Shown piece by piece: positions 1 to 37,341 of a stretch of DNA of 37,341 bases (positions are counted from its first letter, which is position 1; each line of letters begins with the position of its first letter). The position numbers and the translations under genes are program-made. Source of the stretch: Candidatus Moranbacteria bacterium RIFOXYB1_FULL_43_19 (lineage in GTDB: Bacteria; Patescibacteriota; Minisyncoccia; Moranbacterales; UBA11712); contig MFSH01000017.1 in assembly GCA_001784875.1 (NCBI GenBank), positions 1 to 37,341 on the forward strand. The letters are read 5' to 3'. The notes below the pieces were generated by a model. The model made no database searches. It was not told where the DNA came from and worked only from the letters and a program-made list of their open reading frames with translations.

Positions 1-57
1 GAACAATGACCAATAATTTCAAATCTATTATTGATCATTGGCCGTTGGTCATTGTTC
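1..57. repeat. Short palindrome at the left edge, downstream of ftsA
   Basis: The outer arms GAACAATGACCAA (1-13) and TTGGTCATTGTTC (45-57) are perfect reverse complements. The element lies 13 bp beyond the ftsA stop, so on the minus strand it would form a hairpin just after ftsA. The following bases are not a clear T-run, so a terminator role is uncertain. It may continue to the left of the window. Confidence 0.7.
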
Positions 58-70
58 TTTGTTTGTGTTT

Positions 71-1333
71 TTACGGCAAAAACTTCTTGAGCCATCCTCG
101 CATCTTATCAACCGTATGTCCGATCTTGGGAAGTCCGTCAATCGCCGGAAGTTTTGTCCGGAGAGCGCCCGGAGAGCTCATTGCCTCTTCTTCGGCTCCC
201 CAAAGAGCCAGTCCCACAGCCGTCACGAATCCTGGTTCATCGACTTTGTCCACTATGCCGCTAAGCTCCACCGGAAAACCGGTTTGGGCCGGCAGGCGCA
301 GAATTTTTTTGGCCAGATCCACAACGCCCGGAAGCTTGGCTCCCCCGCCGACAATTACCGCTCCCGCCGGTAGCATTCCGGATCTCCCAGTCTTCCGAAG
401 CTCTTTGTCAATCATCGTGAAAATTTCTTCGAGTCTTGCCTCAACAATTTCCGCTACGTGATGGCGTGAAATTTCGCCCTCTTCGTTTAAGTCTATTTCT
501 GCCAGATTAATCTGGTCTTTTTTTCCAATTTCATCCGGAAGAGCCGATCCGTAATTCACTTTCACCTTTTCAGCTACGTCAATCGACGTGCGAAGGCCGA
601 TGGCGACATCGTTAGTGATATGGCTGCTTCCGATCGGCACAACACCGATCTGGACCAGGTCGCCCTCTTCGTAAACCGCAAAACTGGTCGTCCCGCCTCC
701 CATATCGATAAGAATTGTTCCCAGCTCTTTTTGTCTTTTACTAAGGGCCGCCTTTGAAGCCGCGAGAGCCGAAAAAACCATGTCATCCACTTCAACACCC
801 CCTTGGTAAATACATTTGGAAAGATTCTTGATGACGGGAGAAGATCCCAGAACCAGCATAGCATTTACCTCAAGCCGGATTCCGTTCATTCCTATCGGAT
901 CTTTGATGCCTTTTTGTTCGTCAACAGAAAAATCACGCGGAATCACGTGGATAATTTCCGTGTTTGAAGGAAGAGAAATGGTTTCCGCCGCCGTAAGAGA
1001 TCTCATGATGTCATCTCCGGTAATTTCTCCATCGGCCTTAGCAATGGCCACCACGCCTTGGCTTTCCTGATATTTGATATGGCTTCCACCGATGCTCACG
1101 ATGGCTTTCCCGATCTGAATCCCTGATGTTCTCTCGGCGTTTTTCACTGCTTCGCCAATTGATTTCACTGTTTCCTCGACATCGGCGACTACTCCCCGGC
1201 GGATGCCAAAAGAAGAAGCCGTGCCAACTCCCATAACGCGGGGTTTCTCCTCTTCCTCGAATTTTTGGAGTATCACGGCCCGGACATTTGATGATCCGAC
1301 ATCAAGGCCGATGATAGTCGTTCCCTTGCTCAT
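71..1333 (-). CDS. ftsA: Cell division protein FtsA
   Basis: FtsA is the actin-like ATPase that tethers FtsZ filaments to the membrane and recruits the divisome. The 420-residue protein shows the actin-fold nucleotide motifs: phosphate-1 (IGLDVGSSNVRAV near the N-terminus), phosphate-2 (LIDMGGGTTSFAVY near residue 210) and the adenosine motif (AVIVGGGAKLPGV near 330). The SHS2/1C insertion region lies between the first two. It ends in a basic amphipathic helix (MRGWLKKFLP), the typical membrane-targeting tail. The ATG at 1333 is supported by a promoter only a few bases upstream. The gene follows dgkA, whose coding sequence contains that promoter. ftsZ would be expected just beyond the left edge. 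Confidence 0.96.
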   Translation of the reverse strand: MSKGTTIIGLDVGSSNVRAVILQKFEEEEKPRVMGVGTASSFGIRRGVVADVEETVKSIGEAVKNAERTSGIQIGKAIVSIGGSHIKYQESQGVVAIAKADGEITGDDIMRSLTAAETISLPSNTEIIHVIPRDFSVDEQKGIKDPIGMNGIRLEVNAMLVLGSSPVIKNLSKCIYQGGVEVDDMVFSALAASKAALSKRQKELGTILIDMGGGTTSFAVYEEGDLVQIGVVPIGSSHITNDVAIGLRTSIDVAEKVKVNYGSALPDEIGKKDQINLAEIDLNEEGEISRHHVAEIVEARLEEIFTMIDKELRKTGRSGMLPAGAVIVGGGAKLPGVVDLAKKILRLPAQTGFPVELSGIVDKVDEPGFVTAVGLALWGAEEEAMSSPGALRTKLPAIDGLPKIGHTVDKMRGWLKKFLP

Positions 1334-1347
1334 AAAATATACCCGGA

Positions 1348-1376
1348 ATTATACAGGAAAATCACAATCCCTGCAA
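1348..1376 (-). promoter_or_regulatory. Sigma70-type promoter for ftsA
   Basis: On the minus strand TTGCAG (1376-1371), a 17-bp spacer and TATAAT (1353-1348) precede ftsA. The predicted start of transcription, near 1340, leaves a leader of only about 7 bases before the ATG. No Shine-Dalgarno sequence is visible. The -35 box lies inside the 3' end of dgkA. Confidence 0.65.
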
Positions 1377-1739
1377 AAATAAATCCTTTATATATGGGTA
1401 GAAAATTATTGTCCCGATAACAACCGCGCCAATCGAGGCAATCAGTACCGCCGCCGCCATGACATCCTTTATCAGTTGGGCATATGGATGAACGCGAGGT
1501 TTCAGGATGTCGACAACTCTTTCGAGAATTGTGTTTATCAGTTCGACCGCCAGAACAGCAAAAATAACAAGAAAAAGAGCCACCTTTTGCCAGTCCCTGA
1601 TGTCAAGAATAAGCATTAGTATAACTATAAAAATTCCAATCAAAATTTCCAGTTGAAAATTTTGCTCGTTTTTGAGAACATATTTGAGTCCCCGGAAGGC
1701 GCATCTAAAACTCTGGAAAAGTTTTTTGAGATTGTCCAC
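1362..1739 (-). CDS. dgkA: Diacylglycerol kinase family protein (DgkA, undecaprenol kinase type)
   Basis: This 125-residue integral membrane lipid kinase belongs to the DgkA family. In Gram-positive bacteria the family phosphorylates undecaprenol, recycling the carrier lipid for cell-wall synthesis. Three hydrophobic segments are visible (about residues 30-45, 52-68 and 95-115). The family signature ELINTILERVVDILKP (near 65-80) is followed by a conserved KDVMAAAVL stretch. The start is a GTG at 1737-1739 with no clear ribosome binding site. It lies in the conserved rpsU-yqeY-ybeY-dgkA block, downstream of ybeY and separated from it by a 120-bp palindromic repeat. Undecaprenol as substrate is inferred from the family and from uppP elsewhere in the window. 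Confidence 0.9.
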   Translation of the reverse strand: MDNLKKLFQSFRCAFRGLKYVLKNEQNFQLEILIGIFIVILMLILDIRDWQKVALFLVIFAVLAVELINTILERVVDILKPRVHPYAQLIKDVMAAAVLIASIGAVVIGTIIFYPYIKDLFLQGL

Positions 1740-1747
1740 TTTTTTTA

Positions 1748-1876
1748 CAAACTCTAAATTCTAAGCGCTAAATCCTAAACAATTTCAAAATTTAAATGCC
1801 CAAAATTCAAGACTATTTTGAAGATTTAGATTTTAATATCTAATATTGTTTATAGTTTAGGATTTCGGATTTAGGA
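1748..1876. repeat. Intergenic imperfect palindrome, family B copy 1
   Basis: The left arm contains CTAAATCCTAAACAATTTC and the right arm contains the inverted motif TTTAGGATTTCGGATTTAGG. The same words recur at 20152-20280, 32976-33042 and 34013-34140. The right arm overlaps the ybeY stop and encodes its last residues (ILNPKS). Confidence 0.8.
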
Positions 1877-2276
1877 TTTCACAAACGTTATCCTGAAGCT
1901 TATACATTTTCTTCCCGTGGCGAAAGCCCAGGAGGTGCAAAATTCCATGCGACAAGACAAAGGCGAGTTCTTTTTGAAAAGAAACTTCTTGATCCTTAGC
2001 CGATTTTTCAATCACTTCCGGACACAAAAACAGTTCCCCTTCTATCTTTTTTTTATTATACCCCGAAGAATAATTAAAGGAAAGTATGTCAGTAGCTTTG
2101 TTGATTTTCCGGTATTTTTGGTTTATTTCCAGAATTTTTCCCTTGTCCGCGAAAACAACCGAAACAGAAAAGCCAGCCACTTTCTTTCCGGAAACGGCCA
2201 GTGTCTTCTTTATGATTTTTTCAATAAAGGACCCTGCAATTCTTTTTTTCGTTTTGCCGACAATTTCAATATCCAT
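1857..2276 (-). CDS. ybeY: Endoribonuclease YbeY (rRNA maturation factor)
   Basis: YbeY is a zinc-dependent endoribonuclease for 16S rRNA 3'-end maturation and ribosome quality control. The 139-residue protein carries the metal-binding signature SHGILHLLGFRHG, with H110, H114 and H120 as the expected zinc ligands. Upstream is the usual ATDILSF motif near 61-67. The ATG at 2276 lies 3 bp after the yqeY stop, so the two genes are probably co-transcribed. The C-terminal residues ILNPKS are encoded by the arm of an intergenic palindromic repeat, suggesting the original stop was overwritten. Residues beyond the zinc motif are normally variable, so function is probably unaffected. Confidence 0.93.
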   Translation of the reverse strand: MDIEIVGKTKKRIAGSFIEKIIKKTLAVSGKKVAGFSVSVVFADKGKILEINQKYRKINKATDILSFNYSSGYNKKKIEGELFLCPEVIEKSAKDQEVSFQKELAFVLSHGILHLLGFRHGKKMYKLQDNVCEILNPKS

Positions 2277-2279
2277 GAG

Positions 2280-2747
2280 CTAGGATTGGGAAGAAGAAAG
2301 TTTTTCATCGACTATTTTTTTGACGACATCGCCTTCCGCTTTCCCTTGCGCTTCTTTCATGACCGCTCCCATCAGCCTGCCAAATCCCGATTTGTCCGAA
2401 ATGCCAAGTTCTTCCATTTTTGCTTCCACAATTTTCCTCACCTCATTTTCCCCCATTTGAGCCGGGAGATAATTTTCCAAAATTGCCAGCTCTTTTTTTT
2501 CTTTTTCCGCGAGTTCCGCCCGACTGCCCTTTTCGTATTGGATGATCGAATCTTTTCTCTGTTTCGCTTGGCGTTTCAAAACGGAAATGACATCGTCATC
2601 AGAAAGATATTGCTCATCCTGGGCCTTCTTTTCGATTTGAAAATTTTTGATCGCCGCGATAAGAAAACGCAAGGCGCCCGCCTTTTCCTTTTCTCCGGAT
2701 TTGAGAGCTGATTTGAGATCAGTTTCGATTTGTTCGTGTAAATTCAT
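2280..2747 (-). CDS. GatB/YqeY domain protein
   Basis: This YqeY-like protein of about 155 residues is related to the C-terminal tail domain of the GatB amidotransferase subunit. The stand-alone family is thought to bind RNA, but its exact role is unsettled. Recognisable stretches are MNLHEQIETDLKSALKSGE at the start, LRFLIAAIKNFQIEKK, and the helical end with GFGRLMGAVMKEAQGKAEG. An upstream in-frame ATG (2798) would add 17 residues encoded by a palindromic repeat, so the start was placed at 2747, where the family similarity begins. It sits between rpsU and ybeY, a common bacterial order, with a 3-bp gap to ybeY. Confidence 0.9.
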   Translation of the reverse strand: MNLHEQIETDLKSALKSGEKEKAGALRFLIAAIKNFQIEKKAQDEQYLSDDDVISVLKRQAKQRKDSIIQYEKGSRAELAEKEKKELAILENYLPAQMGENEVRKIVEAKMEELGISDKSGFGRLMGAVMKEAQGKAEGDVVKKIVDEKLSSSQS

Positions 2748-2751
2748 GAAG

Positions 2752-2812
2752 CGTGGAACATGAAGCATGGAACATAACGAATTTGTTTTGAGTTCCATGT
2801 TCCCTGTTGTGT
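2752..2812. repeat. Intergenic palindrome between rpsU and yqeY
   Basis: CATGGAAC (2766-2773) pairs with GTTCCATG (2792-2799), and flanking GGAACATG-like words repeat around them. It occupies the whole rpsU-yqeY junction and would place a hairpin in the leader of yqeY. Confidence 0.6.
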
Positions 2813-2817
2813 GAAAA

Positions 2818-3072
2818 TTAGCTTTCCAGTTTCCTTTTTACTCTCCGAAGAGCTTCCTCGTCGAATTTTCCCATCTTCTTGAGCTTATCAACTTCTTTTT
2901 TTACTTTAGCGCGATATTGAGCCGATTGCCGGGTCTGGCGCTTGGTTTTTGGTTTGGCAAAAAATCTTCCCGAACGGGCCGAAAGCAAAACACCGCTCTG
3001 CTGAACACGGCGGGAAAAGCGCCTGATAAGGGCTTCTGACGTTTCTCGATCTTTTTTCTTGACTTCTACCAT
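2818..3072 (-). CDS. rpsU: 30S ribosomal protein S21
   Basis: S21 is a small basic protein of the 30S platform near the anti-Shine-Dalgarno region. The 84-residue sequence begins MVEVKKKDRETSEALIRRF and is rich in Lys and Arg, with the typical SRRVQQSGVL stretch. The C-terminal part is a charged helical extension (residues 40-84), longer than in short S21 proteins. The ATG at 3072 is preceded by a strong ribosome binding site, GAGGGGAGGT, one of the few clear ones in the window. It heads the rpsU-yqeY-ybeY-dgkA block. Confidence 0.95.
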   Translation of the reverse strand: MVEVKKKDRETSEALIRRFSRRVQQSGVLLSARSGRFFAKPKTKRQTRQSAQYRAKVKKEVDKLKKMGKFDEEALRRVKRKLES

Positions 3073-3171
3073 ATCATACCTCCCCTCTAAATAATGTAAA
3101 AACTAAAATCTAAAAAATAAAAACAATATCTTAAATTCAAAACTTTTTAATTTTTTGCCTCAACCGCGCTA
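3073..3171. promoter_or_regulatory. AT-rich leader and presumed promoter region of rpsU
   Basis: This 99-bp AT-rich interval separates the HIT gene from rpsU. It holds the strong ribosome binding site GGGGAGG at about 3076-3083 on the minus strand. I see no confident -35/-10 pair and no long inverted repeat. Confidence 0.4.
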
Positions 3172-3525
3172 TCACGAAACCGGTCTTATGTTTTCAGCTA
3201 ATTGTGCACCGCCTATCAAATGTAGGTGCACATGTTTCACTTCCTGCCCTCCATGCTCTCCGACCCGAATCAAAAGCTTATATCCTTTTTCTGAAATTTT
3301 CAAGTCTTCGGCAATTTTCTTGGCAACCATAATCAGCCGTCCCATCAGTTTTTCATCATTTTCTGATATCTCTGTTACGCTCCCAATGTGCTTTTTTGGA
3401 ATCACAAGAATATGCACTGGCGCAATCGGATGCGCATCGCGGAAAGCGACAACCAGATCGTCTTCGTAAAGAAAGTTTGTTGGGATTTCACGATTGGCAA
3501 TTTTACAAAATATACAGTTGTCCAT
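3172..3525 (-). CDS. HIT family (HINT-like) nucleotide-binding protein
   Basis: This 117-residue histidine-triad protein belongs to the superfamily that hydrolyses purine nucleoside phosphoramidates and related nucleotides. It begins MDNCIFCKIANREIPT, with the Cys pair typical of bacterial HINT proteins that may bind zinc. The catalytic histidine triad HVHLHL is at residues 98-103. Length and motif spacing are normal for the family. The ATG at 3525 lies 6 bp from a long palindromic repeat separating it from hisS, and no Shine-Dalgarno is visible. The natural substrate is not predictable. Confidence 0.94.
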   Translation of the reverse strand: MDNCIFCKIANREIPTNFLYEDDLVVAFRDAHPIAPVHILVIPKKHIGSVTEISENDEKLMGRLIMVAKKIAEDLKISEKGYKLLIRVGEHGGQEVKHVHLHLIGGAQLAENIRPVS

Positions 3526-3530
3526 TTTTT

Positions 3531-3656
3531 AGTCTTTGGAAACAAGGTCATTGGCAGTGAGACAAGTTACTGGTCTTGGGCCATTGGTTGTAAATTATCC
3601 AATGACTCATGACTAACGACCAGACCCACTGCCAACAACCTCGTAACTAATGACCT
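3531..3656. repeat. Intergenic imperfect palindrome, family A copy 1
   Basis: Two arms of roughly 60 bp face each other. The left arm has AGTCTTTGG, GGTCATTGGCAGTGAGAC and TGGTCTTGGGCCATTGG; the right arm has the inverted counterparts CCAATGACTCATGAC and CCCACTGCC. The same arms recur at 12863-12994, 26866-26990 and 36842-36957. The right arm includes the hisS stop codon and its last codons (IGH). Confidence 0.88.
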
Positions 3657-5005
3657 ATTTTTTTCAAACGCCTCTTCACCTCATCCACCACTTTCCCGGC
3701 GTCAATGATTTCCTGATTCCCACTCGCCATATCCTTCACGATCACGGTTTCATCCAGCGCTTCCTTCTGGCCAATAATAAGCGTGATTTCAACGCCGAGC
3801 CGGTCAGCTACTTTGAGCTGGGACTTGAGACTTCCCCGTCCGAAGCTTTCCGCAACCCGGATGCCGGACCTTTCCAGCGCCTCAAACATTCTGAGGCTCT
3901 TTTTCTTCGCAAAAACTCCCAGTTGCGCCAAAAAGACACGAGGTTTCGGTTCTTTGTATTGCCTCGCTCCCAATTTTTTCATTTCGACTGCAAGACGGTC
4001 CATTCCGAGACTAAATCCGACTGCCGGCGTGCTTTCCCCGCCCAACATTTTTACAAGGCCATCATATCTTCCTCCGCCTCCAAGGGCGTTTTTCTTTGCA
4101 TCTCCTCCACCTTCTGAAACAGTCAGAAACTCAAAAACGGTTTTCGTGTAATAGTCAAGCCCGCGCACAAGATTTGAGTCTAGATCAAAAGGAATTTCCA
4201 GTTCTTCAAGATATTCCAATAGTTCCTTGAAGTGCACTCGGCATTCCTCGCAGAGATGGTCAATTGACTGGGGCGCGCTCGCTCTCACCTGAACACACTT
4301 ATCTTCCTTGCAGTCCAGGATTCGAAGGGGATTTTTTTCGAGACGCTTCTTGCAGTCAATACAAAGCTTCTGTTTTTTTGATTCGAAATAATGAACCAGG
4401 AGGCTCCGATAGCTTTTTCGGCAGGCCGGACAACCGATGCTATTGACGCTTACTCGAACGCTCCTTATCCCCAACTGATAGATCACCCGCCAGCCCATTT
4501 GGATCATCTGGGCGTCAAGAACCGGATCCTGCTCTCCCAACGCCTCGCATCCAAACTGAAAAAATTCCCGGAATCTTCCTTCCTGCGGCCGGTCATAGCG
4601 GTAGCACGGGCCGGAGTAATATAGTTTTACCGGTTTTGGCGAAACATTCATGCCATGCTGGATATAAGAGCGGGCGATTCCAGCCGTGAATTCCGGCCGA
4701 AGGCTCACTTTCTCGCCGCCTTTCGTTGAAAAAGAATACATTTCCTTGTCGATGATGTCCGTTCCTTCTCCGATGCTGCGGGAGAAAATATTGGTGAATT
4801 CAACCAAGGGAATATCAATTCTCCGATAGCCAAAATCAGCCGCCGCCTTTTCGCTCAAGCGCCGAATTTGCTGCCAGTAAACCTGGTCGGCGGGCAAAAT
4901 GTCGCGCATCCCGCGCGGAGGCTGGAGAAGAAGCTCTTCTTTCACTGCTTGAGGCTTTTTTGGATTTTTTGTAGTTTTCTTAGTAATATTCTTTTTTTTA
5001 GGCAT
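3647..5005 (-). CDS. hisS: Histidine-tRNA ligase
   Basis: HisS is the class II aminoacyl-tRNA synthetase that charges tRNA-His. The 452-residue protein has PPRGMRDILP near 29-38, motif 2 (YSGPCYRYDRPQEGRFREF near 129-147), the histidine-binding stretch LVRGLDYYTKTVFEF near 279-293, and motif 3 (GFSLGMDRLAVEM near 325). A C-terminal anticodon-binding domain follows. The first 30 residues are a Lys/Thr-rich extension not usual in the family. The final residues IGH and the stop come from a family A palindrome arm. The ATG at 5005 has no visible Shine-Dalgarno and is preceded by another palindrome. Confidence 0.96.
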   Translation of the reverse strand: MPKKKNITKKTTKNPKKPQAVKEELLLQPPRGMRDILPADQVYWQQIRRLSEKAAADFGYRRIDIPLVEFTNIFSRSIGEGTDIIDKEMYSFSTKGGEKVSLRPEFTAGIARSYIQHGMNVSPKPVKLYYSGPCYRYDRPQEGRFREFFQFGCEALGEQDPVLDAQMIQMGWRVIYQLGIRSVRVSVNSIGCPACRKSYRSLLVHYFESKKQKLCIDCKKRLEKNPLRILDCKEDKCVQVRASAPQSIDHLCEECRVHFKELLEYLEELEIPFDLDSNLVRGLDYYTKTVFEFLTVSEGGGDAKKNALGGGGRYDGLVKMLGGESTPAVGFSLGMDRLAVEMKKLGARQYKEPKPRVFLAQLGVFAKKKSLRMFEALERSGIRVAESFGRGSLKSQLKVADRLGVEITLIIGQKEALDETVIVKDMASGNQEIIDAGKVVDEVKRRLKKIGH

Positions 5006-5010
5006 AAAAT

Positions 5011-5138
5011 ATAATTTCCAATTACGAATTTCTAATTCCTAACAAAATTTCAAATGATAAAATATCCGACTTAATAATTTTAGCATTAGGCATTGGATAT
5101 TTTTATTGAAAATTGGATATTGGATATTGGAAATTCTA
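5011..5138. repeat. Intergenic imperfect palindrome, family D copy 1
   Basis: The left arm (TTTCCAATTACGAATTTC, CTAATTCC) and the right arm (GGATATTGGAAATTC) are inverted AT-rich word repeats of about 50 bp each. Related copies are at 8985-9096 and 36222-36340. It fills the junction between lepB and hisS and contains the lepB stop codon. Confidence 0.75.
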
Positions 5139-5753
5139 AAATATCTGCGCTTTTTTGAAAGGCCACGCCCGAATAAGCACTTTCCCAACCACATCTTCCT
5201 CGGGAACAGGCCCCCAGGAACGGGAATCCGAACTATAGCTCCGGTTGTCGCCAAGAACAAAATACTCCGTATCGGAAAGCTGGACATTCTGGCCGCCGGA
5301 AGTTTCAACGTTGGAGGAAAGATATTGGCTTTCATTGAGGAAAAAGCCTTCCGGATTTTCGGAGTTGTAGATTTTTACCTTACCTTCCTTGATTTCAATT
5401 TTTTCTCCCGGAAGGCCAATGATGCGCTTGATGTAGTACACAGACGGATTTTTCGGATAGCGGAAAACAACAACATCTCCCCGTTGAAATTCTTTGAACG
5501 ACTTCACGGTGAAAAGATCCGTCGACCCGAATCCTACATCCGTCGTTTTATATCCCAGTTCGTTGATAATGAGATACTCCTTATCCTCGAAATTTGGCTC
5601 CATGGAAGCCCCTTGCACAAAAAAAGGCTGGATTAAAAAAACCCGCAAAGGGACGATTATTACGATTACCCAGAAAACCATTTTCACGAGTTCCCAGATC
5701 ACTCCGCCGATGCCATAGTCTTCAGTTGGCTGGTTGTTTTTTTCTTCGGCCAT
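5136..5753 (-). CDS. lepB: Signal peptidase I
   Basis: Type I signal peptidase is the membrane serine protease that removes signal peptides from exported proteins. The protein of about 205 residues has one N-terminal membrane segment (VKMVFWVIVIIVPLRVFLI), box B with the catalytic Ser (VQGASMEPNF), the catalytic Lys region (YYIKRIIGLPGE) and the conserved LGDNRSYSSDSRSWGPV box. An upstream in-frame start (5780) would add nine residues encoded by a palindrome. The ATG at 5753 has a Shine-Dalgarno-like GAGGGG nine bases upstream and is preferred. That site is in one arm of the palindrome at 5761-5870. The gene is divergent from the LCP gene. Confidence 0.95.
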   Translation of the reverse strand: MAEEKNNQPTEDYGIGGVIWELVKMVFWVIVIIVPLRVFLIQPFFVQGASMEPNFEDKEYLIINELGYKTTDVGFGSTDLFTVKSFKEFQRGDVVVFRYPKNPSVYYIKRIIGLPGEKIEIKEGKVKIYNSENPEGFFLNESQYLSSNVETSGGQNVQLSDTEYFVLGDNRSYSSDSRSWGPVPEEDVVGKVLIRAWPFKKAQIF

Positions 5754-5760
5754 AAATTTA

Positions 5761-5870
5761 CCCCTCACCAATCCTAACAATAAATCGTAAATTATCGATA
5801 GCTGAAAGGCGAAGCCGTTTCACTCCCACTCACCGATTTATCACAAGCGCTAGCTGGGATTGGTGAGGGG
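5761..5870. repeat. Palindrome in the lepB/LCP divergent region, with perfect 14-bp arms
   Basis: CCCCTCACCAATCC (5761-5774) and GGATTGGTGAGGGG (5857-5870) are exact reverse complements. Inside are weaker inverted words (AATAAATCG with CGATTTAT, and two AGCTATC/GCTAGC-like words). On the minus strand the proximal arm carries the GAGGGG that would act as the lepB Shine-Dalgarno. Confidence 0.85.
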
Positions 5871-5934
5871 CGAACCCAAAATTCAACAAAACTTGCCATT
5901 TATAAGCAACTTTACCCCAATAATAGCAGAAATT

Positions 5935-5962
5935 TTGAGCTGTGGCAAGTCCGGTGTATACT
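5935..5962 (+). promoter_or_regulatory. Sigma70-type promoter giving a predicted leaderless LCP mRNA
   Basis: TTGAGC (5935-5940), a 16-bp spacer and TATACT (5957-5962) precede the LCP gene. Seven bases after the -10 box is position 5969, the A of the ATG. A leaderless transcript is therefore predicted. There is no Shine-Dalgarno sequence. Confidence 0.55.
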
Positions 5963-5968
5963 GATATT

Positions 5969-7507
5969 ATGTTTGCTATAAATAATAACTTTCGCGAAAA
6001 TCCTCCCCGCCGGAGAAAGAGACGTTTTTTCTTTTGGCTTGTTATCGGGATCATAATATTAGGCCTGGCTTTTTTGGCGTCTGTGGCCGTTGCCTATAAA
6101 TTCTATTCCACGAGCAAAAAAGTTATTACCACGGATGCGACGGATTCCTTTCTGGGAAGCCTTCGGGACATGGCTTCGGGCGACAGAAAAACGCTTAGGG
6201 GAGAAAAGGATGGCCGGATCAATATTTTGCTCCTAGGCTTTGCCGGAGAAAATTATCCGGGTGAAAATCTCACTGATTCCATTATCATCGCCAGCGTCGA
6301 CCCAAGAACCTACCAAACGGCAATGCTTTCTGTTCCCCGTGACTTATACGTCCGCATTCCAGATACGGCTTCATATACAAAAATAAACGCTCTTTACGCG
6401 CGCGGGCAAGGCAAACGCGGAAGCGCGGCGGAAGGAATTGATGATTTGAAAAAGGCCCTTGTGGAAATAACCGGCCTTCCCATTCACTACTCCGTCGCCA
6501 TTGATTTTGACGGGTTTAAGAAAGTGATTGACGAGCTCGGTGGCATCAAAGTCCAGGTGCCGCGTGACATCCATGACGAGCGCTACCCGGGACCGAACTA
6601 CAGCTACGAAACTTTTGACATCAAGGAGGGCCTTTATACCCTCGACGGTGACATTGCTTTGAAATACGCCCGCACCCGCCATGATGAGGCCGGGGACTTC
6701 GGCCGGGCTTTCCGCCAGCAGCTTATTTTGGAAGCGGCCCGCTCAAAAGCTTTTTCCATCGGCACCTTGCTCAATGTTTTGGCCGTCAATAATGTTTTGA
6801 ATACTCTGGGCGACCATCTGCGTACGGACATTCCCCTCGATGAAATTGAAACTTTCCTTGATCTCGTCGGAAAAATTGACACCCACACAACTGTCAACAA
6901 AGTTCTCGACGCTGGCCATCCTGATAGCCTGATGGTGGTTTCGCATGTATATCTGGGCCACGTCCGGGCGTTCATTCTCATCCCGCGGACAGGAAAATAT
7001 GACGAGATACAGGAACTCGCCAAAGATATATTCAATCTGGATCTCATTGAAAGGAAGAAAAAAGAAATCGAAAGTGAAAAAGCAACTGTGGCCGTCGCGA
7101 ACCGGAGCGGTTCGACCAATTTTGGCAAAAAATTGTCCGCTCTTCTTGAGAAAATGGGCTATTCGGTCCAAACTGTTCCTCGAGCCGAAAAAACAATCGC
7201 CCCTCCCCTGACGTCCGATGCTGGAAGCTCGAAATCGTTTGTTTATGATATTTCCAAAACCAAGCCTTTTTCACTTGAAGATTTGGCCAAAAAATTCTCG
7301 GCCGAAGTTTCCGAGAATCTTCCGGCCGATCTTTCCGCCCAGTGCCAAAAAGCCGACCTTTGTTTCATCGCCGGATCAAAACTCACCGAAAATCTCGGTT
7401 ATGAAGAAGATACTCTTGAGGATCTTGAGCAGGGATATGACAAGCAGGCAGTGGGTGAAAGAGAATATATTGAACTCCTCAAGAAAGGAACGAATCAGAG
7501 ATTTTAA
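5969..7507 (+). CDS. LytR-CpsA-Psr (LCP) family protein with LytR C-terminal domain
   Basis: LCP proteins attach glycopolymers from undecaprenyl-phosphate carriers to the cell wall or surface. The protein of about 512 residues has a basic cytoplasmic N-terminus (PPRRRKRR), one membrane segment (WLVIGIIILGLAFLASVAVAY) and an extracellular LCP domain. That domain includes INILLLGFAG, the LTDSIIIASVDP motif, SVPRDLYV, and YARTRHDEAGDFGRAFRQQ with the conserved Arg and Asp residues. A LytR_C-like domain follows from about residue 365. A GTG at 5942 would add nine residues, but a -10 box overlaps that extension, so the ATG at 5969 was chosen. It fits with UppP and the DgkA-type kinase elsewhere in the window. 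Confidence 0.93.
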   Translation: MFAINNNFRENPPRRRKRRFFFWLVIGIIILGLAFLASVAVAYKFYSTSKKVITTDATDSFLGSLRDMASGDRKTLRGEKDGRINILLLGFAGENYPGENLTDSIIIASVDPRTYQTAMLSVPRDLYVRIPDTASYTKINALYARGQGKRGSAAEGIDDLKKALVEITGLPIHYSVAIDFDGFKKVIDELGGIKVQVPRDIHDERYPGPNYSYETFDIKEGLYTLDGDIALKYARTRHDEAGDFGRAFRQQLILEAARSKAFSIGTLLNVLAVNNVLNTLGDHLRTDIPLDEIETFLDLVGKIDTHTTVNKVLDAGHPDSLMVVSHVYLGHVRAFILIPRTGKYDEIQELAKDIFNLDLIERKKKEIESEKATVAVANRSGSTNFGKKLSALLEKMGYSVQTVPRAEKTIAPPLTSDAGSSKSFVYDISKTKPFSLEDLAKKFSAEVSENLPADLSAQCQKADLCFIAGSKLTENLGYEEDTLEDLEQGYDKQAVGEREYIELLKKGTNQRF

Positions 7508-7520
7508 TCCATAAAAAAAC

Positions 7521-7549
7521 CCACTCCCAACATCGGATGTTGGGAGTGG
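7521..7549. repeat. REP-like palindrome upstream of the RAYT gene
   Basis: The arms CCACTCCCAACATC and GATGTTGGGAGTGG are perfect reverse complements around a single G (7535). The inner 23 bp are identical to the palindrome at 8238-8260, so the transposase gene is bracketed by two copies. The hairpin may also end the LCP transcript, although it has no T-run after it. Confidence 0.92.
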
Positions 7550-7563
7550 ATGTCGCAAAAAAA

Positions 7564-8229
7564 ATGCGCAAAAAGGCTCTGTCTGAAAACGGATTTTATC
7601 ATATTTATAACCGCGGAGTCGATAAGCGAACTGTTTTTCTTGATGACCTAGACTATCGGAGATTTCTGCTTTCGATTGATCTGCTAAACGACGAAAAAGA
7701 CGGCTTAATGCAGGCTTGGCGGGATTATAAAAGGGATAATCCGCAAATGAACATCCAGGATTTTCTGAAATCAAGAGTTAGAAAAAGAAATGCCTTGGTC
7801 AAAATCATCACTTATTCTCTCATTTCAAACCATTACCATTTTATTTTGGAGCAAGTTTCTGAGAAAGGAATCGAGAAATTTATGCAAAAACTTGGAAACA
7901 GCTTTACTAAATACTTCAATGAGCGCCACGAGAGAAATGGCGCTTTGTTTCAGGGGAAATTCAAATCGTCGCATATCAGTTCAACGAGCCAGCTCTTGAG
8001 ACTTTCCGTATACGTGAACTGCAACAGCGAGATTCACAAAATCCATCCGGCAAAAAACTATAAATGGTGCAGTTTCGCTGATTATTTGAAACCCGAAAGA
8101 AGCAGCATTTGCCAAAAGAAGGTAATTATGGATAATTTTGAAAACCCGAGAAATTACGAAGAATACGCCAAAGAAAATATATCAAGCTTCCAGCAGGAAA
8201 AAGAAGACCAGAAGCTCGTTTTGGAATAA
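7564..8229 (+). CDS. REP-associated tyrosine transposase (RAYT-like, Y1/HUH family)
   Basis: This single-domain HUH nuclease of about 221 residues belongs to the Y1_Tnp (IS200-like) superfamily, the type that acts on REP palindromes. It starts MRKKALSENGFYHIYNRG. The metal-binding HUH motif is SNHYHFIL (H90 and H92). The conserved block TKYFNERHERNGALFQGKFKS follows, then YVNCNSEIHKIHPAKNY, where Y150 is the likely catalytic tyrosine. The C-terminal WCSFADYL motif is also present. It looks intact. A TTG at 7537 would place the start inside the flanking palindrome, so the ATG at 7564 was chosen. Identical palindromes on both sides support the RAYT assignment. Whether it is active is unknown. 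Confidence 0.9.
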   Translation: MRKKALSENGFYHIYNRGVDKRTVFLDDLDYRRFLLSIDLLNDEKDGLMQAWRDYKRDNPQMNIQDFLKSRVRKRNALVKIITYSLISNHYHFILEQVSEKGIEKFMQKLGNSFTKYFNERHERNGALFQGKFKSSHISSTSQLLRLSVYVNCNSEIHKIHPAKNYKWCSFADYLKPERSSICQKKVIMDNFENPRNYEEYAKENISSFQQEKEDQKLVLE

Positions 8230-8237
8230 AAACAATT

Positions 8238-8260
8238 CTCCCAACATCGGATGTTGGGAG
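8238..8260. repeat. REP-like palindrome downstream of the RAYT gene
   Basis: CTCCCAACATC and GATGTTGGGAG surround a central G. The 23 bp are identical to 7524-7546 on the other side of the gene. It starts 9 bp after the transposase stop. A weaker hairpin (TGAAGA 8308-8313 with TCTTCA 8321-8326) follows. Confidence 0.92.
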
Positions 8261-8376
8261 CGGGTTAATCCCCGAGGGGGACATTAAGAATTCCCTAAAA
8301 GATTTTTTGAAGAGTTTGTATCTTCAGAATACCCCCTCTCTGCGCTCGATGTCAAATCGCCGATTGCGGATAAATG

Positions 8377-8385
8377 TGATAAAAT
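8377..8385 (+). promoter_or_regulatory. Possible extended -10 promoter for pth
   Basis: TGATAAAAT (8377-8385) fits an extended -10 element, TGn plus TAAAAT. No good -35 box is visible. Transcription from it would start near 8392 and place both palindromes at 8402-8444 in the leader of pth. Confidence 0.3.
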
Positions 8386-8401
8386 AATATTGTGACGTGA
8401 A

Positions 8402-8444
8402 CCTAACATTCAATGTTAGGATCGTCCTAACATTGAATGTTAGG
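8402..8444. repeat. Nested double palindrome immediately before pth
   Basis: CCTAACATT-C-AATGTTAGG (8402-8420) and CCTAACATT-G-AATGTTAGG (8426-8444) are separated by ATCGT. Each unit is a palindrome, and the second is the exact reverse complement of the first, so the block can fold as two hairpins or one long one. It ends three bases before the pth ATG. The arms match the RAYT-flanking palindrome except for paired C-to-T and G-to-A changes. Confidence 0.92.
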
Positions 8445-8447
8445 TAT

Positions 8448-8999
8448 ATGAAAACAATTATCATCTCCGGACTGGGAAATCCCGGAAAAGAATACGCAAA
8501 AACCCGCCACAACGCCGGATTCTTGTTCACGGATTATATTCGCTCAATCAATCGGGACAATTTTCCGGATTGGGAATTCAACAAAAAAATAAACGGGGAC
8601 ATTTCCGCCGGAAAAGTTGATGGCAAGAAAATCATACTTTTCAAGCCGCAAACTTTCATGAATTTATCCGGCACAGCCGTATCGGCAGCGAAAAAATATT
8701 ATAAAGTGAAACTGGAAGACATAATTGTCGTTCACGATGAAATTGATCTGCCGCTCGGGAGCTTCCGGTTTTCTGTTGGCAGCTCCGCCGCCGGGCATAA
8801 AGGCGCCGAGAATATCATTGACGCACTCGGCACAAAAAATTTCCTGCGGCTCCGGATTGGGGTTGATAATCGCGGGGATAAAAAAATCCCCACCGAGAAG
8901 TATGTGCTGGGAAAATTCCTACCAGCGGAGATGAAAATAATTAGTAAAGTGCTTTTAGAATCCTCTGAAAAAATAAAACAATTTATTTCCAATTTCTAA
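8448..8999 (+). CDS. pth: Peptidyl-tRNA hydrolase
   Basis: Pth releases tRNA from peptidyl-tRNA that drops off stalled ribosomes. The 183-residue protein shows IISGLGNPGKEYAKTRHNAGF with the catalytic His in RHNAG, then LFKPQTFMNLSG, VVHDEIDLPLG, and the AGHKGAENI block. An ORF extension to 8397 would be encoded by palindromes, so the ATG at 8448 was chosen. The last residues (ISNF) and the stop overlap a family D palindrome arm. The initiation region is directly next to a nested palindrome, and the only Shine-Dalgarno-like word (TTAGG) lies inside it, so access for ribosomes may depend on its folding. Confidence 0.95.
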   Translation: MKTIIISGLGNPGKEYAKTRHNAGFLFTDYIRSINRDNFPDWEFNKKINGDISAGKVDGKKIILFKPQTFMNLSGTAVSAAKKYYKVKLEDIIVVHDEIDLPLGSFRFSVGSSAAGHKGAENIIDALGTKNFLRLRIGVDNRGDKKIPTEKYVLGKFLPAEMKIISKVLLESSEKIKQFISNF

Positions 9000-9096
9000 T
9001 ATCTAATTCCTAATTTCCAATAAAATGTCCAATGCTAAATTTTGGGATTGGGAATTGGAGTTTTATTAGAAATTTGATATTAGAAATTGGACATTC
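8985..9096. repeat. Intergenic imperfect palindrome, family D copy 2
   Basis: The left arm (TTTCCAATTTCTAATATC, AATGTCCAATGC) is mirrored by the right arm (GATATTAGAAATTGGACATT). It resembles 5011-5138 and 36222-36340. The left arm encodes the last residues and stop codon of pth. Confidence 0.78.
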
Positions 9097-9117
9097 CTTG
9101 GGGCATAAACTTTCCAA

Positions 9118-9371
9118 AAATAAAAAGCCCGCCATGAGCTTTATATTCGAATTATTACAAACTGCCCCTTATGTTCTCTGTCCCGCCCAAAAGCGCTGGA
9201 TTTGCCTGCATTTGCAGGCTATCCAAACTTACCGACGATGCTTAAGGAGGGGTCACACCGCCTGACTTTCAGGCAGGACAGAAAACACCTTATTCCTGTT
9301 TCTTGCTTTATATTAGCCTGCTTTCAAAGAAAATCTTTCTCCTCTTTCACCCAATGGCCTCCCACTACGAT
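9118..9371 (-). ncRNA. Putative structured non-coding RNA of about 250 nt
   Basis: Three features support a stable RNA on the minus strand. There is a near-perfect sigma70 promoter at 9404-9377. There is an intrinsic terminator, a 7-bp stem AAAGCTC/GGGCTTT (9142-9136 and 9130-9124) with a 5-base loop followed by TTATTTTT. There is also a long-range stem pairing about 9290-9273 with 9188-9173 (14 of 16 positions). Inside lie smaller hairpins such as GCCTGC-AAAT-GCAGGC (9227-9212). No protein-like reading frame spans the interval. I could not match it to tmRNA, SRP RNA or RNase P RNA. 6S RNA is possible by size and rod shape, but nothing specific confirms it. It runs divergently from dprA and converges on pth. 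Confidence 0.62.
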
Positions 9372-9376
9372 AGAGC

Positions 9377-9404
9377 ATTATAGCAAAACTACACGAAATG
9401 TCAA
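9377..9404 (-). promoter_or_regulatory. Consensus sigma70 promoter for the ncRNA
   Basis: On the minus strand TTGACA (9404-9399), a 16-bp spacer and TATAAT (9382-9377) match the sigma70 consensus at all 12 positions. It is the best promoter in the window. It overlaps the first codons of dprA, which is transcribed the other way. Confidence 0.8.
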
Positions 9405-10507
9405 GTCCGGAAACATCAGTTCGGGAACTGTTATTTTATCACGCTTTTTCGTGCGTTGGCGGTTTTGGGCCGCAGAAGTTTAAAAAACTGCTTTCTTATT
9501 TTGGCTCGCTTGAAAAGGCCTGGGGCGCCGGACGGGAAGACTTGATCGCCGCTGACATCGGTCCGGCCGCCACGAAAAATTTTCTTGAAAAAAGAAACGG
9601 CCTGGTGCCCGAAAAACTTTTTTCGGAGCTTGAGAAGGAACATATCGGCCTCATCACCCCGAGCAGCCAATTTTATCCATCCCAGCTCAAAGAAACCCCT
9701 TCTGCGCCAGCTGTTATATATGGAAGGGGAAACTTGGAAATTCTCAAGAATAAGTCGATCGCCGTCGTCGGGTCGCGAAAATTCACCGAATACGGCCAAA
9801 GAGCCACCCAGAATTTGTGCCGCGATCTTGTCCGTGCCGGGCTCACGATTGTGAGCGGCCTCGCCCTCGGGATTGACGCCATCGCCCACCGGGCGACGCT
9901 CGACGCGGAAGGCTCGACGATTGCCGTTCTTGGAACCGGCATAGACGATGAAACAATCTATCCCCGCGACAATTTCAACCTGGCGCATGACATTCTCGCA
10001 AATGGAGGAACGCTCATCACCGAATATCCTCCCAAAACGCCATCCCTCAAACAAAATTTTCCCGCCCGGAACCGCATCATGGCCGGAATCACGCTCGGTA
10101 CGCTCGTCGTGGAAGCAGCTCTCGATTCCGGATCACTCATCACGGCGGGACTCGCCCTTGAATCCGGCCGCGAAGTCTTTGCCGTTCCCGGCCCGATTTT
10201 TTCGCCCCAGTCAGCGGGAGCCAATTTTCTTTTGAAAAGCGGGGCCAAACTGGTTGAATCGGCAACAGACGTTTTGCAGGAACTCAATCTTTCGGAGTCC
10301 AACCGGCCAGCGCCTCAAAAAATATACGAACCGAAAACAAGAGAAGAAAAAAAGATTTGGAACGCACTCAGCTCCGATCCCCTTCATGTTGACAGACTCG
10401 TGAAATTGACTAGACTTAATCCAGCGACCATCGGTTCGACGCTGGCAACTCTTGAAATTCAGGGCGTGGTGAAAAATATCGGCGGACAAAATTATATTAG
10501 AATATAG
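9398..10507 (+). CDS. dprA: DNA processing protein DprA
   Basis: DprA (Smf) loads RecA on incoming single-stranded DNA during natural transformation. The 369-residue protein has an N-terminal SAM/HhH-like region (residues 1-75), then a Rossmann-fold domain with SIAVVGSRKFTEYG, GLTIVSGLALGIDAIAH, YPRDNFNLA, FPARNRIMAGITLGTLVVEA and GREVFAVPG. It ends with a winged-helix domain (about 305-369). All typical motifs are present. The ATG at 9398 has no Shine-Dalgarno. A TATAGC near 9380-9385 could serve as a -10 box for a very short leader, but this is weak. Many Patescibacteria keep competence genes, consistent with uptake of DNA as a nutrient or for recombination. Confidence 0.95.
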   Translation: MSSPETSVRELLFYHAFSCVGGFGPQKFKKLLSYFGSLEKAWGAGREDLIAADIGPAATKNFLEKRNGLVPEKLFSELEKEHIGLITPSSQFYPSQLKETPSAPAVIYGRGNLEILKNKSIAVVGSRKFTEYGQRATQNLCRDLVRAGLTIVSGLALGIDAIAHRATLDAEGSTIAVLGTGIDDETIYPRDNFNLAHDILANGGTLITEYPPKTPSLKQNFPARNRIMAGITLGTLVVEAALDSGSLITAGLALESGREVFAVPGPIFSPQSAGANFLLKSGAKLVESATDVLQELNLSESNRPAPQKIYEPKTREEKKIWNALSSDPLHVDRLVKLTRLNPATIGSTLATLEIQGVVKNIGGQNYIRI

Positions 10508-10608
10508 AATTGTGAATTGAGAATTCAGAATGGGAATATTGAATTTAGAATTCTAGATTCATTATTCTTGATTCCCATTCACAATTCACAATTCTAAATT
10601 CACAATTC
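10505..10608. repeat. Intergenic palindrome between dprA and topA
   Basis: The left arm (TAGAATTGTGAATTGAGAATT, GAATGGGAATATTGAA) is mirrored on the right (TTCTTGATTCCCATTC, ACAATTCACAATTCT). The element begins with the TAG stop codon of dprA and ends two bases before the topA ATG, filling the junction exactly. No second copy of these words is seen in the window. Confidence 0.8.
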
Positions 10609-10609
10609 T

Positions 10610-12865
10610 ATGAACTTAATCATCGTTGAGTCTCCAACCAAAGCCCGGACAATTTCCAAATTTCTGGGTAAAGATTTCAAGGTCAAATCCTCTTTCGGCC
10701 ATATTCGCGATCTTCCGCAGAAGGAAATGGGCGTTGATATTGAAAACAATTTCGCGCCGAAATATGTCGTGAATGCCAAGGCCCGCGAGAAAGTGAAGCC
10801 ATTGAAAGAGGATATGAAAAAGGCCCAGACTGTGATTCTCGCCACTGACGAAGACCGCGAAGGCGAAGCCATTGCCTGGCACCTTTCGGAAATTTTGAAG
10901 CTCAATTCCCAGGAAAAAAACCGGATTGTTTTCCATGAAATTACCAAAAAGGCCATCGAGGAAGCGCTCGGAAACCCGCGATCGATTGATTTTCATCTCG
11001 TCGACGCCCAGCAGGCTCGGCGCATTCTCGACCGACTCGTCGGCTATGAGCTCTCCCCCCTTCTCTGGAAAAAAATAAAACGGGGTCTTTCGGCTGGGCG
11101 AGTCCAATCAATTGCTCTTCGCATCATTTGCGAACGAGAACGAGAAATTGAAAAATTTTCAAAAGAAGAATACTGGACAATTTCGGCGATGCTCCGTCCC
11201 GAGACTAAGTCTTGGAAAAAATCCCAAGACTTAGTTTTGGAAGAGTTCGAAGCCGCATTGATCCAGCAAAACGAGAAAAAAATCGAAGGAATCACTTCTC
11301 TCAAACTTTTTGCCGGAGATTATAAATCAAAAAAATCTTCCATCAAAAGCGAAAAAGAGGCTCAAGAAATCAAATCAGAACTCGAAAAAGGGGTTTTCCA
11401 AGTTTCTGAAGTTCTGAAAAAGGAAACCATGCGAACTCCCCCGCCGCCCTTCACCACCTCCACGCTCCAGCAAGCGGCCATCAACAGCTTGGGATTTTCA
11501 GCAAAGCAAACTATGATGATCGCCCAAAAACTTTATGAGCAGGGGCACATCACTTATATGCGCACCGACAGCACCAGCCTTTCCCTTCCTTCGATGCTGG
11601 CCGCGAAGAAAACAATTGAGAAAAATTTTGGAAAAAATTACGCGCTCGAAAGCCCGCGGTTTTATAAAACCAAATCAAAAGGCGCTCAAGAAGCCCACGA
11701 AGCAATCCGACCAACCAGACCGGACATTTTACCCGATGAACTGAATGGCTCTCTCGACGCTAACCAGCACAAATTGTATCGGCTTATCTGGCGCCGGATG
11801 GTCGCCTCGCAGATGAGAGCTGCCGTCCTCAATTCGGTTCGGGTTTTGATTGACGCCAAGGGCAGCCAAAATAATTATACTTTCCAAGCCAACGGCTCGA
11901 CGGTGAAATTTGATGGTTACCTGAAAATATACGGGGATAAAATTCCTGTAACGGAAAATCTTCTTCCTCCTCTCAAAGAAAAAGAGATTTTGGACCTGGC
12001 GCAAGTGAAGGCCAATCAAAAAGAAACCCTGCCCCCGCCCCGCTACACGGAAGCCGGCCTTGTGAAGGTCCTCGAAGAAAATGGGATTGGCCGGCCGTCG
12101 ACATACGCTCCGACTATATCGACGATATTCGACCGGAAATATATCGATAAAAACGAGGAGCGCCGGCTCTTCCCGTTGGAAATCGGCTTTCTGGTGAATG
12201 ATTTGCTTGTGGAGCATTTTCCCCAGATTGTCGACATGACATTCACGGCCACAATTGAAGAAGATTTTGACCGGATTGCTGAAGGCAAAAAAGAATGGGT
12301 GCCTGTCATCCGTGAATTTTATAAACCTTTCCATAAAAACCTTGAAAGTAAATCTAAGGAGATAAAGAAAGAAGATATTCTTGAAAAACTCGACAAAAAA
12401 TGCCCCGAATGCGGCGGCGACCTTCTGGTGCGCTTCGGAAGATTCGGAAAATTTATCGCCTGCAACAATTTTCCCAAATGCAAATATACCGAAAAAACGG
12501 CCGAGGAGAAAAAAGTTGAAGACGAAAACAGCGGCGAGGCCTGTCCGGAGTGCGGCGCGCCAATGATTGTGAAAAGAGGAAAATACGGCGCTTTTCTGGG
12601 ATGTTCGAAATATCCCGACTGCAAAGGCATCAAAAAAATTACTTCCGATAAAACGACCGGCGTGAAATGCCCCAAGTGTGGCGTGGGAGAAATTTTGGAA
12701 CGCCGCTCGAGGAAGGGACGGCTTTTTTACGGTTGCAGCGGATATCCAAAATGCGATTTTTCTCTCTGGAACCGGCCTTCCGGAAAAACTTGTGAAAAAT
12801 GCGGAAGTCTTATGGTTTTTCAAATGAAAGGAACGGAGAAATGCAGCAATAAAGAATGCAAGTAG
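10610..12865 (+). CDS. topA: DNA topoisomerase I (type IA) with zinc ribbons
   Basis: TopA relaxes negative supercoils by a type IA mechanism. The 751-residue protein starts with the Toprim domain (LIIVESPTKARTISKFLG, and the acidic DxDxE-type motif in ATDEDREGEAIAWHL). The active-site Tyr is in HITYMRTDSTSLS near residue 317. The C-terminus has three full zinc ribbons, each beginning CPEC or CPKC (near 598, 645 and 687), and a shorter CxxC-x(n)-CxxxxC unit at the end. Residues about 198-212 (ETKSWKKSQDLVLEE) are encoded by a nested palindromic element inserted in frame. The stop TAG is the first three bases of a family A repeat. Confidence 0.96.
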   Translation: MNLIIVESPTKARTISKFLGKDFKVKSSFGHIRDLPQKEMGVDIENNFAPKYVVNAKAREKVKPLKEDMKKAQTVILATDEDREGEAIAWHLSEILKLNSQEKNRIVFHEITKKAIEEALGNPRSIDFHLVDAQQARRILDRLVGYELSPLLWKKIKRGLSAGRVQSIALRIICEREREIEKFSKEEYWTISAMLRPETKSWKKSQDLVLEEFEAALIQQNEKKIEGITSLKLFAGDYKSKKSSIKSEKEAQEIKSELEKGVFQVSEVLKKETMRTPPPPFTTSTLQQAAINSLGFSAKQTMMIAQKLYEQGHITYMRTDSTSLSLPSMLAAKKTIEKNFGKNYALESPRFYKTKSKGAQEAHEAIRPTRPDILPDELNGSLDANQHKLYRLIWRRMVASQMRAAVLNSVRVLIDAKGSQNNYTFQANGSTVKFDGYLKIYGDKIPVTENLLPPLKEKEILDLAQVKANQKETLPPPRYTEAGLVKVLEENGIGRPSTYAPTISTIFDRKYIDKNEERRLFPLEIGFLVNDLLVEHFPQIVDMTFTATIEEDFDRIAEGKKEWVPVIREFYKPFHKNLESKSKEIKKEDILEKLDKKCPECGGDLLVRFGRFGKFIACNNFPKCKYTEKTAEEKKVEDENSGEACPECGAPMIVKRGKYGAFLGCSKYPDCKGIKKITSDKTTGVKCPKCGVGEILERRSRKGRLFYGCSGYPKCDFSLWNRPSGKTCEKCGSLMVFQMKGTEKCSNKECK
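11199..11240. repeat. Nested palindrome inserted in frame in topA
   Basis: CCGAGACTAAGTCTTGG (11199-11215) and CCAAGACTTAGTTTTGG (11224-11240) are separated by 8 bp. Each is close to the palindrome CCAAGACT-N-AGTCTTGG found in uppP. The element encodes ETKSWKKSQDLVLE in a part of TopA that is normally variable. Confidence 0.85.
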
Positions 12866-12994
12866 TCTTTGGGTCATTGGTAACATGGTTGTTGGCTGTG
12901 GGACAAGTCTTCGGCCATTGGTCATTGGAAAAAAATCCAAAGACTCATGACCAATGACCAGACTAACTGCCAATGACTTTGTTACCAAAGACTA
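12863..12994. repeat. Intergenic imperfect palindrome, family A copy 2
   Basis: The ends TAGTCTTTGG and CCAAAGACTA are exact reverse complements, and GGTAACATGGTTGTTGGC on the left matches GCCAATGACTTTGTTACC inverted on the right. The first three bases are the topA stop codon. It ends ten bases before the rel start codon. Confidence 0.9.
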
Positions 12995-13004
12995 AATTCC
13001 AATT

Positions 13005-14495
13005 ATGACTCTTGCCGAACTCTACGCCCACTACAAAAACCCCCTCAACGCCCGGCAAAAACAGCTTATTGCCGAGGCTTTTGAATTTGCCAAAGCAGCC
13101 CACGCAGGACAAAAAAGAAAAACCGGCGAGGACTATTTTGAGCATTCCGTGGAAACCGCCGCTATCTTGGCCGAAATCGGAATGAGATCGCGAACCACGG
13201 CTGCCGCCCTTCTCCACGACGTTCCTGAAGATACAAAATTCACCCTCGAAGATATCCGCCAAAAATTTGGCAATGAAACCGCGGAGCTCGTGGACGGCAT
13301 CACCAAACTCGGAAAATTCAAGCTCCGGGGAGACAAAAAAGAAGTCCAGCTCGAAAATTTGCGCAAAATTTTTTTGGCGATGGCCGAAGACATCCGAGTA
13401 GTGCTCATCAAATTGGCCGACCGACTGCACAATATGCGGACACTGCATGCTCTTCCGCCTGAAAAACAGGAGCGGATCGCCCGGGAAACCATGGAAATTT
13501 ATGCGCCGATCGCCAACCGCCTTGGAATTGGGGAGATAAAAGGAGAACTCGAGGACTTGGCCTTCAAATATCTCGATCCTGAAAATTATAAGCTGGCTAA
13601 GGGACTTCTTGATAAAGAGTATAAGGAAAGAAAAAATGACCTCGAAGTTGCTATTGAGGAGCTTAGGGAAGAGCTTAAGAAAAATAACATAAAGGTGATA
13701 GAGATTCACGGAAGGGCCAAGCAAACCTACCGCTTTTTTTTGAAACTCAAAAAGCATGATATGAACGTGGATCAAGTTTATGACGTTGTGGCGGTCCGGA
13801 TTGTCGTTCCCGACATCCCTGACTGCTACGAAGCTTTGGGAATAGTCCACAAAAAATACCGTCCTCTTATCGGGAGAATCAAGGATTATATTTCTCTTCC
13901 GAAGCCCAACGGGTATCGATCCATCCACACAACTGTTTTTGGCCCCAAAGGAAAATTTTTGGAAATCCAAATTCGCACACCCCGGATGCACGACGAAGCC
14001 GAATTTGGTATCGCTGCCCACTGGATTTATTCAGGCCCCAAGACTTGGAGAGACTACTTTTTGAGAAGATACACGCCCGAAGAGATTCCAGAAGAGGAAT
14101 TGGCCTGGGTGAAACAGCTCCGCGAATGGCAAAAAGACCTTGGCACCGACAATCTTGAATTTGTGCAGGGGCTTAAAATTGATTTTTTTCAAAACCATAT
14201 TTTTGCTTTTACTCCCAAGGGAGATATCATTGACCTTCCGGAAGACGCGACCCCTATTGATTTCGCCTACGCGGTACACACGGAAATCGGAAACCGCATG
14301 ATCGGCGCCAAAGTGGACGGCAAGCTTGTTTCGCTCGATTCCAAAATAAGAAACGGACAAGTAGTTGAGATTCTCACTTCGAAAGACGCAAAGACTCCCA
14401 ACCAGGATTGGTTAAGAATTGCAAAGACTTCCAATGCCAAATCAAAAATCCGCCAGCAGCTCCGGCGGGCGGGAATAACCATCGGCGCGATTTGA
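13005..14495 (+). CDS. Bifunctional (p)ppGpp synthetase/hydrolase (RelA/SpoT family), short form
   Basis: This 496-residue Rel protein controls the stringent-response alarmone (p)ppGpp. The N-terminal HD hydrolase looks intact: H33 in HAGQKRKTG, H47, HD at 71-72, the following ED, and LADRLHNMRT. The synthetase domain has the RIKDYISLPKPNGYRSIHT loop near 285-303 and EIQIRT near 320. A TGS domain follows (IFAFTPKGDIIDLPEDATPIDFAYAVHT, about 400-460). The helical, zinc-finger and ACT domains of standard 700-residue Rel are absent, so ribosome-dependent control may differ. The ATG at 13005 lacks a Shine-Dalgarno and follows a family A palindrome. Confidence 0.93.
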   Translation: MTLAELYAHYKNPLNARQKQLIAEAFEFAKAAHAGQKRKTGEDYFEHSVETAAILAEIGMRSRTTAAALLHDVPEDTKFTLEDIRQKFGNETAELVDGITKLGKFKLRGDKKEVQLENLRKIFLAMAEDIRVVLIKLADRLHNMRTLHALPPEKQERIARETMEIYAPIANRLGIGEIKGELEDLAFKYLDPENYKLAKGLLDKEYKERKNDLEVAIEELREELKKNNIKVIEIHGRAKQTYRFFLKLKKHDMNVDQVYDVVAVRIVVPDIPDCYEALGIVHKKYRPLIGRIKDYISLPKPNGYRSIHTTVFGPKGKFLEIQIRTPRMHDEAEFGIAAHWIYSGPKTWRDYFLRRYTPEEIPEEELAWVKQLREWQKDLGTDNLEFVQGLKIDFFQNHIFAFTPKGDIIDLPEDATPIDFAYAVHTEIGNRMIGAKVDGKLVSLDSKIRNGQVVEILTSKDAKTPNQDWLRIAKTSNAKSKIRQQLRRAGITIGAI

Positions 14496-14523
14496 AACAC
14501 CGGAAAATTTTGAAATTTTGCGT

Positions 14524-14549
14524 CCTGAATTTTTCTTCAGGGTGTTTTT
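14524..14549 (+). terminator. Intrinsic terminator for rel, overlapping the parB stop
   Basis: CCTGAA (14524-14529) pairs with TTCAGG (14536-14541), followed on the plus strand by GTGTTTTTATTATTTTT. It ends the plus-strand gene block. The stop codon of the convergent parB lies inside the hairpin. Confidence 0.7.
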
Positions 14550-15529
14550 ATTATTTTTGATGTGATATTTTCCAGTTCTTCCGGACTATAAAAGTCAACG
14601 ATTATTTTTCCGCCTCCGCCGGATTTTTTTATCTGGACTTTCGTGCCAAGAGCTTGAGCAATTTGGTTCCCTTTTTCTTCCAGAATTGGGTCCTGGACAG
14701 CCGCACCCACCCTTCTTTTGTGGGTAGAAACTGTCACTTCGCGAACTTTGTCCTCGGTCTGCCGAACAGTCAGATTGTCCTTGAGAATCAGTTCGAAAAG
14801 GGCTCTCTGTTTTTCAGGATTGGAAATGGCAAGCATAGAGCGGGCGTGTCCCTCGGTGATTTTTCCCTCCTGAAGAGCGCGTTGGATTTCGATGGGAAGC
14901 CCCAATAATCGGACTTTGTTGGCAACTGAACTGCGGCTTTTCCCGACTTTTTCCGAAATTTCCTCTTGAGTGAGATCAAATTCCTCGATCAGTTTTTTGT
15001 AGGCACGGGATTCTTCAAGAACATTGAGGTCCTCACGCTGGATATTTTCAACCAGAGCCAGCTCCAGTTTTTCTCTTTCTCCGGCTTCTTCTCGGATAAT
15101 CACCGGAACCATTTCAAGGCCCGCCAGTTTGGCCGCTTTGAGCCGGCGCTCCCCGGCAATGAGCTCATACTGCTCCGGCGCAATTTTGGCAACGATGAGC
15201 GGCTGGATAATTCCGTGCTCTTTTATGGAAGCGGCCAGATCCTGAAGTTCGTTTTCAGAAAAATCGTGCCGCGGCTGTTGGGGATTGGTGGCAATTTTGG
15301 AAATCGCAACTTCCAGAAAATCATCCTGCAGGCTTTCCGGATACAGTTGCGGCTTCTGTTGAGGTTTCTGTTGCGGTTGCCGTTGCTTTTGCGTTTGCTG
15401 GACATATTTAGTTTCTTCAGCAGCATCAACTTTTTCCTCCTTTCCGGAAATGGGCCTTATCACCTTGCTATTTTTCGGCGGGATAAGAGAGGCCAGCCCG
15501 CGCCCCAATCCGTGATTATTGTTTGCCAT
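14537..15529 (-). CDS. parB: Chromosome partitioning protein ParB (Spo0J family)
   Basis: ParB is the CTP-dependent DNA clamp that loads at parS and works with ParA in chromosome segregation. The 330-residue protein has the N-terminal GLGRGLASLIPP motif that contacts ParA. A Gln/Pro-rich linker (about residues 42-62) follows, then the ParB/CTPase domain with NPQQPRHDF and LIAGERRLKAAKLAG. The HTH region has LVENIQREDLNVLEES and LTQEEISEKVGKSRSSVANKVRLL, and a C-terminal dimerisation domain closes the protein. The Gln-rich linker is longer than usual. It follows parA by 40 bp, so the pair is probably one operon. I found no perfect parS in the window. Confidence 0.96.
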   Translation of the reverse strand: MANNNHGLGRGLASLIPPKNSKVIRPISGKEEKVDAAEETKYVQQTQKQRQPQQKPQQKPQLYPESLQDDFLEVAISKIATNPQQPRHDFSENELQDLAASIKEHGIIQPLIVAKIAPEQYELIAGERRLKAAKLAGLEMVPVIIREEAGEREKLELALVENIQREDLNVLEESRAYKKLIEEFDLTQEEISEKVGKSRSSVANKVRLLGLPIEIQRALQEGKITEGHARSMLAISNPEKQRALFELILKDNLTVRQTEDKVREVTVSTHKRRVGAAVQDPILEEKGNQIAQALGTKVQIKKSGGGGKIIVDFYSPEELENITSKIIKTP

Positions 15530-15569
15530 ATTTTTTTATTTTATAAATTTTTATCTTGTTATAAAAAAG

Positions 15570-16355
15570 CTAAAGATGAAAGCTTTTTTCTTCATTTTCC
15601 ATCCGCAATACTTCCTGTGCCAGGTTTTTGTAGGCGCGGGCGCCGCGGGAAAAAATATCAAAATCAAAAATTGATTTTCCAAAACTTGGCGCTTCCGCCA
15701 GACGGACACTGCGGGGAATAATGCTGTCAAAAACTTTCCCCGGAAAATGGTCTTTCACTTCGCGGACGACTTGATAAGAAAGACGGTTTCTCCGATCAAA
15801 CATCGTGAGCAACGCTCCCATCACTTTGAGATTAGGCTGAAGATTGTCACGGACGAGGTTGATTGTTTCAAGAAGCTGGCTAAGACCTTCGAGCGCGTAG
15901 TATTCGCACTGGACCGGAATCAGCACTTCGTCAGACGCCACCAGGCCGTTCACCGTCAGCGGGCCGAGGCTCGGCGGACTGTCTACGATGATATAATCGT
16001 ATTCAGTCCGGATCTGCCGCAAAACATTATAGAGCCGGTATTCACGATTTTCGAGGTTGACAAGCTCAATTGTCGCCCCGGCAAGATCCCGATTCGACGG
16101 CAGAAGGCTATGTCCAAAAGTCTGGAGCTTTATGATATGAGGAGAAGGATGCTCGCCCAAGATCATGCTGTGGTACAGGCTTTTTTCAAGGTTTCTCGGA
16201 TCAACTCCGAGACCGCTCGTCGCATTGGCTTGCGGGTCAAGATCCACAAGCAAGACAAATTTTCCCGCCTCGGCAAGCGATGCGGACAAATTGACAGCCG
16301 TCGTGGTTTTTCCGACCCCGCCTTTTTGGTTTACGAGAGAGATAATTTTTGCCAT
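15570..16355 (-). CDS. parA: Chromosome partitioning ATPase ParA (Soj family)
   Basis: ParA is the DNA-binding ATPase partner of ParB. The 261-residue protein shows the deviant Walker A motif KGGVGKTT (residues 11-18), VDLDPQANATSGLG (Walker A' region), and the Walker B region YDYIIVDSPPSLGPLT. The ending RGARAYKNLAQEVL is typical of Soj proteins. Length is normal. The ATG at 16355 is followed by a good family start (MAKIISLVNQKGG). A TATAAT at 16372-16367 predicts a leader of only about five bases, so a near-leaderless transcript is likely. It is the first gene of the parA-parB operon, divergent from tRNA-Leu. Confidence 0.97.
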   Translation of the reverse strand: MAKIISLVNQKGGVGKTTTAVNLSASLAEAGKFVLLVDLDPQANATSGLGVDPRNLEKSLYHSMILGEHPSPHIIKLQTFGHSLLPSNRDLAGATIELVNLENREYRLYNVLRQIRTEYDYIIVDSPPSLGPLTVNGLVASDEVLIPVQCEYYALEGLSQLLETINLVRDNLQPNLKVMGALLTMFDRRNRLSYQVVREVKDHFPGKVFDSIIPRSVRLAEAPSFGKSIFDFDIFSRGARAYKNLAQEVLRMENEEKSFHL

Positions 16356-16366
16356 TTCTTTTTTTA

Positions 16367-16372
16367 ATTATA
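16367..16372 (-). promoter_or_regulatory. -10 box for parAB
   Basis: TATAAT on the minus strand lies 11 bases before the parA ATG. No good -35 hexamer is seen at 16-18 bp. Predicted transcription starts near 16360. Confidence 0.5.
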
Positions 16373-16533
16373 CTATATTCGTTGACATTCGGCTACCATT
16401 AATTTAAAGTAAAATAAGCCGTAATTTGCCTCGGTAGCGCCCGCCTCAGCTTTTCAAGCTTCGGCGAGACAAGGAAATGGTATATTTACCCTGCACCAAT
16501 TTATTGTCTATTTGCAAAAAATATTTTCGTTAT

Positions 16534-16617
16534 GCCGCGATGGCGGAACTGGCAGACGCGCTGGACTCAAAATCCAGTGGTGGCAACACCATGAGAGTTC
16601 GACTCTCTCTCGCGGCA
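16534..16617 (+). tRNA. tRNA-Leu, anticodon CAA
   Basis: The acceptor stem GCCGCGA (16534-16540) pairs with TCGCGGC (16610-16616), with A as discriminator. The anticodon stem CTGGA/TCCAG holds the loop CTCAAAA, giving anticodon CAA for UUG codons. A long variable arm (GGTGGCAACACC) marks it as class II, and the T arm GAGAG-TTCGACT-CTCTC is complete. The 3' CCA is not encoded and must be added after transcription. The upstream 16374-16533 stretch holds no gene; TATTTT at 16522-16527 is correctly placed for a -10 box. Confidence 0.96.
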
Positions 16618-16624
16618 CAAACTA

Positions 16625-16654
16625 AAACAGCAATTTGGAAGACCAATGCTGTTT
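16625..16654. terminator. Hairpin between tRNA-Leu and the PP-loop gene
   Basis: AAACAGCA (16625-16632) pairs with TGCTGTTT (16647-16654), with an inner TTGG-AAGA-CCAA stem-loop. On the minus strand it is followed by TTTTAGTTT, so it can terminate the PP-loop gene transcript. On the plus strand it follows the tRNA by seven bases but has no T-run. Confidence 0.6.
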
Positions 16655-16673
16655 AAAAATACATAAAACAAGT

Positions 16674-17603
16674 CTAATCTTGGGATAAAACCGAAAATTC
16701 CGGTTTTTTGTTTTTCAGTTTTTTCGAATATTTCAAAATTTTTTCTTTTGCCAGCTCAATCATCTTTTTATTTTTCCCGCGGACCAGCGCCAGCGGACCA
16801 GGGAGATCCTTCAGCTCCAAAAGAATATCGCCTTTTTCGGCCATTTTTTTGAGCGCAAGATTTTCCTCATGGTCGCGGCCGAGGATGATTTTTGCCGGCC
16901 CATTCCAAAAATGCCGCCCGATGCGAAGAAGGGCCAAGTCGCTTGATTTTATATTTTTCACCTTCTCCAAAAGATCCAGGAGTTTTCTCGAATATTCCTT
17001 GTCGGTCAAAATACAGCCACCCGCAGGAGACGGATAGTTTTTTATTCCGTATTTTTTCGCCAGCCCAATTTGTTCCTTGCGGCTCCGACCGGAAATGCCA
17101 ATCAGTTTCCGGCGATCAACCATTCCCGATTTTTCCATTTCCGTTTCCGGCAGAACTTTGGCTGAAAGCGGCCGTAATATTTTTCCAACGAGCCCCGCTT
17201 CCCGCTCGATTATTTTCAGAGCCTCAAAATTTTGCGACATAGGCCGCTGGCCTAAAACTTCCCCTGTCGCAATGAAATTATATTTTTCGCGAGCCGCGAT
17301 TTTTTTTGCTTCGCCAATCATCAGAAGATGGCAATCAACGCACGGATTCATCCCCACGCCGCGGCCATAGCAAGGATTTTTCACAATTTCAAGATGTTTC
17401 TTGGAAAAATCTTTTGTGACCAGCTGAATATTGTTTTCCTCGGCTGATTTTTTTGCCTGTCCGGCATCAAAAAAATGGCTCGTCAGCGTGAAAGCTGTCA
17501 CCCGGATTCCCTGACGCGCCAAAATTTTTGCGGCGAGAATCGAATCAAGCCCGCCCGAAAAAAGAAGAAGGGCCTTTATTTTTTTCTTTTTGCTCTTTCC
17601 CAT
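16674..17603 (-). CDS. PP-loop ATPase, probable tRNA thiolation enzyme with NFACT-R-like C-terminus
   Basis: This 309-residue protein has an N-terminal ATP-pyrophosphatase domain with the PP-loop SGGLDS (16-21). The Cys pair NPCVDC (C88, C91) and the later PAGGCILTD, with another conserved Cys near 202, follow. These features match the MnmA/ThiI-like family that adenylates tRNA uridines for sulfur transfer. The C-terminal part (about 225-300) contains LLRIGRHF and KIILGRDHEEN, which resemble the NFACT-R type RNA-binding domain found fused to such PP-loop proteins. The exact modified position (U8 or U34) cannot be assigned, so no gene symbol is given. The stop lies 20 bp from a terminator-like hairpin. 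Confidence 0.8.
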   Translation of the reverse strand: MGKSKKKKIKALLLFSGGLDSILAAKILARQGIRVTAFTLTSHFFDAGQAKKSAEENNIQLVTKDFSKKHLEIVKNPCYGRGVGMNPCVDCHLLMIGEAKKIAAREKYNFIATGEVLGQRPMSQNFEALKIIEREAGLVGKILRPLSAKVLPETEMEKSGMVDRRKLIGISGRSRKEQIGLAKKYGIKNYPSPAGGCILTDKEYSRKLLDLLEKVKNIKSSDLALLRIGRHFWNGPAKIILGRDHEENLALKKMAEKGDILLELKDLPGPLALVRGKNKKMIELAKEKILKYSKKLKNKKPEFSVLSQD

Positions 17604-17631
17604 GCCAAAATATTAGTTTTTTTGCATTGCA

Positions 17632-18135
17632 CTAATAATTAGGAGAATCAAGCGCCGGTTCCTCCGCGGGGGCCTCGATCCGATTTCCGGAGGTGAGATT
17701 GGCTACCTCAATGATTTTTCCGCTCGACGGACGATAAAGAATGGCTTTTTTGGCCTTTGGATAGACCAGAACCTTGTCTCCGTTTCTGGAGTTCAAAAAA
17801 AACTGCTGCCCCTCGAGCTTTTCCCGGTCATTTACAGTCGCCAAAGTCGGTGTTTCTCCTTGAGGAAGCTCCATGAATTTCCCAATTCGCTCCGTAATCA
17901 ACTTTACCTCCTTTTGGGCAGCTGCATTGGAATCCTGACGAGTTCTTATAACATGAAAAGTCGCATAATATAGAATTGCCAGAAGCGCAAAAAAAACGAA
18001 AAGGACCGTGATGATTGACCTGAAGGGAATGGCATATCCTCTGATGACCAGTCTTTTCCGAAGCCACTGCGAAATTTGCCCATTGGCCTGCCTATAATTT
18101 TGTATCCGGCTTGAAGAATATTTTTTCACTTCCAT
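17632..18135 (-). CDS. Single-pass membrane protein of unknown function
   Basis: I do not recognise this protein of about 167 residues. It has a basic, polar N-terminal region (MEVKKYSSSRIQNYRQANGQ through about residue 37), one membrane segment near 39-63 (IITVLFVFFALLAILYYATF) and an extracytoplasmic domain. That domain has GKFMELPQGETPTLATVNDREKL, then a beta-rich stretch (KVLVYPKAKKAILYRPSSGKI), and a Pro/Glu-rich tail. A longer ORF starting at 18393 overlaps the upstream gene, so the ATG at 18135, four bases after the upstream TAG, was chosen. The close spacing implies translational coupling with the lectin-like protein upstream. The two may form an envelope complex, but this is inference. 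Confidence 0.7.
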   Translation of the reverse strand: MEVKKYSSSRIQNYRQANGQISQWLRKRLVIRGYAIPFRSIITVLFVFFALLAILYYATFHVIRTRQDSNAAAQKEVKLITERIGKFMELPQGETPTLATVNDREKLEGQQFFLNSRNGDKVLVYPKAKKAILYRPSSGKIIEVANLTSGNRIEAPAEEPALDSPNY

Positions 18136-18139
18136 AAAT

Positions 18140-19201
18140 CTAAGGTGAAGGATTAATTCCAAAAAGGCTGTCGCCTGTCGGGACCTGGGAAGCGTTTCCC
18201 GCTGGAACAGGCGAACTGCTTTCCCCGGAGTTCGAAGATCCAGCCGAGTCCGTTGACTGGCCGATGATTCCCATAAGCGTGTTAGAAGATTTTGCTTTCT
18301 TTCCTTCGACAAGAAGACCGACCTCGTCTTGAGCATTGTTTGATTTTCTGCTCTGGGCTTCTTTTTTGAAAATATTCGGATCTTGAACCGCAAGCGCGTG
18401 CCAGGAAAAAGGGGTGTCCGATTCGGAAATGTGGTCCGTCATGATCTCAAATCCCTCTCGAGTCACATTCGTGACAACGTAATTCACATTGGAAACCAGC
18501 AGCAAATCTTCAGCCACTGCGCGCACTTCCGGATCGTCGTATTGCTGTACAGAAAGAGTCGCTGTCACTACTGGTGCAACTGTATACTTTTTTTCAAACT
18601 GAACTTCGACGCTTTGGCTGTCTTTTCTTATTATTGCGAATCCAGCCGTATCCTGGTCAAAAATCGGCTGACCCGAAACCTCAAAGCCATTGTCAAATTT
18701 GGCGCCTTTCAAAAATTCGGCCGAATTTCTGAAAACAACTTTTTCCAAAAATTTGGCCGCCAGTTTGAAGATCGTCGGCCGTCCGGGGTCGGTTTTGGCA
18801 GTGGCCGCTCCAGCCACCAGTCCTCCTTGGGCTTCCAGATATTCAAATGTGTCGCTATTCAAATTATCCAAGTCAGCCAAATCAGATTTTTGGACAAGGC
18901 TGCTGTCAAAATCCGGAACGAGCTGGGAATCGACAACTGCTTCAGGAGCGCTTTTCGTTTCGATGCCGATATTTCCGTTTCCGAACAATCCCCCATTTTT
19001 AAGCGCTTCAAGAAGCTGTTCTGCCGAAATATTGGTTTCTTCGGTAGTGCTCGCAGGTGCCTGAATGACAGGAGTCAGCTCTTGAGCCTTGACCATTAAT
19101 GGTATCTTGCCCGCCACTATAAAAAGAACCGCCGCGATCAGCAGAAGCAAAACCTCAAAATCCCTCCGTTCCCAGTGTTTTTTTTCACCTCTTTGTTTCA
19201 T
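18140..19201 (-). CDS. Secreted or membrane-anchored protein with H-type lectin-like domain
   Basis: The 353-residue protein has a basic start and one hydrophobic segment (VLLLLIAAVLFIVAGKI, about 17-33), consistent with an N-terminal anchor or uncleaved signal. Residues about 130-185 contain short beta-strand repeats (VVFRNSAEFLKGAKFDNGF, PIFDQDTAGFAII) like stalks of surface fibres. From about 190 to 275, QFEKKYTVAPVVTATLSV, YVVTNVTREGFEI and SWHALAV follow the pattern of H-type lectin or phage-fibre tip domains. The tail (about 285-353) is Ser/Gly/Pro-rich and probably disordered. Lectin activity is a guess from fold-like motifs. It has its own strong promoter upstream and is followed four bases later by a membrane protein gene. 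Confidence 0.65.
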   Translation of the reverse strand: MKQRGEKKHWERRDFEVLLLLIAAVLFIVAGKIPLMVKAQELTPVIQAPASTTEETNISAEQLLEALKNGGLFGNGNIGIETKSAPEAVVDSQLVPDFDSSLVQKSDLADLDNLNSDTFEYLEAQGGLVAGAATAKTDPGRPTIFKLAAKFLEKVVFRNSAEFLKGAKFDNGFEVSGQPIFDQDTAGFAIIRKDSQSVEVQFEKKYTVAPVVTATLSVQQYDDPEVRAVAEDLLLVSNVNYVVTNVTREGFEIMTDHISESDTPFSWHALAVQDPNIFKKEAQSRKSNNAQDEVGLLVEGKKAKSSNTLMGIIGQSTDSAGSSNSGESSSPVPAGNASQVPTGDSLFGINPSP

Positions 19202-19281
19202 TCTGAATTGGGTTTATGTTTTGGGTTTACGAGGGTATTTTGTTTTTATTTTAGGCCGCTAAGGGACCTTCTCTTTGCTGA

Positions 19282-19310
19282 ATTATATATCAAGCCAGGA
19301 GCAGTGGCAA
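19282..19310 (-). promoter_or_regulatory. Sigma70 promoter for the lectin-like operon
   Basis: On the minus strand TTGCCA (19310-19305), a 17-bp spacer and TATAAT (19287-19282) lie between uppP and the lectin-like gene. The predicted start near 19275 gives a leader of about 74 bases, much longer than for ftsA, parA or the LCP gene. Confidence 0.72.
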
Positions 19311-19319
19311 GAAGACCCT

Positions 19320-20147
19320 TCAGGCCCGAAAAAAATATACTGATATGATGACCAAAGCCAGCGCCAGCCGGTACCAGAAAAAAATAGCATAACTTGTTCG
19401 CTCTACAAACTTCAAAAGGTATTTTATCGCCAGATACCCACTCACAGCCGCGGAAAGCATTCCTAAAACGAGATAAATATCCAATCCATTTTTTAAAAGA
19501 TGCGGCAATTCCGCGGCCGCCGCTCCCAAAATTATGGGCGTGGAAAGAAGAAATGAAAACCGCGCCGCTGACTCACGATTGAGACCAAGAAAAAGTCCTG
19601 TGGTAATCGTCGCGCCTGAGCGAGATACGCCGGGAAAAATTGCCGCGGCCTGCGAAAGACCGACCAAAAGACTGTCTGACCAGGAAATCTTCCCTAAATT
19701 TTTTCGGTGTCGGTGGTATCTGTCAACGAGATACAGAACCAGGCCGACTAAACTCAATGTTATTGCAATCGGGATCGGCGACCGAAAAGACGACTCGGCG
19801 TAATTTTCCAAAAAATATCCGGCGAGGATTCCAGGGATGGTCGCTAATACTAACAGCCACAACATTTCATTCTTAAAGCTATCTATCCCAAGACTAAGTC
19901 TTGGAAAGCTTTTCCAAGACTTAGTCTTGGAAAAAAGAGCTAGCCGAAAAATCTCAATCCAATCTTTCCAAAAATATAGAACTACGGCAATTAATGTCCC
20001 GAAATGCAAAGCCACATCAAACGAAAGCCCCGGATCGGAAAAACGAAAAAGCCACGGCGCCAGAATCAAATGGGCCGAACTGGAGATCGGCAGAAATTCA
20101 GATGCGCCTTGGATTATTCCAAGGATTAGAGAATGAAAAACAGTCAT
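19320..20147 (-). CDS. uppP: Undecaprenyl-diphosphatase UppP (BacA)
   Basis: UppP dephosphorylates undecaprenyl pyrophosphate, recycling the lipid carrier for cell-wall and surface polymers, and confers bacitracin tolerance. The 275-residue polytopic protein has the two family motifs: QGASEFLPISSSAHL (13-27) and PGVSRSGATITTGL (near 172). Residues 74-87 (KTKSWKSFPRLSLG), in the loop after an early hydrophobic segment, are encoded by a 43-bp nested palindrome that also occurs in topA. Such loops vary in the family, so the protein is probably functional. The upstream junction is a family B palindrome, and there is no visible Shine-Dalgarno. Confidence 0.95.
   Translation of the reverse strand: MTVFHSLILGIIQGASEFLPISSSAHLILAPWLFRFSDPGLSFDVALHFGTLIAVVLYFWKDWIEIFRLALFSKTKSWKSFPRLSLGIDSFKNEMLWLLVLATIPGILAGYFLENYAESSFRSPIPIAITLSLVGLVLYLVDRYHRHRKNLGKISWSDSLLVGLSQAAAIFPGVSRSGATITTGLFLGLNRESAARFSFLLSTPIILGAAAAELPHLLKNGLDIYLVLGMLSAAVSGYLAIKYLLKFVERTSYAIFFWYRLALALVIISVYFFRA
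19888..19930. repeat. Nested palindrome inserted in frame in uppP
   Basis: CCAAGACTAAGTCTTGG (19888-19904) and CCAAGACTTAGTCTTGG (19914-19930) are separated by AAAGCTTTT. Each half is a palindrome around one base, and the second is the exact reverse complement of the first. It encodes UppP residues 74-87. A diverged copy is in topA at 11199-11240. Confidence 0.93.
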
Positions 20148-20151
20148 ACAA

Positions 20152-20280
20152 AAAATAAATTCTAAATCCTAAATAAATCCAAAATTTCAACTTTCCAAAT
20201 TCTAAATGTTTGGTATTTTTTTATTCGAATTTTGATATTGTTTATGATTTCGATATTGGAATTTAGGATTTTTTGTGAAA
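20152..20280. repeat. Intergenic imperfect palindrome, family B copy 2
   Basis: The left arm (AAATTCTAAATCCTAAATAA) and the right arm (TTTATGATTTCGATATTGG, AATTTAGGATTTTTTG) are inverted. It shares words with 1748-1876 and 34013-34140. It fills the junction between the Nramp gene and uppP. Confidence 0.8.
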
Positions 20281-20286
20281 TAATTC

Positions 20287-21747
20287 TCATGAACGGAACT
20301 GCAGAAAAATCGTCGCAAGCAACGCAAATATCATAAAAACAACACTCGCCCAGCCAAAAATTTTGACCCAGGCTGGATGCGTTTCAGCGCCCATAATGCG
20401 CTTGTCATTTCCGACAACCATAATAGCCACAAGGAGCGGCAAAGCAATAATCCCGTTTAAGTATGCTGAATAATAGAGCGCTTTGATGGGATTCACACCG
20501 ATGAAATTGAGTCCCAGCCCGACCAGAATAGAGAAGGCAATGATGAGATAGAATCCCCTTGCCCGCGAAAAGCGGAGTTCCAGCCCCTCGCGCCATTTCA
20601 TAATCTCGCATAAAGCATAGGCTCCCGAACCAGCCAGAATCGGCACCGCCAGAAGCCCTGTTCCGATGATTCCAAGCGCGAAAAGAAGATAGGCCGCCCC
20701 GCCCGCGAAAGGCCGAAGAGCCAGTGCCGCCTGTTCCGCCGAACCGATGTCCGTGATCCCGTTTTTGAACAAAACTTGCGCTGTTGTGAGGATAATGAAA
20801 AAGAAAACCACGTTCGCGAGAATCATTCCCGTCCCGACGTCGGTGCGCATATGCCCGATCCGGTGATGGAGAAAATATTTTCCTGGTTTTGATTTCATCA
20901 ATTTGTTTTCTTCAACTTCCTCGGAAGCCTGCCAGAAGAAAAGATAAGGCGTAATGGTCGTTCCGAAAATGGCGATGAGCGCGAATATATAATTTTTGTT
21001 GAGTTCGATGCTTGGAATGAAAGCGTTTCGGAAAACTTCCCGCCAATCGGGATGTGCCATGAACCCAGCAAAGACATAGGCCAGCACCGAAATCGTGAGC
21101 CACTTGAGAATTCGCGCGTAAAAATGATATTGAAAAAATATTTCCATGAATATTATCACCAGCGCGAAAAAAAACGCCGCGAGATAGAAATTCACGCCCG
21201 CCAGCATCTGGAGCGAGGCTGCCATCGCCCCAAGATCGGCACCGATGTTCACCACGTTGGCGATGATGAGAAGAAGGACAATTCCCGCCACGATTTTTTT
21301 CCGGTAATGTTTCTGAAGGACTCCCGCGAGTCCCCGGTTCGTCACAATCCCAATCCGGGCGCAGGCCTCCTGGACAGCCAGCATAACCGGAAGAAGCCAG
21401 GCGGCCGTCCAGAGAATGGTATACCCGAAAGCCGCTCCGACTGAAGAGTAGGTTGCAATTCCTCCGGGATCGTCATCAGAAGCTCCAGTGATCACTCCCG
21501 GACCGAGCGCGCGAAAAAAATATTTTATCTTTCTCCGCCGGTCCTTGAAAATGCCTCTTACCCGCAAGACGTCCTCTTCCGTGATCCGCACCGACCCGTC
21601 CTTGAGTTTCACGGCCTCCACTTCTCCCCAGACCAGCAATTTTTTGGCAATCACAAGAGGAATCCCGGCCTCCCGGCGAAATTCGGAAAGAGTATGGAGT
21701 TTGTCTTTTGGATGGATTTTATTTTCCACTTTTTCTTTTTTATTCAA
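20287..21747 (-). CDS. Nramp-like metal transporter with N-terminal excisionase/MerR-like HTH extension
   Basis: This 486-residue protein has about 11 membrane segments from residue 78 onward and the Nramp signature GPGVITGASDDDPGGIATYS. Nramp proteins carry divalent metals in symport with protons. The canonical TM1 motif DPGN reads DPGG (93-96), and the TM6 MPH motif reads TPY (266-268), so two usual metal ligands (Asn and Met) are absent. This belongs to a divergent branch, and the substrate cannot be named. Residues 19-67 (TLSEFRREAGIPLV..., ending GEVEAVKLKDGSVRITEEDV) look like an excisionase-type winged HTH. The start is uncertain: TTG at 21747 lies inside a duplicated glmS tail, and a GTG at residue 7 is an alternative. 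No Shine-Dalgarno is seen. Confidence 0.85.
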   Translation of the reverse strand: MNKKEKVENKIHPKDKLHTLSEFRREAGIPLVIAKKLLVWGEVEAVKLKDGSVRITEEDVLRVRGIFKDRRRKIKYFFRALGPGVITGASDDDPGGIATYSSVGAAFGYTILWTAAWLLPVMLAVQEACARIGIVTNRGLAGVLQKHYRKKIVAGIVLLLIIANVVNIGADLGAMAASLQMLAGVNFYLAAFFFALVIIFMEIFFQYHFYARILKWLTISVLAYVFAGFMAHPDWREVFRNAFIPSIELNKNYIFALIAIFGTTITPYLFFWQASEEVEENKLMKSKPGKYFLHHRIGHMRTDVGTGMILANVVFFFIILTTAQVLFKNGITDIGSAEQAALALRPFAGGAAYLLFALGIIGTGLLAVPILAGSGAYALCEIMKWREGLELRFSRARGFYLIIAFSILVGLGLNFIGVNPIKALYYSAYLNGIIALPLLVAIMVVGNDKRIMGAETHPAWVKIFGWASVVFMIFALLATIFLQFRS

Positions 21748-21784
21748 CTGTCACACTTTTGGCAAGATTGCGCGGTTTGTCAAC
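21740..21784 (-). pseudogene. Displaced 3' end of a second glmS (14 codons plus stop)
   Basis: Read on the minus strand, these 45 bases encode VDKPRNLAKSVTVE and a TAA stop. This is residue-for-residue the C-terminus of the intact GlmS that ends at 21830. The codons differ at about a dozen silent positions, and this copy uses more GC-rich codons (CCG CGC, CTT GCC) than the AT-rich tail of the intact gene. The fragment lies 45 bp downstream of the glmS stop. It is a relic of integration or recombination at the 3' end of glmS. Its last bases overlap the TTG start proposed for the Nramp gene. Confidence 0.85.
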
Positions 21785-21829
21785 CTCGAAGTATAAAGTT
21801 TCGCTTTAACTACGGGGCAGGCGTCCAAA

Positions 21830-23659
21830 TTATTCTACTGTAACTGATTTTGCTAAATTTCTTGGTTTATCAACATCAAGTCCCCTACCCACCGCGGAAT
21901 AGTAGGCGAAAAGCTGCAGAGGAACGACCGAAAGAAGCGGCGTGAGCATTTCCAAAGTTTTGGGGATATAGATAACGTCGTCAACCATTTTTTTGATTTC
22001 CCTGTCGCCCTTGGTGGCAACGGCAATCACATGTCCGCTGCGGGCTTTCACTTCCTGAATTCCGGAAAGGGTTTTTTCATAAACGCTGTCCCGGGTCGCG
22101 ATCGCCATTGTCGGAAAATTTTTGTCAATGAGTGCAATCGGCCCGTGCTTCATTTCTCCGAAAGGATAGCCCTCGGCATGGACATAGGAAATTTCTTTGA
22201 TCTTGAGCGCCCCCTCCATGGCAATGGGAAAATTATATTTTCTGCCGAGATAAAGAAAGTTTGAATATTTCGAATATTTTCCGGCTGCTTTTTTTATTTC
22301 ATTGGCCCGCGCGAGAATGCCTTTCATGAGACGCGGAATTTCAGACAGTTCTTCGGCAATCCTTTTTCCCATCACAAATGACATTTCTCTCTGGCGGCCC
22401 AGAAACAAAGTGAGAAGAGCCAGAATAGAAAGCTGAGAGGTGAAGGCTTTGGTCGAAGCCACTCCAATTTCGGGTCCAGCGTGGTTGTATATTCCTGCGT
22501 CTGTTTCCCGGGCGATTGTCGATCCGACCACGTTCACGATCCCCAGCGTGAGCGCCCCTTTGTTTTTCGCTTCCCGGATCGCTGCCAGAGTGTCAGCCGT
22601 TTCGCCCGATTGGGAAATGGCAACAACGGCTGTTTCTTCGTCGAGAAGAGGTTTTCGGTACCGAAATTCAGAGGCATGTTCGACATCCGTCCGGATACCC
22701 GCGTATTCCTCGAGCATATATTTTCCCACCAGTCCGGCGTAGTATGAAGTCCCGCAGGAAACAATGACGATTCTTTTGAGATGACGCGTCTTTTCGGCCA
22801 CATCGCGAAGCCCCCCAAGTTTGGCAATTCCTTCCGAGACCACCAAGCGCCCCCGAATTGAGTTTTCTACCGCTTCCGGCTGCTCCATGATTTCTTTAAG
22901 CATGAAATGGGGATAGCCTTTTTTTTCAGCCTCCTCGACCGACCAGTCAATTTTCGAAATTTCTTTCTCAACTTTTTTGCGCTTAAAGTTGGTGATTTTG
23001 TGGCTCTCGCCGGTCACTTCCGCCATTTCCCCGTCGTCGAGATATATCACCCGATCCGTATACGACACAATCGGCGCGATGTCCGAAGCGATGATATACC
23101 CGTCTTCCATCACTCCCAGCACCAGCGGGCTTCCGTTCCGGGCGACAAATAACTTTTCGGGATTTTCCCGGTCGATTATGGCCAGGCCATAGGTTCCCTG
23201 GATATGGGCCAAAGTCCTCCAGACCGCCTCCTCGAGCGGAACTTGCTTTTTGTATTCTTCTACAAGATGAACCACAATTTCCGTGTCAGTCTCCGAAGAG
23301 AATTTGTGGCCCGCCTTTTCGAGATCCGCTTTCAACTCTTTATAATTCTCAATAATCCCGTTGTGGACAAGATATATTTTTTTTTGGCAGTCGCAGTGGG
23401 GATGGGCGTTTTTTTCAGAAGGCTTTCCGTGTGTTGCCCAGCGGGTATGGGCAATTCCAACGCGCCCCGCGATTTTTTTTCCGTTTATCTTGTTCTCGAG
23501 CTCAGCTACTTTTCCGACCGCTTTTTCTGCTGCAATTTTTCCTTCGTCAAGCACAGAGATTCCCGCGCTGTCATAGCCCCGGTATTCCAGCCGCTTGAGA
23601 CCGTCCATAAGGATAGGAAGGGCTTCTCTTTTCCCAATGTATCCGACAATGCCGCACAT
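21830..23659 (-). CDS. glmS: Glutamine-fructose-6-phosphate aminotransferase (isomerizing)
   Basis: GlmS makes glucosamine-6-phosphate from fructose-6-phosphate and glutamine, the first step to UDP-GlcNAc. The protein of about 609 residues begins MCGIVGYIGKREA with the N-terminal nucleophile Cys2. The class II glutaminase domain shows YRGYDSAGI and HTRWATHG. Two SIS sugar domains follow (SCGTSYYAG, SQSGETADT, SSEGIAK-like loops), and it ends DVDKPRNLAKSVTVE. An ORF extension to 23707 is encoded by repeat sequence and was discarded. The last 15 codons are unusually AT-rich compared with the rest of the gene. A second, silently diverged copy of this tail lies just downstream. It is clustered with glmM and a nucleotidyltransferase. 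Confidence 0.96.
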   Translation of the reverse strand: MCGIVGYIGKREALPILMDGLKRLEYRGYDSAGISVLDEGKIAAEKAVGKVAELENKINGKKIAGRVGIAHTRWATHGKPSEKNAHPHCDCQKKIYLVHNGIIENYKELKADLEKAGHKFSSETDTEIVVHLVEEYKKQVPLEEAVWRTLAHIQGTYGLAIIDRENPEKLFVARNGSPLVLGVMEDGYIIASDIAPIVSYTDRVIYLDDGEMAEVTGESHKITNFKRKKVEKEISKIDWSVEEAEKKGYPHFMLKEIMEQPEAVENSIRGRLVVSEGIAKLGGLRDVAEKTRHLKRIVIVSCGTSYYAGLVGKYMLEEYAGIRTDVEHASEFRYRKPLLDEETAVVAISQSGETADTLAAIREAKNKGALTLGIVNVVGSTIARETDAGIYNHAGPEIGVASTKAFTSQLSILALLTLFLGRQREMSFVMGKRIAEELSEIPRLMKGILARANEIKKAAGKYSKYSNFLYLGRKYNFPIAMEGALKIKEISYVHAEGYPFGEMKHGPIALIDKNFPTMAIATRDSVYEKTLSGIQEVKARSGHVIAVATKGDREIKKMVDDVIYIPKTLEMLTPLLSVVPLQLFAYYSAVGRGLDVDKPRNLAKSVTVE

Positions 23660-23791
23660 GATAAAAAGTTTAAAATTTAAAAATAAAAAATCAAAATGAC
23701 AATTCAAAATGCAAAATTATTTCTTTTGCATCCTTTGCGGAAATTTTTAATTTTACATTGTCATTTTGCATTTTGAGATTTATATTTTGCA
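23660..23791. repeat. Intergenic imperfect palindrome, family C copy 1
   Basis: The left arm (AAATCAAAATGACAATTC, AAAATGCAAAATT) is mirrored on the right (TTTACATTGTCATTTTGCAT). The same arms are at 35690-35820 in the atp operon. It fills the glmS-glmM junction, touching the glmS start codon. Confidence 0.85.
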
Positions 23792-25159
23792 TTAACCTAA
23801 TTTATTCCTGACAACTCCCGCAATTTTTTCCGCATATTTCTTAATCTCCCCTTCGTCCCTCCCCTCCACCATCACCCGGCAGAGGTTTTCTGTTCCGGAA
23901 TAGCGGACCAGAACCCGGCCTTCACTGCTCAATTTCCCCTCCACCTCTTCTATAATATCCCGAATTTCTGGAATTGTGTCCAGCTCTGGCTTATTTTCCA
24001 CTTCTATATTGACCAAAAGCTTTGGAAATAGGGCAATCTCTCCTGCCAGTTCTGAAAGCGGCTTTTTGAAATAACTCATCGCCGAAAAAAGCAAAAGGCC
24101 GCCCGCAATCCCGTCCCCGGTGGGGAAAAAATCGGAATAAATGATATGTCCGGATTCTTCGCCGCCCAGCACCGCGCCTTTTTTCTTCATTTCAAAAAAC
24201 ACCTGCCGGTCTCCAATGGCCGTGGCGATATGTCCAATCCCCAGCTTTTTGAGCGCGCCCACGAATCCGAGATTGCTCATAACCGTCGTCACGACCAAAT
24301 CTTTTTTGAGCCTGCCTTTTTCTTTCAAAAATTTGGCAATCACATACATCATCTGGTCGCCAGTGAGCGCGTTTCCTTTTTCGTCAACGGCAATCACTCG
24401 GTCCCCGTCTCCGTCAAAAGCCAGCCCCAGATCGGCTTTTTCTGCAACTACCTCTCTTTGTAAACTCCCTGTGTGTTGGGATCCGCAATCGTCATTGATA
24501 TTTTTTCCGTCCGGGCTCGCATGAAGCGAACTGATTTCGTTGACGACCTTTCCGAAAATATCAGAAGCGACTTCGGAGGTGGCGCCATTGGCGCAGTCTA
24601 ACACCAAAGCTAAGCTTTTTCCTTCCCCGACTGAAAGTCTGGGAATTCCCCAAATCTTGGCTTTATTCAACAAAAAAATTGCGTATTTTTCTTTTGCATC
24701 CGGCAAAATTATTTTTTTTCCTTCAGAAAAATTACTATTTTTTCTTTCAGGCGTATCCTCATTTAAAATATATCCTTCAATCTCTTTTTCTTCTTCTCTT
24801 GAGAGCTTTGTGCCGCCCTGCTTAAACGGTTTGAGGCCATTGTCCTTGAAAAGATTGTGAGAAGCTGAAATGACAATCCCCGCCCCTGCCCTTTGCTCGC
24901 TCACAAGATAGGCAATCGCCGGGGTCGGCAAAACACCCACCGTAACCGCCTCGCCTCCCACTGAAGATATTCCGGAAACAACCGCTTCTTCGAGTATCGG
25001 CCCCGACTCGCGCGGGTCTCTTCCGACAACGACGCGTGCCGGCCAGTTTCTTTTCCGGCAAAAAGAGACGACCGCTTTCCCAAATGCCGCCGCCATCTCC
25101 GGATTTATTTTTTCTCCCCCGAAAGCGTCTCTGATGCCGTCGGTGCCGAATAGTTTCAT
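23792..25159 (-). CDS. glmM: Phosphoglucosamine mutase
   Basis: GlmM converts glucosamine-6-phosphate to glucosamine-1-phosphate. The 455-residue protein has KLFGTDGIRDAFGG at the N-terminus and the phosphoserine loop VISASHNLFKDNG, with S100 as the likely phosphorylated residue. The magnesium loop is AFDGDGDRVIAVD, the sugar-binding GGEESGH is near 325, and RYSGTENLCRVMVEG is in the C-terminal phosphate-binding domain. Length and motifs are standard. The ATG at 25159 is four bases after the stop of the beta-helix protein. glmS follows after a family C palindrome. Confidence 0.96.
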   Translation of the reverse strand: MKLFGTDGIRDAFGGEKINPEMAAAFGKAVVSFCRKRNWPARVVVGRDPRESGPILEEAVVSGISSVGGEAVTVGVLPTPAIAYLVSEQRAGAGIVISASHNLFKDNGLKPFKQGGTKLSREEEKEIEGYILNEDTPERKNSNFSEGKKIILPDAKEKYAIFLLNKAKIWGIPRLSVGEGKSLALVLDCANGATSEVASDIFGKVVNEISSLHASPDGKNINDDCGSQHTGSLQREVVAEKADLGLAFDGDGDRVIAVDEKGNALTGDQMMYVIAKFLKEKGRLKKDLVVTTVMSNLGFVGALKKLGIGHIATAIGDRQVFFEMKKKGAVLGGEESGHIIYSDFFPTGDGIAGGLLLFSAMSYFKKPLSELAGEIALFPKLLVNIEVENKPELDTIPEIRDIIEEVEGKLSSEGRVLVRYSGTENLCRVMVEGRDEGEIKKYAEKIAGVVRNKLG

Positions 25160-25163
25160 AATT

Positions 25164-26135
25164 TTATATATATGAAAAATCGCCGTCCGAATTGTTTTGT
25201 ATTGTGTTTTTTTTGAGCTTCACGCATTTTTTGATGAACTGCCAGTATTTTATCTTTATTGAATTCCTGTCATACCGGGCATAGCGCACGCCATAATTTT
25301 TGTTGTTTCGGATGCTGTTTCCGGTAAGCTTCATCGTTCCGCGCTGGGAGCTGTAGACCTGGATTGTGATCCCCTGCGTGTCGTTGCTCGAAAGGCTGTT
25401 CCCTTTGATCGAAATTTTTGTTCCCGCCATCATCATCTCGATTCCGGATTCGCCGTTGCTCTTGATGTTGTTGTTCCTGACGGTTCCGCGCATGCCGGTA
25501 TGAAGATCAATTCCTTCTTCGACATTTCCCGAAATTTCGCATCCCGCTATCTCAATTTTCCGTTTATGAATGTACATCCCCCGTTTGCCGTTGTCCACGA
25601 TACTGCTATTTCTGAAAGTGAACTTGTATTTATCCGAATTTTTTGACTTGTCCACTTCTACTCCGTTGCTACCGGCCTCGCAAATTGTGCAATTGTTGAT
25701 TATAGCTTTCGACTGCTTGTCCACCTTGATATTCGTAGGGGCTTTTTCCACCGTAAGATTGCTGACCCGGCTTTTGGTCGAGCGGAAATAAATTCCATAA
25801 CTCCGTCCACTACCATCAATCGTGGTTTCATTCCGGTCTTCGCCGATGAGATCGGTATTATTTTCAAGCTCGACTTGTTCGCTGTAGGTCCCTTTTCTTA
25901 TGTAAACGTTTTTGTTTTTGTATTTTTCGCTTTTTATGTGACTCATAGCGGCACCAATGGTTTTGAAAGGATATTCTTCCGTTCCGTTTTCCTGAACTTC
26001 GGCGCTTCCCTGATCGACATAGAAATCATACGAATCTGCTTTCGCCACTGACACAGCGAACAAAAGAAAAACCGCTAGCGCTGCTCCCGGAATCAATTGG
26101 TGTTTTTTTTGTTTTATTCTGTCTTTTGATGGCAT
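25164..26135 (-). CDS. Secreted right-handed beta-helix (pectin-lyase-like) protein
   Basis: The protein of about 323 residues has a signal peptide (hydrophobic LIPGAALAVFLLFAVSVAKA, likely cleaved after AKA). A domain of repeated short beta-strands rich in Asn and Gly follows (GYNNNIKSNGESGIEMM-like turns, NNCTICEAGSNGVEVD, RNNKNYGVRYA). This pattern is typical of parallel beta-helix proteins such as polysaccharide lyases, C5-epimerases and adhesins. The early FKTIGAAMSHI stretch resembles the DUF1565 N-cap. No catalytic residues can be recognised, so an enzymatic role is open. The ATG at 26135 is preferred over an upstream TTG. The stop is four bases before glmM, so it is probably co-transcribed with the amino-sugar genes. 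Confidence 0.78.
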   Translation of the reverse strand: MPSKDRIKQKKHQLIPGAALAVFLLFAVSVAKADSYDFYVDQGSAEVQENGTEEYPFKTIGAAMSHIKSEKYKNKNVYIRKGTYSEQVELENNTDLIGEDRNETTIDGSGRSYGIYFRSTKSRVSNLTVEKAPTNIKVDKQSKAIINNCTICEAGSNGVEVDKSKNSDKYKFTFRNSSIVDNGKRGMYIHKRKIEIAGCEISGNVEEGIDLHTGMRGTVRNNNIKSNGESGIEMMMAGTKISIKGNSLSSNDTQGITIQVYSSQRGTMKLTGNSIRNNKNYGVRYARYDRNSIKIKYWQFIKKCVKLKKNTIQNNSDGDFSYI

Positions 26136-26178
26136 TCTCAATTCGCGGATTTGTGTTTACTCGCGGATTCGCATTGTA

Positions 26179-26859
26179 TTATATAAATTTCTCGATTTCC
26201 GTCTGGGCTTTTTCAAGATCTTCAGGATTGCCGACTGGAAACCAGCGAGTGGTGGGAATAACTTTCACCTTATGCTTGTCGGTCATCATGGCCAGCGTCT
26301 GCGGAAGACCAAATTCTTTTTCTGTGATTTGGACCAGGTCATAGTCGAAAAAACTTTTTTCCAAGACATAAGCGCCGATATTGGCGAGCTTGTTGTCCTT
26401 TGATTCAGGCTTTTCGATGATGTCCAGCAGATTTTTCTCTTCGTCCATTTCAAAGACTCCGAATTTTGACGGATCATTCACTTCAAAAGCCATGGCGGCC
26501 AGGTCTTCCCGGCACAGTTTTTCAAGATCACTTTTCAAAAACAAATCGTCCCCATTGATAACGAGAAATTTATCCCGAAGAATATCTCTGCAGGCATAGA
26601 TGGCGCCGCCCGTGCCGTTGAGCTCCTTTTGGACGACGTATTTTATTTTCCGGCCTTTCCACTCGTCGCCGAAATAATTTTTGATTTGGTCGGCGAGATA
26701 ATTGACGACAATTATCACCTCGTCGACAACATCCGGCAAAAAACTGATCGTCCATTCCAAAATCGGCTTGCCTTTCACAAGCAGCATTGGTTTTGGAGTT
26801 TTTAATGTGAGCGGCCGCATTCTTGTTCCCTCTCCCGCGGCCATGATGACAGCTTGCAT
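26179..26859 (-). CDS. Sugar-1-phosphate nucleotidyltransferase
   Basis: This 226-residue enzyme of the NTP-transferase family joins a nucleotide to a sugar-1-phosphate. It has the signature AAGEGTRMRPLTLKTPKPMLLVKGKPI (split by a variable linker), the metal-binding Asp in LVINGDDLF, and the sugar-site PSKFGVFE and EKPE motifs. The typical C-terminal hexapeptide-repeat domain of GlmU is absent. Because glmM and glmS lie just downstream, UDP-GlcNAc synthesis is a reasonable guess. Glucose-1-phosphate uridylyl- or thymidylyltransferase activity is equally possible. The start ATG lies next to a family A palindrome, with no Shine-Dalgarno. Confidence 0.88.
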   Translation of the reverse strand: MQAVIMAAGEGTRMRPLTLKTPKPMLLVKGKPILEWTISFLPDVVDEVIIVVNYLADQIKNYFGDEWKGRKIKYVVQKELNGTGGAIYACRDILRDKFLVINGDDLFLKSDLEKLCREDLAAMAFEVNDPSKFGVFEMDEEKNLLDIIEKPESKDNKLANIGAYVLEKSFFDYDLVQITEKEFGLPQTLAMMTDKHKVKVIPTTRWFPVGNPEDLEKAQTEIEKFI

Positions 26860-26865
26860 GATATT

Positions 26866-26990
26866 GGGTCATTGGTAACATGGTCATTGGCTGTGAGACT
26901 GGTTGTGGGTCTTTAGCCGCTAGAAAACAAATCAGTGACCCATGACTCATGACTTAACCCACTGCCGACAACCTTGTTACCAAAGACTAG
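26866..26990. repeat. Intergenic imperfect palindrome, family A copy 3
   Basis: The left arm (GGTCATTGGTAACATGG, CATTGGCTGTGAGACTGG) is inverted on the right (CCCACTGCCGACAACC, TTGTTACCAAAGACTAG). It shares arms with copies at 3531, 12863 and 36842. It separates leuS from the nucleotidyltransferase. Confidence 0.88.
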
Positions 26991-27001
26991 AAAAAAATAT
27001 A

Positions 27002-29629
27002 CTAAACAACTAAATTTATTATCCTATCTTTCACAAATATAATTTTCCGGATATTTTTGCTTTCTGTATATTTTTTAATTTTCGGACTTTCGAGCGCCCT
27101 TTTTTTCATTTCTTCCTCGCTCGCGCCCGCAGCCAATCTCAACTGGTCGCGCATCTTTCCATTTATTTGGACAACAATTATTGCCTCTTCGTCTTTTATT
27201 AGTTTTGGATCATATTTCGGCCATTTTTCGAGAAAAATCGAATTTTTGTTTCCGAGATTTTCGTGCCATATTTCCTCGCAAATATGCGGTGCAAACGGAG
27301 CAAGTAGCATTAAAAATTTTTCAAATCTCTCTCTGCTAATATTAAATTTTTCAACCTCATTTACAAAAATCATCATCTCTGAAATCGCGGTATTGAATTT
27401 TAAATTTTCGATATCTTCAGAAACTTTTTTAATAGTTTTGTTTAAGTGTTTATTGATAATTTCAATATCCGATCGACCTCTTTCTTTTTGACGATCAGTC
27501 AAATCTTCGTTTTTTAGGACAAAGGATAATTCCGATCCTCTCATTTTCTCCTTATCTTCGGTTAACCGATCGGGATAAATGTTCCAAACTTTATCAAGAA
27601 ATCTTTTTAACCCTATAATACTAGATGTGTTCCACACCTTCGAATCTTCCAGCGGTCCCATGAACATCTCATAAAGCCTGAGAACGTCCGCGCCGTATTT
27701 TTCGACAATTTCATCGGGATTGATGACATTCCCCAAAGACTTTGACATTTTCCTCCCATCTTCCGAAAGAACAATTCCCTGATGGCGCAATTTTGAAAAC
27801 GGCTCGTCAAAATCAATATAGCCGTATTTATGCAAAGCCTTCGTGAAAAACCGGGAATAGAGCAAATGCAAAACGGTGTGCTCCGCCCCGCCGATATAGA
27901 AATCGATCGGCAGCCATTTTTTCATTTCATCGCGCGCGGCGAATTCTTTTTCATTCTTTGGATCGGAAAAGCGGAAAAAATACCATGAGGAACAGACAAA
28001 TGTGTCCATCGTGTCGGTCTCGCGTTTAGCCGGCCCACCGCATTTCGGACATTTCACGTTCACGAAATCCGGATTAGTCCCCAGCGGAGATGTTCCTTTC
28101 GGGCGATAATCTTTAATCTCGGGAAGAAGAACTGGCAAGTCTTTTTCTGCGACTGGAATGATTGCGCATTCTTTACCACCTATTGTCGCCGTCTCAAAGT
28201 TCGGCTTTTCCCTTCCGAAAGTTGAACTTTCGGAATTCCTTAAAGCCAAGCTTTTGCATTTCTCGCAATAAATAATCGGGATCGGCGCGCCCCAGTAGCG
28301 CTGGCGCGAAATCAGCCAGTCCCGCAATTTGTATGTAGTTCTCTTTCCGCCCAGGTCATTTTTCTCGAGCCATTTGGCCATTTCCTCCCGCGCTTTTTGG
28401 GAAGTGAGGCCGGAGTATTTGCCAGAGCTGATCAATTCCCCATCACAAGTGAAGCATTCTGATTCGACTCGCAATTCCGTTTTGGCTCCCGCAGCAATAT
28501 CTTCCAAGTTTCTTGGTATGTTCAGAAGTTTTCCCGGCACAATCACTTTTCTAATAGGTAAATTGTGTTTTTTCGCAAACTCCCAGTCCCGCTCGTCGTG
28601 AGCCGGAACCGCCATCACAGCGCCGGTGCCGTAAGTAGAAAGAACAAAGTCGGCAATAAAAATCGGTACTTCTTCTTTTGTGAAAGGATTTATCGCTTTC
28701 AGTCCCTTAATTTCAACGCCCGTTTTTTCTTTCGCCAGATCCGTCCGCTCGAGATCGGTTTTCTTTTTTGCCTTGTTTATATATTTCTCAATTTCTTGGA
28801 AATTCGAAATTTGATCTTTCGACTCCTGGACTAGTTTGTGCTCCGGAGCAACTACACAATAAGTGCATCCAAAAATAGTATCGAGCCGCGTCGTGAAAGT
28901 TTCCAGAAAATAATTTTCCCCGACCTTAAATTTGATATTCGCGCCGACGGATTTTCCGATCCAATTTTTCTGCGCCGTTTTAGTCGACTGGGGCCAGTCA
29001 ACTTTTTCAAGACCTTCTATGAGCTTTTCTGCAAAATCAGTAATGCGGAAAAACCATTGTTCCATATCTTTTTGGACCACCTCATTTTTGCACCGTTCGC
29101 AAATTCCACCTTCTGCCTGTTCGTTCGCCAGCACCGTCTGGCATGATTCGCACCAATTCACCTTGGCTTTTTTCCGATAGGCTAATCCATTTTTATAAAA
29201 AAATAAAAAGAGCCACTGGGTCCATTTGTAATAATTTGGATCGGAGGTATCGATTTCGCGCGACCAGTCATAGGAAAGCCCGAGGCTTTTGATCTGCCCG
29301 GTGAATATTTCGATATTTTTTTTCGTCGAATCAGCGGGATGAACGCCGGATTTGATAGCAAAATTTTCAGCCGGAAGACCAAATGCGTCCCATCCCATTG
29401 GGTGCAGGACGTTTTTCCCGTTCATACGCTGGTAACGGGAATATACATCTGACGCGGTATAGCCTTCCACGTGCCCAACATGAAGACCGTCTCCTGACGG
29501 ATAGGGAAACATATCCAGGCAATAGAATTTTGGCTTTTCCGATTTTTCATCTGCCTCAAAGAGTTCTGGATGTTTCGTCCAATATTCTAGCCACTTATTC
29601 TCTATGATTTGGGGATTGTATTTTTTCAT
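27002..29629 (-). CDS. leuS: Leucine-tRNA ligase
   Basis: LeuS is the class I synthetase that charges tRNA-Leu, such as the one in this window. The 875-residue protein has the HIGH-type motif PYPSGDGLHVGHVEGY, the CP1 editing domain (TTRLDTIFGCTYCVVAPEH, GTGAVMAVPAHDERD) and the zinc-type CEKC and CPKCGG clusters. The KMSKS loop is at 627-631, and an anticodon-binding helical domain follows. Between CEKC and IPVAEKDLPVLLPE, about 30 residues (roughly 461-490) are inserted compared with common bacterial LeuS, partly encoded by a palindrome. The ATG at 29629 has no strong Shine-Dalgarno. A 200-bp leader separates it from the TrpR-like gene. Confidence 0.96.
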   Translation of the reverse strand: MKKYNPQIIENKWLEYWTKHPELFEADEKSEKPKFYCLDMFPYPSGDGLHVGHVEGYTASDVYSRYQRMNGKNVLHPMGWDAFGLPAENFAIKSGVHPADSTKKNIEIFTGQIKSLGLSYDWSREIDTSDPNYYKWTQWLFLFFYKNGLAYRKKAKVNWCESCQTVLANEQAEGGICERCKNEVVQKDMEQWFFRITDFAEKLIEGLEKVDWPQSTKTAQKNWIGKSVGANIKFKVGENYFLETFTTRLDTIFGCTYCVVAPEHKLVQESKDQISNFQEIEKYINKAKKKTDLERTDLAKEKTGVEIKGLKAINPFTKEEVPIFIADFVLSTYGTGAVMAVPAHDERDWEFAKKHNLPIRKVIVPGKLLNIPRNLEDIAAGAKTELRVESECFTCDGELISSGKYSGLTSQKAREEMAKWLEKNDLGGKRTTYKLRDWLISRQRYWGAPIPIIYCEKCKSLALRNSESSTFGREKPNFETATIGGKECAIIPVAEKDLPVLLPEIKDYRPKGTSPLGTNPDFVNVKCPKCGGPAKRETDTMDTFVCSSWYFFRFSDPKNEKEFAARDEMKKWLPIDFYIGGAEHTVLHLLYSRFFTKALHKYGYIDFDEPFSKLRHQGIVLSEDGRKMSKSLGNVINPDEIVEKYGADVLRLYEMFMGPLEDSKVWNTSSIIGLKRFLDKVWNIYPDRLTEDKEKMRGSELSFVLKNEDLTDRQKERGRSDIEIINKHLNKTIKKVSEDIENLKFNTAISEMMIFVNEVEKFNISRERFEKFLMLLAPFAPHICEEIWHENLGNKNSIFLEKWPKYDPKLIKDEEAIIVVQINGKMRDQLRLAAGASEEEMKKRALESPKIKKYTESKNIRKIIFVKDRIINLVV
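28203..28247. repeat. Palindrome inserted in frame in leuS
   Basis: The core arms TTCCGAAAGTT and AACTTTCGGAA (28213-28235, central G) are perfect. They are extended by GGCTTTTCC on one side and TTAAAGCC on the other. It encodes part of the extra LeuS segment (LALRNSESSTFGREKP) between the CEKC motif and IPVAEKDLP. Confidence 0.85.
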
Positions 29630-29831
29630 TTATCTTGCTTGCCTGCCAAAGCTTTAGCGTTGGCGGGCCATTTCTTTTCAATTTTTCGGCATTATTTTTA
29701 TCCATATTCAGACTTGCTCCCTCCTTTCACTTTAGCGAGTTTGGAGTTTTTTTTCAAGGCAAACCCAAAAACTACCCTATTTCAAAATACTCCACCCTTC
29801 TCTGTCATAATTTAAAATAATATATTTTCTT
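29630..29831. other. leuS leader region with a GC-rich hairpin
   Basis: This 200-bp gene-free interval contains a hairpin, GCCTGCCAA (29641-29649) with TTGGCGGGC (29660-29668), close to the leuS start. It also has a Shine-Dalgarno-like AAAGGAGGG on the minus strand (about 29724-29732). The latter precedes a possible 36-codon upstream frame that overlaps the leuS start, but its spacing is too long to trust. A short AGGGTGGA word recalls a T-box, yet no specifier stem or antiterminator is visible. Confidence 0.45.
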
Positions 29832-29861
29832 AGTATACAGTATACTAGTATACTGTATACT
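29832..29861. promoter_or_regulatory. 30-bp perfect palindrome at the 3' end of the TrpR-like gene (probable operator)
   Basis: AGTATACAGTATACT (29832-29846) is followed directly by its exact reverse complement. Its inner 22 bp are identical to the palindrome in the promoter of the same gene (30333-30354). It contains the stop codon of the TrpR-like gene and lies about 200 bp upstream of leuS, so it could also control leuS. Confidence 0.75.
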
Positions 29862-30294
29862 ACCGTTTTTTGTGTTCGTCGAGAAGGTTGAGAAGAAGGA
29901 AATGAAGTGGATATTTTCTTTTGACAGCCTGCCAGGAAAAAGGAGCGGCTGGCAAAGTTTGTTTTCTTTTTCTCAATTGGCCGTCTTTGAATCGGCGAAC
30001 CACTGACTTATATCCCCCAAAACCGCTATTGAGCCAGCGGTCCACATGAGAAATGGTGGATATCCCAATCTTCATTTTTCTTCTTATTTCTTCACATTTA
30101 TAACCCTCCATAAGCATTCTTGCCACATGCAAACGCCGAGAAATCATCACTACTTCGCTCAAGGTTAAAAGATCCTTGAAAAAATTTTTCGCTTCCTCCC
30201 GACTTCGAAGAAGCGATATCATTGTATAGAACTCGCCGAGATATTTTTTCTTCTCAATCTCGGTCAGTTGGCCGTATCTCACTTTCCCAGCCAT
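29860..30294 (-). CDS. TrpR/YerC-YecD family transcriptional regulator
   Basis: This 144-residue protein has a Trp-repressor-like helical fold. The FFKDLLTLSEVVMISRRLHVARMLMEGYKCEEIRRKMKIGISTISHVDRWL stretch (split over about residues 38-88) matches the conserved E..MI..R and HTH pattern of TrpR and the YerC/YecD subgroup. The GGYKSVVRRF that follows is also typical. The subgroup's ligand and targets are not established, and no trp genes are seen here. A C-terminal basic extension of about 50 residues is longer than in E. coli TrpR. A perfect palindrome overlaps its promoter, and a second copy overlaps its stop codon, so autoregulation is likely. Confidence 0.88.
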   Translation of the reverse strand: MAGKVRYGQLTEIEKKKYLGEFYTMISLLRSREEAKNFFKDLLTLSEVVMISRRLHVARMLMEGYKCEEIRRKMKIGISTISHVDRWLNSGFGGYKSVVRRFKDGQLRKRKQTLPAAPFSWQAVKRKYPLHFLLLNLLDEHKKR

Positions 30295-30331
30295 ATTTTT
30301 ATATGCTAATAATTAAATAAAAATTCCTAAC

Positions 30332-30364
30332 TTACAGTATACTAGTATACTGTAAATTAGACAA
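30332..30364 (-). promoter_or_regulatory. Promoter and overlapping palindromic operator of the TrpR-like gene
   Basis: The 24-bp perfect palindrome at 30332-30355 has arms TTACAGTATACT and AGTATACTGTAA. On the minus strand TTGTCT (30364-30359), a 17-bp spacer and TATACT (30341-30336) form a promoter whose spacer and -10 box lie inside the palindrome. A protein bound there would block RNA polymerase. Confidence 0.75.
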
Positions 30365-30494
30365 ATTGGTTTGTTGGCCGGAAATGCCTGGCACAATTTT
30401 GGAGATATTTATTTGATGAGACGCGAAATGTGGAAAAAATAAAAAAGACCCAGCGTTTCTTGCAAGGCCTCTGACCTGAAAATTTCCGATGGCG

Positions 30495-30941
30495 CTATAT
30501 CACTCTCACAAATTCGATACTCTCCCCCCCATCAACCAGTTTTGCAAAAGCAAGAATGACCTCTTTTTCCGGATATTTAGCAATGATTTTTTCCTTGGCT
30601 TTTTTGAGCTCGCTTTCATGAAAACGCTGTTCGGCTTCGAGATCGCCTTTGAACTCCGCGCTTCCGCCATATGCGCCGCAGTCAGCGTGATTCACGATGA
30701 CAATACGCGCCACATGGTGGAGATCGCATGGCACGCCTATGCATTTCATCGGAACGTCCCCTTCATTTTGGCATTCATTGATGGCCTTGGCCGCACCGGG
30801 TATTTTGGGAAAGTCATATGACTCGATTTCCAACTCTTCCTCGACAAATTTAATTGTTTCTTTCCAAAAACGAAAGTCGATGCAAGCCAGCACCACCGCT
30901 TCGCAGGAGTGGACATTTTTATACTTGAATTCTGTCTTCAT
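30495..30941 (-). CDS. Beta-carbonic-anhydrase-like protein
   Basis: This 148-residue protein resembles beta-class carbonic anhydrases, zinc enzymes that interconvert CO2 and bicarbonate. It has VVLACIDFRF with C20, D22 and R24, and VNHADCGAYGG with H85 and C88. These supply the expected Cys-His-Cys zinc ligands and the Asp-Arg dyad. IPGAAKA replaces the usual R-x-G-N-A stretch between them. It is shorter than typical family members of about 200 residues, lacking N- and C-terminal helices. It may therefore be a carbonic-anhydrase-related protein with another activity. It lies downstream of atpC and upstream of the TrpR-like gene. Confidence 0.8.
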   Translation of the reverse strand: MKTEFKYKNVHSCEAVVLACIDFRFWKETIKFVEEELEIESYDFPKIPGAAKAINECQNEGDVPMKCIGVPCDLHHVARIVIVNHADCGAYGGSAEFKGDLEAEQRFHESELKKAKEKIIAKYPEKEVILAFAKLVDGGESIEFVRVI

Positions 30942-30949
30942 AGGCTATT

Positions 30950-31058
30950 TTCAGTACTAAATAAAAATTTTTAACTTTGAATAAATCCTAATGCACTAAT
31001 TTTTAAACATTGAGAAATTTGAAAATTATTTAAAAATTATAAAATTAAAAATTCAAAA
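30950..31058. other. AT-rich junction between atpC and the carbonic-anhydrase-like gene
   Basis: This is a low-complexity AT-rich stretch with several inverted words (GTTAAAAATT-like on the left, AATTAAAAATTC on the right). It may be a worn intergenic palindrome of the kind seen at other junctions, but the arms are too degenerate to be sure. Confidence 0.4.
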
Positions 31059-31059
31059 A

Positions 31060-31503
31060 TTACTCTATTTTCATTCCCCTCTTCGTCAAATGTTTCTTGG
31101 CCACCCTTATCCGCGCCAGATTTTTTTCAAGAATTGCCGCTGCAGTCGCGTATTGGGTTTCGTCGGCTTGGATCCTTTCTTCTTTCAATTTCTCGGCTCG
31201 ATCCTTTGCTTCTTCCGCCCGTTTCACATCTATTTCCTCGGCTCTTTCTGCCGTATCTGCTAAAATCGTAATTTCGTTTTTCTGCACTTCAATCATGCCT
31301 CCTGAAACAGCCATGGCAATTTCCTTGCCTCCCGCCTTCACGTCGAGTTCTCCCGGGACCAGGATGGAAATAAGCGGAATGTGATTTGGAAGTACAGTAA
31401 TTTCGCCGTCCGCTGTCGGAAGAGTGACCTGATCTATCTGATCTTCAAATACTGTTCGCTCCGGTGTTACGATCTTAAATTTTATCTTATTTTCAGCAGC
31501 CAT
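31060..31503 (-). CDS. atpC: ATP synthase epsilon subunit
   Basis: The epsilon subunit is part of the F1 central stalk and can inhibit ATP hydrolysis. The 147-residue protein has the N-terminal beta-sandwich (IKFKIVTPERTVFEDQIDQVTLPTADGEITVLPNHIPLI, split in two) with LVPGELDV and VSGGMIEVQKNEITILADTAERAEEID. The C-terminal helical hairpin (about 95-147) is complete and highly charged. It is the last gene of the atp cluster, after atpD with a 103-bp palindromic junction. Confidence 0.94.
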   Translation of the reverse strand: MAAENKIKFKIVTPERTVFEDQIDQVTLPTADGEITVLPNHIPLISILVPGELDVKAGGKEIAMAVSGGMIEVQKNEITILADTAERAEEIDVKRAEEAKDRAEKLKEERIQADETQYATAAAILEKNLARIRVAKKHLTKRGMKIE

Positions 31504-33042
<1,539 letters not shown>

Positions 33043-34005
33043 CTAATTCTCAAGCGCCGCTCTTCCGGCACTGATTTCGGCGATTTCCTGCGTGATGCCG
33101 GCTTGGCGGATTTGGTTGAATATAAGAGTCAGATTGTCCACCATGTCGCTGGCCGCGTCCGTCGCGTTTCGCATTGCCACCATCCGGGCCGACTCTTTCG
33201 AGGCGTTCGATTCCAAAATGGCATAGTATATCTGCATCTCCACGAGCCGCGGCCAGATCCCCGCCAAAACCTCTTTGGGAGCCGGTTCGACTTTGTATTC
33301 GATGCTTTCTTTCTCAAGCCCGACTTCTTCAGCTAGCATATCCATATCCGCCAGTTGTTTTTCGAGGTCCACTTTTGAAATAGGAAGAATCTGGCGAAGC
33401 TTGGGCTGCTGGACGATAGTTGAAATATAATCCGTGTAGGCAATCACCACTTTGTCATACTTTTCCGCCTGATATTCATCCATCACAAGCCTTGCGAGCG
33501 CCCGGACGTCTTCTATTTTTGGAAGGTATGTCAGCTCGTCAAAAGTGGCAACAATATTTTTCCTGATTTTTCGGACCAAATTCGCCCCTATTTTCCCGAC
33601 AGTCACGAAATCAATTTCTATTTTGTCGTCCGGAACGCTTGATTCGATTCGGCGGTTGCCGACCCGGTTTATTTTGAGCTGGGCCGGATTTTTCACCTGC
33701 TCGACCACTTTTTTCATGAGCTGCGAATTGAATCCTCCGCAGAGCCCCCGGTTTGATGTGACAACAATCACAAGAATCCTTTTCACTTCCCTGACCGCGA
33801 GAAGCCCTGTCTGGTAACGCTCAAAAGCCCGAGCCATATTGGTGAGAATATTCCAGGCGCTGTGGGCATAGGGCCGGATAGCCAAAACAGCCGCCGTGGC
33901 CCGCCTCATTTTCGAAGCGGCTACCATTTCCATGGCACGGGTGATTTTTTTCGTATTGTTCACCGATTTTATACGGCGACGGATTTCGCGGGATCCTTGA
34001 GCCAT
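33043..34005 (-). CDS. atpG: ATP synthase gamma subunit
   Basis: The rotating central stalk of F1. The 320-residue protein has the conserved N-terminal helix (IRRRIKSVNNTKKITRAMEMVAASKMRRA, in two parts), VVTSNRGLCGGFNSQL, and the C-terminal signature RMVAMRNATDAASDMVDNLTL. About 25 residues of extra sequence lie in the middle (near 185-220) compared with typical proteins of 285-295 residues. It follows atpA after a 133-bp family B palindrome. The ATG at 34005 lacks a Shine-Dalgarno. Confidence 0.95.
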   Translation of the reverse strand: MAQGSREIRRRIKSVNNTKKITRAMEMVAASKMRRATAAVLAIRPYAHSAWNILTNMARAFERYQTGLLAVREVKRILVIVVTSNRGLCGGFNSQLMKKVVEQVKNPAQLKINRVGNRRIESSVPDDKIEIDFVTVGKIGANLVRKIRKNIVATFDELTYLPKIEDVRALARLVMDEYQAEKYDKVVIAYTDYISTIVQQPKLRQILPISKVDLEKQLADMDMLAEEVGLEKESIEYKVEPAPKEVLAGIWPRLVEMQIYYAILESNASKESARMVAMRNATDAASDMVDNLTLIFNQIRQAGITQEIAEISAGRAALEN

Positions 34006-34012
34006 TTTATAA

Positions 34013-34140
34013 AACTCTAAATACTAAGCACTAAATCCTAAATAAATCCAAAGCTCAAAAAAATAAACTCGAAATATTTTGTATTTTGACAATTTGAATT
34101 TTGAAATTATTTAGGATTTCGGATTTCGGATTTCGGATTT
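34013..34140. repeat. Intergenic imperfect palindrome, family B copy 3
   Basis: The left arm (CTCTAAATACTAAGCACTAA, CTAAATAAATCC) is inverted on the right (ATTATTTAGGATTTCGG), which carries three tandem GGATTTC units. The right end touches the atpA stop codon. Confidence 0.85.
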
Positions 34141-35689
34141 AATTATTATTATTCCCATAAACTCCCTTGTACTCTTCAATCGCTTTTTTCAGCGCGCTTT
34201 CCACTTTTTCCGTCAGTTCTTTTTTCTCTTTTATCAGTACTAAAATATCACCTTTCATTTCTTTCATATATTTCAAAAACTCTTCTTCCCATTTTTGCAC
34301 TTTTTGAACTTCAACGTCATCGAGGTATCCGTTTGTGAGGGCGTAGAGTATCGCCACCTGATTCTCTACCGGCATCGGGACATATTGATCCTGCTTCAAA
34401 ACTTCGACTGTCCGCTGTCCACGCTCAATCTGTTTTCGGGTTGCTTCGTCAAGATCTGATCCGAATTGGGCAAAAGCTTCGAGTTCGCGGAATTGGGCCA
34501 GATCGAGGCGCAATTTTCCGGCCACTTTTTTCATCGCCTTGATCTGGGCGGCTGAACCCACGCGCGACACGGAAAGACCGACGTTCAAAGCCGGGCGGAT
34601 GCCCTTATAGAACAAATCGGACTCAAGATAAATCTGGCCGTCGGTAATAGAGATAACGTTGGTCGGAATATAGGCTGATACGTCGCCGGCCTGGGTTTCA
34701 ATGATGGGAAGAGCAGTGAGAGAACCGCCTCCAAAATCTTTTGAAAGTTTGGCGCTCCGTTCGAGAAGCCGCGAGTGCAGATAAAATATGTCTCCCGGAT
34801 AGGCTTCCCGGCCTGGCGGACGCTTGAGAAGAAGCGACACCTGGCGATAGGCCCAGGCATGTTTGGAAAGGTCATCGTAGATGACGAGCGCATCGCGCCC
34901 CTGATCCATGAAATACTCCCCGATGGCACAGCCGGAATAGGGGGCGACAAAAGAAAGGGCGGCCGGATCTGATGCTCCCGCGACCACTACGATTGTGTGC
35001 TTCATCGCCTCGTTTTTTTCAAGTTCCGCCACGATACGGGCCACTTTCGATTCTTTCTGCCCGATGGCAACATAGATACAGATTACGTCTTCGTTCTTTT
35101 GGTTAATGATCGCGTCAATGGCAAGAGCTGTTTTTCCGGTTTGCCGGTCGCCGATGATGAGTTCGCGCTGCCCCCGGCCGATGGGAATCATCGAGTCGAT
35201 GGCCTTGATTCCCGTCTGGAGCGGCGTATTCACCGATTGTCTGGCAATGACGCCTGGCGCAATTTTTTCAATGGGATAAAATTTATCGTTTTGGATATCG
35301 CCTTTTCCGTCAATTGCGACGCCGAGAGGATTGACAACGCGCCCGACCATGTTTTTCCCGACAGGAATGGAAAGAATTTTCCCGGTGGATTTCACCGTGT
35401 CGCCTTCCTTGATTTTTTCGTATTCGCCAAGGATCATTGCCCCGACCTGGTCTTCTTCAAGATTGAGAGCAACGCCAAAAACGGACTCGCCTTTCCCTGC
35501 GCCCTCTTTCATTGAAGCTTTGGCGGGTACAAACTCCAGCATTTCGCTGGCCATCGCGTCCGAAAGTCCGCTCACGCGGGCAATTCCGTCCCCGACTTCA
35601 ATTACCCGGCCGATCCGCTCGGCTTTTGTTTCGGCCCTGAAGCCGGATATTTGTTTCTTGAGGGTTTCGATGATGAAATCTTTTGACAT
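34139..35689 (-). CDS. atpA: ATP synthase alpha subunit
   Basis: The non-catalytic nucleotide-binding subunit of F1, 516 residues. It has the P-loop [13 protein letters not shown] (near 171-183), [36 protein letters not shown] and the conserved [14 protein letters not shown]. The N-terminal [17 protein letters not shown] is standard. It ends in YGNNNN, its last bases meeting a family B palindrome. It lies between atpH and atpG in the usual order. The ATG at 35689 has no Shine-Dalgarno and follows a family C palindrome. Confidence 0.97.
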
Positions 35690-35820
35690 AATTCAAAATT
35701 TAAAAATCAAAAGTCAAAATGACAATTCAAAATGTAAAATTTTCTTTTTCTTACGCTTGGCAGGCATTTTGAATTTTACATTGTCATTTTGCATTTTGAT
35801 ATTTGCATTTTTAATTTTTA
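35690..35820. repeat. Intergenic imperfect palindrome, family C copy 2
   Basis: The left arm (CAAAAGTCAAAATGACAATT, CAAAATGTAAAATT) is inverted on the right (TTTTACATTGTCATTTTGC). It matches the glmS-glmM junction element at 23660-23791. It reaches from the atpA start codon to the atpH stop codon. Confidence 0.88.
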
Positions 35821-36219
35821 AGCCACTAATGCTTTTTTCAATCTGTCTAGCTGGCCCCGTATGCTCCCATCCACAATCTCGTCTCCAACCCGAATTATTA
35901 TCCCGCCTTTGATACCGGGGTCAACTATATTTTTCAAAATCACTTCTTTTGCTTCATATTTCTCTTTCAGGAAATGTTTTATCTTTTTCGTCTCGATATC
36001 GCCCAATTTTTTACGACTCACGACCTCCGCTTCAACGATTCCTTTTTCTTTGTTATATATGGCTGAAAATTGATCGATGATTTTCCCGGTGAGCTTCAGT
36101 TTCCTATTTCTATATACATAACACGCGAAATCAGCGGCAGATTTTTGAATATCCGCATTCGATTTGTTATCGGTTAGTTCATATAGAACTTGAGCAAGTT
36201 GTTTTGCAGTTGTACGCAT
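35818..36219 (-). CDS. atpH: ATP synthase delta subunit, short form
   Basis: The delta subunit joins the peripheral stalk to the top of F1. The 133-residue protein keeps the C-terminal part (GIKGGIIIRVGDEIVDGSIRGQLDRLKKAL) that binds the b subunit. It is about 45 residues shorter than typical bacterial delta, mainly in the N-terminal helical domain (MRTTAKQLAQVLYELT onward). The position between atpF and atpA is canonical, supporting the call despite low sequence conservation. The start ATG follows a family D palindrome. Confidence 0.88.
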   Translation of the reverse strand: MRTTAKQLAQVLYELTDNKSNADIQKSAADFACYVYRNRKLKLTGKIIDQFSAIYNKEKGIVEAEVVSRKKLGDIETKKIKHFLKEKYEAKEVILKNIVDPGIKGGIIIRVGDEIVDGSIRGQLDRLKKALVA

Positions 36220-36221
36220 AA

Positions 36222-36340
36222 TTAATTTCTAATTCCCAACTTCTAACTTTTTATAAAATGTCTAATGCCCCAAATTTCATAATTCTATCATTGGACATTT
36301 GGGTTTTTGTTGGAAATTGGATATTGGAAATCAGTAATTT
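36222..36340. repeat. Intergenic imperfect palindrome, family D copy 3
   Basis: The left arm (TTTCTAATTCCCAACTTC, AAATGTCTAATGCCCC) is mirrored on the right (TCATTGGACATTTGGG, GGAAATTGGATATTGG). It shares words with 5011-5138 and 8985-9096. It fills the atpF-atpH junction. Confidence 0.8.
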
Positions 36341-36827
36341 ATTTTAGGCTTTTTTCGATTAGTTCCTTGTCTTTTTTCCCGTCTATCTTCTCATCAACAA
36401 TTTTTTCTGTCGCTGCGACGACAAGCCCTCCGATTTCCGACTTTATTTCAGCGATTGTCTTCTCTTTTTCTGTCTCAATCTCCTTTTTTGCGCTTTGAAT
36501 AATTTTCTCCGCTTGCGCTTTGGCTTCCTCCGCAATCTCAGACTTTGTTTTTTCGGCTTGAACATAGGCTTTTTCAACAATTTCCTTGGCTTCGGTCCGG
36601 GCTTTCCGAAGAACTTCCTTCTGCTTTTTTTCACTCTCTTCAAGTCTTTTTTCGGCAGCTTCGGCATCCGCAAGACCTTTTTCAATCTTCTTCTGCCGTT
36701 TTTCGAGTATGGCCAGAATCGGGCCATAGGCAAATTTCCAAAGGACAAAAAGCAGCACCAGAAAGTTGATAATCTGGGCGATTAGGAGTTTGTAGTCAAT
36801 GCCAAGCTTATTTAGTAATTCACTCAT
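36339..36827 (-). CDS. atpF: ATP synthase b subunit
   Basis: The peripheral stalk subunit that holds F1 against the rotor. The 162-residue protein has one N-terminal membrane segment (LLIAQIINFLVLLFVLWKFAY) and a long Glu/Lys/Ala-rich coiled coil (about 35-140). The KFAYGPILAILEKRQKKIEKGL stretch after the membrane segment is characteristic. Length is normal. It lies between atpE and atpH, separated from atpE by a family A palindrome. Confidence 0.95.
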   Translation of the reverse strand: MSELLNKLGIDYKLLIAQIINFLVLLFVLWKFAYGPILAILEKRQKKIEKGLADAEAAEKRLEESEKKQKEVLRKARTEAKEIVEKAYVQAEKTKSEIAEEAKAQAEKIIQSAKKEIETEKEKTIAEIKSEIGGLVVAATEKIVDEKIDGKKDKELIEKSLK

Positions 36828-36841
36828 AAAAATATATTAGT

Positions 36842-36957
36842 TTTGAGTAACAGGGCTGTGGGCAGTGGGACTGGTCATGAGCTGTGGATCATTAGCTTTT
36901 CCAAAGACCAGTGACCAATAGCTTGACTCACTGCCAAAAACTTTGTTACTCACAGCC
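36842..36957. repeat. Intergenic imperfect palindrome, family A copy 4
   Basis: The left arm (GAGTAACAGGGCTGTGGGC, AGTGGGACTGGTCATGAG) is inverted on the right (GACTCACTGCC, CTTTGTTACTCACAGCC). It shares arms with 3531, 12863 and 26866. It lies between atpE and atpF. Confidence 0.85.
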
Positions 36958-36962
36958 TAAAA

Positions 36963-37292
<330 letters not shown>

Positions 37293-37341
37293 TTAACGTC
37301 GGGTAAGTTGACGAGAGGGTAAATTAATATTTTTAATTTCC

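Follow-up and report, generated by a model that had tools for sequence, protein, structure and literature searches.

Two short in-frame segments, one in the undecaprenyl-diphosphatase gene uppP and one in the DNA topoisomerase I gene topA, are very probably REPIN-like non-autonomous elements of a single palindrome family, F1, whose probable mover is a TnpA-REP-like Y1 (HUH) transposase encoded at C17:46017-46724. The most striking novelty is that sister species carry different palindrome families at the same codon sites in uvrC, pheT, uppP and topA. The features of the window, by which we mean the whole 37,341-nt stretch of DNA that was analyzed, are as follows.

7521-7549, no strand: palindrome CCACTCCCAACATCGGATGTTGGGAGTGG, on the 5' side of the window's transposase gene
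7537-8229 (likely start 7564), plus strand: TnpA-REP-like Y1/HUH transposase, a paralogue of the F1 transposase (PF01797; NHYH motif and Tyr present)
8238-8260, no strand: matching palindrome CTCCCAACATCGGATGTTGGGAG, on the 3' side of the same gene
8401-8445, no strand: probable REPIN-like element of family F6 (CCTAACATT family), a perfect 21-bp nested palindrome just upstream of pth
10610-12865, plus strand: topA (DNA topoisomerase I), host gene (Pfam Topoisom_bac, E=6.8e-128)
11199-11240, plus strand: probable diverged F1 REPIN-like element, in frame in topA (2 mismatches, 8-bp spacer)
19320-20147, minus strand: uppP (undecaprenyl-diphosphatase), host gene (Pfam BacA, E=1.7e-80; PDB 5oon)
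19888-19930, minus strand: probable F1 REPIN-like element, in frame in uppP (two inverted CCAAGACTNAGTCTTGG palindromes and a 9-bp spacer)
28213-28235, minus strand: single palindrome TTCCGAAAGTTCAACTTTCGGAA, in frame in leuS (ORF 27002-29629)

Palindromes inside and between genes

The original prediction described a 43-bp nested palindrome in frame in uppP, and inspection of the sequence found it to be exact at 19888-19930, a perfect arrangement of CCAAGACTAAGTCTTGG-AAAGCTTTT-CCAAGACTTAGTCTTGG that codes for approximately residues 73-87 of UppP. This gapped pattern occurs twice in the window and was never recovered in 100 shuffles. The predicted sister copy in topA was confirmed as a diverged palindrome in frame, coding for approximately residues 197-211 of TopA and, as claimed, the first halves of both share TKSWK while the reading frame differs between their second halves (FPRLSLG in UppP, SQDLVLE in TopA). 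In alignments with about 29 other sequences of each protein, most orthologues lack the palindrome, and those without it do not carry these amino acids; the UppP loop that holds the element is highly variable and is shorter in E. coli, and the TopA region is likewise highly variable, with shorter loops in its orthologues. Both segments are thus insertions in variable loops, as had been proposed.

The 17-bp unit of F1 was found at 15 sites (up to 2 mismatches) in the 1.005-Mb, 23-contig genome against none for a reversed-pattern control, bearing out the expectation of a dispersed repeat with further genomic copies. That the required amino acids simply happen to yield a palindrome, by chance or by convergence at the protein level, has the shared TKSWK in its favor and nothing more; it is refuted by the shuffles, the genomic copies, the different residues of the orthologues and the different frames of the second halves, and we give it next to no probability.

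Outside its transposase gene F1 occupies eight dispersed places, seven of them within ORFs and in frame. The host ORFs are uvrC (twice) and, near its C terminus, a second glycosyltransferase, both confirmed by NCBIfam, together with topA, uppP, a gene that we take to be cysS on our own reading of the sequence, and a glycosyltransferase-like gene presumed to be such on the same basis, with no NCBIfam match. NCBIfam also confirmed argS, pheT, ELP3 and 3-methyladenine glycosylase as hosts of other palindrome families. The two insertions in uvrC (C8:55598-56896) are separate, and the hosts uvrC, argS, pheT, leuS and cysS echo the bias toward repair and tRNA-synthetase genes noted for REPs elsewhere. 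A de novo search recovered 19 nested palindromes from the genome and none from a shuffled genome; nine lie in called ORFs, although those before pth and at C10 are probably 5' of the true starts. The sister genome G001 yielded 11, five of them in ORFs. The element before pth does have the same nested design as the one in uppP, as originally noted, but it belongs to another family (F6) and sits 5' of the likely pth start, outside coding sequence.

As single-stranded DNA, the uppP element folds into a 20-bp hairpin (-21.5 kcal/mol, z -8.2). A hairpin of this strength, together with an argS element that is exactly conserved in two species, could be taken as the mark of a host-useful structure under selection in uppP and topA, such as an mRNA hairpin, a terminator or a protein-binding site. 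We regard this as very improbable, as the element is missing from most orthologues, sister species carry other sequence at the same site, and copies occur in unrelated genes; a transcription terminator in particular was rejected, since the elements lie mid-ORF in essential genes, where termination would be harmful. The F1 palindrome is stop-free in two of three frames per orientation; a description of it as open in all three was dropped, one frame being closed in each orientation.

Transposases paired with palindromes

The genome encodes seven PF01797 (Y1_Tnp) genes, and every one has a palindrome family of its own, located within the gene or next to it. The F1 transposase gene lies 8.7 kb past the end of the window and about 26 kb from uppP, and has F1 copies upstream (46744), at codon 65 (46507) and at its 3' end (46040). 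Its codon-65 insert codes for SFPRLSLGK, the same peptide as in UppP, and its 3'-end copy for DFQDLVLEK, which may be compared with SQDLVLE in TopA. In the G001 orthologue, F1 occurs upstream and at codon 65, and a further copy follows immediately downstream. The seven transposases are diverged (46-65% to the first), each with different palindromes, and none of them forms the near-identical multiple whole copies (ends plus tnpA) of the IS200/IS605 type. For the window's paralogue at 7537-8229, the AlphaFold model (pLDDT 95) had as its top PDB fold match 4ER8, a TnpA-REP with its REP hairpin (E=4e-7); no PDB entry was matched when the transposases were searched by sequence profile, and NCBIfam NF047646 (REP_Tyr_transpos) matched all seven weakly, with the member shown far below the cut-off.

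The pairing extends well beyond this genome. A survey of 80 named genome contigs from Moranbacteria, Giovannonibacteria, Nomurabacteria, Zambryskibacteria, Yanofskybacteria and others, together with 30 loci of the order, gave 106 distinct transposase ORFs. Of the 56 loci with both an internal and a flanking palindrome, 46 had a matching pair, against a mean of 0.88 (maximum 3) over 200 trials with swapped partners, and upstream and downstream palindromes matched in 44 loci against 0.67 with swapped partners. The matching sequence varies between loci and agrees within each. Palindromes stand in frame inside the transposase gene at 46 loci, with the internal copies confined to codons 55-69 or 139-158; where both motifs could be located (37 loci), the stretch between them never held the best-matching internal copy, which preceded HUH in 23 loci and followed Tyr in 14. 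The palindromes keep a conserved outer foot, which in many loci reads ACTT or TTCC, around an inner stem that varies: TTCC...GGAA in the Moranbacteria group, F1 included, and ACTT...AAGT in other Patescibacteria. GTAG or GTGG feet are rare, being seen in a few relatives (L164, L170, L197) and at one G001 transposase locus.

Because 46 of the 106 transposase genes carry their own flanking palindrome in frame, matched within the locus, the elements are best read as REP/REPIN-like and as belonging to TnpA-REP-type transposases. The original prediction was right that a dispersed element is tolerated in variable loops of unrelated proteins, but it missed the probable driving transposase, the kinship to REPs and REPINs, and the presence of other families at the same codon sites in sister species. 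Its analogy with Rickettsia palindromic elements also holds, in that both enter genes in frame and add peptides to unrelated proteins (PMC3733652). It is nonetheless very improbable that the palindromes are such a repeat unlinked to Y1 transposases and that those near transposases are mere further insertions, as palindrome and transposase vary together over dozens of distinct sequences and five G001 transposases each have their own family.

In the REPIN-like reading, a short palindrome present in two inverted copies would form a single long hairpin when the DNA is single-stranded. Work on TnpA-REP and IS200/IS605 has described recognition of a single-stranded DNA hairpin, cleavage by Tyr and rejoining (PMC8266576; PMC6006769); by analogy, the F1 transposase would bind this hairpin, its Tyr would cleave beside the foot, and the element would be rejoined elsewhere. 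Copies in flexible loops may survive in frame because the palindrome leaves two of three frames open in each orientation and adds only a short, tolerable peptide, and the elements, probably selectively neutral, would need no host function. Counterpoints to the F1 transposase as mover are the lack of GTAG, a copy number that is low for a REP family, loops too variable for a clean empty site and its junction to be read, and genome G004 (98% complete), in which no matching transposase was found despite REPIN-like elements in topA and uvrC that are possibly orphans. At C4:384-464, a short transposase fragment with a stop codon lies in a palindrome-rich stretch, a decayed REPtron-like locus.

Codon sites shared by different families

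Comparison with the same-genus genome G001 covered 627 reciprocal best pairs (median 80% identity), the G001 data being without the last 18.7 kb of contig 1 and its topA being taken separately. In 19 cases, palindromes of orthologous ORFs lie within 10 codons of each other, where random placement in variable columns predicts 1.46 (maximum 8 in 2,000 trials) and placement within the variable columns of the same gene predicts 9.1. About nine of these coincidences, plus topA, involve different families. When only multi-copy or strong palindromes are counted (23 and 44, across 876 variable segments), six to seven different-family cases remain against about 1.2 expected, for a P of approximately 1e-3 to 2e-4, a rough Poisson estimate on cases counted by eye.

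Across species, the uppP site holds F1, F2 or a decayed third palindrome, and topA holds F1, GGAAACT and GGAGACT types; one uvrC site (site b) holds five families in five species of the family, the pheT site six palindromes in six species, and the leuS codon that carries TTCCGAAAGTTCAACTTTCGGAA in the window has another family in G001. Each of the G001 families at topA, leuS, ELP3 and argS has its counterpart in the palindrome of a transposase of that genome, in a test of the link at host genes that covered our genome and G001. The argS element is identical at 45 of 45 positions between two species, while both of its flanks are 83% identical. Compensatory drift of one ancestral hairpin at the shared sites is unlikely, as several of the palindromes are multi-copy with their own transposase in the same genome. 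Two side cases touch the same sites: the ELP3 orthologue L371 of G001 has AFAKASAGK from an imperfect palindrome, GCCTTCGCCAAGGCTTCGGC, where our genome has TAGACGTC palindromes, and the UppP loop of L108 (G019) contains tandem CCTGCCTACCGGACAGGCAGG units coding for PAYRTGRQTTCLPDRQA, which make up one more unrelated palindromic repeat at that site.

Fixed codon slots with changing families may result either from successive insertions into loops that tolerate them or from substitution of one family by another on the spot. Tentatively, we put forward the latter for the fixed slots in loops of essential genes and within the transposase genes: whichever HUH transposase is currently active would overwrite them with its own palindrome, leaving the slot heritable and its sequence subject to turnover. 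In such replacement a transposase acting at the old hairpin, or gene conversion, would exchange a resident REPIN for a member of a different family, and an old insertion would be passed on with a sequence that follows the currently active family. This is a stronger version of the best explanation that concerns how sites become occupied, and to us a possible one, though less likely than not. Different families at one codon site in uvrC, pheT, uppP, topA, ELP3 and leuS speak for it, as do the roughly 7 to 10 different-family coincidences in two species against about 1.2 to 1.5 expected. Rewriting in place is further favored by the transposases, whose internal slots are fixed while their sequence tracks the flanking palindromes, and by the exact argS copy. 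In contrast, sister species without a palindrome at these sites (G002 and G005) often have simple tandem repeats there, which favors loops that accept any DNA, and the within-gene expectation implies that part of the effect comes from each gene having few tolerant loops.

Relation to known repeats

The system described here works like that of REPINs and TnpA-REP (RAYT) transposases. As there, short palindromes often stand in inverted pairs, several families share a genome, the transposase gene is flanked by its own palindrome type, and the fold is HUH-Y1 with 4ER8 as best match; the conserved foot and variable inner stem recall the GTAG and variable stem of REPs. Known TnpA-REPs need the GTAG tetranucleotide for good cleavage. 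Here the feet are TTCC...GGAA or ACTT...AAGT and rarely GTAG or GTGG, F1 has neither GTAG (GT[AG]G) nor CGTC, and families number about 2-15 copies (F1 about 15 unit sites), many inside ORFs, unlike the hundreds of mostly extragenic copies of REPs and REPINs. As the GTAG tag and high copy number were both looked for and neither was found, we do not claim membership of the REP family proper.

In-frame REPs within genes, and REPs within tnpA-REP genes of subclass 2.4, have already been published for other phyla. In subclass 2.4 (RAYT group 4), REPs stand in frame inside tnpA-REP genes (Quentin et al. 2018, PMC6006769), a study whose main text does not mention Parcubacteria; our loci share with this subclass the in-frame copies within the transposase gene and the double-foot palindromes, but insertions there generally fall between HuH and Tyr, where we found 0 of 37, and the feet differ. 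Intragenic in-frame REPs in repair and tRNA-synthetase genes of many phyla, including two Xanthomonas species whose recB genes carry different REPs at nearly the same site, were reported by Di Nocera et al. (2013, PMC3733652). The copies described here likewise lie in frame in repair and tRNA-synthetase genes but, unlike those with GTAG/CGTC tags, they include at least four genes in which one site is occupied by different families, across as many as six species. They differ from Rickettsia palindromic elements in having an identifiable cognate transposase and short nested palindromes as units. A literature search of limited coverage found no description of such elements in Patescibacteria; what is new is this lineage, the TTCC and ACTT feet, the location of internal copies ahead of HUH or beyond Tyr, and the extent to which families change at fixed sites.

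These results extend the REP/TnpA-REP world to Patescibacteria and link palindrome-coded peptides of their proteins to a named enzyme family, with the caution that such loop peptides are mobile DNA and not conserved domains. The genes uvrC, pheT, uppP and topA form a natural set of essential genes in which one loop holds different mobile hairpins in different species, and so offer a testable system for asking how elements select their sites or rewrite them, while the many matched transposase-hairpin pairs provide material for working out recognition without a GTAG guide.

Other repeats accompany these elements in the window. Perfect or near-perfect palindromes around AGTATACTAGTATACT occur at 29831-29862 and 30327-30360, with a third at C14:29691, and form another low-copy family with no transposase assigned. 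AT-rich intergenic stretches at 10498-10610, 31509-31610 and 35692-35821 contain degenerate short repeats of the AGAATTxxGAATT and TTCAAAATTT types, and simple repeats like these occupy the uppP and uvrC loops of sister species without palindromes.
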